Assembly: GCA_002839285.1 (NCBI GenBank)
Contig: PGXT01000041.1
Coordinates: 1-44,647 of the forward strand
DNA: 44,647 nucleotides
DNA from: Spirochaetae bacterium HGW-Spirochaetae-5
GTDB taxonomy: Bacteria; Spirochaetota; UBA4802; UBA5550
Reading direction: 5' to 3'
This document shows positions 1-44,647 of the stretch, in pieces. Positions within the stretch are counted from its first letter, which is position 1. Each line of letters begins with the position of its first letter. The notes under the pieces were generated by a model. The model did not search any database, had not been told where the DNA came from, and worked only from the letters and a program-made list of their open reading frames with translations. The position numbers and the translations under genes are program-made.

Positions 1-2822
1 GATCTGTCCAGAACCCATATAAATCCGCCGTTCTTTGTCTTTATACGATATTCCATCTCCATAAATTCATCTTTTGAAGCCAGCATACCCATCAATTTAT
101 CAACTGCATAATCTTTGTCATCAGGATAAATCATCGATGCCCATGTATCAATTGACGGCGGGATCTCATATAGTTCATATCCGACCATATTATAATAGCG
201 GCTGTTGCAGTCTATTTCACCCGTAGCTAAATTCATATCGTATAATCCGTCCGATGTAGCTTCCATGGCATAGGAAAGCCGCTTTTCACTTTCACTGAGT
301 GCTTTAACTGCAGCTTTACGTTCAGATATATCCCTCCCTGTACAGAGAATTCCCGATGGTTTCCCCTCCGAATCACGAAGAACAGTGGCGAAAGTATCAC
401 CCCAGAATGTACTCCCGTCCTTACGATAAAATTCAAGTTCGAGAAAAATAACAATTTCGGCATGGACATCATTAAGTTTTTCAGGAGTTAACTCCTCTGC
501 AGCTGCCTGCATCATCAGAGCAAATGATTCCGGTGTAAGATGCCGGTCAAATGGAAGCCCCGCTAATTCTTCAAGAGTATAACCGCGTGTTTTTTCTACT
601 GAAGGTGATATCCATTTAACATTCAGATTCATATCCATGAGCCATACAGTTTCATGCATATTATCTGTGATAAGACGAAGATTCCGTTCGCTCTGAAGAA
701 GCGCCTCCTCCATCTTTTTCCGTTCTGTAATGTCTCGAAGAGTCCCTTCAATTCCGGCAGGCTTCATCTCAAGATCATAAAATATATGAGTACTTGCCGA
801 TGCTGTAATCATTCTTCCATCGGCGGTCTTCAGGTGCAGTTCGTAATTCTCCACCTCGCCTTTTTCAAAAAGTTTATTAACAAACTCAATTCTCTCTTCC
901 GGATTAGAATAAAAAATATCAACATGCTGACCGATGAAATTATCAGGTGTAAATCCGGTATATCTTTCAATAGATGGACTTATCTCGATAATTATTCCAT
1001 TTAAATCTATCTGATAAAATATATCCTGAATATTTTCAAATATGCTTCTGTATTTACTCTCACTATCCCGTAAAGCCTTTTCAGCATTCATCTGATCCGT
1101 TATATTTGTAAGAAAATTCAGAGTAGCCACGGAACCTTCCCATTCGATTAAAACAGCATTTACCTCACACCATATGATATTTCCGGATTTACCGAGTAAT
1201 CTGAATTTGTAGACAGGATTATTATCACTTTCACCGGCAAGCCTGGCCAGATAATTCTTTATTACCATTTCTCTGTCATCGGGATAGACAAAGTCCATGA
1301 ACGGCCGCGAATAGATTTCTTTCAAAGTATAGCCGGAAATTACAGCTGATACAGGATTGGCAAATTTTATCTCTCCATCACAGGCAACAACAATACCCTG
1401 ACTGGAGTTTTCCAGAATACTTCTGTATTTTTCTTCACTCTTACGCAGCTGCTCTTCTATTTCTTTACGTTCATTGATAAAACGGGCCTGTTCCATATTC
1501 TGGAACGCTGCGTTGGAAAGCTGATTGGCAAGAGTATATAACGACTGCGCCACTTTACGGAACTGATCCTGAGACATGGAAGGGACTTCATGAAATGCCT
1601 TTAAAAAATCGGACTCATCGGCACCGATTATCCGGGCATAAGCAAGCATAGATTCATCGGTCTGAGTTTCATCGCGTACCTGCCCGATAAGCCAGTTAGC
1701 AATATGATGCCCCCCGACTGTTATACTCGCCCCTGCATCCCATAAACCGCCGCTGAGACAGTGCCTGACAATAGGACCACTGGAATCCGGTGCCCCGAGT
1801 TCAGCATCTGATTTATAACAGTTGCACAGCCCCTTCTCAGTTTTACGGACTATCCCTTCACAGAGACGCGTAAAATTACTGGGCCGGGTTATAGGCGTGC
1901 CGTCGGGGCGGGTAATGATAGAAGCGACTTTTGCTGCCGATGCAAATTGATCCTGAATGAGCTGAATGTCATCAATATTAAACAGGTCATTAAAATCGAC
2001 AGCCGTATCGTGCACAAGCGGACGGGTCAGAGCAATGATTCTTTTTTCAATCGCCTCTTCTGCCTGTTTACGTTCTGTAATATTATGGTAGTTTATCAAT
2101 ACTCCATTTATAGCAGGATTATTTATACAGTTAACAGCAGTAAGTTCAACCCATTTATAAATATCATTTTTACATCTATACCTGAATTCAACCGTGACAG
2201 TCAGATCATCAACCGGAAGGAGTTTCACAAACTCCCTCTCTATCATTTCAGTGTCTTCAGGATGAACAGTTGTTTTATAGTCTTTACCTACAAGATCACC
2301 GGGTATCCAGCCGAACCATTTTTCAATATTTGTACTTTTATATTTAAGAATACCATCGGAACTTATTATTCCTATCACATCTGAGATGTTGGAAATCATA
2401 GCCTTCTGTTTAATTTCACTCTCGAAAATCTGCCTGTTGGCTTCAAAAAGTTTAAATGCCATTTTAATTGATGCGACAAGAACAGTAATCCCTGAATTTT
2501 TCACGACATAACCGTAAGATGTAATCTGTTCTGTTTTTTCAACAATCTCTGGTTCAGTATGGCTTGATAAAAAAACAACAGGAACTGCTCTTCTGCCTAA
2601 AATACGTGTGGCTGCTTCGGGACCATCAATCCCATTGCCGAGATCAATATCCATCAGTATAAGATCTATATCTGAATTATCTGCGGAAATATCACATGCC
2701 TCTTCACCTGAAGCAGCAACAATAATATTATAACCGTATTTTTCGAGAATTTTTTTCGAGGCTAAAGCTATGATTGCTTCGTCTTCAACGAGGAGAATCG
2801 TTATATCTTTTTTATGACTCAT
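1..2822 (-). CDS. Multi-sensor REC / PocR / multi-PAS protein (5' part, cut by window edge)
   Basis: I translated this frame by hand from ATG at 2822; it is open down to base 1, so about 940 N-terminal residues are visible and the C-terminus is missing. A receiver domain fills about residues 5-125: acidic pair in LLVEDEA, phosphoacceptor Asp in LILMDIDLG, conserved Lys in GYVVKNSG. PAS domains start near residues 140, 460, 590, 715 and 845. Between the first and second lies a PocR-type sensory domain (about 275-440), with the TRPDGTPITRPSNFTRLC pattern and clustered cysteines (CNCYKSD). The output module is off-window, probably a histidine kinase or GGDEF domain. It should be a cytoplasmic signalling protein, since no membrane segment is seen. 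The receiver at the N-terminus means it may itself be phosphorylated by another kinase. Confidence 0.9.
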   Translation of the reverse strand, partial: MSHKKDITILLVEDEAIIALASKKILEKYGYNIIVAASGEEACDISADNSDIDLILMDIDLGNGIDGPEAATRILGRRAVPVVFLSSHTEPEIVEKTEQITSYGYVVKNSGITVLVASIKMAFKLFEANRQIFESEIKQKAMISNISDVIGIISSDGILKYKSTNIEKWFGWIPGDLVGKDYKTTVHPEDTEMIEREFVKLLPVDDLTVTVEFRYRCKNDIYKWVELTAVNCINNPAINGVLINYHNITERKQAEEAIEKRIIALTRPLVHDTAVDFNDLFNIDDIQLIQDQFASAAKVASIITRPDGTPITRPSNFTRLCEGIVRKTEKGLCNCYKSDAELGAPDSSGPIVRHCLSGGLWDAGASITVGGHHIANWLIGQVRDETQTDESMLAYARIIGADESDFLKAFHEVPSMSQDQFRKVAQSLYTLANQLSNAAFQNMEQARFINERKEIEEQLRKSEEKYRSILENSSQGIVVACDGEIKFANPVSAVISGYTLKEIYSRPFMDFVYPDDREMVIKNYLARLAGESDNNPVYKFRLLGKSGNIIWCEVNAVLIEWEGSVATLNFLTNITDQMNAEKALRDSESKYRSIFENIQDIFYQIDLNGIIIEISPSIERYTGFTPDNFIGQHVDIFYSNPEERIEFVNKLFEKGEVENYELHLKTADGRMITASASTHIFYDLEMKPAGIEGTLRDITERKKMEEALLQSERNLRLITDNMHETVWLMDMNLNVKWISPSVEKTRGYTLEELAGLPFDRHLTPESFALMMQAAAEELTPEKLNDVHAEIVIFLELEFYRKDGSTFWGDTFATVLRDSEGKPSGILCTGRDISERKAAVKALSESEKRLSYAMEATSDGLYDMNLATGEIDCNSRYYNMVGYELYEIPPSIDTWASMIYPDDKDYAVDKLMGMLASKDEFMEMEYRIKTKNGGFIWVLDR

Positions 2823-3255
2823 CAATACAGTTCCCGCAAAGATTTGATTTTTATTTTTCAGGATGCTGAAAAAACAAAGCCGGTAATCACAAACGCAACA
2901 AACCATACGTTAAAAAAATGCGATTAATATTATAAAACTTATACCGGATATATTTATCATCATATTACCGTAAAGTCAAGATTATTACTCTTTCATAGAT
3001 GAGAAGACGTTTAATTACAGATAATAAAGAATCCCGAACACACTGCATGGTGACCCATTTTTAATGGCGTATATACCTCACCGTTCCCCCCGAAAAAATA
3101 AATTTTTACCACCTCACCAGGTAACGAATTATTTCCGGATGGCGTATGCTTAACTATAATGAATTTGAAGTTGACAATAATCAGTACTATTTATTTCCTA
3201 GAACAAAAGCAGAAAATTAGCCTAGATATGTTAAATTAATTTCAGGAAATAATTG
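2823..3255. other. Intergenic stretch without a recognised gene
   Basis: AT-rich spacer between the divergently placed sensor gene and the small ORF at 3256. I see no convincing ORF, tRNA or terminator. A TTGACA at 3171-3176 could be a -35 box for the small gene but has no good -10 at the usual distance. The phrase ATGGCGTAT occurs twice, near 3063 and 3139, without an obvious structure around it. Confidence 0.5.
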
Positions 3256-3402
3256 ATGAAAAAAAGCAGCTTATCTGTAGATGATTACTCAAGAGGACTT
3301 TTAATCGGAATAATATCCAAGGCAGTCAATGATGACAAAACTCTGACTCCCGATGATATTGAAAAACTTAAAGAGATAAAAAAACAACTCCAGGATAACT
3401 AA
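3256..3402 (+). CDS. Small hypothetical protein, 48 aa
   Basis: ATG at 3256 follows AGGA at 3244-3247 with a normal gap. The product starts MKKSSLSVDDYSRG and is charged and probably helical; residues 25-46 are rich in Lys, Asp and Glu. There is no membrane segment and no cysteine. I do not recognise the family. It is convergent with the zinc-ribbon gene on the other strand. The ribosome binding site and protein-like composition support it; the short length is the main doubt. Confidence 0.55.
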   Translation: MKKSSLSVDDYSRGLLIGIISKAVNDDKTLTPDDIEKLKEIKKQLQDN

Positions 3403-3435
3403 GCTTATCACAGGTACCATCTACATGAATCAGAA

Positions 3436-3717
3436 TTATTCAGGCAGAGAATTATTTTTTTCTGCCTGAATCTCCGGTTTTTGCATTATTTGTTCAATCT
3501 GATTTTTTCTGCTTAAAGCAGTCATAAGAAGAAGTATTAGTATTACAACTATAGTAACAATTACCCCGAGTACTGCTACGAAATAGTATTCATTAAGCGG
3601 ATTTTTTTTCTTACCGAAATTTGAGCTGCCATAATTTATATTTCCGCAGTTTTTGCAGATATAATAATCATATACCGATTTTTCCAGATCTGTTCCTTTG
3701 CAGTTTGAGCACTGCAT
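3436..3717 (-). CDS. Zinc-ribbon membrane protein, 93 aa
   Basis: Two CxxC pairs, CSNC at residues 3-6 and CKNC at 21-24, form an N-terminal zinc ribbon. A linker leads to one strong membrane helix at about residues 46-67 (YYFVAVLGVIVTIVVILILLL), followed by a short polar tail. The layout, zinc ribbon plus a single anchor, is common in small membrane-tethered proteins of unknown role. An AT-rich leader with GGAGG-like bases (GGAGGATTTTT) precedes the start. No specific function can be given. Confidence 0.75.
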   Translation of the reverse strand: MQCSNCKGTDLEKSVYDYYICKNCGNINYGSSNFGKKKNPLNEYYFVAVLGVIVTIVVILILLLMTALSRKNQIEQIMQKPEIQAEKNNSLPE

Positions 3718-3890
3718 AAAAATCCTCCATTAACTAATTGTATGATTTATACCGGCAGTATTTTCTAAACTCCATTAGGAAAAAACTCTTATATCTCCAC
3801 TACCGGAAACCAACATATAATCATTTTTTAAACTTATATATGTTAACCGGAATTATCCTTATTCATAATTTTTCGTGTAAAAACATAAAT

Positions 3891-3929
3891 TATTTTCTCC
3901 CCGCCGCCTTCGGCGGCGGGGAGAAAATA
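3891..3929. repeat. Perfect GC-rich hairpin with TTC loop
   Basis: TATTTTCTCCCCGCCGCC pairs perfectly with the opposite arm (18 bp) around a TTC loop. The A/T-rich outer ends give T-rich tails on both strands, so it may act as a bidirectional terminator between the zinc-ribbon gene and the STAS gene. Its CGCCGCCTTCGGCGG centre resembles the hairpin at 6579-6606, so the two may belong to one dispersed family. Confidence 0.75.
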
Positions 3930-4043
3930 GCTTTTTATTTTCAAAAAGTTTAAGAATAAATACGGATATGACAATTCCATGAGATTTTAAATCAATAGAA
4001 AATAATATTATCAGAATCGCAAGTAATATTCTCTTTTAATACT

Positions 4044-4171
4044 AAATTAACAATTTTGGAGGGCACAGCGCTTCGCGCTGCGCCTGGAGTGGGGTTTACG
4101 GTGGCAGCGCACCCGTAATCCCCCACTCCAGGCCTATGCGGAGCATAGGCCCCCTGAAAATAATTGCTGCC
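4044..4171 (+). repeat. Cloverleaf palindromic repeat, copy 1
   Basis: The element has three inverted repeats in a row: a small hairpin (GCGCTTCGCGC), a long central palindrome whose arms run from CCTGGAGTGGGG to CCCCACTCCAGG, and a second small hairpin (CTATGC GGA GCATAG). Its right edge, ending CCCCCTGAAAATAATTGCTGCC, matches the right edges of the copies at 9518 and 14255. This copy is the most diverged: the central arms carry mismatches, such as GGTTTACGG against CCCGTAATCC. No ORF is inside. Confidence 0.85.
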
Positions 4172-4204
4172 AGTTAACAAAGGTCAGAAATTTCAGATTT
4201 GATG

Positions 4205-4233
4205 TTGACAAATAAAAACATACATTTTATTGA
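4205..4233 (+). promoter_or_regulatory. Possible sigma-70 promoter of the STAS gene
   Basis: A consensus -35 box TTGACA (4205-4210) is followed after 17 bases by TATTGA (4228-4233), a poor -10 box. The STAS start codon lies 26 bases further on. The -35 box is good, the -10 box is weak, so this is tentative. Confidence 0.35.
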
Positions 4234-4259
4234 ATATCAAATGCCGGAGGTCGGAAAGA

Positions 4260-4607
4260 ATGTCCGTAATCAATGTTGAAGAAAAAAATAACGCTGTAAT
4301 CATTTACCTTTCAGGAGAAATTACAATGATTACAGTTAACGGAATCGATAACGTCTGCAGACAATATCTGAATTCAGATATCGAAGTACTGGCATTTGAC
4401 ATGAGAAATGTAGAATTCATTGATTCATTCGGTATCAGCAGGGTAATTAAACAATCAAAAATGTTTTCATCACAAGGTGTTGAATTTGTACTGGTGAACC
4501 TGAACGATAATATTAAGCAGATTTTCAAAATAGCAACTTTTGATAAACTTTTTAATATTATGACAAAAGAGGAATTTAACTCTCAATTTCTGATTAAATC
4601 GCTATAG
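4260..4607 (+). CDS. STAS-domain protein (anti-sigma factor antagonist type), 115 aa
   Basis: This is a single STAS domain of normal length. The motif FDMRNVEFIDSFGI (residues 46-59) holds the conserved serine (S56) that anti-sigma-factor kinases phosphorylate in SpoIIAA/RsbV proteins. I chose ATG 4260 because GGAGG lies nine bases upstream; an in-frame TTG at 4230 has no such site. By family it would bind an anti-sigma factor or a switch kinase and be controlled by phosphorylation. The partner gene is not next to it, so its pathway is unknown. It converges with the HD-GYP gene downstream. Confidence 0.85.
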   Translation: MSVINVEEKNNAVIIYLSGEITMITVNGIDNVCRQYLNSDIEVLAFDMRNVEFIDSFGISRVIKQSKMFSSQGVEFVLVNLNDNIKQIFKIATFDKLFNIMTKEEFNSQFLIKSL

Positions 4608-4625
4608 TTTTACAAATCACTACTT

Positions 4626-5669
4626 CTAAAAAAATCTTTTCCCTTTATTCTGTTTTGTAATACTGTAATGGTCAAAATCTATATCTCCGTTCCGATACAA
4701 TTCAGTACATGCATCAACAACATCTGAATCAAAGCGTATTCCGCTGAATTTGTTTATCTCCTCTATTGCATATTCTATTCCCAATGCAGGGCGATAAGGA
4801 CGATGAGTTGACATTGCCTCAACAACATCGGCAACACCGACAACTTTTGATTCGAGCAGCATCATGGTACCCTCAAGGCCCAGAGGATAACCGGAACCAT
4901 TGATACACTCATGATGCTGAAGAATAATTGCCGCCACAGGCCAAGGGAAATCTATTGTAGAGAGAATCTGAAATCCGATATTTGTATGGTGCTTAATCAG
5001 TTCAAATTCGACTTCGAGCAGACTGTGACTCTTATTTAAAATGTCAGAAGGAATCGCAATTTTACCGATATCGTGAATTGAAGCCGCGATTCTGATACCT
5101 TCAATTGTCTGCTGGGACAGATCCATCTGATTGGCAATTTTCCTGGCAAGGTTACTTACCCTCTGCTGATGACCTGCAGTATATGAATCACGTACCTCCA
5201 CAGCATTCGCTATGGCCAGTATTACCCCGCCAAGATTTTCCCTTAAAATTCGGAATTTTTCGCGTTCAGTCCTCTCAATATCGAGATCAACAGAGATGTC
5301 ATGAGAAATCGAGAGTATTGCCTTAACGCCTTTATAAAATATACATGTGTTTTTTGCTTTTATCGGGACTTTATTTCCATTTTTTCTCCGGAAAGCCCCG
5401 CGAAAGATCTGCCTGTCTGTGTAATTCAGATACTCAAAAGTATTAAGCGTATTCTCCTCACTCCAGCTGCATAATAAATCATTTATATTTTTGTTAGAAA
5501 TTTCATCTTTTGAATAATCGAGGGTTATTAATAGGTTTGAATTGATGTGAAGAATTTCACCATCAGAACCATATAGAACCATGTAATCTCCGAAATTATT
5601 AAATATCGAAGAGATTGAAGACAGCTGTTCATCAGTATAATTCTGATTGTTTATAAGATTCATTTCCAC
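4626..5669 (-). CDS. PAS-HD-GYP protein, probable cyclic-di-GMP phosphodiesterase
   Basis: The 347 aa product has an N-terminal PAS domain (about 20-125), then a full HD-GYP domain (about 145-335). The signature residues are present: H167, HDIGK at 199-203, HH at 227-228, QHHE at 251-254 and GSGYP at 258-262. HD-GYP proteins use a di- or trinuclear metal site to hydrolyse cyclic-di-GMP. PAS presumably senses a ligand or redox state and sets activity. No membrane segment is seen. GTG 5669 sits six bases after GAGGA; ATG 5663 is a possible alternative start. A role in motility or surface switching fits the neighbouring sensor genes but is inferred. Confidence 0.9.
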   Translation of the reverse strand: MEMNLINNQNYTDEQLSSISSIFNNFGDYMVLYGSDGEILHINSNLLITLDYSKDEISNKNINDLLCSWSEENTLNTFEYLNYTDRQIFRGAFRRKNGNKVPIKAKNTCIFYKGVKAILSISHDISVDLDIERTEREKFRILRENLGGVILAIANAVEVRDSYTAGHQQRVSNLARKIANQMDLSQQTIEGIRIAASIHDIGKIAIPSDILNKSHSLLEVEFELIKHHTNIGFQILSTIDFPWPVAAIILQHHECINGSGYPLGLEGTMMLLESKVVGVADVVEAMSTHRPYRPALGIEYAIEEINKFSGIRFDSDVVDACTELYRNGDIDFDHYSITKQNKGKRFF

Positions 5670-5768
5670 AGATTCCTCTTTATTAGAACCAGCGTTATTA
5701 TTAATAAAATGTTTATTTATATATAATCAATCTTTTTTTCACAATCAGTAAAAATAAATGGGTGCCCA

Positions 5769-6398
5769 TCAGGCCCACAACTTCAATTCCGGCTGGTGAA
5801 TAATTGCAAAGAGAATATCGCTTCTTGTTACTATACCGGCAATAGAACCATCAGGATTTACAACAGGCATAGCACCGATATGATTATCAAGCATCACTTT
5901 AGCGATTCGCCGGATATCTGTCATTGGTGTTGTAGCTATTACATCAGTAGACATGATTTCTGCAACAGTGACATCCCGTGATGACTCAACAACTCCATCG
6001 TTTATAATAAGCTTTTTCAGAAGATCTCTGTCTGAAACAATCCCGACAATTTTACCATCATCCGTAACCACAGGCATATGGTGAACTTTTTTTTCCAAAA
6101 ACTGAAGCCATGCGTCATTGACTGAAATTTCAGGACTGACGGTAAAAACAGGAGAACTCATAATACCGGAAACATGGAAGACAGGTGACTTTTCATTCTC
6201 CATGCGGGATGCCTCTTTATAAGCATCAGCACCATAATTTCTGCTGCTCCCGATTCCGCTCCCCTGAGAAGATGAATTGCCCTCTTCAAATTTTTTAGTG
6301 CGGTTACTGCTCTTGGAATGATGGACCCTGACATTTTTAGGGAAATGCTCCAGCTGTGCATCGATCCGCTTCCCCTGAAGTGTAAAAAGATGGAACAT
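5769..6398 (-). CDS. CBS-domain pair protein
   Basis: An N-terminal polar, Ser- and Gly-rich region (about 1-65) precedes two CBS motifs at about 70-125 and 140-200. The repeats IMSSPVFTVSPEISVNDAW and IMSTDVIATTPMTDIRRIA start each half; each contains MPVV followed by GIVSDRD or GIVTRSD, the classic adenosine-nucleotide-binding pattern. Such pairs sense ATP, AMP or similar ligands and usually regulate a partner. I placed the start at ATG 6398 because AAGGAGA lies just upstream; the ORF could also begin at 6428. No effector domain is attached, so the target is unknown. Confidence 0.85.
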   Translation of the reverse strand: MFHLFTLQGKRIDAQLEHFPKNVRVHHSKSSNRTKKFEEGNSSSQGSGIGSSRNYGADAYKEASRMENEKSPVFHVSGIMSSPVFTVSPEISVNDAWLQFLEKKVHHMPVVTDDGKIVGIVSDRDLLKKLIINDGVVESSRDVTVAEIMSTDVIATTPMTDIRRIAKVMLDNHIGAMPVVNPDGSIAGIVTRSDILFAIIHQPELKLWA

Positions 6399-6578
6399 CT
6401 GTTTCTCCTTTTTATCGAACGGCAGCAAATTATTTATAAATGCTTATGATTCACGCTGTGACCACGGAATAAATTGATGCCTTATCGGACCATTTACTTT
6501 CTTGACAAAAACAGCTGTGAAAAAACATCTTATTAACAGTATTTATTCCTTAACTTTTCTAAATTAAAAAAAATCTAT

Positions 6579-6606
6579 TATCCTGCCGCCGAAGACGGCG
6601 AGGATA
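6579..6606. repeat. Hairpin related to the one at 3891
   Basis: TATCCTGCCG pairs with CGGC-G-AGGATA across a CCGAAGA loop (10 bp with one bulged G). Read on the minus strand its core is CGCCGTCTTCGGCGG, one base different from the centre of the 3891-3929 hairpin. It may be a terminator or a small dispersed repeat. The rest of 6399-6724 holds nothing else that I can identify. Confidence 0.6.
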
Positions 6607-6724
6607 TATAATTCTTGTATTTTACACTAAAAATAATATTTAGAAATAACCACTGACTTATTATAACTATTGCACCAGTCAGAATCAGAGTCAATTCATT
6701 TTACTATTCCGGAGAATATCAATT

Positions 6725-7120
6725 ATGTCCATATTCTTTTTCTGGGATATAGAAAATGTTTCATTTCACAACCTTGAACGGATAATGCTGCATACCGGCA
6801 GAGATGAAGATGAAAAACGATATGTCGTGTATTCAAAAATTAAAGAAGCGCGTAAAGAGAAACTTCTGGAAAAGGGGTGGGTACTTGTAGAGACTGATGG
6901 AATTTCCAAGAATTCAGCCGATTATAAAATACAGAATATGATTCAGACCATACTTGAAAACAGATCATCCCTTCCAGATAAAATATATCTTATCACTGAA
7001 GATAAGGGATTTTTCAATATTTCACAAAAGATAATTGATACGGGAATTAAACTTGAAATAATATGCTCAACCAAAGATCCTCAGTGGGTAAAGGATTTAA
7101 AATATCCCCGGGATTTATAA
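6725..7120 (+). CDS. NYN/PIN-like nuclease domain protein, 131 aa
   Basis: The start reads FFFWDIENVSFHN, the typical first acidic motif of NYN domains (D and N of WDIEN). Further acidic positions follow in SADYKIQNMI (about 72-81) and ITEDKGFFNI (about 98-107), matching the PIN-like metal-site layout. NYN proteins are predicted RNases that process or degrade RNA. GGAGA lies nine bases before the ATG. The next two genes follow closely on the same strand, so they probably share a transcript. Family is fairly clear; the RNA target is not known. Confidence 0.8.
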   Translation: MSIFFFWDIENVSFHNLERIMLHTGRDEDEKRYVVYSKIKEARKEKLLEKGWVLVETDGISKNSADYKIQNMIQTILENRSSLPDKIYLITEDKGFFNISQKIIDTGIKLEIICSTKDPQWVKDLKYPRDL

Positions 7121-7138
7121 AATAATGATAAGGATTAT

Positions 7139-7594
7139 ATGCAGATACTAATCGATGCCGATGCAACACCCGTAGTAATAAAAGATATTCTCTTTCGTGC
7201 TGTTGAACGGAATTCAATTAAGCTGACACTTGTTGCAAATCAGCCTATGAAGCACCCTAAATCTCAATTCATCTCTTCAATAATAGTCGCTGCGGGCCCT
7301 GACGAGGCTGATGACCATATTGCAGAAATTGTTCAGCCGGGTGATCTTGTAATTACTGCAGATATACCCCTTGCCGACAGAGTTGTCACCAAAGGGGGCT
7401 ACGCCCTCAATCCAAGGGGTGAATTCTACACAGTGGAAAACATTAAGGAGCGGTTAGCCATGCGGGACCTCATGGATGAACTGAGAAACAGCGGTTTAAC
7501 CGCAGGAAACCAGGCGCCATTCTCCAGCCGTGACCGCCAGGCTTTTGCAAACCAGCTGGACAGATTCATTACTAAACATTTTAAAAACATTTAA
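7139..7594 (+). CDS. YaiI/YqxD (DUF188) family protein, 151 aa
   Basis: The sequence MQILIDADATPVV at the N-terminus, then ADIPLADRVV and KGGYALNPRGEFYT, and the C-terminal FSSRDRQAFANQLDRFI are hallmarks of the YaiI/YqxD family, a PIN-fold relative of unknown function. Length is normal for the family. AAGGA sits four bases before the ATG. It follows the NYN gene by 18 bases, so two PIN-like proteins are made from neighbouring genes. Confidence 0.9.
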   Translation: MQILIDADATPVVIKDILFRAVERNSIKLTLVANQPMKHPKSQFISSIIVAAGPDEADDHIAEIVQPGDLVITADIPLADRVVTKGGYALNPRGEFYTVENIKERLAMRDLMDELRNSGLTAGNQAPFSSRDRQAFANQLDRFITKHFKNI

Positions 7595-7607
7595 ACCGGA
7601 GATGATA

Positions 7608-7799
7608 ATGGACGGAACAAAACGCTCATCGATAAAAACCGGAATAAAAGTCGCCATTGTATTAAAGAACGATCAGCGCACAGGGAAACTTACAGAAGGG
7701 ATTGTAAAAGACATCCTCACTAATTCTCCGTCTCATCCTCATGGAATAAAAGTAAGGCTTCAGAGCGGTGAAGTGGGCAGAGTTAAGTCAGTCTTATAA
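7608..7799 (+). CDS. YwbE (DUF2196) family protein, 63 aa
   Basis: The product carries IKTGIKVAIVLKNDQRTGKL and TEGIVKDILTNSPSHPHGIK, the highly conserved core of the YwbE family of small basic proteins. Ending in GEVGRVKSVL is also typical. The function of the family is unknown. ATG 7608 follows CCGGAGATGATA, a good ribosome binding site, 13 bases after the preceding stop codon. It is probably the last gene of the three-gene plus-strand unit. Confidence 0.88.
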   Translation: MDGTKRSSIKTGIKVAIVLKNDQRTGKLTEGIVKDILTNSPSHPHGIKVRLQSGEVGRVKSVL

Positions 7800-7836
7800 A
7801 AAAAAGGGTCTCCTCAATTCTTATTGAAAAGACCCC
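7797..7836 (-). terminator. Terminator of the CoA-transferase gene
   Basis: GGGTCT and AGACCC (7806-7811 and 7830-7835) form a hairpin, with CAAT/ATTG extending it inside. Read on the minus strand it is followed by a run of eight Ts, giving a textbook intrinsic terminator for the CoA-transferase. It begins right at the stop codon of the plus-strand YwbE gene. Confidence 0.85.
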
Positions 7837-7860
7837 ATAAATACTGTATGATGAAGTTTT

Positions 7861-9237
7861 CTAAGCTATCTTACTTGAACGTCTCCAGATTCTGTTTGTC
7901 TGGGCAAATCTGATCAGGTCCTCTCTGAAAGCGGGATGGGCAATTTCAATAAGCCTCTCTGCCCTTGACCATGTTGACGCGCCCTTCATATTGGCACAGC
8001 CGAACTCGGTAACTATCATGTGTACTGTCTGTCTGGGAACAGTAACTGTAGTACCAAGGGGCATAATCGGAAGTATATTTGAAACAAGCTCGCCGTTTTT
8101 ATCTTCATAAGATGAGGGGAGACATATAAGACTTTTACCCCCCTTTGACCAGTATGCACCCTGAACAAAATCGAGCATGCCGCCATTCCCTGAAATCTGA
8201 CGAAAGTCGCTGTTTTCAGCGCTGATCTGTGAATATATATCAACCTTAAGAGCCTGATTTATAGATATAAGCTTATCTATCTTGGCTAGATTTATCGGAT
8301 GATTCGAATAACTCACATTATAAGAAGCAAGGGCATCATTATTATTTACAAAGTCATATAGCCTGCTGCTCCCTAATGCAAAAGTATAAACGATTTTACC
8401 CTTATCAAAAGTCTTCTTCATGCCGGTCATACGTCCCGATTCAAACATATCCACATAGGCATCGGACAACATTTCGGTGTGTCCGCCGAGATCTTTCAGA
8501 TCGGTCTGTGAAATAAGTTTACCAAGGGCATTGGGCATGCCGCCGATTCCAAGCTGAACGCAGCATCCATCCTCAATGTGCTCCAGAACATGCTTTGCAA
8601 TCTCCCTGTCTATATCCGAAGGTTCTTTCAGTGGGGATTCGCCCAGAGGTGTATCCTCTCTGATAATATAATCAACCTGTGAAATATGAATTTTCTCTTT
8701 AGCACCACCGAGAGCATTTGGCATGTTGCCGTTCTCTTCAATTATGAGAACTTTAGCATTTATTGCCTGCTCGTAGGTACAGGAATTGCTCAAACCGAAA
8801 TTAAAAAATCCCTCACTATCCATGGGAGCCGTTCTTAACGCCATTACATCTCTAAGCTGCACACCAAGCTTACCGCTTGCGGAATCATGGGGACAGCTGT
8901 ACATTTCACTTTCACCAAGAACGGGTGGTGCATAATAGATATTCTGCGCACCCTTACTCTGCATTATTCTTGTTAAGGGTGAAAAATGAACATCGTGATA
9001 AGTGAAGGCTTCCCCCAGCGGATCCTTTAGAACCACTTCCGGTACAGGGAGAAGTGTTACACATGATTGAATTACAACATCCTTCAGTTCGGCTTTTCTT
9101 GCCGCCAGCGCTCTGTCAAAGGCCACAGGCTTGCCGTTAAAGAAACCGTAGTCAATGAAGTCCCCCGTCTTCACATGTTTTGCAGCCTCCTCCGGCGTGC
9201 AGAATTTTTCCTGATACATTGTTTTGTTATTAGCCAT
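7861..9237 (-). CDS. Acetyl-CoA hydrolase/transferase family protein (butyrate or 4-hydroxybutyrate CoA-transferase type)
   Basis: At 458 aa it has the normal length of family I CoA-transferases of the Cat1/Cat2 type. GIGGMPNALG (about 230-239) is the conserved glycine-rich loop, and HTEMLSD places the catalytic glutamate at E255, which forms the CoA-thioester intermediate. The C-terminal ASTWSRAERLIEIAHPAF is also typical. The enzyme moves CoA between acyl groups, for instance acetate and butyrate or 4-hydroxybutyrate, in fermentation; the exact substrate cannot be read from sequence. AGGAGG lies nine bases before the ATG. It has its own promoter and terminator, so it is monocistronic. Confidence 0.88.
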   Translation of the reverse strand: MANNKTMYQEKFCTPEEAAKHVKTGDFIDYGFFNGKPVAFDRALAARKAELKDVVIQSCVTLLPVPEVVLKDPLGEAFTYHDVHFSPLTRIMQSKGAQNIYYAPPVLGESEMYSCPHDSASGKLGVQLRDVMALRTAPMDSEGFFNFGLSNSCTYEQAINAKVLIIEENGNMPNALGGAKEKIHISQVDYIIREDTPLGESPLKEPSDIDREIAKHVLEHIEDGCCVQLGIGGMPNALGKLISQTDLKDLGGHTEMLSDAYVDMFESGRMTGMKKTFDKGKIVYTFALGSSRLYDFVNNNDALASYNVSYSNHPINLAKIDKLISINQALKVDIYSQISAENSDFRQISGNGGMLDFVQGAYWSKGGKSLICLPSSYEDKNGELVSNILPIMPLGTTVTVPRQTVHMIVTEFGCANMKGASTWSRAERLIEIAHPAFREDLIRFAQTNRIWRRSSKIA

Positions 9238-9305
9238 AATTTTGTTCCTCCTGGTTTGACTATTAAATTTTATATATTTGTATTAATAGTTCTATGTATA
9301 TTTTT

Positions 9306-9334
9306 ATTAGACTTTAAAAGAACTGACATGTCAA
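9306..9334 (-). promoter_or_regulatory. Promoter of the CoA-transferase with overlapping palindrome
   Basis: On the minus strand TTGACA (9334-9329), a 17-base spacer and TCTAAT (9311-9306) make a strong sigma-70-like promoter. A perfect palindrome TGACATGTCA (9324-9333) overlaps the -35 box, so a dimeric regulator could bind there. The leader to the start codon is about 60 bases. Confidence 0.65.
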
Positions 9335-9517
9335 TTCAGTTTTAACGAAAACTTAAAAAAAATCCATACAGCCGGTTCTTTAACTCTAAATCCCATACTT
9401 TATTTTTTAAATCATTGCTATAAAATACACTTTGTATTATATTCTTAACTATTAATTATCCATGAATATTTATAACTGCGTAAAATGGTAATCTTAAATC
9501 CAGACCGGTTCCCTGGC

Positions 9518-9650
9518 GGTAGCAAATTGTTTTCGGGGGTGCGTATGCTCCGCATACGCCTGAAATGGGGGATTACGGGGGCGCTGCCCCCGTAATCCCC
9601 CATTTCAGGCACAGCGCGAAGCGCTGTGCCCCCAAAAATAAACCGCTACC
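9518..9650 (-). repeat. Cloverleaf palindromic repeat, copy 2 (inverted)
   Basis: Same element as at 4044 and 14255 but in reverse orientation: the GTATGC-TCC-GCATAC hairpin comes first, then the long palindrome with arms beginning CCTGAAATGGGGGATTACGG, then CACAGCGC-GAA-GCGCTGTG. The outer ends are GGTAGC...GCTACC, an inverted repeat that closes the whole structure as an outer stem. This is the best preserved copy and defines the element ends. Confidence 0.9.
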
Positions 9651-9711
9651 TTTCCCGGCGCGGATAATAAAAAAAAACTGATTTATAATACTAATTAACC
9701 GGAGAGTATTT

Positions 9712-11125
9712 ATGAAGAGTATAAGAACAAAAATAATTCTGCTGATGGCAGGAGGTAGTCTTTTATCCATAATGCTTCTTGTCATAGCCGTTACAGCCTC
9801 GGTCTATAAATTCAGTAATCTTATACTCGAAGAAAACCGAAAACAGATACTTGAAAGTTTCGATAAGAATATTATGAATCAGGTACAGAATATACACACC
9901 CTCCTTGATTCTGTAAACAGATACCAGAAAGAACAGAAACTTACAGATAATGAAGGTAAAGCAATAGCAAAAGAACTTATAAGAACAATACGTTATAACG
10001 AATCGGGATACTTCTGGCTTGATACTTATGAAGGTGTAAATGTCCTACTCCCCCCTAATCCTAAGGTGGAAGGTAAATCGAGAATAAACGATAAAGACGC
10101 TAAAGGTAAAGATTTTATAAGGGAGCTGGTTGAAAACGGGAAGAAAACAGGCGGAGGTTTTTCTGATTACTGGTTCCCTAAACCCGGACAGACGAATCCG
10201 GATCCGAAAAGAGGCTACACTCTTGCTTATGCTCCTTACGGATGGATAATCGGTACAGGTAATTATATAGACGACATCGACAAAGTAATATTAGAAAAAA
10301 GAGCAAAATATAATCAATACATAAACTATATAGTTATCATTATGCTCTCAGCAGCGTTAATCGTAGGCATTATTCTGATAGCAGTTTCAATCAGATTCGC
10401 CGATTCAATATCAAAACCGATTAAGGATACATCACAACTCGCTGAACGGTTATCAGATTGCGACCTGACCTGCAGAATGGATGCCAGATATTCAGAGAGA
10501 GATGATGAAATCGGTGTACTTGCTAAAAGTATTAATTCTGCCACGGAAAATCTCGGTAAAACTCTTTCAGCTGTTCAATCATCGATGAAATTTCTCCATG
10601 AATCAATTGATCAGATAAACAGAGGTAATCAGGAACTGGCTCAGTAAAAAAATCGGCGATATTACCTCTGTTATCAACTCAATCGCATTCCAGACAAATC
10701 TCCTTGCTCTCAACGCTGCTGTTGAAGCTGCCCGGGCAGGTGAACAGGGGCGAGGATTTGCCGTTGTCGCTGCAGAGGTAAGAAATCTTGCACAAAGATC
10801 GGCATCAGCTGCAAAGGAAATTACAACACTGATTAATGAATCGATCTCTAAAATAGAAATCGGAACAACTCAGGCGAACAGCAGCGGTGAAGCAATTAAA
10901 GAGATTGTTGAATCGGTACGTAATGTTTCCAATCTGATGAGAGAGATAACAGCTTCAACATATGAACAGAAAACAGGGATCGATCAGGTTAACATGGCAA
11001 TCAATGAGCTTAACATGATGACTCAGCAGAATGCGGCTCTTGTTGAGGAGACAGCCTCCGCCAGTGAAAATATATCCGACAGGGCGAAGGAACTGGCAGA
11101 GATGACAGAGATTTTTAAAACATGA
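9712..11125 (+). pseudogene. Methyl-accepting chemotaxis protein broken by internal deletion
   Basis: The 5' part (9712-10647) encodes a membrane helix (about 7-32), an sCache_2 ligand domain with the SGYFWLDTYEGVNVLLPP motif, a second membrane helix (about 204-225) and a HAMP region, ending NQELAQ-stop. In another frame, from about 10648 to 11125, the highly conserved signalling tip follows ([36 protein letters not shown]). Between NQELAQ and [12 protein letters not shown], where intact receptors have roughly 70-80 residues of methylation helix, nothing is left. The join CAGTAAAAAAATC looks like a deletion between two CAG repeats that also shifted the frame. A good ribosome site (GGAGAG) remains. 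The ligand is unknown. Confidence 0.88.
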
Positions 11126-11145
11126 TAAATTTACAGCGTAAATTC

Positions 11146-12207
11146 TTATACCAGAACTATTCTCTTTTTTGCTTCCATTTTTACTTCACCGATAATGGCG
11201 GCAGCAGCTATTCCGGACTGCAGCATCTCCTGAACCATCTCCAGGGCTTCACCATGAGGGAGAGATATCAGGAGCCCTCCGGATGTCTGCGGGTCAAAAA
11301 TTACATCAGCAACTTCACGCGAAACATTATCTGAAATGACGTATCGGTCACCGACGTATTTCTTATTCCGGTAAAGCCCTCCGGGAATCAGCCCCATGGC
11401 GGCATTCTCCAGAGTACCGGCGAGCAATGGTAAACCGGCGGAGTTGAGTATCACAGAAAAATCATTCCCCTCCTGCATCTCGAGAATATGACCGGCCAGA
11501 CCGAAACCTGTCACATCGGTACAGGCATTAACATTATATTTAAACATTATTTCAGCTGCATATTTATTCAAAGTACCCATTGATTTAACGAACTCGCCGG
11601 AAATCGAAGGATCGGCAAGATCGGCCTTTATTGCTGTTGCAATAATCCCTGTGCCCAGTGCTTTTGTAATAACAAGGGAGTCTCCGGCTTTTATTGTATT
11701 ATTGCGGTATATTTTATCAGGATGAACCCTTCCTGTTACAGAGAGCCCGTATTTAAGTTCAGGATCATCAATACTATGACCACCGAGAAGCTGAACACCG
11801 GCCTCTTTCATTACGGCAAGCCCGCCTTCGAGTATCTTCCCGAGCATATCAAGAGAAAACTTCTTCGTCGGAAACGCGACAATATTCATCGCGGTAAGAG
11901 GGACTCCCCCCATTGCGTAGACATCTGAAAGTGAATTGCACGCAGCTATCCTGCCGAACTCAAAGGGATCGTCACACACGGGAGTAATAAAATCGAGAGT
12001 CTGAACCAGAGCAAGATCATCACTAATTCTGTACACTCCAGCATCATCCTTCTCGCTGCTCCCTACCAGGACATTTTCATCAAAAGGGATTGTTAATCCG
12101 CTCATGACACTGTATAGATCCTCCGGACCTATCTTTGCAGCTCAGCCGGCTCCGGTTACGGATTCCGTCAGCCTCATCACATTGAGCGGCTTACAGGTTT
12201 CACTCAT
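11146..12207 (-). CDS. selD: Selenide, water dikinase SelD, itself a selenoprotein
   Basis: SelD makes selenophosphate from selenide and ATP, the selenium donor for selenocysteine. The true start is ATG 12207: the frame reads MSETCKPLNVMRLTESVTGA then G, UGA, AAKIGPEDLY, with UGA at codon 22 (bases 12142-12144). SelD has a catalytic Cys or Sec exactly here, three residues before the essential Lys (K25), so UGA is read as Sec. The rest, about 330 residues, is a complete SelD with DDAGVYRI, GGHSIDDPELKYG and DVTGFGLAGH. Total 353 aa. It lies two bases after the LysR stop codon, so the two genes form one transcript. Translation starting only at 12105 would miss the active site. Confidence 0.95.
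12114..12132 (-). promoter_or_regulatory. Bacterial SECIS-like hairpin downstream of the selD UGA
   Basis: Nine bases after the UGA, ATAGGTCC and GGATCTAT pair over eight base pairs (one G-U) around a GGA loop. In bacteria the SECIS element sits just downstream of the UGA inside the coding region, with a loop about 16-37 bases away that binds SelB. Position and shape fit. Pairing was worked out by eye. Confidence 0.65.
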
Positions 12208-12209
12208 CA

Positions 12210-13115
12210 CTACACCTTCTTATAGTTTTCGAGAATATATGATACAAGTCTCCCTGCAGGTTCATGCAGAGATTTAACATTAGATGTTACCAGAAAAAAG
12301 TCTCTCTTGATATCCAGTCCTTTAATATCAAGAATCCGCAATTTACCCGACTTAACATCATCTTCTATAGCGAGCTTTGAAATAAAAGCAAGCCCCAGCC
12401 CTCTGATTACACCCTCTTTAATACCTTCGGGAGATGAACATTCCATTACGATGTTAAGTTCCGATGGTATAATATCAAGCTGATTGAGATATATTTCTGC
12501 TGCATTTTTTGTTCCCGATCCGCTCTCCCTCAGAATAAGAGGGATAGTTCTTAAATCTGTTACTTTAACCGACCCGGTATAATCTCTACCCGCAACGAGT
12601 ACAATACGGTCTTCAAAAATTTTCGTATATGTTAAAGAGGGATGACGGATCTCTCTTCCGACAATAGCAATATCTGCTTCCCCCTGCTTTATCTTTTCAA
12701 CAGCTTCCCGGCTGTTGCCTATTTCAAGTTTAAAGTAAACTCCATCCTTTTCATTCTTTTTAAAACCGGAAAGAATTTCAGGGAGAATATATCCGCCCGG
12801 AATTGAACTCGATATTATATTAATAACACCGCCGAAAGTACCGGTCTGAATATCAGATTTCAGACCATCAATATCCTTCATTATTTTATTACAGAATTTT
12901 ACAAATATACGCCCTTCATCTGTCAGAGAAAAATCCTGGCTGTTCCGGTTTATAAGTTTAACGCCAAGCATCTTCTCCACCTGCCCTATCTGATGGCTGA
13001 TGGAAGCCTGACTTATCTTAAGATTTCTTGAAGCATTGGTAAAACTCTTTTCATTTACCACTTCAAGAAAAGAACGGATCTGTTTAATATCAATATTAAA
13101 ATCTTTTAGTCCCAT
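12210..13115 (-). CDS. LysR-family regulator next to selD
   Basis: The 301 aa product has the standard LysR layout: an N-terminal winged helix (about 8-65, with FLEVVNEKSFTNASRNLKIS) and a periplasmic-binding-protein-like effector domain (about 95-295). It precedes selD by two bases in the same direction, and LysR regulators next to selD are known in other selenium-using anaerobes, so a role in selenium metabolism is likely but inferred. No ligand can be read. The start at 13115 follows GGGGCAGGC, an acceptable ribosome site. It may also regulate the ferredoxin-nitroreductase upstream. Confidence 0.85.
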   Translation of the reverse strand: MGLKDFNIDIKQIRSFLEVVNEKSFTNASRNLKISQASISHQIGQVEKMLGVKLINRNSQDFSLTDEGRIFVKFCNKIMKDIDGLKSDIQTGTFGGVINIISSSIPGGYILPEILSGFKKNEKDGVYFKLEIGNSREAVEKIKQGEADIAIVGREIRHPSLTYTKIFEDRIVLVAGRDYTGSVKVTDLRTIPLILRESGSGTKNAAEIYLNQLDIIPSELNIVMECSSPEGIKEGVIRGLGLAFISKLAIEDDVKSGKLRILDIKGLDIKRDFFLVTSNVKSLHEPAGRLVSYILENYKKV

Positions 13116-13135
13116 GCCTGCCCCATATTAGATTG

Positions 13136-14026
13136 TTAAATAAATTCAACCGAGTATTTTTTTCTAAGCGAATGTTTGCGGAATTTCACATCTGGTTTTC
13201 CAATTGCTATAACCGAATGCACTCTGTTTTTTTCATAAATATCAAGTTCATTTTTCATAACAGAACTCCGGTTTAATGCTTCCACTGCAAATCCGATAAG
13301 GCAGGTTCCAAGATTCATATAATGTGCCAGCATACATATATTATAAGAAGCATAAGCGGCATCTTCTACAGGAGTACTTCCGTCAAGAGGTCCATGAACA
13401 ATGATGACACATGGCGCACCATGAAACAGTCTGTCAATTCCGGCTTCAGACTCTTTGATTGCCCGTTCTACAGTTTCATAGTGATCATTATAATAATTAA
13501 TCAGAGCTTTCCCCATAAAAAGAAATGACAGATATCTTATAAATCTATTCCCTGCAAGTTTGTTCAGTCTGATAAAAAAATCTTTAATTCTTACCGCAAA
13601 CTCCCAGACCTTCTCCCGTCCGTTTATTACGGTAAACTCCCAATCCTGGCAGTTGCTCCCTGAAGGCGCTGTAACGGCGAATTCGATAAGGTCTCTCAGT
13701 GTGTCGTTGTTTATCTCTTCATTTTTATATTTCCGGACACTTCGCCTTGATCTGAAAGCATTAACAAGGAGTTCCGGAGATATATTCGAGGAACCGACAA
13801 CAAGTTCTTTATATTTAAAAGTTTCAAATTTAATACTTTCAAGCTCCTGATTAAAAGTGACCGCATCAAAATCACAGACAGCATAACAGTGTGAACAGAG
13901 CATGCAGTCATTTTCATTCAATTCCGCTTTACGGTCTTTCAGATAAAGGACATCTTTTGGACAGACTTCAACACATTTTCCGCATCCTGTGCATTTCTTT
14001 TTATTGATTACCGGTACTCTATTCAT
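13136..14026 (-). CDS. Ferredoxin-nitroreductase fusion
   Basis: The first 55 residues bind two [4Fe-4S] clusters: Cys 12, 15, 18, 22 and Cys 41, 44, 47, 51 in two CxxCxxCxxxC patterns. The rest, from about residue 85, is a nitroreductase fold that binds FMN, with FRSRRSVRKYKNEEI and APSGSNCQDWEF. Such fusions reduce nitro or quinone-like substrates with electrons from ferredoxin in anaerobes. I chose ATG 14026, which follows GAGGA by eight bases; a longer reading frame to 14194 exists but its extra residues do not resemble the family. It lies 20 bases upstream of the LysR gene on the same strand. Confidence 0.88.
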   Translation of the reverse strand: MNRVPVINKKKCTGCGKCVEVCPKDVLYLKDRKAELNENDCMLCSHCYAVCDFDAVTFNQELESIKFETFKYKELVVGSSNISPELLVNAFRSRRSVRKYKNEEINNDTLRDLIEFAVTAPSGSNCQDWEFTVINGREKVWEFAVRIKDFFIRLNKLAGNRFIRYLSFLFMGKALINYYNDHYETVERAIKESEAGIDRLFHGAPCVIIVHGPLDGSTPVEDAAYASYNICMLAHYMNLGTCLIGFAVEALNRSSVMKNELDIYEKNRVHSVIAIGKPDVKFRKHSLRKKYSVEFI

Positions 14027-14254
14027 TGAATCGATCCTCAGTGTTTCATATTTTAAAACATTAATAACTTCACAAATTTTTTGTAATAAATAAAGATTTA
14101 TTATCCCCTTCTCTGAAGACCGGCAGGATAAACAACCTTCAATTATTTGACTAAAACATATATTATTACGGAATCTGCATATATTTAAATTCAAATATCA
14201 GCACTTGCCATCTAAAATCAAGCATAATAAAAACTTCAGGATAATTCAAAATAA

Positions 14255-14383
14255 GATAGCATTTTTTTTGGGGGCACAGCGCTTCGCGCTGCGCCTGAAG
14301 TGGGGGATTACGGGGGCACCGCCCCCGTAATCCCCCACTTCAGCGTATGCGGAGCATACCCACCCCCGAAATAATTTGCTACC
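14255..14383 (+). repeat. Cloverleaf palindromic repeat, copy 3
   Basis: In the same orientation as copy 1: GCGCTTCGCGC hairpin, then a perfect palindrome with 23-base arms from CTGAAGTGGGGGATTACGGG to its complement around ACC, then GTATGC-GGA-GCATAC. The ends GATAGC...GCTACC correspond to the outer stem of copy 2. It lies between the nitroreductase gene and the tRNA operon. The remaining bases from 14027 to 14254 and 14384 to 14480 show no gene. Confidence 0.9.
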
Positions 14384-14480
14384 CAAAATAATAAACGATA
14401 GCATGTGATTTTCGATTATACAGGAATTCGAAAAAAATTTTACATTATCTCAAAAAATGTAAATTCAATTAGAAATAATA

Positions 14481-14508
14481 TTGACACAATTCTGGCATCG
14501 GATAGTTT
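14481..14508 (+). promoter_or_regulatory. Promoter of the tRNA operon
   Basis: TTGACA (14481-14486), a 16-base spacer and TAGTTT (14503-14508) form a likely promoter 16 bases before tRNA-Pro. All three tRNAs are close together on this strand, so it probably drives them all. Confidence 0.55.
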
Positions 14509-14524
14509 GACAATCGTTCCAGTG

Positions 14525-14598
14525 CGGGGCGTGGCTCAGTCCGGTAGAGCGCGTGGTTTGGGACCATGAGATCGGAGGTTCGAATCCTCTCGCCCCGA
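14525..14598 (+). tRNA. tRNA-Pro (UGG)
   Basis: Canonical cloverleaf of 74 nt: acceptor CGGGGCG with CGCCCCG, D arm GCTC/GAGC, anticodon loop TTTGGGA with anticodon TGG, T arm GGAGG-TTCGAAT-CCTCT (one wobble pair). No CCA is encoded. Confidence 0.97.
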
Positions 14599-14640
14599 AT
14601 TGTAATTCAATTACAGTAACTGTTTCATCAACTATCAGAT

Positions 14641-14714
<74 letters not shown>

Positions 14715-14732
14715 CATGAAAATCTTTCACAT

Positions 14733-14805
14733 GGTGACCGTAGTTCAATGGTAGAGCCCTGGTTTGTGGTACCAGTCGTTGCGGGTTCGAGCCCCGTCGG
14801 TCACC
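14733..14805 (+). tRNA. tRNA-His (GUG), prophage integration locus
   Basis: The acceptor GTGACCG pairs with CGGTCAC; the extra G at 14733 opposite C 14805 is the histidine-specific G-1. The anticodon loop TTTGTGG gives GTG. The last bases overlap the stop codon of the phage integrase, which runs the other way, so the left prophage boundary lies at or very near the tRNA 3' end. Confidence 0.96.
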
Positions 14806-16375
14806 CATCATGTAACATGTCCGAACTCGCAGGAAACCCCTGCGAGTTCGCTATTTGGAGCACCCTTTCATCCAGGATAAAAGAATACGGCATTTTCCAG
14901 TCAATAACAACCTGATCATCCCAGACGTGCACAGTCTCTGCTAAAAGCCTGAGCAGGCGCCCTTTTTCAGCATAATCAGCCATACTGTAGAGCTCAAAGA
15001 CGTTTCGCACCTGACCAATAACCCTGCTTACTTCCAGTGTAAAATCAGTCCTGTTTATACGCATCTGCTGATGCTGATTCTCAATCCTCGTCAGAACCTT
15101 CTTATTCTCATCCATACGCATCCGGACAGCCTTTTCATCTACACCATCAATGAGGAGCTGGAGGAGCTTCTGCTGCTCCTTTTCAAGCCTTACAATCTCT
15201 TTCTTGACACCTTCCTGCTCTTTGGCCTGTCCTCTCTCATTAATGTCCACAGACTCCCGGAAAAGCTCTTTCAGGTGCTCCTCAAAGCTCCCTGAGAAGC
15301 GGATAAAACGCATCTTGTCATCTATGAGTTTAAATACATCCTCCTCTTTATAAGCCATGTACTGAGGCCTTCTGATAGAGTAATAAACGTATTTTTCTTT
15401 TTTAAGCTCTCCAGTAAACATGCTGCCGGAATCTCCGGATCTGAGTAACCCCTTAAGGATAAAATCATTATTCCGGATCTTTGCACCTTTATATTTCAGC
15501 TTCATCCGTGATGTTCTGCGGTTATATTGCTCATCGGTAATATAAGCCTCATGAGTCCCGTGATAGATATTCCCCTCATACTCAAACCGCCCGGTGTAAA
15601 ACACATTAGCCAGGAGCCTTAAAATAGTAGTACGGTTCCAGGCATTCCCCCTCTGAGTTTTAAAAGCCTGATTATTCAGCCATTCACAGATCCCCAGCGC
15701 GGTGTAATCCTGATTATCGTATAAATCGAAAATCTGAAGAATCAATTCCGCATCTTTATTTTTGATATATTTCCGCTGCGAAGTATCATAGTCATATCCG
15801 GGAGGAGGAGTTCCTCCGGGAGCTATCCCGTGTTTAACCTTCCAGATAGCCGTCTGTTTGCTGTCGTGACTCACCTTGTCGCTATGCCCTTCAGCAACGG
15901 CAAGTTTTATATTCATTACAAATTTTTCAGAGTGATGGCTCTTTTTGTGGATCACGGATCCTTCCTGATAAAAATGAATGTGGAAGTTATGCTCATCGAT
16001 GAGGGATTTAAGACGTGACCAGTCGTTAAAATTACGGGACATCCGGTCCGTACACATGAATACTATATCCTTGACGCCTGTCTCCAGTGCCAGGTCAAGC
16101 ATCATGTTAAAGATCTTCCTGCCGGTTTTATAAGCGGATTCTGCAGTGGTAAAGAAGTGTGCAATGTGCAGATCGGTATCAGCTGCATACTTGACGCCCT
16201 TCTCCTCCTGCTGCTGGAGAGATGTGCCCAGAACTTCCTGCTGCTTTGTAGACACGCGGTCATAAATGAATACAGGTTTCTTCCCTGTTTCATGCGCGGT
16301 TTTAATCTGCCGGACTATTTCAGCCCGGAGTTCAGTGCGGTTAAAAGTTTCCATGCAAGCAATACTACAGAGCAT
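14801..16375 (-). CDS. Large serine recombinase (phage integrase)
   Basis: The catalytic domain starts with VFIYDRVSTKQQ, where S42 is the nucleophile; LDLALETGVKDIVFMCTDRM belongs to the same fold. A recombinase domain (about 190-290, GICEWLNNQAF) and a zinc-ribbon-like segment follow, then a coiled-coil region (about 375-440, VKKEIVRLEKEQQKLLQLL) as in large serine integrases. At 524 aa it is full length. It cuts attP and attB with a two-base crossover and rejoins them without host ligase. Its final codons run into tRNA-His. No excisionase (recombination directionality factor) is recognisable nearby. Confidence 0.93.
   Translation of the reverse strand: MLCSIACMETFNRTELRAEIVRQIKTAHETGKKPVFIYDRVSTKQQEVLGTSLQQQEEKGVKYAADTDLHIAHFFTTAESAYKTGRKIFNMMLDLALETGVKDIVFMCTDRMSRNFNDWSRLKSLIDEHNFHIHFYQEGSVIHKKSHHSEKFVMNIKLAVAEGHSDKVSHDSKQTAIWKVKHGIAPGGTPPPGYDYDTSQRKYIKNKDAELILQIFDLYDNQDYTALGICEWLNNQAFKTQRGNAWNRTTILRLLANVFYTGRFEYEGNIYHGTHEAYITDEQYNRRTSRMKLKYKGAKIRNNDFILKGLLRSGDSGSMFTGELKKEKYVYYSIRRPQYMAYKEEDVFKLIDDKMRFIRFSGSFEEHLKELFRESVDINERGQAKEQEGVKKEIVRLEKEQQKLLQLLIDGVDEKAVRMRMDENKKVLTRIENQHQQMRINRTDFTLEVSRVIGQVRNVFELYSMADYAEKGRLLRLLAETVHVWDDQVVIDWKMPYSFILDERVLQIANSQGFPASSDMLHDG
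14822..14850. repeat. Perfect hairpin in the integrase 3' end, candidate attL arm
   Basis: CGAACTCGCAGG pairs with CCTGCGAGTTCG over 12 bp around AAACC. It lies inside the last codons of the integrase gene, 17 bases from the tRNA end. No T run follows on the minus strand, so it is a weak terminator candidate; a symmetric integrase binding site is an alternative. Confidence 0.6.
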
Positions 16376-16393
16376 TAATTACATGTCAAGCAA

Positions 16394-16870
16394 TTACCAC
16401 ACCAGCGCAACTCCGCCCTGAACAACAGCATAATCCCGGCAGAGGAGAACCCCTCCGCCGAGACCTATACGGCCGTATAATCTGTAATATTGTGCCCAGG
16501 CTCCTCTGTTAAGCCTGTTATCTATAAAGGGACCACCAGCAATAATGTTACGAGGTGAGTCACGGGCTTTGATAGTTACAACCTTCTGCCATCGCCTTTC
16601 GCAGAGGCTTGCTGAGAGCATATAATTATAATTCCCGACACTAACTATGTCGAGACCGGGAAAGCCTGTATAGAGACATTGAGCATCATTCTGGAGATCC
16701 TCCAGAGGCATCGAATAAACATCGCGCTCAACAGTATTGTAGACAATCGGTGATTTCTCCGTGATAACAGCCCCGTGCGGATCCGCAAGGTAGCTGTTTG
16801 TCACAAAAAAAACAGCCCCGGCAATAATCAAAGAGTATAACATAAAAACAGCCAGTTTTAATTTACTCAT
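16394..16870 (-). CDS. Membrane-anchored protein of the lysis region, 158 aa
   Basis: One N-terminal membrane helix (about 5-24) anchors a mostly beta-like domain: LYTGFPGLDIVSVGNYNY, then a C-terminus of short Gly-rich strands (GRIGLGGGVLL, VQGGVALVW) that would suit an envelope-spanning or periplasmic protein. It sits at the end of the lysis cassette and overlaps the preceding small membrane gene by eight bases. A spanin-like role is possible but I cannot assign a family. Confidence 0.65.
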   Translation of the reverse strand: MSKLKLAVFMLYSLIIAGAVFFVTNSYLADPHGAVITEKSPIVYNTVERDVYSMPLEDLQNDAQCLYTGFPGLDIVSVGNYNYMLSASLCERRWQKVVTIKARDSPRNIIAGGPFIDNRLNRGAWAQYYRLYGRIGLGGGVLLCRDYAVVQGGVALVW

Positions 16871-17078
16871 CTTTTTTCACCTCTGCCGGCGGCCTCAGAT
16901 GTATCTGATCTTTTACTATCTCATTATCTCCGCACTTAAGCTTAAAACCTGTAAGTGCAAGCCCGGCAACCGCAATTACAACAGCGATCTTCCACCAGTT
17001 CTGGATTGCAAACGCCCCCAGTTCAAACTTATTGTCAACTTCATCGGGTTTAATCTTTTTTTTTGATTTTACTGCCAC
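16863..17078 (-). CDS. Small membrane protein of the lysis cassette, 71 aa
   Basis: A basic N-terminus (VAVKSKKKIKPDE) is followed by a single membrane helix at about residues 27-47 (WWKIAVVIAVAGLALTGF) and a polar tail ending PPAEVKKDE. GTG 17078 is preferred because GAGGGGG lies six bases upstream. It overlaps the glycyl-radical gene before it and the membrane protein after it. A second holin or an antiholin is possible. Confidence 0.6.
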   Translation of the reverse strand: MAVKSKKKIKPDEVDNKFELGAFAIQNWWKIAVVIAVAGLALTGFKLKCGDNEIVKDQIHLRPPAEVKKDE

Positions 17079-17208
17079 AATCGACCCCCTCATTAATGTG
17101 AGCGAATTCACGCTCTTTAAATTCTTCCTGCTTCCCCTTGTTCCACTGATTCACCGGCCGGTAGTATCCGGAGACGCGGGAGTAAACTTCAGCCGCTATT
17201 TTCTTCAT
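17050..17208 (-). CDS. Stand-alone glycyl-radical mini-protein resembling the NrdD C-terminus
   Basis: The 52 aa product reads VYSRVSGYYRPVNQWNKGKQ at residues 8-27. This matches the C-terminal radical loop of anaerobic ribonucleotide reductases (RVxGYxRPVxxWNxGKxxEF), where the glycine in VxGY, here G14, carries the stable radical. The zinc-binding CxxC segment that normally precedes the loop is missing, as is the whole catalytic barrel. The start codon overlaps the endolysin stop as ATGA, so it is translationally coupled. Family knowledge: YfiD/GrcA is a comparable spare radical domain for pyruvate formate-lyase. A repair role for reductase is inferred, not shown. It was too short for the usual ORF cut-off. 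Confidence 0.75.
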   Translation of the reverse strand: MKKIAAEVYSRVSGYYRPVNQWNKGKQEEFKEREFAHINEGVDCGSKIKKKD

Positions 17209-17762
17209 GCTATCTCACCCTTTTTAAACAGCATGTAGTTAAACGTTTTCTGTCCGGAGTCCTTTGCTTTCTGTAAAATGTAGGCAAAATCTTTTGGACT
17301 CTGCACAACCTGACACCCTCCGCTGTATTTCCCGATCAGCTTAACGATAATATTCTGATCCATCCGGTGGAAATTAACCCCGAAATAATCACAGACAACA
17401 ACGTCTTTTGCGTCCCTGGTGAAGTTATAGTTCGCATCTCTCCAACCTTTTGTCGGCTTACACTTCTGCCAGTCATTCACCAGGGCTTCATATCCTTTAT
17501 GCTTGCCGATGCACCAGACTTTCTCATGATGCCCCTCGAGGAGATGAAAAGTTCCACCCTTGTTTCTCTCTTTGCTTAAGGTCCAGTAAACACCCGGATC
17601 AGTTGTCCCTAGACAGACGAAGAACTCATCCTCTGTGAAGAATCCGATCTGATCATTTATAACATCTTTATTCAGCCCGGATTCATCCCTGATCCCGAAC
17701 AGGTTAAATCCTTGTATCGGGAGTCCGTTTTCGTTGTAATAATTCAATAATTGCTGTTTCAC
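17205..17762 (-). CDS. Putative endolysin with L,D-transpeptidase-like active site, 185 aa
   Basis: The segment GVNFHRMDQN...GKYSGGCQVVQ (about residues 129-155) has the His plus S-x-G-C arrangement of cell-wall-acting YkuD-like enzymes, which use the cysteine as nucleophile. The rest, including TTDPGVYWTLSK and GTFHLLEGHHEKVW, resembles small phage lysis proteins that carry this motif. Its place next to a holin-like gene supports a peptidoglycan-degrading role at lysis. No signal peptide is visible, so it needs a holin for export. GTG 17762 follows AAGGAGACATAATCA. The assignment rests on motif and context only. Confidence 0.65.
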   Translation of the reverse strand: MKQQLLNYYNENGLPIQGFNLFGIRDESGLNKDVINDQIGFFTEDEFFVCLGTTDPGVYWTLSKERNKGGTFHLLEGHHEKVWCIGKHKGYEALVNDWQKCKPTKGWRDANYNFTRDAKDVVVCDYFGVNFHRMDQNIIVKLIGKYSGGCQVVQSPKDFAYILQKAKDSGQKTFNYMLFKKGEIA

Positions 17763-17775
17763 TGATTATGTCTCC

Positions 17776-18162
17776 TTAGACTTTACACTTTATTTTGCAG
17801 AGTTCCTTAAAATCTTCAATAGCTTGACAGTTCTTTTTAGCAGCACTTTCAACGGTATTAAGCCGCGGATAAATAACATCTTTCAGCTGCCTCTTTACAC
17901 TCTCGATATCCTCATCGGTGCAGTCGATATCTCTCTTCATGCCGTCACGCTCAAGTGCAAGCATAGCAGTAAGATTGCTGAATTTAAGATCTATCATATC
18001 AAAACTGCTCTTATTGCTTGCTTCAATTGCTTTAAATCCGTTTTTACTGCTGGCTTCAATTGCCTTGAATCCGTTCCGGTTACTCTTCCACATTACAACG
18101 AAAAATATTATAAAGCCTGCAGCGGTATAAATTGTTGTTATATCGAGACTTATGTTCATCAT
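17776..18162 (-). CDS. Holin-like or XhlA-like membrane protein with coiled coil, 128 aa
   Basis: A membrane helix at about residues 9-25 (AAGFIIFFVVMW) precedes a long coiled-coil region. Within it the segment NGFKAIEAS occurs twice in tandem (about 30-48), followed by a similar third unit (NKSSFDMIDLKFSN). Such a layout, one anchor plus a helical cytoplasmic part, is seen in haemolysin XhlA-type proteins near phage endolysins. Position directly before the endolysin gene supports a part in lysis. No sequence family can be given with certainty. Confidence 0.55.
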   Translation of the reverse strand: MMNISLDITTIYTAAGFIIFFVVMWKSNRNGFKAIEASSKNGFKAIEASNKSSFDMIDLKFSNLTAMLALERDGMKRDIDCTDEDIESVKRQLKDVIYPRLNTVESAAKKNCQAIEDFKELCKIKCKV

Positions 18163-18509
18163 GCCCCCTGGAGATCGTTAATTATTTTCCTGCACTCTGT
18201 GCGTTTTACGAGAATATCCTCAGGGCATTTCTCCCCGGTTTCCATTTCTTTGATTATTTTATAATCGGTTTCAGCGAGATATTGTCTTGCTTCATAGATT
18301 TTCTTTTCGTTAGAAGCTTTCAGTATTTTAGCATCAAGTTCTTTCTGTGTCATTAATCCGAGTGATATTTTATCTTCATCGGGCAATGATTCTTCTGTGT
18401 AAATCTCGCCGAACGATTCTCCCTGAATTTCTTTATCGATATTCAAAGCCTGTCTCATATCATCTTCAAACTGGTGTATTGTTCCAACTGGTTTTTTTAG
18501 ATATATCAT
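18159..18509 (-). CDS. Tail-fibre-associated hypothetical protein, 116 aa
   Basis: An acidic, mostly helical small protein (YLKKPVGTIHQFEDDMRQAL near the start, KILKASNEKKIYEARQYLAE in the middle) that overlaps both neighbours by four bases. It lies between the fibre gene and the lysis genes, where fibre-assembly proteins are common. I do not recognise a family. Confidence 0.6.
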   Translation of the reverse strand: MIYLKKPVGTIHQFEDDMRQALNIDKEIQGESFGEIYTEESLPDEDKISLGLMTQKELDAKILKASNEKKIYEARQYLAETDYKIIKEMETGEKCPEDILVKRTECRKIINDLQGA

Positions 18510-19375
18510 GTTGCGTACGCTCCCACGTAGAGATACAACATTGCTGTTGCTGATTCTATTTCTGTTTTTGACCGAGTTAATACATTAACGTTTAACGTTG
18601 TCTTTTGTAATGCGTAATTAGATTGAGGAGGGTTTGATAAATTATACGCTGGGTTTGACGATGTCCCATTCTGCGGAGAATAATAATCGTGATTATGATC
18701 TTTAAGTGCATCCCTTCTTCTCAACCCGGTAATTTTATTCTGCCCGGTCATATACAGCCCAAGTCCCGCCCAACTAAAGTGCCGGCATGAAGTAGTTGAA
18801 CCGTATACTCTGTATAAATAAATAGATATGCCTGTTCCAGATGCAGTTTTGCTGTCGAGATTAACAGTAACTGTTCTGGCTGATGCTGATATTCCGGTTA
18901 TGTTAAACTCATTTGTACCGTCTGACAGTATCCTCCAGTTGGTTGTCGGAGATCCGGCAAATAACCAGTCTTCTGCAAGCTCTGCTATCATTGCATTGTT
19001 TGCTGTATTACTGGTTAATGTGAATACATTTCCAGACCATGTGCCGGCAAAAGAAGAAACGTTTGTGTTTAGTTCATCATAAACAACCTTTCGGGATCTT
19101 CTTTCTGCTATAAAATCTGCTGAATAATTAGCTATGGATAAAGTTCTATCCGAAAGAGACATGCATAGCCAGGGATGATCAGCTGCAATAGGCTTATATG
19201 CATCGAGCATTTTCAAACTCTGACCGATAACAGGAGATTCAAAAGCTCCTTTCAGATACACCGTATTATCATAAATCTTCTTTGCATTATCATTCAGCAA
19301 GTTAAAGTCACTTGCCAGAACCTTTAACCCTGCAGCTTTTACTCCTATCCATGATGTTATATCACTCCATGCCAT
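18506..19375 (-). CDS. Putative tail fibre / appendage protein, 289 aa
   Basis: The N-terminus MAWSDITSWIGVKAAGLKVL looks like a short attachment region, followed by a middle beta-rich segment (TASGTGISIYLYRVYG) and a repeat-poor C-terminus. The segment DHNHDYYSP is typical of short phage fibre or collar proteins. It shares its first base with the end of the LamG protein upstream (19375). Host recognition is likely, but the receptor is unknown. Confidence 0.6.
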   Translation of the reverse strand: MAWSDITSWIGVKAAGLKVLASDFNLLNDNAKKIYDNTVYLKGAFESPVIGQSLKMLDAYKPIAADHPWLCMSLSDRTLSIANYSADFIAERRSRKVVYDELNTNVSSFAGTWSGNVFTLTSNTANNAMIAELAEDWLFAGSPTTNWRILSDGTNEFNITGISASARTVTVNLDSKTASGTGISIYLYRVYGSTTSCRHFSWAGLGLYMTGQNKITGLRRRDALKDHNHDYYSPQNGTSSNPAYNLSNPPQSNYALQKTTLNVNVLTRSKTEIESATAMLYLYVGAYAT

Positions 19376-20640
19376 CAGCTCACCTCTTTTATCATAAATT
19401 TATCTGAATCAGTCCAGTTTGGAGAATTGAATACTACCCGATACTGGATAAACTCATTCCCCTGCAGATCTAGCGTAGTAGTATTGTAGCAATCCTGAAG
19501 ATCACTCCATGCCCCGAATATACCGGAACTATATGTTCTGTATTGAATCATAACATCGCCGGGACCTCCGATTGTTCTGTATATTATACGGTTATACCCG
19601 CCAATTTTACGGAGTACAGCAGACTGATATACTGCAGTAGGTGTAAACTCTGCAGTGTCAAATTCTGCGATATCGTATTCAGCCCACTCTGTATTTCCTG
19701 ATCCGGCACCAGGATTAGTCATATCAAGAATAAATCCCTGATAAGGATTCCCTGCAAGATTATATCTATTTTCTGAATCATCGGGGCCGGTTTCAAAATG
19801 AAGAAGAGCATTAGTTGTACCAAGACTATCTTTTGGAAATCTGCTTAAAGATGGAGTAAATGCACCACCATAACGAATAGCACCTACTGTTATTCTGACT
19901 TCATCAACATATCCTTTAGTTGCGTAATATGTAGGACTGGCAATTCTGCAGTAAGATGCAGCAAGAATGTTGACACTGCTTACCTTTGTAATCTCTGGTA
20001 TACCATTGATATATAGAACATATTTAGTACCGTCATACTCAAGAGCAATATGGTAAAATTTATTTAAATCCATTACCGTAGAAGATAATAAATTAAAGCT
20101 AATATCCCATGTTGTACCATTACTTGAAAGATATAATGATACTTTATAATTTGAACTGCTTCTTATTACATAAATATTTTTATTTCCACATTGGAAAAGA
20201 GACGCTCCATTCGCTGGAGTTGCAGTTAAATAAAATTCACCTTCTATACACCATTTATTACCTGATATATTAATTGATTTATATAGATGAGAATTTATAC
20301 CGTCTAAATAAAGTGATCTTTTGCCAAATTTTTTTACAGCAGTTGAAACTACCGCCCCACCATACGTAGTCCATAAAGATCCGTATTCATCAAGCAGCGG
20401 ATTGTATAAGTTTTGCTCTACATCGATTGGAGCAGTTAAAGACACTGTATTCGACTTCTCACTCTCGTTGTAAGATGTATCAGTTGCGCTCACCCTGAAG
20501 TAATAAGTTTTTTCCGGATCTACCGGAGTAAATATATAAAGACAATCCCCTTCAATATCCACAACACTGTTGAGGGGGATAGTAATCGGAGAGAACCGTC
20601 CGCCGTTAAACTCAGTCCCCCAGTATCCTTCAGAGGTTGA
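19375..20640 (-). CDS. Tail protein with fibronectin-III-like and LamG lectin-like domains
   Basis: After an N-terminal segment, a fibronectin III-like unit (YYFRVSATDTSYNESEKS, about 45-75) leads into a concanavalin A/LamG-like domain (about 95-250: LYLDGINSHLYKS, HIALEYDGTKYVLYINGIPE, GYVDEVRI). These beta-sandwich modules bind carbohydrate on cell surfaces. ATG 20640 overlaps the preceding gene by 11 bases; an in-frame TTG at 20661 is possible. Probably a host-adsorption protein. The C-terminal part has another beta-rich region ending in IQYRVVFNSPNWTDSDKF. Confidence 0.75.
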   Translation of the reverse strand, partial: STSEGYWGTEFNGGRFSPITIPLNSVVDIEGDCLYIFTPVDPEKTYYFRVSATDTSYNESEKSNTVSLTAPIDVEQNLYNPLLDEYGSLWTTYGGAVVSTAVKKFGKRSLYLDGINSHLYKSINISGNKWCIEGEFYLTATPANGASLFQCGNKNIYVIRSSSNYKVSLYLSSNGTTWDISFNLLSSTVMDLNKFYHIALEYDGTKYVLYINGIPEITKVSSVNILAASYCRIASPTYYATKGYVDEVRITVGAIRYGGAFTPSLSRFPKDSLGTTNALLHFETGPDDSENRYNLAGNPYQGFILDMTNPGAGSGNTEWAEYDIAEFDTAEFTPTAVYQSAVLRKIGGYNRIIYRTIGGPGDVMIQYRTYSSGIFGAWSDLQDCYNTTTLDLQGNEFIQYRVVFNSPNWTDSDKFMIKEVS

Positions 20641-21709
20641 CATACTCGCAGGTAAATTCAATCTGCCGTTTGTCTCTGGATGGTTTAAAACTTGTTACCC
20701 GGACAGGCTCACGTGTGAAAGGTGAATATCTTAAATCGAGGATATCCCCCAGGGAGATATAATTCAGATGATATCCCGTTGTAAATTTGCATATCTTCTT
20801 GATGTCTTTATGCCGGGCAAGAATCTTTGCTCCGATCTCCGCCGCACCAGCTGATGACACATATAAAATTTTAAAAGCGGAAGCGCTTGTATCTTCCACG
20901 GAATCTTCAGGGATTGCAAACTGCTTGCCGGCACCGTATAATGCCGAGCTTGCAGAGTCTGTCCCTGTCGAATATGCCACGGTCCCGACATTATTCCAGG
21001 CGATTGAATACTGATTAAAAATCAGTGCGTCATCGGTGTATTGACTGTATGATCCGGGGAGAATGTCGCTGTTGTAAATCGGAGTCCCCAGAATACCCGT
21101 GTACTGAGTCCAGACCCAGAAACCGATCTTGTTATCACGCTGGAAGAGATGACTTGCCGATCCCTTGCATAGCTTCTCAAGTACTGCTATACACTTCTCG
21201 TTTGCCTGAGTTGTGTAAATGACATTAAGCTTTGTCCCCTGCTGCTGAGATATACCAATTTCAAAACCGCTTTTAATCAGCCTTGATTCAGGTATTGCCA
21301 GGCGGGAAGCATCTGTCAGGATCTCCCAGACAGCCTCTGCAGGAGTTACATTGAGGAGATTTATAACGCATACCGTATCAACCAGATCCTGTATAAAATC
21401 GTTTACAGTGAGCCTTGTGACCATTTTACCGTCATCGATTTCAACTTTCTTAAGTCTCCCCTCCCAGAGAAGCTCATCGGTTTCATCATCATACACTATA
21501 ACAATAGAGTTATACCAGTCGATCGCTTCAAAAAGCCCGCCGGTTCCCTGCCGGTCGTCATAGCTGTAGTCAACATTTGACAGCTCAATTGTTGTCTTTG
21601 ACGATATAAGCTTATCCCCTGCAAAGTTAAGTGATATCTCAGAGGTCGATACACTCATTATGTGCTTTGAGGTGATTGTTACTCCGTCTATTGCAGCACG
21701 ATATCTCAT
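20630..21709 (-). CDS. Putative tail hub or distal tail protein, 359 aa
   Basis: Beta-rich protein placed between the large tail-tip protein and the lectin-like protein. Segments such as IVIVYDDETDELLWEGRLKK and LGDILDLRYSPFTREPVRV resemble phage hub proteins that share the gp27/gp44 fold, but I cannot confirm this. It overlaps the gene upstream by four bases and the downstream one by 11. Function is assigned from order: tape measure, tail tip, hub, fibre. Confidence 0.6.
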   Translation of the reverse strand: MRYRAAIDGVTITSKHIMSVSTSEISLNFAGDKLISSKTTIELSNVDYSYDDRQGTGGLFEAIDWYNSIVIVYDDETDELLWEGRLKKVEIDDGKMVTRLTVNDFIQDLVDTVCVINLLNVTPAEAVWEILTDASRLAIPESRLIKSGFEIGISQQQGTKLNVIYTTQANEKCIAVLEKLCKGSASHLFQRDNKIGFWVWTQYTGILGTPIYNSDILPGSYSQYTDDALIFNQYSIAWNNVGTVAYSTGTDSASSALYGAGKQFAIPEDSVEDTSASAFKILYVSSAGAAEIGAKILARHKDIKKICKFTTGYHLNYISLGDILDLRYSPFTREPVRVTSFKPSRDKRQIEFTCEYVNL

Positions 21710-24195
21710 AATCCCTCGTTGTATGCACGTTTGAATGTCAGATCAAAGTCGTTTTTACCTATATCGTCAAACTGCCAGTTTTTAGGTGATGCGTTAATCT
21801 TGTCATAAACCAGCCTGTATGTCCCGTAAACTCCCGGCTCAGATTCGGGATCAAGAGTTATCTGCACCAGGTTGTTGCTGCAGAAATACAGTGTTAAAAG
21901 CTTCTGGAAATCAGACTCCGTTAAGCTGTCCCATTCAAGTTTTAAAACCTCTGTGGAGCTGTCCCGGTATGTGTCAACGTCACCGTCTTTGTAGATAGTT
22001 TCAATAGCTCCTACGGGGTTATATCCCTTCTTGATTTTAGGCTTCATAACATAGATTGTGTCCCAGGTGCGGCTTCCATCCGCGATCTCAAACTCAACAG
22101 ATCCTGCGTTCTTCAGATCGTCAGCAAGCCGGATAGCGGGAGATTCGAACTTGTAGCCAAGCTCCCTGCTTTTTAATACAAGGTCCATAACTTCAAGAGA
22201 GACGTATCCGTCATTAATGTAGTGAGGGTGAGAGCGGATCACCTGTGCCCCTGTAGTCGCGTTAAAAGACACGGCATTTTCAACAGAATTTGTATAGGTT
22301 ACTGCGGTTTCTGCCTGTATTGAATACAGGAGACTTGTATAAAATATATTGTTTTTCAGAACTTCCAGACCGTTATTATCTTCAAGCTTTACACTCACAT
22401 AATTATACAGAAAGTCGTTGTGGTTAACAATAATCCCGGCACCGGCCCCGATAACATGAACAGCAGGATTCAGGAGCTGTTTGTAGAACTGACAGTATTG
22501 CACAAGAACAGAGTTTGATGTCAGGTTAAACCCGGCATCATTTTCGGATATTTTACAGTTAAGTATTTCAATTGCCGACCCTGTGATATTTACAACATAG
22601 AGCGGATAGCTATCGACATCTTTATAATCAACACGTTTGATATTAGTGAAATTGCACCATTTAATTTTAAAAACACCAGATGATGAATAAATATATCTAT
22701 AAAGATACTCTTCAAGATTATCAAAAATAATACCGTTGAGAGTGATATCAGACGAAAATTTCCACCAGTCTACCAGGAAACCGCCTTTTATATATTCGTA
22801 GACTCTGAACGGAGCTGTATGATTAGTATAATTGATAAGCAATCTATCCGTGTTTAAATTATAAGAAACATCAACCGGATCATTACTTGAAATTGCCTCA
22901 GTACTGATAACGCCCCAATCTCTTGATAAAAAAGTTACCGTAGGCGAAGTGTATCCGGCAACGAGTACATAATTAAGATCCTTTAATCTTATAATTTTTA
23001 AATAATAAGAATCACCTGTAGGCGTGACAAGTGATGCATTTCTAATTATTGAATAATCAATAAGACTGAATTCAATAAAATAAAGTTGATTGCTTGTATT
23101 CCGACATACGAAAGTGATCCCATTACCGCTAACACACCCGGAGCAAAGATCAGTACCAGATAGTATTTGCGCGTAATTTAAAATTGCTCCTGAATTATCG
23201 CAGACACACCAGCGATTATCTGCTGATCCGGATATTTTAAAAAATACTATAAACCCGCCGGCAGGACGTGGAATTACCCCCCCTTTGGTCATATATATAT
23301 CAACATCGATTTTTGCACTGAACAATACCGTGTATGATTTTATTATTGTGCCAGTAACAGATATAATCATATATTGAGTGCTGGATGTGACCCATCCTAC
23401 TACAACGAATCTATCAGAATGCCCGCCGACAGAAGATATTAAACATGAATCCTGTCCAATTACTATCCCGGTTGTATGCTCATAGACAAGTGACCCTTCG
23501 CCGGAATAAACTTTAAACTTTTTAGAATCGGTACCTGTCCAGTCATACATTATTACAAAGTTTCCTGACTCCAGGGCGCAAATATCCCAATATCTTATAC
23601 TTGATGATGTCATTACTTGAGTTTCTGATTTCACTATGTTTCCATTTTTATCAACTATTACAAAAAATATATCCCCATACCACGTAGTATCATCTTTCTG
23701 ATTATATACAATTACGTGATTGCCATTTGCAAGAGGGATTGACTTAGAATGCCTTGTGTTAATTCTTCCATCATTAACTGAAACAACCGTGGCCCCTTTA
23801 ATAGTTTCAATAAAATAATTACTTGTCGAAGGTACTAATAGCGGCTTTATCGTAGGCTTCTTCCCCAACGCTGCAGAGATGTTCCTGCAGTTTGTGTCAA
23901 ACGCCAGAGACTCCTCTTCATAAATTCCGTCATCGAGGATCACAATATTACACTTCACTGCAGTGATTAAACTTTCCGCTTTCTTTATAGTCAATACCGG
24001 ATCAGCCGCTGTCCCCGTACCGGTGCTATCGTCCCCTGTTTTTGATACATAAATAGTATTTGTATCTGATGGAGTAAAATCAAGAGTCCGGAGTGTTGTT
24101 GAATCTGTCGCACCCACTGCGTTCAGATAATCAATCTGTGCATTCAGTACCGGGTTATAATCAAACTTTACTATTTTATCTCTGTGGAAGCTCAT
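21706..24195 (-). CDS. Large tail-tip protein with right-handed beta-helix segment, 829 aa
   Basis: The N-terminus (1-75) contains IYVSKTGDDSTGTGTAADPV (about 48-67), the DUF1565-like cap that starts many right-handed beta-helix proteins. A long middle region of short beta segments follows, and a parallel-helix stretch near 480-600 (NGIIFDNLEEYLYRYIYSSS, ILNCKISENDAGFN). The C-terminus (about 690-829) reads SLEVMDLVLKSRELGYKFES and looks like a distal-tail domain. It is the largest tail protein and follows the tape measure, so it probably forms the tip and may bind or cut surface polysaccharide. No enzymatic residues can be named. Confidence 0.65.
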   Translation of the reverse strand: MSFHRDKIVKFDYNPVLNAQIDYLNAVGATDSTTLRTLDFTPSDTNTIYVSKTGDDSTGTGTAADPVLTIKKAESLITAVKCNIVILDDGIYEEESLAFDTNCRNISAALGKKPTIKPLLVPSTSNYFIETIKGATVVSVNDGRINTRHSKSIPLANGNHVIVYNQKDDTTWYGDIFFVIVDKNGNIVKSETQVMTSSSIRYWDICALESGNFVIMYDWTGTDSKKFKVYSGEGSLVYEHTTGIVIGQDSCLISSVGGHSDRFVVVGWVTSSTQYMIISVTGTIIKSYTVLFSAKIDVDIYMTKGGVIPRPAGGFIVFFKISGSADNRWCVCDNSGAILNYAQILSGTDLCSGCVSGNGITFVCRNTSNQLYFIEFSLIDYSIIRNASLVTPTGDSYYLKIIRLKDLNYVLVAGYTSPTVTFLSRDWGVISTEAISSNDPVDVSYNLNTDRLLINYTNHTAPFRVYEYIKGGFLVDWWKFSSDITLNGIIFDNLEEYLYRYIYSSSGVFKIKWCNFTNIKRVDYKDVDSYPLYVVNITGSAIEILNCKISENDAGFNLTSNSVLVQYCQFYKQLLNPAVHVIGAGAGIIVNHNDFLYNYVSVKLEDNNGLEVLKNNIFYTSLLYSIQAETAVTYTNSVENAVSFNATTGAQVIRSHPHYINDGYVSLEVMDLVLKSRELGYKFESPAIRLADDLKNAGSVEFEIADGSRTWDTIYVMKPKIKKGYNPVGAIETIYKDGDVDTYRDSSTEVLKLEWDSLTESDFQKLLTLYFCSNNLVQITLDPESEPGVYGTYRLVYDKINASPKNWQFDDIGKNDFDLTFKRAYNEGL

Positions 24196-24212
24196 TGTTT
24201 CACCTTTGCCAG

Positions 24213-26276
24213 CTATTTTCTTGTAAACATTTTAAGGCCTGTACTTCTCTCTATATCCATCCCTGCGTCAACGAGTGCTCTGGCAAAACCCTCACGATCT
24301 ACTATAGCACCCTCTACATATATATTTACCGTAGCTCCGCCGGATCCTCCGATTGTGGCCTCTCCTCTTCTTACAGAGTCAGAGAATGTTTTCGGGACAA
24401 TCATTTCATCTTTGTGGATCTGTGCTGTCATATCGCGCGGGACCGCCCAGGTACCGACCGCATATGAAGGGAGAGGCTGTTCTTTTATTAACTTAAGCTT
24501 CGCCATACCCAGCGCAGTTGTTCCTATCGCCGCAGAATATGCAAGAGGAACAGTCCAGGGCATTGAGGGCTGTACAATTGCTCTGAATGTCTGAAGAGCA
24601 GCTGCAGGTGTATTTATTAAGACATCAGCAATAGCAAGTTTCTTCTGCATTTCAGCGGATTCCCTTGCCAGCTTTCTCTTTTCTTTTTCAGCTTTATCAA
24701 TAACTGACTTTTCATCCCGTGCCCGTTTTTCGTCCAAAGCTTTCAATTTAGCGTTTTTTTCTTCTGTTGATAAGACTGAGTTTTCAATAGCCAGCTTTTC
24801 CGCTTCGTATGTTTCGCTTATCGCTTCAAGCTGTTTCTGTGTTCTGTTGTCAATTTCCGCATTGTGGTTGGCAGTGTTCATTGCATAAAGCTGGGAGAGC
24901 TCACTATTGAACCCCGAGACCACTGATGTAACGGAAACTCCGTAACTGCCGATATTAAAAGGATCTTCTTGTTCTGCTTTATTTTCTTTAACTCCGGTAG
25001 ATCCTCCGGAAGAGGTAGGTAAAGGGTTGTCTTTCTTTTCTTTGTTCCTTTTATTAATTTCTGCATTTATCTCTTTTTCTGTTTTAAGCATACTCTCCTG
25101 AATTTTTAATACTGCATTATTTGCTTCAGTTTCACTTTCAAGAGCAGTAGCGGTATTTTTATACCTCTCCTGCAAATCTTTCTTTTGTATTGCAAGTAAT
25201 AATGTCATTCTTTCAAGATTGGCAATTGCTTCCTGATCACCTTTTTTTGCTTTTTCCTGAGTCTCCTGTACGAGAGTTTTGTTTTTTTCATATGCTGCTC
25301 TTAGTTTTCTATTATGCTCCATTATCTTTTCATTTTCTTTTGTAATGGAATTCTTATTTAAATACGCGATAAGCAGTGCTATACTGTTAATCGTGTCACC
25401 TATAAATTTAACGAGGCCTTTTAACATCGAAGCAAATATCCCGCCATCCTTCGAAGCTGACAAAAAAGCCAGACCCAGATTAGACATTGCAGGGAGTAAA
25501 TCTTCGCCGATTCCAGCTTTAAAATCTTTAATTCTTGAATCGATTCGTCTTTGTATGTTTGCATATGAGTCAAAGCTTCTGGCCATGTCGCCTATAGCGT
25601 TGCCGGATTGAGCGTATGCAATCGCAAGAGTTGCCTCTGCCTTTGCCTGCTGTAATGATAAACCTGTTAAATTACTTTTATTTCGTGCCTGAAGCTCTGC
25701 TTTTATCATCTCTTCAGATACTACTATTCCGTAAGCTTTAAGAGCCTCTCTTTCACCTGTTAAAGCACTTGTCAATGCGGCAATTGCTCTCTCCGCTCCC
25801 CCTTCGACATTTGAAAGTGAAGCAAGGTCAATCCCCAGCTGTGCTACGGAGTTTGACAGATCCAGCGCTTTATCTGACTGCATACCAAGACCCGTAAGAA
25901 TGTCCCCGGTCCCAGCAAGAAAAGCCATAGCCTCCTCAGTGGCGAGCCCGTAAGATTCAACAAGAGTCTTTGCAAACGCCATTGCCTGAGTTCTTGAATT
26001 TTTAAATACTACATCAAATTTATTCTGCGTCTCCTGCAGTTTGGAAGCATACTCAATACACTCCCCTAAGACCTGCCCCACTTTTGTGAAAGCATAAACA
26101 ACGGAAAGAGCTACCGCGGTGGTTGCCATCCAGGATGATTTTAATTTAGAGAAAGCACTTTCTGACTTCTGAGCTTTATCCCCGATTTTACCCAGGGCGT
26201 CTGAGGATTCTTTGGCTCTGGTTTTAAACTCGCCGTTTTCGAGATATATTTCAAATAAGACTTTCTGGTCAGCCAT
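24213..26276 (-). CDS. Tail tape measure protein, 687 aa
   Basis: Long alpha-helical protein with several hydrophobic segments (about 50-75, WMATTAVALSVVYAFTK, and about 275-310) and coiled-coil stretches rich in Lys and Glu near 360-410 and 460-560. TMPs set tail length and are threaded into the host envelope. It starts immediately after the frameshifted tail chaperones and precedes the tail-tip gene, the standard order for siphophages. At 687 aa it implies a tail of roughly 100 nm, if the usual 0.15 nm per residue holds. Confidence 0.85.
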   Translation of the reverse strand: MADQKVLFEIYLENGEFKTRAKESSDALGKIGDKAQKSESAFSKLKSSWMATTAVALSVVYAFTKVGQVLGECIEYASKLQETQNKFDVVFKNSRTQAMAFAKTLVESYGLATEEAMAFLAGTGDILTGLGMQSDKALDLSNSVAQLGIDLASLSNVEGGAERAIAALTSALTGEREALKAYGIVVSEEMIKAELQARNKSNLTGLSLQQAKAEATLAIAYAQSGNAIGDMARSFDSYANIQRRIDSRIKDFKAGIGEDLLPAMSNLGLAFLSASKDGGIFASMLKGLVKFIGDTINSIALLIAYLNKNSITKENEKIMEHNRKLRAAYEKNKTLVQETQEKAKKGDQEAIANLERMTLLLAIQKKDLQERYKNTATALESETEANNAVLKIQESMLKTEKEINAEINKRNKEKKDNPLPTSSGGSTGVKENKAEQEDPFNIGSYGVSVTSVVSGFNSELSQLYAMNTANHNAEIDNRTQKQLEAISETYEAEKLAIENSVLSTEEKNAKLKALDEKRARDEKSVIDKAEKEKRKLARESAEMQKKLAIADVLINTPAAALQTFRAIVQPSMPWTVPLAYSAAIGTTALGMAKLKLIKEQPLPSYAVGTWAVPRDMTAQIHKDEMIVPKTFSDSVRRGEATIGGSGGATVNIYVEGAIVDREGFARALVDAGMDIERSTGLKMFTRK

Positions 26277-26977
26277 TTATCCCTCCATAAACCTGTTTTC
26301 AGGATCTATCTTTACAGGCTTACTGCTCTCCTGCTTTTTCTGTCTTGCTTCTATCGAGTTAAAGAATTCCTTGTATCGTGTTATCCCTTTATCTTTCCCT
26401 TCTTCAAAAACCTTCATCCCGTTTGCCTGGAGAAGTTCGCACTGCCATAACATCTGTTCAAATCTTGCATTTTCTATCTGTTTCAGGGCTCTGGTTACAT
26501 CGAGCTCTCTGATCTCTTTCATTGAGTATCCTATCTGCTTCAGCTTCAGCACCTGAAAATTAACTGTCTCCTGCAGCTGAAGGTAAAACTCGACTATTGT
26601 TACTGAATCGTTATTTCCTGTTTTTTTTTACAATCCTCTTCTGTCTGCCCCTCTGCTTTCAGATCGAGCACAAACCGGCTTACAAACTGGATCACATCCG
26701 GGAGCTCATCATACAGTAGAGAATCCGCCATGTGCCGCTTAGACCTGAAGGGCTTCCGCAACGGCCAAACCCCCGATTTATCAAGACACTTCCAGAGTAC
26801 GGTAAAAAAGAACTCGTTAGGGATAACCATCTGTTTAAGGGCTATATCCTTTTTCTTGAACTTCTTCAGCTCCTTGTTGAAAGCTTTAAAGAATCCGAAA
26901 ACATGCTTATACTTTACCCGGACAGACCGTTCTGCTCCGCCTATTTTAATGAACTTAATTGACCCTTCTTCTCTCAC
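26277..26977 (-). CDS. Tail assembly chaperone GT, made by -1 frameshift
   Basis: The upstream ORF (26600-26977) ends in KKKQEITIQ. Just before its stop lies a run of nine A (plus-strand Ts 26621-26629). Slipping back one base there leads into a frame that is open all the way (TGNNDSVTIVEFYLQLQETV) into the next ORF (26277-26552, LKLKQIGYSMKEIREL). The downstream frame has only a GTG as an internal start and no ribosome site, so the fusion is the likely main product. This is the classic G-GT arrangement before a tape measure gene. Confidence 0.85.
26600..26977 (-). CDS. Tail assembly chaperone G, 125 aa
   Basis: The unshifted product: a basic helical protein (FFKAFNKELKKFKKKDIALK near residues 30-49). 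It starts at GTG 26977 after AGAGG. It lies between the tail tube and the tape measure, the usual place for G/GT chaperones, which hold the tape measure until the tube assembles. The last codons contain the slippery A run described for the fusion product. Confidence 0.8.
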   Translation of the reverse strand: MREEGSIKFIKIGGAERSVRVKYKHVFGFFKAFNKELKKFKKKDIALKQMVIPNEFFFTVLWKCLDKSGVWPLRKPFRSKRHMADSLLYDELPDVIQFVSRFVLDLKAEGQTEEDCKKKQEITIQ

Positions 26978-27022
26978 AAATTACCTCTTTAAAATGTCAG
27001 GGGAGACTTGCTCCCCCGATAA

Positions 27023-27892
27023 TTAAGCTGCACAAATCCAGTAAGCAACATCGCTCTTAAGTGAATCGTCCGGATCAACAAACTTAACAGGAACAAGCGT
27101 TCCCGATGCAGTTGCGTTTGCCGAAAGAGTTATCACAAGTGACGCGATAGTTTTTATTGTTGTCCCTGCAGGAATTCCGGCACCATAAGCAAGCATACCC
27201 ACTTCCAGACCTGTGGCAGATGCCACTGTAATTTCATCATCAGTTGATGTCACAGTTGCGGTTGTGCTTATTTCACCGTAGCATCTCCAGTCAAAGTTGT
27301 TTGCAAGAGGATCGGAATCAACAACAACCTCTGCTTTAAAATCCATGGAAGCATACTCTTTAGATCCCAGAGCAATCTTAACAGATTCTGTAGTGGGGAT
27401 TGACTTTCTTATTCTAAGCTCAAGATTCTTCCCGTTTGCGGTTTTCCCTTTGATGATAATTGCAAGCTGAATCTGTGTCGGTGACTCAGATCCTATGTGC
27501 ACATAATTTTCACCGGAGCCGGCTTCAATTATACCTTCCTGCAGCAGGGCAAGAGTTTCAGGCTGCAGCTGCTTGATTTTGCACTCAAAGAATCTCTTTA
27601 CGCTTACAACTTTCTTTGCAATGAGAGTTTCCGGAATCCCTGTTCTGAATTCTGCATACTCTTTCTCCTGGTTAAATGACTTCTCAATCTCTGCATATCC
27701 TAAAGGCTTGAATTCAGTCCATGACACATCTCCAAGGACCTTTACCCAGATTTCAGGATCATCGAGAAACAGAAAGTCATCATTTTTGGCGAAATTCGCC
27801 GGTGAGATATTGTATTCGTTTGACATAAACTTGATGATTGAATTCACCCACATCATAAAGAATGCTACGAATAACATCTTAAATAGTTTCAT
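27023..27892 (-). CDS. Major tail tube protein, with unusual hydrophobic N-terminus
   Basis: Residues 23 onward (MSNEYNISPANFAKNDDF) look like a tail tube protein, with a C-terminal Ig-like or Hoc-type segment (ATVTSTDDEITVASATGLEV, about 212-231). But the best ribosome site (AAAGGAG, eight bases before ATG 27892) serves an upstream ATG, adding 22 residues of strong membrane-like character (MLFVAFFMMWVNSIIKF). Either translation starts at M23 (27826), which has no clear site, or the protein carries a cleaved or unusual leader. Order in the cluster supports tail tube. Confidence 0.75.
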   Translation of the reverse strand: MKLFKMLFVAFFMMWVNSIIKFMSNEYNISPANFAKNDDFLFLDDPEIWVKVLGDVSWTEFKPLGYAEIEKSFNQEKEYAEFRTGIPETLIAKKVVSVKRFFECKIKQLQPETLALLQEGIIEAGSGENYVHIGSESPTQIQLAIIIKGKTANGKNLELRIRKSIPTTESVKIALGSKEYASMDFKAEVVVDSDPLANNFDWRCYGEISTTATVTSTDDEITVASATGLEVGMLAYGAGIPAGTTIKTIASLVITLSANATASGTLVPVKFVDPDDSLKSDVAYWICAA

Positions 27893-27912
27893 CTCTTTAC
27901 TCCTTTGTTATT

Positions 27913-28359
27913 TTACTTAAAAACGTCTTTTGTTAAAGTGAGCTCTGTTTCAAGCCCCAGTTTTACGCTGTTGTCCTTTGTTAGTTTTACAAGTTTTGAT
28001 TCCACCGGTTTATCATCAATAGCCCGGACAATCCCTCCGAATGTCCTGTCTGTCTCTATGATATTCCACAGATATGTTGACAGTCCCCAGACTGAGTTTG
28101 TGCCGTGAAGAATATCTCTCAGAAGTTTGGCATCCTGAATAATTATTATAGTTATATCAAAAGACTGCCTGTATGCTTTATCAAAACTGAATCCCGGAAG
28201 CGGAGTTTTTCGCTCTCTGAATCCAAGGATGTCAACTGCCGGCATTTTGTTCTCTTTTATCAGATCATCCACATATTCCGAATATGTAATAATTTTGAAT
28301 TTAGATAATGTATCACCCGCAGTGATGAAATCAGCTACACCCTTGAGTATATTATTCAT
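27913..28359 (-). CDS. Putative tail terminator protein, 148 aa
   Basis: Placed between the HK97 gp10-like gene and the tail tube gene, the usual slot for the tail terminator that caps the tube and joins it to the head. Content fits a small alpha/beta protein: QSFDITIIIIQDAKLLRD in the middle and a charged C-terminus. No motif allows certain naming. Overlaps its upstream neighbour by eight bases. Confidence 0.6.
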   Translation of the reverse strand: MNNILKGVADFITAGDTLSKFKIITYSEYVDDLIKENKMPAVDILGFRERKTPLPGFSFDKAYRQSFDITIIIIQDAKLLRDILHGTNSVWGLSTYLWNIIETDRTFGGIVRAIDDKPVESKLVKLTKDNSVKLGLETELTLTKDVFK

Positions 28360-28792
28360 TTCTAGCCTTCCCTAAAATAACGTTTACAATGTCTCTTCCA
28401 AGACCTCTCAGCCATTCCTGCGATGTAATACCGATCTTTCTTGTTCTTGTAAAATCAATTGATTCAACAGGAGCAATCTTCCAGATCATACCAGTGGGAA
28501 GATAAACTTTAATTGCATCAACAGAAGCAGCTTGCATGAGAGATGAGGAATATACCCCAATGTTTCTGGGAGCCCCTTCTGATATTTTAAAATTTTCCCA
28601 AGCTTTTGATATAGCTTTCCACTTGTTGGGATTACTTGAATCAAATTCATGCTGTACTTCTTTAACCAGATCATCATCGAGGCTTCTTAAAAACGGTCTC
28701 ATGTCAGACGCCCGGACAGACATGTCATTAATGTAATCTTTAGCAGCATTGAGTGACTTTATTCCGGTTGAAGGATTCATTGTTATAAACAT
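28352..28792 (-). CDS. HK97 gp10 / virion-morphogenesis-like protein, 146 aa
   Basis: The pattern LVKEVQHEFDSSNPNKWKAI (about 45-64) followed by SSSLMQAASVDAIKVYLP and a terminal RGLGRDIVNVIL resembles phage head-tail joining proteins of the gp10/Mu gpG type. Its place after the connector genes agrees. The family call is by eye; a head-tail completion role is inferred. Confidence 0.65.
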   Translation of the reverse strand: MFITMNPSTGIKSLNAAKDYINDMSVRASDMRPFLRSLDDDLVKEVQHEFDSSNPNKWKAISKAWENFKISEGAPRNIGVYSSSLMQAASVDAIKVYLPTGMIWKIAPVESIDFTRTRKIGITSQEWLRGLGRDIVNVILGKARNE

Positions 28793-29356
28793 TTAGTATC
28801 TCCCTATGCTTATAGAAGACCGTTTGTTTCTTCCGTAATAAGTATCCATATCTGAAGAGAAATAAACACGCTCATACTCTGCTACGTTAGCCAGGGCAGT
28901 TCTTGAATACTCCTCCGCAGTGTAAAGCTTCCCGGACTTCTCTACTCCAATTGTTCTTGAAGAGAAATCCAGAGTTGATTTATACATCTCTGTCTCATTT
29001 CTCAATGACCATGCGATTAAAAACTTACTCGCTACAAAGTAGCATTCAGCATAAAAAAGCCGTTTCTGATTAGCTGTGTACGATTCAAAAGATATCCCCT
29101 GTATAACCGCATATTCAGCGGAGGGGACAATCTTCAGCATTTCTGCCAGATACACTTCTTCGGAGATGGTAATCAGATCGACCTGCATAAGTTCTGAGGC
29201 AGTCTTGTCTATAACCTGTACAGTAGTTGTAACCTCATCAGGAGGCTCTCCCGTGGTTACAGTCTCCTCTTTGTAAGTATCCTCATACTTATACACCGTA
29301 GGATCATCAAGAAGCTTGAGAATCTGAATCAGTGCGTTAGTTTCGTTTAGAAACAT
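28793..29356 (-). CDS. Head-tail connector-like protein, 187 aa
   Basis: Mostly helical protein (LFYAECYFVASKFLIAWSLR, about 110-129) with an acidic segment near the N-terminus (YKYEDTYKEETVTTGEPPDE). It sits between the minor capsid protein and the gp10-like gene, where the adaptor that attaches to the portal is normally encoded. It starts three bases after the stop of the upstream gene. No signature residues. Confidence 0.55.
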   Translation of the reverse strand: MFLNETNALIQILKLLDDPTVYKYEDTYKEETVTTGEPPDEVTTTVQVIDKTASELMQVDLITISEEVYLAEMLKIVPSAEYAVIQGISFESYTANQKRLFYAECYFVASKFLIAWSLRNETEMYKSTLDFSSRTIGVEKSGKLYTAEEYSRTALANVAEYERVYFSSDMDTYYGRNKRSSISIGRY

Positions 29357-29359
29357 GGT

Positions 29360-30409
29360 TTACACCTCCACCGGATACACCTGGTCAGTTAACCCGGCGA
29401 TATTTACAAGTTTATTGACTTTGTTAATAATCTCATCACTGGCTCTCTTGATAGAGTGCCTGCAATGACGGCTTATCTCAAGTGAGTGTTCAGCCCTTGC
29501 CCGGTCTACAGACCAGATTTTTAAGACGTTGGCCACATGCTGAGAAGTAGCCAGGAGAGGAACGCCCCAGAGGGTTGACTGCATAATATGTTCACATGAA
29601 GGATTAGCCTCTTCAACGTTTCTGTGATCACGGAGATAGAATTCAACAACCGGCTCATTTAAGTATTTAGCCGTAAATTCCACGCTGTCACGGTCCACGT
29701 TTTTAAGAGTTTCAGAGACAGACATCTCTGTATAATCATCCAGTGTATAAGTCCGGAAAGTTTCGTTTCCTGCAGAGTTCAGGAATGTGCGTGATTTAAG
29801 CACTCTTCCGTCTTTAAGCATCTTTTCAAGCTGAGGGAACTTCTTGAGCATATTCTGTTCAAACATAAGCTTCTCTCTGGCAATAGCACCCTCCATGCCT
29901 CCGATCTCATTCATCAGCATAAGCTGTCTGTTTCTGATAATCATCTCCCTCTGCAGCTTCCGGGTATAATTCAGAACATCAGCCCTGGTGTTTGCCATAG
30001 CCCCCTCGATGCGGGCATTAAACTCAGAGATAAGCTTTTCTGTGATCATCTTCTGGACTTTGGGATTGCTGCCGATAATGTCAGCTGCTCCCCCTGAAAC
30101 CAGATCCGCAATGATCGCATAGTTTGCTTTTAAAGTGTTCTCGTAAGCGTTGCTCGAAAAAATAAAAGTATTCTCTACAGTGAGTAATTCCTTATTCATA
30201 AGTTCAGAGCTTAAAGCAATATTCAGAGTATCAGCAATGAGATTGTTAAGACTGGCGTTCATCCTTAAAACATAATCTTTCATGAATAGATTAATCACCT
30301 GCTCAATCTCATCGAAGGTTGTAGCCCTGCTGATAATTTCATTGTACTTCGCTTCATCCTGCGGAGTGACATCAAATTTCTGGAATAAGAGCTTATAGTT
30401 CTTTGCCAT
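29360..30409 (-). CDS. Minor capsid / head morphogenesis-like protein, 349 aa
   Basis: Long helical N-terminal part (about 1-200), then a compact C-terminal region with FRTYTLDDYTEMSVSETLKN and YLRDHRNVEEANPSCEHIMQ, reminiscent of the C-terminus of minor capsid protein 2 and Mu gpF-like proteins, in which a His and a Cys-rich SCEH-type motif are present. Such proteins sit near the portal vertex. The match is partial, so treat it as a likely head protein of uncertain family. Confidence 0.6.
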   Translation of the reverse strand: MAKNYKLLFQKFDVTPQDEAKYNEIISRATTFDEIEQVINLFMKDYVLRMNASLNNLIADTLNIALSSELMNKELLTVENTFIFSSNAYENTLKANYAIIADLVSGGAADIIGSNPKVQKMITEKLISEFNARIEGAMANTRADVLNYTRKLQREMIIRNRQLMLMNEIGGMEGAIAREKLMFEQNMLKKFPQLEKMLKDGRVLKSRTFLNSAGNETFRTYTLDDYTEMSVSETLKNVDRDSVEFTAKYLNEPVVEFYLRDHRNVEEANPSCEHIMQSTLWGVPLLATSQHVANVLKIWSVDRARAEHSLEISRHCRHSIKRASDEIINKVNKLVNIAGLTDQVYPVEV

Positions 30410-30413
30410 AAGA

Positions 30414-30644
30414 TTACTCTATCTCTTCCCCTGCATCTGAGTTTTCAGGATCTATCTCCGGAAGAGGAATCCCCTCTCCGTCAACTTCCAGAACTTCATC
30501 TCCCTGAGGATCAGAATCTCCCTGATCTTCCGCAGGCCTGTACCGCTTATCTGTTCTGAGAAGATTCTGCGCCTGGACTTCATCTGCAAAATCCATTACT
30601 ATCTCTTCCCCTTTTACTGTTTTAATTAACTTCATCTTTACCAT
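30414..30644 (-). CDS. Small acidic head-region protein, 76 aa
   Basis: Residues 45-76 are nearly all Asp, Glu, Gly and Pro. It lies just after the coat protein gene, where decoration or adaptor proteins are common. It has no family features. The start follows GGATGGTAAAG, a fair ribosome site. Confidence 0.6.
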   Translation of the reverse strand: MVKMKLIKTVKGEEIVMDFADEVQAQNLLRTDKRYRPAEDQGDSDPQGDEVLEVDGEGIPLPEIDPENSDAGEEIE

Positions 30645-30658
30645 CCTTCAGGTATTAA

Positions 30659-30690
30659 AATCAGCAGGGATTATTTCAGCCCTGCTGATT
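30659..30690 (-). terminator. Hairpin after the coat protein gene
   Basis: AATCAGCAGGG pairs perfectly with CCCTGCTGATT (11 bp) and is followed on the minus strand by TTTTAATA. It lies 22 bases after the coat stop codon and may be a partial terminator or processing site that keeps coat mRNA more abundant than downstream genes. Confidence 0.6.
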
Positions 30691-30711
30691 CATAATTCAA
30701 ACTACATCAGA

Positions 30712-31830
30712 TTATAGATCCTCAATGATTCTGACGATTCTGTTCTGATTAACAAGTTTTGTACCGAAAAGTATATCGGCCTGTACGTTAAGCCCGAGAA
30801 TACCATCGTGGAAAACTGAGAATCTCACAGGGAGCCCGTTGTAGTTGCTTACTGAAGATTTAACGCCTACACCTTCAGGAAGAACACCGTAGCTTCTTGC
30901 TGCCAGAGCCATAGCAGAAGGAACAAGGCAGAGAGCTGACTGAACAGGTGTTATTGTAACCACTTTAGACGCGGCAATCGCAACTGCAAGAGCGGGATAA
31001 ATGCCTATCTTTGTAGTATCTCCAGTTGTCAGAGTGGTTCCTGTAACTGTGTAAACAGTGGTATCATCGGCAATTGTGAGCTTATCCCCGACCCTGATAG
31101 GTGCTGCATCATCGTTGAATCCTGTTACTGTAATCTCAACAGCGGCAAGATCAGCTGCAGCACAAGCACCGGCAACATCAGCAGGAGTGTATTTTGCGAT
31201 AGCGTTATTCTCGTAGAAATTAAAACCCATTCTACGGGTAATCATGCCATCTTTCATAATGTCATCTTTACCGGAATTATCTACTGCCTGAAAAGCATCG
31301 ATCTTTTTAAGAGCACCCATAACATCAGGAGAAGCCACGCAGACTCTTCCAATCTGTCCAACTTCAAGATTAGAGAGCTTTGTTCCGGCACTGACAATAA
31401 AATCCTCAGATATACCGGCGCAGGCATCGATGAAGTGTTTTGCCTTCAGAGCTTCCTTGTAGATCTCTTTGTTCACGGTAAGAAGAAGGCTTTTCACCAT
31501 TCCTACACCGTAGTTCTGAATGAGATCATAAGGTGAAAGAGAGAGCTCTTTTGCTGTGAGGTTGATTGTTTTTCTTTTGGAGAGATTAAGATTAACCTCT
31601 GCCTCTTCCTGTGTAATGCTTGTTGCACCGATCGCAGAGCCCGGTGTAAAATCGTCAGCATCTCCGAAATCATGAGCCAGAGGAACATTAACCTTTGTAC
31701 CGAAACTGGCAACCTGTGCGTCAAAATCTCTTGATATAAGATTCTGCAGGTTATACTCCCCCATATTAAGACTCTGAAAAGATTGAGCCCAGAATTCAGG
31801 GTATAAATAATCTGTGTTTGTATTGCTCAT
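30712..31830 (-). CDS. Major coat protein (P22 gene 5 / HK97-fold type), 372 aa
   Basis: The N-terminus (YPEFWAQSFQSLNMGEYNLQ, about 10-29) and NLISRDFDAQVASFGTKVNV match P22-type coat proteins. An insertion of about 60 residues near 230-290 (DAAPIRVGDKLTIADDTTVY) corresponds to the I-domain. The C-terminus ALAARSYGVLPEGVGVKSSV also fits. It lies between scaffold and connector genes. Confident by sequence style and order. Confidence 0.85.
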   Translation of the reverse strand: MSNTNTDYLYPEFWAQSFQSLNMGEYNLQNLISRDFDAQVASFGTKVNVPLAHDFGDADDFTPGSAIGATSITQEEAEVNLNLSKRKTINLTAKELSLSPYDLIQNYGVGMVKSLLLTVNKEIYKEALKAKHFIDACAGISEDFIVSAGTKLSNLEVGQIGRVCVASPDVMGALKKIDAFQAVDNSGKDDIMKDGMITRRMGFNFYENNAIAKYTPADVAGACAAADLAAVEITVTGFNDDAAPIRVGDKLTIADDTTVYTVTGTTLTTGDTTKIGIYPALAVAIAASKVVTITPVQSALCLVPSAMALAARSYGVLPEGVGVKSSVSNYNGLPVRFSVFHDGILGLNVQADILFGTKLVNQNRIVRIIEDL

Positions 31831-31855
31831 TGTAAATCCTCACTATTTTAAATTT

Positions 31856-32629
31856 TTAATCTGTTAAAGTCGGTTTTAGCCCGGCTTTCATTGCTTCGTT
31901 GTACTCTTTCGCGGCGTCTGAATTAACATCCGCAACCTCTGACCTTTTAAAAGTAGTTCTGAGGTTCTTCTGCTGAGCTCCAGCCACCTTTGTTCCTGCA
32001 CCAGGTTTAAGAGAGGACCTGATAAGGTTTGAGTTTGACGGATCGCTAAGGAAAGATTTAACTGCTTCCTGAACAGTGAGTTTTGCTGATCCTTTTTTAA
32101 AGAAGATGTTTACAGCATCCTCTGCTTCTTCGAACTCCTCTTTATATTCAGCTTTTATTAAGCTTAATACCTGTTTTAAATTGACTACATCATAGTTACC
32201 GATCTCTTTGAAGAGCTCAGTATCCAGGAAGTAGTTCTTAAACTTCCGGTCTTTGTCGTTGGCTCTGTTCTCCAGCTCCGATTCACGCTGTTTCCGCTTC
32301 TGCTCTTCGTGCTCCTGCTTCTCTTTCTCGCTCATCTGTGACAGCTTAAACTCTTCGAACTGGACACGGAAAGAGTTGTTCTCTTCCTCAAACTTTTTAA
32401 GCTTCTCTTTCAGGGTGTGAGTCTCTGTGGCCACTCTCTTGTTGATAGCGTCAACTGCCCCTTTCGGGACCTTAAACCCGTTATAGGTTTCAAATTCCTC
32501 TGCAGGGGGTGGATCTGTCTCCGTAGTTCCTGCAGGGGGAGGAGTTTCCGGATCTGCAAAACGCTGCATGTCAAAATGAGAATCAGCGTCCGGCATATAC
32601 TTACTTAAAAAACTGTACTTTTTATTCAT
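31856..32629 (-). CDS. Scaffolding protein, 257 aa
   Basis: Highly charged coiled-coil protein (LKEKLKKFEEENNSFRVQF, about 75-93; KEKQEHEEQKRKQRESELEN, about 100-119) placed directly before the coat protein gene. An N-terminal Pro-rich region (DPETPPPAGTTETDPPPAEE) and a C-terminal basic-rich tail are typical. It helps coat assembly and is normally removed. Confidence 0.78.
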   Translation of the reverse strand: MNKKYSFLSKYMPDADSHFDMQRFADPETPPPAGTTETDPPPAEEFETYNGFKVPKGAVDAINKRVATETHTLKEKLKKFEEENNSFRVQFEEFKLSQMSEKEKQEHEEQKRKQRESELENRANDKDRKFKNYFLDTELFKEIGNYDVVNLKQVLSLIKAEYKEEFEEAEDAVNIFFKKGSAKLTVQEAVKSFLSDPSNSNLIRSSLKPGAGTKVAGAQQKNLRTTFKRSEVADVNSDAAKEYNEAMKAGLKPTLTD

Positions 32630-32630
32630 G

Positions 32631-34052
32631 TTATTTTTCCTGTTTAAAGTCCTCGGACTGATTACCGGTTTTAAGGTCCGGATTACCTGAATTTATATCA
32701 CTGACAAGAAGGTCGATCTCATCCCCCTCTGCATCGGGGAAGGTGAGCTTAACCATCTCTTTATAAGCCTTGCGCTGTGTGTTTTGTGAGGGGATAGTGA
32801 AAGCCATAGCAAGCCTGTTAAGCTGCTTGTCGATGTCCGCTTTTTCGTATGTAAAATGATAATCGATCTTAGCATTGATCTCTTTGTTTTCGTAGAGCCC
32901 GCAGTACTCAACAATCTTTCTCTCGCACTCCTGCAGCTGAAGGGATAAGCTCTTGAGAAAAGCTTCTGTTTTCTCAAAATCGATAGACTTAGCGACACCG
33001 CTCTCCCAGCTCCCCTTTGATTCTTTTTTCATCCCGAATTTAGAAAGAATCTCTTCGCTCAAGTGATTGATCATGTTTATAAACTTATCCATGTCGATAT
33101 CGGGACCGGCGAAAAACGGAGCCTGTGATGTAGCCTTAAACGGTACAACCGGCAGATCAGCCATCCCCCCGGATGCCGGGTCAAATGTCGCTGTAATCGC
33201 TTCAAGGTCCTGCTGGCTATCGTAGGGGAAAAATATTAACTGGAATGAGGAAGAAGCCAGAACTTCAGAAGCCCAGGAAGCTATATTAAACACAAGCCTT
33301 GATTTGATAACTATATCCTCAAAAGGAGAGTCACATATCAGATCAGAGTCATTATCCCGGCAGTTAACAAATATAAACGGGATAGTCTCAAGAGTATTGG
33401 GAATCTCTTCTCCCAGAATGTAAGTCTCTTTGTCGCCTTTCTTGACAGTTTCAACATCCTGATAGAATGAGCGTGTCCAGAGCCGTTTTATATCTTTCAT
33501 TTCCGGATCTGCTGCAGGATCTGTTTTATCCATATAGCTGTTATCAAGAATAATCCATAACAGCTCTCCGTTGTCATCCACTTCAAAGTCACGGATCTGT
33601 GAAGGAGCGTAATAAACAGCATAAGGATTCATTCCGCTCTGCATCCTTTCCGCTTCTGTTTCGGGGGTATCTGCAGGAGCATCAATCAGAATCCCCACGG
33701 TTGATTTAAGACAGTTTGTGGCAACCATGTTCATAAGACTCTGCAGGGTTTTCCCTTTGTAGATAGTGTCAGTGATGTACGAGTACTTCTCTTCAATATC
33801 CCTTTTCGGAGTATTGGAGTAGACAAACCCCACCATCATATCAATCAGCTGCTGTGTATGATTAGTATAATCGGCTCTATCAAGCCTCTTCTGAAAACGG
33901 TAATTATCTTCAATCCTGTACTGGAAGAGATTATCCTTTGTTATAAAAGCCTTGCCGCCTGTGTAAGCATTATAAATCATATTCCAGATCGGGAGCTTGT
34001 CCTTGATCTTGTCTGACTGTCTGGTTGCCAGTAATTTTGCTTTATCTGTCAT
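32631..34052 (-). CDS. Portal protein, 473 aa
   Basis: Order (large terminase, portal, scaffold, coat) and length fit a portal protein. The segments LYYAPSQIRDFEVDDNGELL-like region near 150-170 and the long helical C-terminus with IDKQLNRLAMAFTIPSQN (about 410-427) resemble portals of P22/SPP1 type. The portal forms the dodecameric ring through which DNA is packaged. It begins one base before the end of terL gene spacing (two bases apart). Confidence 0.8.
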   Translation of the reverse strand: MTDKAKLLATRQSDKIKDKLPIWNMIYNAYTGGKAFITKDNLFQYRIEDNYRFQKRLDRADYTNHTQQLIDMMVGFVYSNTPKRDIEEKYSYITDTIYKGKTLQSLMNMVATNCLKSTVGILIDAPADTPETEAERMQSGMNPYAVYYAPSQIRDFEVDDNGELLWIILDNSYMDKTDPAADPEMKDIKRLWTRSFYQDVETVKKGDKETYILGEEIPNTLETIPFIFVNCRDNDSDLICDSPFEDIVIKSRLVFNIASWASEVLASSSFQLIFFPYDSQQDLEAITATFDPASGGMADLPVVPFKATSQAPFFAGPDIDMDKFINMINHLSEEILSKFGMKKESKGSWESGVAKSIDFEKTEAFLKSLSLQLQECERKIVEYCGLYENKEINAKIDYHFTYEKADIDKQLNRLAMAFTIPSQNTQRKAYKEMVKLTFPDAEGDEIDLLVSDINSGNPDLKTGNQSEDFKQEK

Positions 34053-34053
34053 A

Positions 34054-35379
34054 TTATATCCTGTGCCTGTATCTGAGTCTTAATTTATTTATCGCATCAG
34101 CTGATGAAGATTCATTTTCGTGGTGAGGCTTGACATAGCTTACATCTGACATACTTATCCGGGGAACATTAACGCTGTTTCTCAGGTGAGTAAAGAAAGC
34201 GTATCGTATAGCGTCCATACAGTCATCATTAAGCTTAATCGGGACCTCTTTAACCGTACTCCCCTGATCCCAGATGTAAGAGTCAAACTCGCGGATTGTA
34301 TAATGACAGTTCTGTGATACAATAATCCTGCCGGCGTTTACCATCCCCTTAACAAACATAATCCCCTCAAAGACATCCTTTGTAGCGGACACCGCAGGGA
34401 GCCCGGCATTCTGCAGATCCTGAATAATCTCCGGCCTTGCACCGTCACAGTATATAGCTGAAAATCTGTATTGTTTATGCAGCTGGCTTACAGTTGAAAT
34501 AATGTCAGAAGTGGAGAGGTGACGTTTATACAGCTCATCAATAAGATAATATTTAGGATCACGAATCCCGATAATAGACATCGCTGTAGGGTGATCAAAT
34601 CCAAAGTCAAGCCCGGCAATAATTTCATCATAAGTTTCAGGGAGAGTTGACGGCTCTACTCTCTGCGACATCGGGAGCTGATATATTACACCTTCAAGAG
34701 CTCCCCATACACCTTCAACCATTCTGGAATAATATTCCGGATTGGTGATTCTTAAAGTCTCAAGGTCGGCAAGATATGAAGAGGGGAGAAAAGGATTATC
34801 CCGGCTGATAGAGTTGATTACTTTACTCCCCGGAATAGGATTCTCGAAAAAGTCTTTATACACCCAGTTTGTAAATGCTCCGGGATTAGTAGCACCAAAA
34901 AGAGAGTGATTAACATTCTTCTGTCTTAGCCTGGTACGGAGCATTTTAAAGATGTCGTGTTTTATATCTGTCATCTCCTCGATCCCGATAAAGCCGAGAT
35001 TAAGAGATTTAAATTTATTAGCATCGTCAAAAGGCCTGAAGAGAATAGAGCTGCCGTTCTTCAGAACAAAAGTGTTTGTAGATTTATTGTGAGTCTTTAT
35101 CAGTCCGGAGGGGACAAGATTCTCAAACTCTGACATTGTAGTGTCACGGAGTAAAGGCATAGTCTGCGCTCCCAGTAACCCCTTGATTCCGGGATACTCA
35201 AGACAGAGCTTAAGCGCTCTTAAAACAACAGAATAGGTCTTACCGCTCCCCACACCGCCGGAGTTAAGCAGATAACGAGCGTCTGAGTTTACAAACGCAG
35301 ACTGGTGCGGATCAATCAGTGTGAACTGGACCGTTGCCATTATCACCACCGCCAGAAGAATAATATATACCCGTTTCAT
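34054..35379 (-). CDS. Terminase large subunit, with hydrophobic N-terminal extension
   Basis: Walker A GGVGSGKTYS (about 41-50), Walker B-like LGFIGIEEM (about 128-136), and the nuclease motifs IAGLDFGFDHPTA, IYCDGARPE and DDCMDAIRYA identify the packaging motor-nuclease. The ORF from ATG 35379 has a good ribosome site (AAAGGTGAGGC) but adds 13 very hydrophobic residues (MKRVYIILLAVVI) before the natural-looking start M14 (35340). It overlaps nothing and starts 9 bases after terS. It cuts the concatemer and pumps DNA into heads. Confidence 0.92.
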   Translation of the reverse strand: MKRVYIILLAVVIMATVQFTLIDPHQSAFVNSDARYLLNSGGVGSGKTYSVVLRALKLCLEYPGIKGLLGAQTMPLLRDTTMSEFENLVPSGLIKTHNKSTNTFVLKNGSSILFRPFDDANKFKSLNLGFIGIEEMTDIKHDIFKMLRTRLRQKNVNHSLFGATNPGAFTNWVYKDFFENPIPGSKVINSISRDNPFLPSSYLADLETLRITNPEYYSRMVEGVWGALEGVIYQLPMSQRVEPSTLPETYDEIIAGLDFGFDHPTAMSIIGIRDPKYYLIDELYKRHLSTSDIISTVSQLHKQYRFSAIYCDGARPEIIQDLQNAGLPAVSATKDVFEGIMFVKGMVNAGRIIVSQNCHYTIREFDSYIWDQGSTVKEVPIKLNDDCMDAIRYAFFTHLRNSVNVPRISMSDVSYVKPHHENESSSADAINKLRLRYRHRI

Positions 35380-35388
35380 GCCTCACCT

Positions 35389-35889
35389 TTACTCCGTTTC
35401 GTCTGTGTTAATCTCGGTCTTAGACTTGTTTATAAATTCGATCTTAATAGCACCATCCTCATCATCACCTTTGATCTTGTGAGTGATAAGTCCCTGCAGC
35501 TTACTTAAGTCTGCAAGAATCCTTACTCTGTTGGTCATATCGTTTGAGGTTTCACAGTCCAGCAGGGCCCGTTCCATTCTTGCCACTGCCATTCCGTAGT
35601 TAAACTCTTTGTCCTTTGCGCTTTCAGTCCTCAGCTCATCATTTATAACATCGAAGTATTTATACACGGTCTTTGGAGATATGCAGAACCTCAGTTCGCA
35701 ATACTCAATAATAGCTGCTCTGTTCACACCGGCAATAAGCAGACGCCGGATTGTTTTAATCCGTAATTCCTTCTCTGCCGCAGTTGCCTTTCGTGGAGCA
35801 ATAAGGTTTTGGTCAGCTTCAAACAAATACCCCTGGACATAGTCCCTGCCGAGAATCTTATCATATTTTACCGCTTCAAATTCTTTCAT
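35389..35889 (-). CDS. Terminase small subunit, 166 aa
   Basis: A helix-turn-helix-like region (LLIAGVNRAAIIEYCELRFC, about 49-68, then SPKTVYKYFDVIN) near the N-terminus and a charged C-terminus fit a small terminase that binds the packaging site. It is directly upstream of the large subunit. No ribosome site is clear before ATG 35889, which lies 13 bases after the T run of a terminator. Confidence 0.75.
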   Translation of the reverse strand: MKEFEAVKYDKILGRDYVQGYLFEADQNLIAPRKATAAEKELRIKTIRRLLIAGVNRAAIIEYCELRFCISPKTVYKYFDVINDELRTESAKDKEFNYGMAVARMERALLDCETSNDMTNRVRILADLSKLQGLITHKIKGDDEDGAIKIEFINKSKTEINTDETE

Positions 35890-35901
35890 AGTTTTTTCGC
35901 A

Positions 35902-35937
35902 TAAAAAAAGCCCGTACCTCTTTCCGAGATACGGGCT
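35902..35937 (-). terminator. Strong intrinsic terminator in front of the late operon
   Basis: AGCCCGTA and TACGGGCT form an eight-base-pair stem (35909-35916 and 35930-35937), and on the minus strand seven Ts follow. It ends the early/middle transcript just before the small terminase gene, whose start codon is 13 bases further. No promoter separates the two, so late expression may depend on reading through. Confidence 0.85.
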
Positions 35938-35981
35938 CTTAACAAGTCTGTAAAATTACAGGGTTAAAAGAAATCCGTGTT

Positions 35982-36110
35982 TTAAAGATTCACATTTTCT
36001 TCTTTAACTTTCTTGATTCCCCGAATTCCCCCTTTGTTAAAATATATCACAATACTACCTGAGTACTGCGAACTGATTAAATTTTTCAAGTATTCTATTA
36101 GCTTATCCAC
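35982..36110 (-). CDS. DUF2292-like small protein, 42 aa
   Basis: Too short for the usual cut-off. The reading MDKLIEYLKNLISSQYSGSI continues VIYFNKGGIRGIKKVKEE, matching the small beta proteins of the DUF2292/YezD type (L-x-x-L-K-x-L...GxVxIxFxxGxI-x-x-I-x-K). GTG 36110 follows GGTGATTC. It lies between the terminator and the 61 aa gene. Function of the family is unknown. Confidence 0.65.
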   Translation of the reverse strand: MDKLIEYLKNLISSQYSGSIVIYFNKGGIRGIKKVKEENVNL

Positions 36111-36161
36111 GAATCACCATTATTGTAATTTGTCAAGTAATGTATTATGTCTCATAAAAAA

Positions 36162-36347
36162 TTATACAATTTTCGCAATCCCAAAATCTACCGCCATCTT
36201 CATGACAGCCTTTCTTTGCCTGGCTGATAGCGTGCTTTTCTTTTGAGCAATCAGCTCCATTTCTTTTCTGATCTGTTTATCAGTCCATCTCAAATCAGGT
36301 AGTACTGTTTTCTTGTACTCGTTTCTGTAAATGTTTAGGATACCCAT
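36162..36347 (-). CDS. Hypothetical phage protein, 61 aa
   Basis: Basic, helical small protein (TDKQIRKEMELIAQKKSTLS, about 22-41). It overlaps the 3' end of the next upstream gene by 13 bases and follows a ribosome site in GGAGAGAAT. No recognisable family. Confidence 0.6.
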   Translation of the reverse strand: MGILNIYRNEYKKTVLPDLRWTDKQIRKEMELIAQKKSTLSARQRKAVMKMAVDFGIAKIV

Positions 36348-36640
36348 ATTCTCTCCTCAACCGGTAGATATTCAACCCACATCCCGGTATGTATTATTTC
36401 CGGAAAGAGCATCTCCGGATTATTCTTAACGATCTTATCAGGAACAAAAAACCCGATATTATCATGATCTCTGCAAAGGCTTTCACAGGCATCTCTTGCG
36501 GATCTATGTGCCCAGACAGGCTCATATAGACGCTCCGTGATCAGCTTGCATCCGCTGATCTTATAGGCATAATTAAACTTAGCGGATACCAGCACTTCCA
36601 CTTTGTTTTCACATCCATAACAGGAATCAGTAATAATCAT
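36335..36640 (-). CDS. Hypothetical protein with N-terminal CxxC, 101 aa
   Basis: Starts MIITDSCYGCENKVEVLV; the CYGC pair may bind zinc together with later Cys residues (SGCKL, DACESLC). Start 36640 follows GGGAGGATTG. Overlaps the zinc-binding 54 aa gene as TGATG. Function unknown. Confidence 0.65.
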   Translation of the reverse strand: MIITDSCYGCENKVEVLVSAKFNYAYKISGCKLITERLYEPVWAHRSARDACESLCRDHDNIGFFVPDKIVKNNPEMLFPEIIHTGMWVEYLPVEERIWVS

Positions 36641-36804
36641 CAATCCTCCCTGCACTTAATCTCAGCCTTAACCGGATCTATATCAATAAACTTGCTGCAG
36701 TTGTAGCAGTTCCGTGCAAGCCTGTCATTTCCGTTTCTGTGACATATCAGGTGATACTGGCCATCAGTTTCATCCTTGAATAATTTATGTTTAATCGTGC
36801 TCAT
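36640..36804 (-). CDS. Small zinc-binding protein, 54 aa
   Basis: Cysteine pattern LICHRNG, NCYNC and IKC suggests a single zinc site. It is linked to both neighbours by overlapping start and stop codons (ATGA and TGATG), typical for coupled phage early genes. Too short for the usual cut-off. Confidence 0.6.
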   Translation of the reverse strand: MSTIKHKLFKDETDGQYHLICHRNGNDRLARNCYNCSKFIDIDPVKAEIKCRED

Positions 36805-37078
36805 GCTTTACCTTCCAGTTCTGCAATCATCTTGTCACATTTAAGAATTATCATTGCAGGGAAGTTAGCGCAATCAGCTGCTTCTCTTCTGACCTCTTTC
36901 AATGTGTCAATTGAAGGGTGGTTATAACAGCCAGGCGAAGTTCTTTCCTCTCTTCATCCAGTCTTTTTAAGCCATACTCAAAAGAAACTTTATCGAATCC
37001 GGGCTTATGCAAGTTCTCTTTCAGCTTCTCCAGCATCGCTATATTTGCAGACAGAATCAGCTCATCATAATTCCTCAT
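36801..37078 (-). pseudogene. MazG-like / dNTP pyrophosphohydrolase-type phage gene, frameshifted
   Basis: The frame from ATG 37078 (after AGGAGA) reads ...KENLHKPGFDKVSFEYGLKR, LDEERKELRLAVI and stops at 36899. The next frame continues HPSIDTLKEVRREAADCANF, which is the conserved second half of the same small-phage-protein family (E-ELR...EAADVANFAMMI). Re-reading one T at GCTGTTATAAC joins them as LAVYNHPSIDTLKEV, giving about 92 aa. The family resembles MazG-type nucleotide pyrophosphohydrolases. No slippery heptamer is at the joint, so a one-base deletion is more likely than programmed frameshifting; sequencing error is possible. Confidence 0.65.
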
Positions 37079-37160
37079 TCTTGTCTCCTGCCATCAATCC
37101 TATAATCATAACTGCAATAAAGCAGATCCCGCCAATTATAACGAGTACAGCTTTAATCAT
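37065..37160 (-). CDS. Small membrane peptide, 31 aa
   Basis: MIKAVLVIIGGICFIAVMII is a single membrane helix, followed by GLMAGDKNEEL. Overlaps both neighbours in the TGATG/ATGA style. It may be a small holin-like or regulatory peptide. No family. Confidence 0.5.
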   Translation of the reverse strand: MIKAVLVIIGGICFIAVMIIGLMAGDKNEEL

Positions 37161-37345
37161 CACATCCCCCTTTTAGCCTTTAGTGATTCATGATAATGAG
37201 TCAATCCATCAAGCAGATTCTGCCCGTAAGTTTTGTGTGTTTTGTTGTCAATGTTTGCCAACAGGTTCTGGATATCCTCTTTCTGCTTATCTGAATCACA
37301 GCAGATGTAATACCTTGCCGGTTTATTTTTCCCGTATGCACTCAT
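37160..37345 (-). CDS. Hypothetical protein, 61 aa
   Basis: Starts MSAYGKNKPARYYICCDSDK at 37345 after GGGAGAAAGG. The longer frame to 37447 reads through an upstream membrane ORF and is not used. Polar, with KQKEDIQNLLANIDNKTHKT. Unknown function. Confidence 0.6.
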   Translation of the reverse strand: MSAYGKNKPARYYICCDSDKQKEDIQNLLANIDNKTHKTYGQNLLDGLTHYHESLKAKRGM

Positions 37346-37470
37346 CCCTTTCTCCCTTTGAAACTTAAGATTATAATAAAAACACAGAACGAAAACACGA
37401 CCCCCATAACAGCACCGATAGAGCAGAAGAACGAAAACACCACACACTCCCAGATAATGTATAGCATCAT
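37342..37470 (-). CDS. Small membrane protein, 42 aa
   Basis: Nearly all hydrophobic (CVVFSFFCSIGAVMGVVFSF, about 9-28, then a second segment) with a basic tail FKGRKG. ATG 37470 follows GGGGGTAAA; stop overlaps the next start as ATGA. Two possible helices suggest a holin-like fold, but no family is recognised. Confidence 0.5.
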   Translation of the reverse strand: MMLYIIWECVVFSFFCSIGAVMGVVFSFCVFIIILSFKGRKG

Positions 37471-37498
37471 TTTACCCCCAGAAAGTCCATAATGTAAT

Positions 37499-37981
37499 TC
37501 ATAAGTTATACTCCGATTCACACTGAGAGCATTTAACTATACTGCCCTTCATCACGAAAAAGAGAGTGCAGTCGCATTTAAAACACTCCTTGACTTTTAT
37601 TAAATCGGAGCGGTTTTTCTTTATTGTGTATATAGGTCCCGGTTTTAGAGATTTAATCTCAGAATCTGATTCAGTGACCACTGTCACTTTTTCTTTCACA
37701 GGAGAAGGTCTATACTCTTCATTCTCTGTCCAGGGTGTAGCTTCATCCTTAAGAGGAATGCAGGTATCACAAAGAAAGCGCTGCGCGTTAAGCCGTCTGA
37801 TCCACTTCTGAGTAAGGTTCTCTTTCCCGACTGGTTCTTTACATCTCCAGCAGGTCTTAACGCCTTTCTTAGCCTTGACTTTCGGCTCAGGTGTTTTGCG
37901 CTTAAGACTGTTTCTTGCCATAACGAGCGCAGGATCTTCTGATTCATCTTTAACATTTGGATATCTTAATTCACCAGGCAT
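37499..37981 (-). CDS. Protein with two zinc-ribbon motifs, 160 aa
   Basis: CWRCKEPVG (about 45-53) with CDTCIPLK later forms one CxxC pair set; ECFKCDCTLFF and VKCSQCES near the C-terminus form another. Between them is a charged linker. It is translated from ATG 37981, which overlaps the upstream stop as TGATG. Possibly a DNA- or RNA-binding early protein. Confidence 0.65.
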   Translation of the reverse strand: MPGELRYPNVKDESEDPALVMARNSLKRKTPEPKVKAKKGVKTCWRCKEPVGKENLTQKWIRRLNAQRFLCDTCIPLKDEATPWTENEEYRPSPVKEKVTVVTESDSEIKSLKPGPIYTIKKNRSDLIKVKECFKCDCTLFFVMKGSIVKCSQCESEYNL

Positions 37982-38202
37982 CAGATCACCTCATCTATTT
38001 TTTTAATGATTTTTAACAATTGAGACTGACCGCAGACACAATCCCCTTCTGCCGGGCAGGTGCAAGGATCAGTGTTATCGTATATATTCTGGATGTATGT
38101 TCGAGCATCGATCAAAACCCCTGTAAGCTCTATTACTTTGCACCACAAATCTCCGTTGATATCTATCAACTCTTGTACTGACATTTCACCTGTTAAACTC
38201 AT
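37981..38202 (-). CDS. Hypothetical protein with Cys cluster, 73 aa
   Basis: Helical start (SVQELIDINGDLWCKVIELT) and a central cysteine cluster PCTCPAEGDCVCG. Overlaps upstream and downstream genes by a few bases. Unknown function. Confidence 0.6.
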   Translation of the reverse strand: MSLTGEMSVQELIDINGDLWCKVIELTGVLIDARTYIQNIYDNTDPCTCPAEGDCVCGQSQLLKIIKKIDEVI

Positions 38203-38462
38203 CCCAGTAGCTCCTTACGCTTTAATCTGCAAGTCTCTGGGTTAATCGGTGCGAACCGCTCCATCCCTTTTATTGATATGTTGACTATATATAAATCTAA
38301 ACTGCATTTAGACTTAGCGGCTTCAAAATATTCACACCACATACAGTTTTTAAGTTTCCTGACTACAGTCTTGCCCTTTTCAATTCTGTTCGGGTTATGA
38401 ATACATTTGACTGGACAACCCTGTTCAACACAACGTTCTTCATCATCAATTTCACAGATCAT
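38199..38462 (-). CDS. Zinc-binding hypothetical protein, 87 aa
   Basis: Start at M (38462) after AAGGAGTG rather than at 38504, which has no ribosome site. Cysteines in RCVEQGCPVKC and CMWCEYFE suggest one or two zinc sites. Overlaps its neighbours. Unknown function. Confidence 0.6.
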   Translation of the reverse strand: MICEIDDEERCVEQGCPVKCIHNPNRIEKGKTVVRKLKNCMWCEYFEAAKSKCSLDLYIVNISIKGMERFAPINPETCRLKRKELLG

Positions 38463-38784
38463 ATGCTCTACACTCCTTCTTCGAGAATTGTGTATAGTTT
38501 TCATTTCTCATTGCGTCTCTGTCCGGTATAATTCCAGCCAGTTTTCCGCACTTTCTACAATGCCATCCGTTTATTATATAAACATGATCGCTTTCTTTTT
38601 TGCATGTGATATCCTCATGATTTAAAAATAAGCTACCGTTATCAATTTCCTGATTAAGTATATTCTGGAGCTGCTCAAGAGCAATTCTTTGTATTTTTAT
38701 AAGCTTTGATCTTGATAATTTTCTCAATTGCCATTCATCAAATGCTTCATTTGCTCTATCAAATATCTCTTTCATATTTCTCAC
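38452..38784 (-). CDS. Hypothetical zinc-ribbon protein, 110 aa
   Basis: N-terminal helix (EIFDRANEAFDEWQLRKLSR) and a ribbon-like WHCRKCGKLAGI (about 74-85) with further Cys in ECRAYDL. Start may be GTG 38784 (GGGGG three bases away) or ATG 38775. Function unknown. Confidence 0.6.
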   Translation of the reverse strand: MRNMKEIFDRANEAFDEWQLRKLSRSKLIKIQRIALEQLQNILNQEIDNGSLFLNHEDITCKKESDHVYIINGWHCRKCGKLAGIIPDRDAMRNENYTQFSKKECRAYDL

Positions 38785-38792
38785 ATACCCCC

Positions 38793-39437
38793 TTATCTAT
38801 TCGCACCGAATGCGTTTTCTATATCGCTTACAGACTTGCTGAGAATACTGTCAATCTCTGCATCCTGTTCACCGTACATCTCTACCGCCTGCGCTCTTCT
38901 GCGGTTCATTTCACGTTCAAATGCTGTGAAGTTAATCGGGATACCTGAATCGATAGTCTCTTTCGCTTTGCGGATATAAGTCTCTTTATGTTGGCGGTCT
39001 ATAACTCCATCAGCTAAAGAATTTACAACACTGTGGATATAGCACAAATCTTCGTAGGTATGAATCAGATCAATTTCTTTGTTGCTCAGCTTGCCACCCT
39101 GATCCTGTTTTTCTCTTATTGTTTTTATGTACCGTACAATTTCGTTGTGTCCGGTGTCCCGATAATCTGATTTAGCATTGTTGACATCTTTCGGCTTATA
39201 ACTGTCGTTGCTTTCGCTGTAGCTATTCTCTTTCCAGAGTTTTGCCACTGTTCTCACCTGAGGAAATCCGGCGCAGTTTTCAATGATTACCTGGTACATT
39301 CTTTCAAGCTCATCGCCGGAAAAATTACCCCTTCTGACATACATCTTTAAAGCATCAACAATCTCCAGAGATAACGCTTCTGTTTTTGGATAATATTTTA
39401 AAAGTTTATCTGTTAACTCCTGAGCTGTAGTTATCAT
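38793..39437 (-). CDS. Hypothetical phage replication-region protein, 214 aa
   Basis: Helical protein with MYQVIIENCAGFPQVRTVAK (about 47-66) and a charged C-terminal region (FEREMNRRRAQAVEMYGEQD). It follows the replication genes and is the largest protein of the early cluster after O. A loader or accessory replication role is possible. No motif allows naming. Confidence 0.55.
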   Translation of the reverse strand: MITTAQELTDKLLKYYPKTEALSLEIVDALKMYVRRGNFSGDELERMYQVIIENCAGFPQVRTVAKLWKENSYSESNDSYKPKDVNNAKSDYRDTGHNEIVRYIKTIREKQDQGGKLSNKEIDLIHTYEDLCYIHSVVNSLADGVIDRQHKETYIRKAKETIDSGIPINFTAFEREMNRRRAQAVEMYGEQDAEIDSILSKSVSDIENAFGANR

Positions 39438-39452
39438 CTGGAAACCCCCTTT

Positions 39453-40043
39453 TTAAACTCTATGCATAAAATCAGGAATCGATTCTGCCAGCTTTAAGTA
39501 CTGTTCAGAATTTACAGCTGACAACTGAAGCAGATTTCTGCAGTGCTGCTTGTCGCCTATCATCAAGGGTGTTTTTCTTCTGGAGCTCTCGCCTATGAGA
39601 ACTTTACTTTCTCTGTCCGGAGTCTGGCGTGAATACATTACAAACCACTTGATAAACTTCTCCTGGTGAAAATGCTCCTTGTCAATATCCCGCTGGCAGA
39701 ACGCACCCCAGCCCCCCATGTCTTCAACACATGCCTGAACCCTGATGTCAGAGATTATAACATCATCAAGACTTGACCCGCTGCGGTTCAGTTTGCTCCA
39801 CCAGTCCAGAGCTTCAGCTCTGTAATCATCATCAGTCTTAACGCTTAAATTTTTAATCCTTGCGATATCAACGGGATTCTGGTTTTCTCTTCTGGGGATA
39901 GTGCTTATAAGTTTTGTATAAAGATTCTCCAGATCAGATTCAGGGAGAGAGAGAATATATTTCAACACTACCTCCTCTACAAATTTATTTTCATAGGGAC
40001 CGTAATAACGTTTTACCGCAGACATAAATTCAGCGTGTTCCAT
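39453..40043 (-). CDS. DUF6475-like replication accessory protein, 196 aa
   Basis: The pattern DWWSKLNRSGSSLDDVIISD followed by VQACVEDMGGWGAFCQRD (about 85-122) is characteristic of small phage proteins found next to O-type replication genes. The start is 40043 after AAGGAGATGCGAA; the longer frame overlaps the O-like gene. It may load the host helicase at the origin. Family recognised by pattern only. Confidence 0.7.
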   Translation of the reverse strand: MEHAEFMSAVKRYYGPYENKFVEEVVLKYILSLPESDLENLYTKLISTIPRRENQNPVDIARIKNLSVKTDDDYRAEALDWWSKLNRSGSSLDDVIISDIRVQACVEDMGGWGAFCQRDIDKEHFHQEKFIKWFVMYSRQTPDRESKVLIGESSRRKTPLMIGDKQHCRNLLQLSAVNSEQYLKLAESIPDFMHRV

Positions 40044-40797
40044 TTCGCATCTCCTTAATTTTTGCATTATAATAATCAACATCACTCTGCATCTCTTCAG
40101 CGGTGCCGGCTCTGTTTTTCGGCATTCGTTTTTCAATAACATCAAAATGCTTTCTAAGGCCTGCGGCTGACTGGATAATCTCTTTCCACTTCCAGCGATC
40201 GTATTTGAAAATGTAATCGATAACCTGATCAATAAGCGCGTAACTCACTCCGTCAATCCGGTGAAGCCGTTCAATCTCTTCAGACCATTTATTAAGGTCT
40301 GGCGGTTTACAGTTCCAGCGCGTGGGTTTTGGTATATAATCGAATAACTTTTGAGTTAAGGCTTTTGCCTCAGCCGGAGTTATTAATATTTCTTTTGTAG
40401 TAGTTTCTTTAACTATTTCTTTTGTGGGTGTACTTTCTACACCAGTTAGAGGCTCAACTGGTGTACTTTCTACACCACTCTGGTGTACTTTCTTCACCAG
40501 TGTATTTTCTTCACTGGTGTAGTTAAGTGTATAGTCAGAGGTTTTTCCGACCACTTTATCGACCTTAATAAGACCGATTTTGTCCAATTCGTTGACCGCT
40601 TTTATGACCTGTTTTTTAGATAATCCGGATAAATTTTGCATCTGAGAGAGTGATATGGAGTCGGTTTCTTTGTGCCACCCGGTAGTTTTTCGGGAGATAA
40701 TTATAAATATTTTTACTGCCGCACCGCTTAAAAGATGCATGTGATCTTCGATAAATTCGTTGCTGATTTTAGTATGATTATCTTTTTTAAGAGCCAT
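40030..40797 (-). CDS. Replication initiator of the phage O type, 255 aa
   Basis: Residues 8-95 form the Phage_rep_O_N winged-helix domain: FIEDHMHLLSGAAVKIFIII, then SLSQMQNLSGLSKKQVIKAV. The middle of the gene holds tandem iterons at the DNA level (see 40427-40515), encoding the repeated GVESTP. The C-terminus is charged. As in lambda, the O protein would bind its own coding region to start replication. It overlaps the accessory protein gene by 14 bases. Confidence 0.8.
   Translation of the reverse strand: MALKKDNHTKISNEFIEDHMHLLSGAAVKIFIIISRKTTGWHKETDSISLSQMQNLSGLSKKQVIKAVNELDKIGLIKVDKVVGKTSDYTLNYTSEENTLVKKVHQSGVESTPVEPLTGVESTPTKEIVKETTTKEILITPAEAKALTQKLFDYIPKPTRWNCKPPDLNKWSEEIERLHRIDGVSYALIDQVIDYIFKYDRWKWKEIIQSAAGLRKHFDVIEKRMPKNRAGTAEEMQSDVDYYNAKIKEMRNGTR
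40427..40515. repeat. Iterons inside the O-like gene: candidate phage origin
   Basis: Four 17-base units start at 40427, 40460, 40482 and 40499: GGTGTACTTTCTACACC twice, then GGTGTACTTTCTTCACC and the more diverged AGTGTATTTTCTTCACT. Each is an imperfect palindrome (GGTGTA...TACACC). An AT-rich stretch of about 45 bases (40381-40425) lies directly beside them. Iterons plus AT-rich DNA within the initiator gene is the lambda-type origin layout. Confidence 0.7.
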
Positions 40798-41076
40798 CTA
40801 CTTCACCGCCGGATAGTACATATCATAATTCTTACTCCACTTTTCGGAGACTTCAAGACCGTTGTCCCCTTCACCCATAAGCTTAAAAAAGCCGAGACGT
40901 GCAAGAGTTGAGGTCACCCGGTAAAGAGATAAGCCGCACTTTTCAGCGATGATGTCGGCTCTATCCATGGGGTGCACGTGACGCTTCTCATATGCTTCTT
41001 TTGCCACAACATACTCCTCGAAATTAAGCCCCACCTCTCTCCGGTGGTTGTGATTTATAATTGTTTCTTCGAACAT
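40798..41076 (-). CDS. Small winged-helix-like protein, 92 aa
   Basis: The segment PMDRADIIAEKCGLSLYRVT (about 36-55) followed by STLARLGFFKLMGEGDNG looks like a helix-turn-helix with wing. ATG 41076 is favoured by GGAGAG; 41082 is also possible. The start is preceded by a strong hairpin (41096-41126). It may regulate replication or the early operon. Confidence 0.6.
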   Translation of the reverse strand: MFEETIINHNHRREVGLNFEEYVVAKEAYEKRHVHPMDRADIIAEKCGLSLYRVTSTLARLGFFKLMGEGDNGLEVSEKWSKNYDMYYPAVK

Positions 41077-41095
41077 AATCATCTCTCCATTTTAA

Positions 41096-41126
41096 CCGGA
41101 GGGAGTTCCGTTTATACTCCCTCCGG
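41096..41126 (-). promoter_or_regulatory. Perfect 11-bp hairpin in the leader of the winged-helix gene
   Basis: CCGGAGGGAGT pairs with ACTCCCTCCGG around a nine-base loop. Its arm contains a ribosome-site-like GGAGGGAG, and it stands about 20 bases before the start codon. There is no T tract, so it is more likely a regulatory or protective stem than a terminator. Confidence 0.6.
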
Positions 41127-41210
41127 AAATAATAACTTCTAAGCCGCACCCACATTTTAACAAAATCACTTCATCGTATAACATGGCCTTTTTTATTAAA
41201 ATATTAAGTA

Positions 41211-41273
41211 CCGTGAGCTCTGCGGACTTTCCCGCATGGATTTATCTCCATTGAGCGCGGTCTAACGTCACGG
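41211..41273 (-). ncRNA. Compact structured RNA element
   Basis: A closing stem CCGTGA/TCACGG (41211-41216 with 41268-41273) encloses GCTC/GAGC and two hairpins, ATGGA-GATAAA-TCCAT and GCGG-GAAAGT-CCGC, giving a three-way junction. All arms are perfectly paired. It lies in a 240-base gap without an ORF. I do not recognise the class; the core does not match a hammerhead or common riboswitches that I know. Confidence 0.5.
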
Positions 41274-41275
41274 CC

Positions 41276-41307
41276 TTATAACTCCCCTCGGGAAAGAGGA
41301 GATATAA
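41276..41307 (-). terminator. Long stem after the 47 aa gene
   Basis: CTCCTC/GGGGAG plus flanking TTATA/TATAA (one T-T mismatch) form a 12-bp stem, five bases after the stop codon of the gene at 41313. It is not followed by a clear T run, so termination is uncertain; it could protect the mRNA end or form part of the structured RNA beside it. Confidence 0.45.
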
Positions 41308-41312
41308 AACTG

Positions 41313-41456
41313 TCACGCCTTAACCAGTTCAGCTTTCCCGTTACATCCGGGATCTGCACATGGCTTGTTAACGTAAAAAACCATATACGGCTTGCGGCGG
41401 TTGCCATTTTCGGGTTTAACTTCCTTACCGCAAATCGAGCATTTAAAAACTGTCAT
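41313..41456 (-). CDS. Small zinc-finger protein, 47 aa
   Basis: MTVFKCSICGKEVKPENGNR followed by KPCADPGCNGKAEL: the two cysteine pairs (CSIC and CADPGC) form a treble-clef-like zinc site. ATG 41456 overlaps the upstream stop as ATGA, so it is coupled. It ends before a strong hairpin. Too short for the usual cut-off. Confidence 0.65.
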   Translation of the reverse strand: MTVFKCSICGKEVKPENGNRRKPYMVFYVNKPCADPGCNGKAELVKA

Positions 41457-41656
41457 AACTCCGATGCTCCTGTCCCATCTTTCTCCAGGGCTTTATCGAT
41501 ATTATGCAAAGGCTGATAAAGCCCTGCTATATGCTGCAGAGCTCTGTTGATCTCGACCTGAGACTCTTTACCGCAATTATCACGGAGAGCCTTTAATCTG
41601 CCTTCAATCTTCCCCAGATCGTTTATACAGAGAGATACCGCTTCATAGTTTGTCAT
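41453..41656 (-). CDS. Hypothetical helical protein, 67 aa
   Basis: Starts MTNYEAVSLCINDLGKIEGR after GGAGGACACT; the frame to 41668 adds four residues without a site. Mostly amphipathic helix. The ribosome site lies only four bases after the 3' end of the tRNA-like element at 41671, so tRNA-like processing could affect this gene's 5' end. Confidence 0.65.
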   Translation of the reverse strand: MTNYEAVSLCINDLGKIEGRLKALRDNCGKESQVEINRALQHIAGLYQPLHNIDKALEKDGTGASEL

Positions 41657-41670
41657 AGTGTCCTCCATTT

Positions 41671-41732
41671 GCTCCCTCCCGGAATCGAACCGTTACTGGG
41701 GTTTATTAGCCAGCCGACCAATCGCAGAGAGC
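41671..41732 (-). ncRNA. tRNA-like element 4
   Basis: GCTCTCT pairs with AGGGAGC (7 bp, one G-U) as an acceptor; GGTTCGATTCC gives a T loop with a short stem (CGG/CCG). Between them GATTGGTC keeps the D-loop GG, and CTGG-...-CCAG resembles a broken anticodon stem (GGCTAATAAACC). There is no regular D stem. At 62 nt it is much shorter than a true tRNA of 74 nt. It ends 15 bases before the ATG of the next gene. Confidence 0.6.
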
Positions 41733-41794
41733 CCTTAAACAAATTCAAATAAAACCTGCATTCATTATCCAGTCTGCCGGGACTGGCACCGATT

Positions 41795-41852
41795 TGTCAG
41801 AGGCTGGATTCGAACCAGCATTCCAATTAGACAGCCTACCACACCCTCAGTC
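41795..41852 (-). ncRNA. tRNA-like element 3, possibly interrupted
   Basis: A perfect T arm GCTGG-TTCGAAT-CCAGC is followed by CTCTGACA. The nearest 5' partner GACTGAGG pairs only in part (5 of 7). A perfect eight-base partner, TGTCAGAG, lies at 41991-41998, about 190 nt upstream, which would make an interrupted unit of 204 nt. GTGTGGTAGG keeps D-loop-like bases, but the D stem is missing. Confidence 0.5.
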
Positions 41853-42086
41853 GGCTTTAGCCTGGAGTCATAGAGAGAGGGTCTTTCGGTCTCTACCGCG
41901 TCTACATCGCAAAACCAATAGTAGGGTTTATCCAATAAACAACTCTGAACAAGCTCACAGGTCTTTTCAGAATCCGATGTTTTTGCGCCACTCTGACATA
42001 TTGCCGTCTTTCCGGCTGTCACCCTTCTTCCAGCTCCTCAGTGTTAGTTCTGTAAGAGTAGAGCAGATATGCTATAAAAGCCATTC

Positions 42087-42147
42087 GCTGACAAAGGACT
42101 CGAACCTTTATCTGAGGACTGGAGGCCACAGATACACCTGTTTCAGC
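42087..42147 (-). ncRNA. tRNA-like element 2
   Basis: GCTGAAA pairs with TGTCAGC (one mismatch), the T arm is AAAGG-TTCGAGT-CCTTT, and TCTGTGG/CCTCAGA (one mismatch) forms an anticodon-like stem around a loop holding CTCCAG. In place of the D arm is only ACAGGTGT. Total 61 nt. The hairpin repeat GCCGG-GAAGAGA-CCGGC lies directly upstream. Confidence 0.6.
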
Positions 42148-42380
42148 GGTTGCCGGTCTCTTCCCGGCTGTCAGAATGAATTTCACGGTATTGGCTGGCA
42201 TTCCGCCAATGGTTTCGCACCGTTTCGGCACCGTTCCCCTACATCGGATACTGTTCATCCGGTAAGTCATCAGGTTTAAATACGGCGTCCGCAGAAGCTG
42301 ATTGCATATGCGACTATACCCAATCAGCAGCCTTTCCGTAACCCTTTCCGCTTAAGCCTGAAAGCGGTGGGATTTTCTTC

Positions 42381-42441
42381 GCAGGAGAGGGACTCGAACC
42401 CTCATCTCAGGCAGAAGTCCTGAGTGTACCTTTACTCCTGC
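42381..42441 (-). ncRNA. tRNA-like element 1
   Basis: GCAGGAG pairs perfectly with CTCCTGC, the T arm is GAGGG-TTCGAGT-CCCTC, and CTCAGG-ACTTCTG-CCTGAG is a perfect six-base stem with a seven-base loop. Between acceptor and anticodon stem there are only ten bases, TAAAGGTACA, able to form a GTA-AAGG-TAC mini-stem. No CCA is encoded. The best folded of the four elements. Confidence 0.65.
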
Positions 42442-42442
42442 T

Positions 42443-42466
42443 AAAAAGCCCGGACATTGCATCCGG
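42443..42466 (-). terminator. Probable terminator before the tRNA-like locus
   Basis: CCGGA-TGCAATG-TCCGG followed on the minus strand by GCTTTTTA. It ends the 42526-42873 gene's transcript just before element 1. The hairpin CTGCC...GGCAG (42471-42493), whose loop contains TTGGTA, stands right before it. The pair also resembles a D arm and an anticodon arm. Confidence 0.5.
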
Positions 42467-42525
42467 TAATCTGCCGGTTACCAATTAAGGCAGAGGAGGT
42501 ATATGAAAAAAGTTTAGATAAATAT

Positions 42526-42873
42526 CTACTTCACGCGAACAGGCTTACTCATCTCAGGGAAAATTCCCTGAATGCCTTCCTGCTCATATGCCACAAGCTC
42601 TCCATCTTCGATCTTTGCGTACATGGTGTTTATAACGCTAAGCGGAGGAACGAGTTTCTTCTTAAGCTTCACTTCGTAAGCGATCTTTGCTGCATCCTGT
42701 TTATCCGGGATCATCCTTAACACCAGGTGAATCTCACGGGCTTTTGTCTGGTCCGTATTCTCATCAAGAATATTCGCATAAGCTTCAGCCAGAGCAGAAT
42801 CAAACATCTCCACCGCCGCACCGTCAGAGAGAGTCTTTAAACTGACAAGATGCAATCCGCTGTTTGGACTCAT
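42526..42873 (-). CDS. Hypothetical early phage protein, 115 aa
   Basis: Mixed alpha/beta protein (LAEAYANILDENTDQTKARE, about 29-48) with no recognised motif. Its ATG overlaps the upstream stop as ATGA. It is the last protein gene before the structured RNA locus. Confidence 0.65.
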   Translation of the reverse strand: MSPNSGLHLVSLKTLSDGAAVEMFDSALAEAYANILDENTDQTKAREIHLVLRMIPDKQDAAKIAYEVKLKKKLVPPLSVINTMYAKIEDGELVAYEQEGIQGIFPEMSKPVRVK

Positions 42874-43082
42874 ACCGCACTCCCCCTGATAATCCCGCCA
42901 GTGACAACTTTGTTCCCCGTGACATTAAGATCACGGTTCTTCCCCAGAACACGCCAGTAATCCGATGGACTGGTGAAATTATACACATACATCTTTTTGA
43001 GTTTTAAAAACCCCACTCTGCGGACGCTTGACGGCTTAACGCCCTTGAGTTTTCTTGAAGTGTTGATTTGAATACTGTTCAT
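42870..43082 (-). CDS. Hypothetical basic protein, 70 aa
   Basis: Lys- and Arg-rich (INTSRKLKGVKPSSVRRVGF near the start). The start follows GGAGTAAA, formed at the stop of the upstream gene one base away. It may bind nucleic acid. Family unknown. Confidence 0.6.
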   Translation of the reverse strand: MNSIQINTSRKLKGVKPSSVRRVGFLKLKKMYVYNFTSPSDYWRVLGKNRDLNVTGNKVVTGGIIRGSAV

Positions 43083-43083
43083 T

Positions 43084-43437
43084 TTACTCCTCCAGGTCTT
43101 TTTCCGGTTTCAGTTCACGGAATTTTTCCGGTAAAAAATAAAACTGAATCCGCATACTTTGAATCGTGAGTTTATAAGCTTCATTGTCCTTGCTGCCTTC
43201 CGGCCAGAAAACTCCGCAGAATTTACTGGCGTAATCAAGGCAGATGTTAGCTTCGTCATAATTACCTTTAACAAGTAAACCCAGTGCCCTCCGGATATAC
43301 CGGTAAGGCGTGGTCTTGCTGTCCTCCATCATAAAGGACATAGTTATGATCTCCGCCGTAGGCTCACTTGGAACAAACTCCCGTGGATCTATATGTTTCG
43401 GAAGCTTAATACTCTCGTTATTGCTCTTGTGATTCAT
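43084..43437 (-). CDS. Hypothetical early phage protein, 117 aa
   Basis: Helical protein with ALGLLVKGNYDEANICLDYA (about 51-70), acidic C-terminus KPEKDLEE. The start lies 11 bases after GAAGGGG. No family found. Confidence 0.6.
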   Translation of the reverse strand: MNHKSNNESIKLPKHIDPREFVPSEPTAEIITMSFMMEDSKTTPYRYIRRALGLLVKGNYDEANICLDYASKFCGVFWPEGSKDNEAYKLTIQSMRIQFYFLPEKFRELKPEKDLEE

Positions 43438-43479
43438 TATGTCGCATACCCCTTCTTTTTTTTGCGAGGTTTGAACTTT

Positions 43480-43698
43480 CTATTTTTCCGGTTTAACCGG
43501 TTTAGGTTCCAGTCTTACATACCGCCCTTTAACAATCTTAAGCTTACCCTCACGGATAAGGCGGGATTCGATGTCATCCATACACTTTCCAAGCTCCAGA
43601 AAGTTATTGATCCACGTGGGGATCTGCCACTCATGAAGCTCTTTGATTTCCTGAATGTTAACTTTCGCACGTGCCACAATTCTCACCAGCTGTTTCAT
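43480..43698 (-). CDS. Hypothetical protein, 72 aa
   Basis: Frame from ATG 43698 reads MKQLVRIVARAKVNIQEIKE and ends KPVKPEK. It overlaps the ribbon-helix-helix-like gene by 41 bases in another frame and has a poor ribosome site, so translation may depend on that gene. The longer frame to 43785 looks non-natural (Leu-rich). Possible small winged-helix. Confidence 0.55.
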   Translation of the reverse strand: MKQLVRIVARAKVNIQEIKELHEWQIPTWINNFLELGKCMDDIESRLIREGKLKIVKGRYVRLEPKPVKPEK

Positions 43699-43906
43699 CA
43701 GGAGTTTCAGACGCGTCAAATAGCACCGGTTCCGGTGCAGCAGAAAGAGGAGCTGAAGACTTAAGATCGGCAGAGATAAGAGCATTTAAACGATCCCCTA
43801 TTTTCTGCTTGTTCAGCTTGCACTTTAACGAAAATTCATAATATAATTCTGCATTTGCATGAAATGTGACAGTTCGATCGAACTTCATGGTGTTATTATG
43901 ATTCAT
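43658..43906 (-). CDS. Ribbon-helix-helix-like protein (possible Cro), 82 aa
   Basis: The N-terminal part (MKFDRTVTFHANAELYYEFS, then KLNKQKIGDRLNALI) has the beta-strand plus two-helix pattern of ribbon-helix-helix DNA-binding proteins. GAGGTTAAA precedes ATG 43906. As first gene of the early operon, divergent from the repressor, it is placed like a Cro. The C-terminal region is Ala- and Pro-rich and not conserved in such proteins. Confidence 0.55.
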   Translation of the reverse strand: MNHNNTMKFDRTVTFHANAELYYEFSLKCKLNKQKIGDRLNALISADLKSSAPLSAAPEPVLFDASETPDETAGENCGTCES

Positions 43907-43928
43907 TTTAACCTCATATCGTTATCTC

Positions 43929-43979
43929 TAACAATATTATGTTAAAAATCAAGCAAATTTTTGTTAAAACTAACAAAAA
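43929..43979. promoter_or_regulatory. Repressor operators between divergent genes
   Basis: Two palindromes with the same half-site: TAACA-ATATTA-TGTTA (43929-43944) and TTTTTGTTA-AAAC-TAACAAAAA (43958-43979). Both contain TGTTA/TAACA half-sites, as expected for operators of the repressor or the Cro-like protein. Early minus-strand and repressor plus-strand promoters should lie here; I could not define them firmly. Confidence 0.65.
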
Positions 43980-44015
43980 GCTTTATTTTTTTAAATAAAG
44001 AGCGATAATTGGCTT

Positions 44016-44531
44016 ATGTATATAGGTGAAAAGCTTAAACAACTAAGAAGATATTACGGGTATAGTCAAAGTGACCTCTCAAAAAGATTGGACGTCCCTC
44101 AGACCAGTATATCTAACTACGAGCAACAAAATGAAGCAACTGGCATGCTTGAATATATTTATAAATTATGTACATTTTTAAAAATTCCAGTAGCTGAATT
44201 TTTTGTTGATGATGTTAAAGATTTTGGTAATAATCTACCGAGCTATATTACACCTGCTGATGCGGCTACCCTGAAAGTGCTCAATACCGCTATAGATATT
44301 AAAACACGAATAGAAATCAAAACTGCATTTGTTCATATTATGAAGGCGTTGATTTCCAGACCTTTATCCGAAATGATACAATTACCTGAAATACAAGAGC
44401 TTATAGATAAGGAGGAGGAAAAATTAAAAAATGAACCGCCTTCCCTTGAATTTCAAAAGTTTATTGATGAAGAGAAGAGGGAATTAGAAGCGATGATTTC
44501 CAAGAAAAAAGAAGATGTGAAAAAGGATTGA
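44016..44531 (+). CDS. XRE-family phage repressor, 171 aa
   Basis: The N-terminal helix-turn-helix (LRRYYGYSQSDLSKRLDVPQ, about 9-28, then TSISNYEQ) is typical of Xre/CI repressors. There is no LexA-like peptidase domain; the C-terminus is a long charged helix (about 120-171). So induction by RecA-driven self-cleavage is unlikely and another signal would be needed. It is the only plus-strand phage gene and faces the early operon. No strong ribosome site is seen before the ATG. Confidence 0.85.
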   Translation: MYIGEKLKQLRRYYGYSQSDLSKRLDVPQTSISNYEQQNEATGMLEYIYKLCTFLKIPVAEFFVDDVKDFGNNLPSYITPADAATLKVLNTAIDIKTRIEIKTAFVHIMKALISRPLSEMIQLPEIQELIDKEEEKLKNEPPSLEFQKFIDEEKRELEAMISKKKEDVKKD

Positions 44532-44556
44532 AGGATAAAGGGGAGATATTCGAGGG

Positions 44557-44647
44557 TGTCTGATTTTTTGTGTAAACAGCCTTTGATCACATCGGCACCC
44601 TATCGCCAAAATGAATGGCGAACTGGTTTAAAGCTGCACCCCAATTC
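44557..44647. mobile_element. Possible terminal segment of an IS21-type insertion sequence (partial)
   Basis: Starting at TGTCTGATTTTTTG the sequence looks like the end and upstream region of IS21-family elements (TGT terminus, TGTAAA repeats and ACTGGTTTAAAGCTGCACCC). No transposase is visible within the 90 bases. The match is from memory of the pattern only. Confidence 0.35.

Follow-up and report, generated by a model that had tools for sequence, protein, structure and literature searches.

A gap between two genes of a spirochaetal prophage contains four short tRNA-like elements, which raises the question of what kind of RNA they belong to and what a phage might use it for. The elements lie in a 44,647-nt stretch of DNA from Spirochaetae bacterium HGW-Spirochaetae-5 that was analysed in full (the window), where the prophage occupies bases 14801 to at least 43906 of one contig (G000:C41) and is read from the minus strand throughout. 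Its minus-strand landmarks are a serine-type integrase (14801-16375; phrog_95), a terminase (34054-35379) and an O-like replication initiator (40030-40797), and a divergent repressor is located at 44016-44531. The gap (41669-42525, minus strand, 857 nt) is situated in the early part of the prophage. Upstream it adjoins ORF115 (42526-42873, minus strand), which belongs to the phage 'replication terminator' family (phrog_997, E 1.4e-14), and downstream an ORF (41453-41668, minus strand) listed with 71 aa, which probably starts at 41656 and matched no known family. The Shine-Dalgarno sequence GGAGGA and the ATG at 41656 (41654-41666, minus strand) serve this downstream ORF, and only 4 nt separate the end of element 4 from the Shine-Dalgarno sequence.

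Anatomy of the gap

The 857-nt gap is non-coding and structured. Its ORFs on both strands gave no PHROG or Pfam match, and no homologue is protein-coding. As a single RNA, it folds better than its shuffles (z -3.0, with 0 of 20 shuffles as good). The T loop GGTTCGANTCC occurs four times on the minus strand within 0.8 kb (42390-42400, 42096-42106, 41806-41816, and 41681-41691), each time exactly as an earlier note on this DNA had reported, and far above the chance expectation of about 0.0004 in 771 nt on one strand (Poisson P ~2e-15). The only further exact copy in the window belongs to a host tRNA-Pro. The T stem described for every copy is complete in elements 1-3 (5/5 pairs) and reduced to 3/5 pairs in element 4.

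Element 1 (42380-42441, minus strand, 62 nt) has a 6-bp acceptor, a 6-bp anticodon stem, and a 5-bp T arm. When the T stem is allotted five pairs, the acceptor consists of 6 bp and an A.G end mismatch, not the perfect strand first drawn, and the acceptor-T helix measures 11 bp instead of 12. A mini-D hairpin, GUA-AAGG-UAC, is present, the anticodon loop ACUUCUG carries C33 and U37, and the fold exceeds shuffles with z -2.6. Directly 5' of this element, a terminator-like hairpin, CCGGA-TGCAATG-TCCGG followed by GCTTTTT (42444-42466, minus strand), may attenuate or protect the array transcript.

Element 2 (42086-42148, minus strand) combines an acceptor of 6/7 pairs and a 5-bp T arm with an anticodon-like stem of 5 bp, extended by 2 bp past a U.U, and a loop of 8 nt; it forms no D stem, and its folding signal is weak (z -1.6). 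The hairpin GCCGG-GAAGAGA-CCGGC, noted earlier among the spacers, is located directly 5' of it (42152-42168, minus strand), and a second copy, GCCG-GAAAGA-CGGC (42003-42016, minus strand), stands directly 5' of element 3.

Element 3 is larger than had been proposed. The near acceptor partner pairs at only 5/7 positions and was wrongly chosen, whereas a perfect partner, GTCAGAG, lies at 41997 (0 in 200 shuffles), which gives an element of 202 nt (41796-41997, minus strand) with a perfect 7-bp acceptor (GTCAGAG/CTCTGAC) and a 5-bp T arm. A 170-nt middle replaces the D and anticodon arms, and the minimum free energy fold retains the acceptor and the T arm. The insert did not match the group I intron model (RF00028). 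The same style of search finds such an intron in Agrobacterium phage Atu_ph07 (L077:1501-1803), following an unannotated tRNA-Leu start (48.9 bits, E 1.5e-11, slightly below the cut-off of 50).

Element 4 (41671-41732, minus strand) has a 7-bp acceptor with one G-U, a 3-bp T stem, and an anticodon-like stem of 4 bp with a 10-nt loop, and is able to form a mini-D hairpin, CGA-UUGG-UCG. Folded alone, it is no better than its shuffles (z -0.4), and its minimum free energy structure differs from the cloverleaf. The statement that D stems are lacking thus holds for element 2 only; elements 1 and 4 can each form a 3-bp mini-hairpin with GG in its loop.

Taken together, the domains keep the top half of a tRNA, while the D arm is reduced or missing and the anticodon loop is unusable. 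An acceptor helix joined to a T arm with a canonical T loop is found in elements 1, 2, and 3, and in element 4 with the 3-bp T stem only. A 7-nt anticodon loop with U33 is present in no element; hence, judged by these loops, decoding is unlikely, and the suggestion of nuclease-resistant tRNAs that still decode finds no support. The host tRNAs at 14525-14806 are canonical, as had been claimed, and CCA is encoded neither by them nor by the elements. ARAGORN detected 0/4 elements as tRNA and no tmRNA. With relaxed thresholds, the Rfam models for tRNA, tmRNA, GOLLD, ROOL, and introns gave nothing above cut-off in the array: element 1 scored 22.5 bits against RF00005 (cut-off 29), and elements 2-4 had no match.

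Decoys or sponges for host toxins that attack tRNAs, or for tRNA-binding enzymes, would suit the multiple copies with a retained top half, and phages carry tRNAs against anticodon nucleases. However, without usable anticodon loops, decoys for anticodon nucleases are unlikely, and we give the explanation as a whole a low probability. Remnants of tRNA genes left at an attachment site are a further candidate. The serine integrase frame terminates inside the 3' end of the host tRNA-His (14734-14806), a position which suggests that this gene is the attachment site of the prophage. Nevertheless, the four 3' ends differ and none resembles tRNA-His, each element has its own 5' partner, ~27 kb separate the locus from the integrase, and the host genome contains no other match to it; the attachment-site explanation was rejected on these grounds, its probability being close to nil.

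Related prophages and the module after element 1

ORF115 homologues were found in four related genomes (G012, G016, G033, and G036). As single queries against viral contigs, ORF115 and the replication protein each returned no relatives, whereas an ORF115 alignment used as the query returned 34. A blastn search of the array locus against phages and plasmids gave no match. The most informative relative is G016, a genome of the same family with a terminase 80% identical (98 related genomes searched). Its ORF115 homologue (37%) is located on contig C278, not on the terminase contig, and is followed by a similar non-coding gap with the same leader as the window (AACCGGCA..., a hairpin, and CTTTTTAGCAG), including a counterpart of the terminator-like hairpin (TCCGGAAG..CTTCCGGACTTTTTAGCAG). 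After the leader come a tRNA-Met(CAT), 37 masked bases, and a 63-nt element in place of element 4. In G033, the next ORF directly follows the ORF115 homologue and there is no array, which implies that the array is dispensable.

The minimum free energy fold of the 63-nt element is a four-arm mini cloverleaf. When the folds of this element and element 4 are compared, both sides change in the D stem (C-G to A-U), in the anticodon stem (U-A to C-G), and in the T stem (C-G to U-A), a result of a single pairwise comparison with one syntenic homologue. At least element 4 has therefore been preserved, as the compensatory changes in the G016 prophage show, and the earlier note's proposal of a family of minimal tRNA mimics, for which it had named such changes as a check, gains support from this homologue.

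The G016 tRNA-Met has an anticodon stem, UCAGG/CCUGA, that is also the anticodon stem of element 1, and the two align; element 1 looks like a relative of this tRNA-Met from which the D stem and the anticodon have disappeared. The acceptor and T stems of element 1 are still paired, with letters other than those of the tRNA-Met. Since the tRNA-Met itself has mismatches at two acceptor pairs and at one T-stem pair, either form could be ancestral. A decaying array, with formerly functional phage tRNAs on the way to loss and the elements as pseudogenes, would account for a decoding-competent tRNA being the counterpart of element 1 in position and anticodon stem, and for the mixture of canonical and odd tRNAs in other phage arrays (L074, L076). 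However, decay should hardly leave the acceptor and T stems near perfect in elements 1-3 while the D arm and anticodon are gone; the compensatory changes in the element 4 pair argue against it, and arm-less elements elsewhere in phages are conserved with covariation. We regard decay as unlikely.

Element 1 is followed by a further conserved feature, module M (42273-42376, minus strand), which reads AAAATCCCACCGC-hairpin-GCGGAAAGGGT-stem-..-GGACG-stem-TTTAAACC. The module is situated directly 3' of a real tRNA-Tyr in the G012 prophage (L002, also L012) and directly 3' of a tRNA-Asn in a 329-kb phage (L005/L074). The stem after GGGT is paired in all three despite different letters (UACGG/CCGUA, GCGG/CCGC, and UUGCG/CGCAA). 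Among 393 genomes of the phylum, a pattern search returned only the window and G012, and convincing copies are limited to the window, the L002/L012 phage, and the 329-kb phage. Single-sequence folds of the module are no better than shuffles, and MAFFT alignments misplace one of its stems in L074. Matches to the module patterns at L003, L008, and L061-L068 and in bacteria were attributed to chance, and L011 was rejected as the end of a tRNA-Leu with a tRNA-Leu-like D arm. Module M links the window locus to phage tRNA arrays.

A single large ornate RNA, with the tRNA-like hairpins as internal domains, is suggested by the length and folding of the 857-nt gap and by a module that is common to loci beside tRNAs in other phages. 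GOLLD and ROOL are likewise large structured phage RNAs adjoining tRNAs; they occur near phage tRNA islands, and the GOLLD linker may carry tRNAs (PMC12286853). However, their Rfam models did not match the gap even at E 10, and the G016 locus is shorter with different linkers. This architecture is quite unlikely, a little more so than decay.

Arm-less tRNA-like elements in other phages

A scanner for T arms of 5/5 pairs joined to acceptors of at least 6 Watson-Crick pairs, with its output checked against ARAGORN, found 11 canonical tRNAs and 1 other element in 337 kb of bacterial loci, whereas 386 kb of viral loci yielded 1 canonical tRNA and 6 other elements, of which 5 are distinct; shuffled sequence gave none. 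Phage DNA is accordingly richer in top-half elements that escape ARAGORN: viral loci have 5 distinct ones for 1 canonical tRNA, and bacterial loci 1 for 11 (Fisher P 0.004).

Among them is a 54-nt element that lacks the D arm (L100:6917-6970; L133-L141; z -3.6) and is conserved in about 40 Lacticaseibacillus phages (more than 40 records), e.g., A2, phiAT3, J-1, and Lc-Nu, where it bears no RNA annotation. In 8/9 fetched records, it is located 90-160 nt downstream of an ORF in the position of the ArpU-type activator gene. Another element, of 60 nt, has D and T arms without an anticodon arm and occurs in at least 120 viral contigs (L142, L143, L144, L125:7924-7984, and L148-L227), as well as in Lactobacillus phages Sha1 and phiJL-1, again without RNA annotation. 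Of 80 copies that were read, 79 are complete, each exactly 60 nt long. Across 25 variants, both partners differ in 6 pairs, and each of the five covariation measures is higher than in 500/500 shuffles. Neither element is homologous to the window array. Phages thus keep tRNA-like RNAs that lack an arm.

Several further forms were observed. At L003:13075-13187 and in L007, canonical acceptor, D, and T arms enclose a structured insert of ~60 nt that replaces the anticodon arm. The phage tRNA arrays at L076:1133-1176 and L073:1249-1461 contain a 43-nt bare acceptor-T minihelix, a short element of 59 nt, and a tRNA whose anticodon region is expanded. A tRNA-Leu-like element with a large insert (L100:7040-7192) is located in the same Lacticaseibacillus prophage array as the 54-nt element.

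Such elements in other phages point to frequent retention of cut-down tRNA mimics by viruses for uses other than translation. In its widest form, the proposal is that phages of many groups keep largely unannotated top-half tRNA-like RNAs, with the D or anticodon arm absent or replaced, the window array and the 54-nt and 60-nt elements included, and that their role is non-translational, most likely in RNA processing, stability, or the binding of host tRNA enzymes; we hold this tentatively, at somewhat below an even chance. If it is true, some members of the phage 'tRNA' repertoire do other work, for example the shaping of transcripts via RNase P and RNase Z or the engagement of host tRNA enzymes and tRNA-targeting defences. 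Finders built on the full cloverleaf miss such elements, as ARAGORN did in the window, and the Lacticaseibacillus phages offer a tractable laboratory system for the question.

Proposed processing and comparison with known systems

For the window locus, the preferred reading, to which we assign a probability of about 0.5, is a non-coding RNA in the leftward operon of the prophage, with four tRNA-like domains amid structured linkers from which RNase P and RNase Z of the host would excise small tRNA-like RNAs. In the lytic transcript, a tRNA elbow would form between the T loop and the GG in the mini-D loop. RNase P would then cut on the 5' side and RNase Z on the 3' side, and CCA would be added. 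Cleavage would release small stable tRNA-like RNAs and split the adjoining mRNA, and a cut at element 4 would also set the 5' end of the mRNA of the next gene. The released RNAs would most likely bind readers of the tRNA top half, putatively EF-Tu, tRNA-modifying enzymes, or tRNA-attacking defence toxins.

The anatomy is consistent with such a precursor, given the top half, the GG in the reduced D loop, and the lack of an encoded CCA. Recognition by RNase P and by RNase Z is directed at the elbow made by bases of the D and T loops (PMC4810234), and the mini-D loops AAGG and UUGG fit both this recognition and the anatomy of mascRNA; the absence of an encoded CCA from the host tRNAs as well as from the elements agrees with the RNase Z route. 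By analogy with mascRNA, processing by these two enzymes is probable. The 11-bp acceptor-T helix of element 1 and the 3-pair T stem of element 4 may weaken recognition by one or the other.

Compared with tRNA (RF00005), the elements share the acceptor, the T arm, and an anticodon-like stem, but they have no normal D arm and no usable anticodon. The comparison with tmRNA drawn in the earlier note applies to the top half and no further, and the tmRNA model (RF00023) had no match here at cut-off or at E 10. In Bacillus cereus, the pseudo-tRNA tRNAOther is, by its description, a bacterial tRNA-like gene without a role in translation; it adjoins a genomic island and is not an array, and the likeness is drawn from that description (PMC3399842). 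A review of non-canonical tRNAs leaves phages unmentioned, and a search of the open-access literature turned up no account of phage tRNA mimics that lack an arm.

Closer parallels come from two other sources. T4 rnaC and rnaD (species 1 and 2) are, like the array, phage-encoded non-tRNA RNAs in a tRNA cluster, and rnaC has a full T arm, CCGGG-TTCGAAT-CCCGG. In contrast, they are 139 and 119 nt long, occur once each, and have no sequence in common with the array, whose four elements measure 62-202 nt and belong to a temperate phage. Meanwhile, mascRNA/menRNA (RF01684) is a tRNA mimic of ~60 nt whose D arm is reduced and has two conserved G, and mascRNA is cut by both RNase P and RNase Z and is not aminoacylated (PMC11693755). 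Element 1 scores 17.1 bits against this model (cut-off 42.5), and mascRNA and menRNA, unlike the array, derive from the 3' ends of mammalian lncRNAs. The nearest known phage RNAs are T4 rnaC and rnaD, and the nearest anatomy is that of mascRNA.
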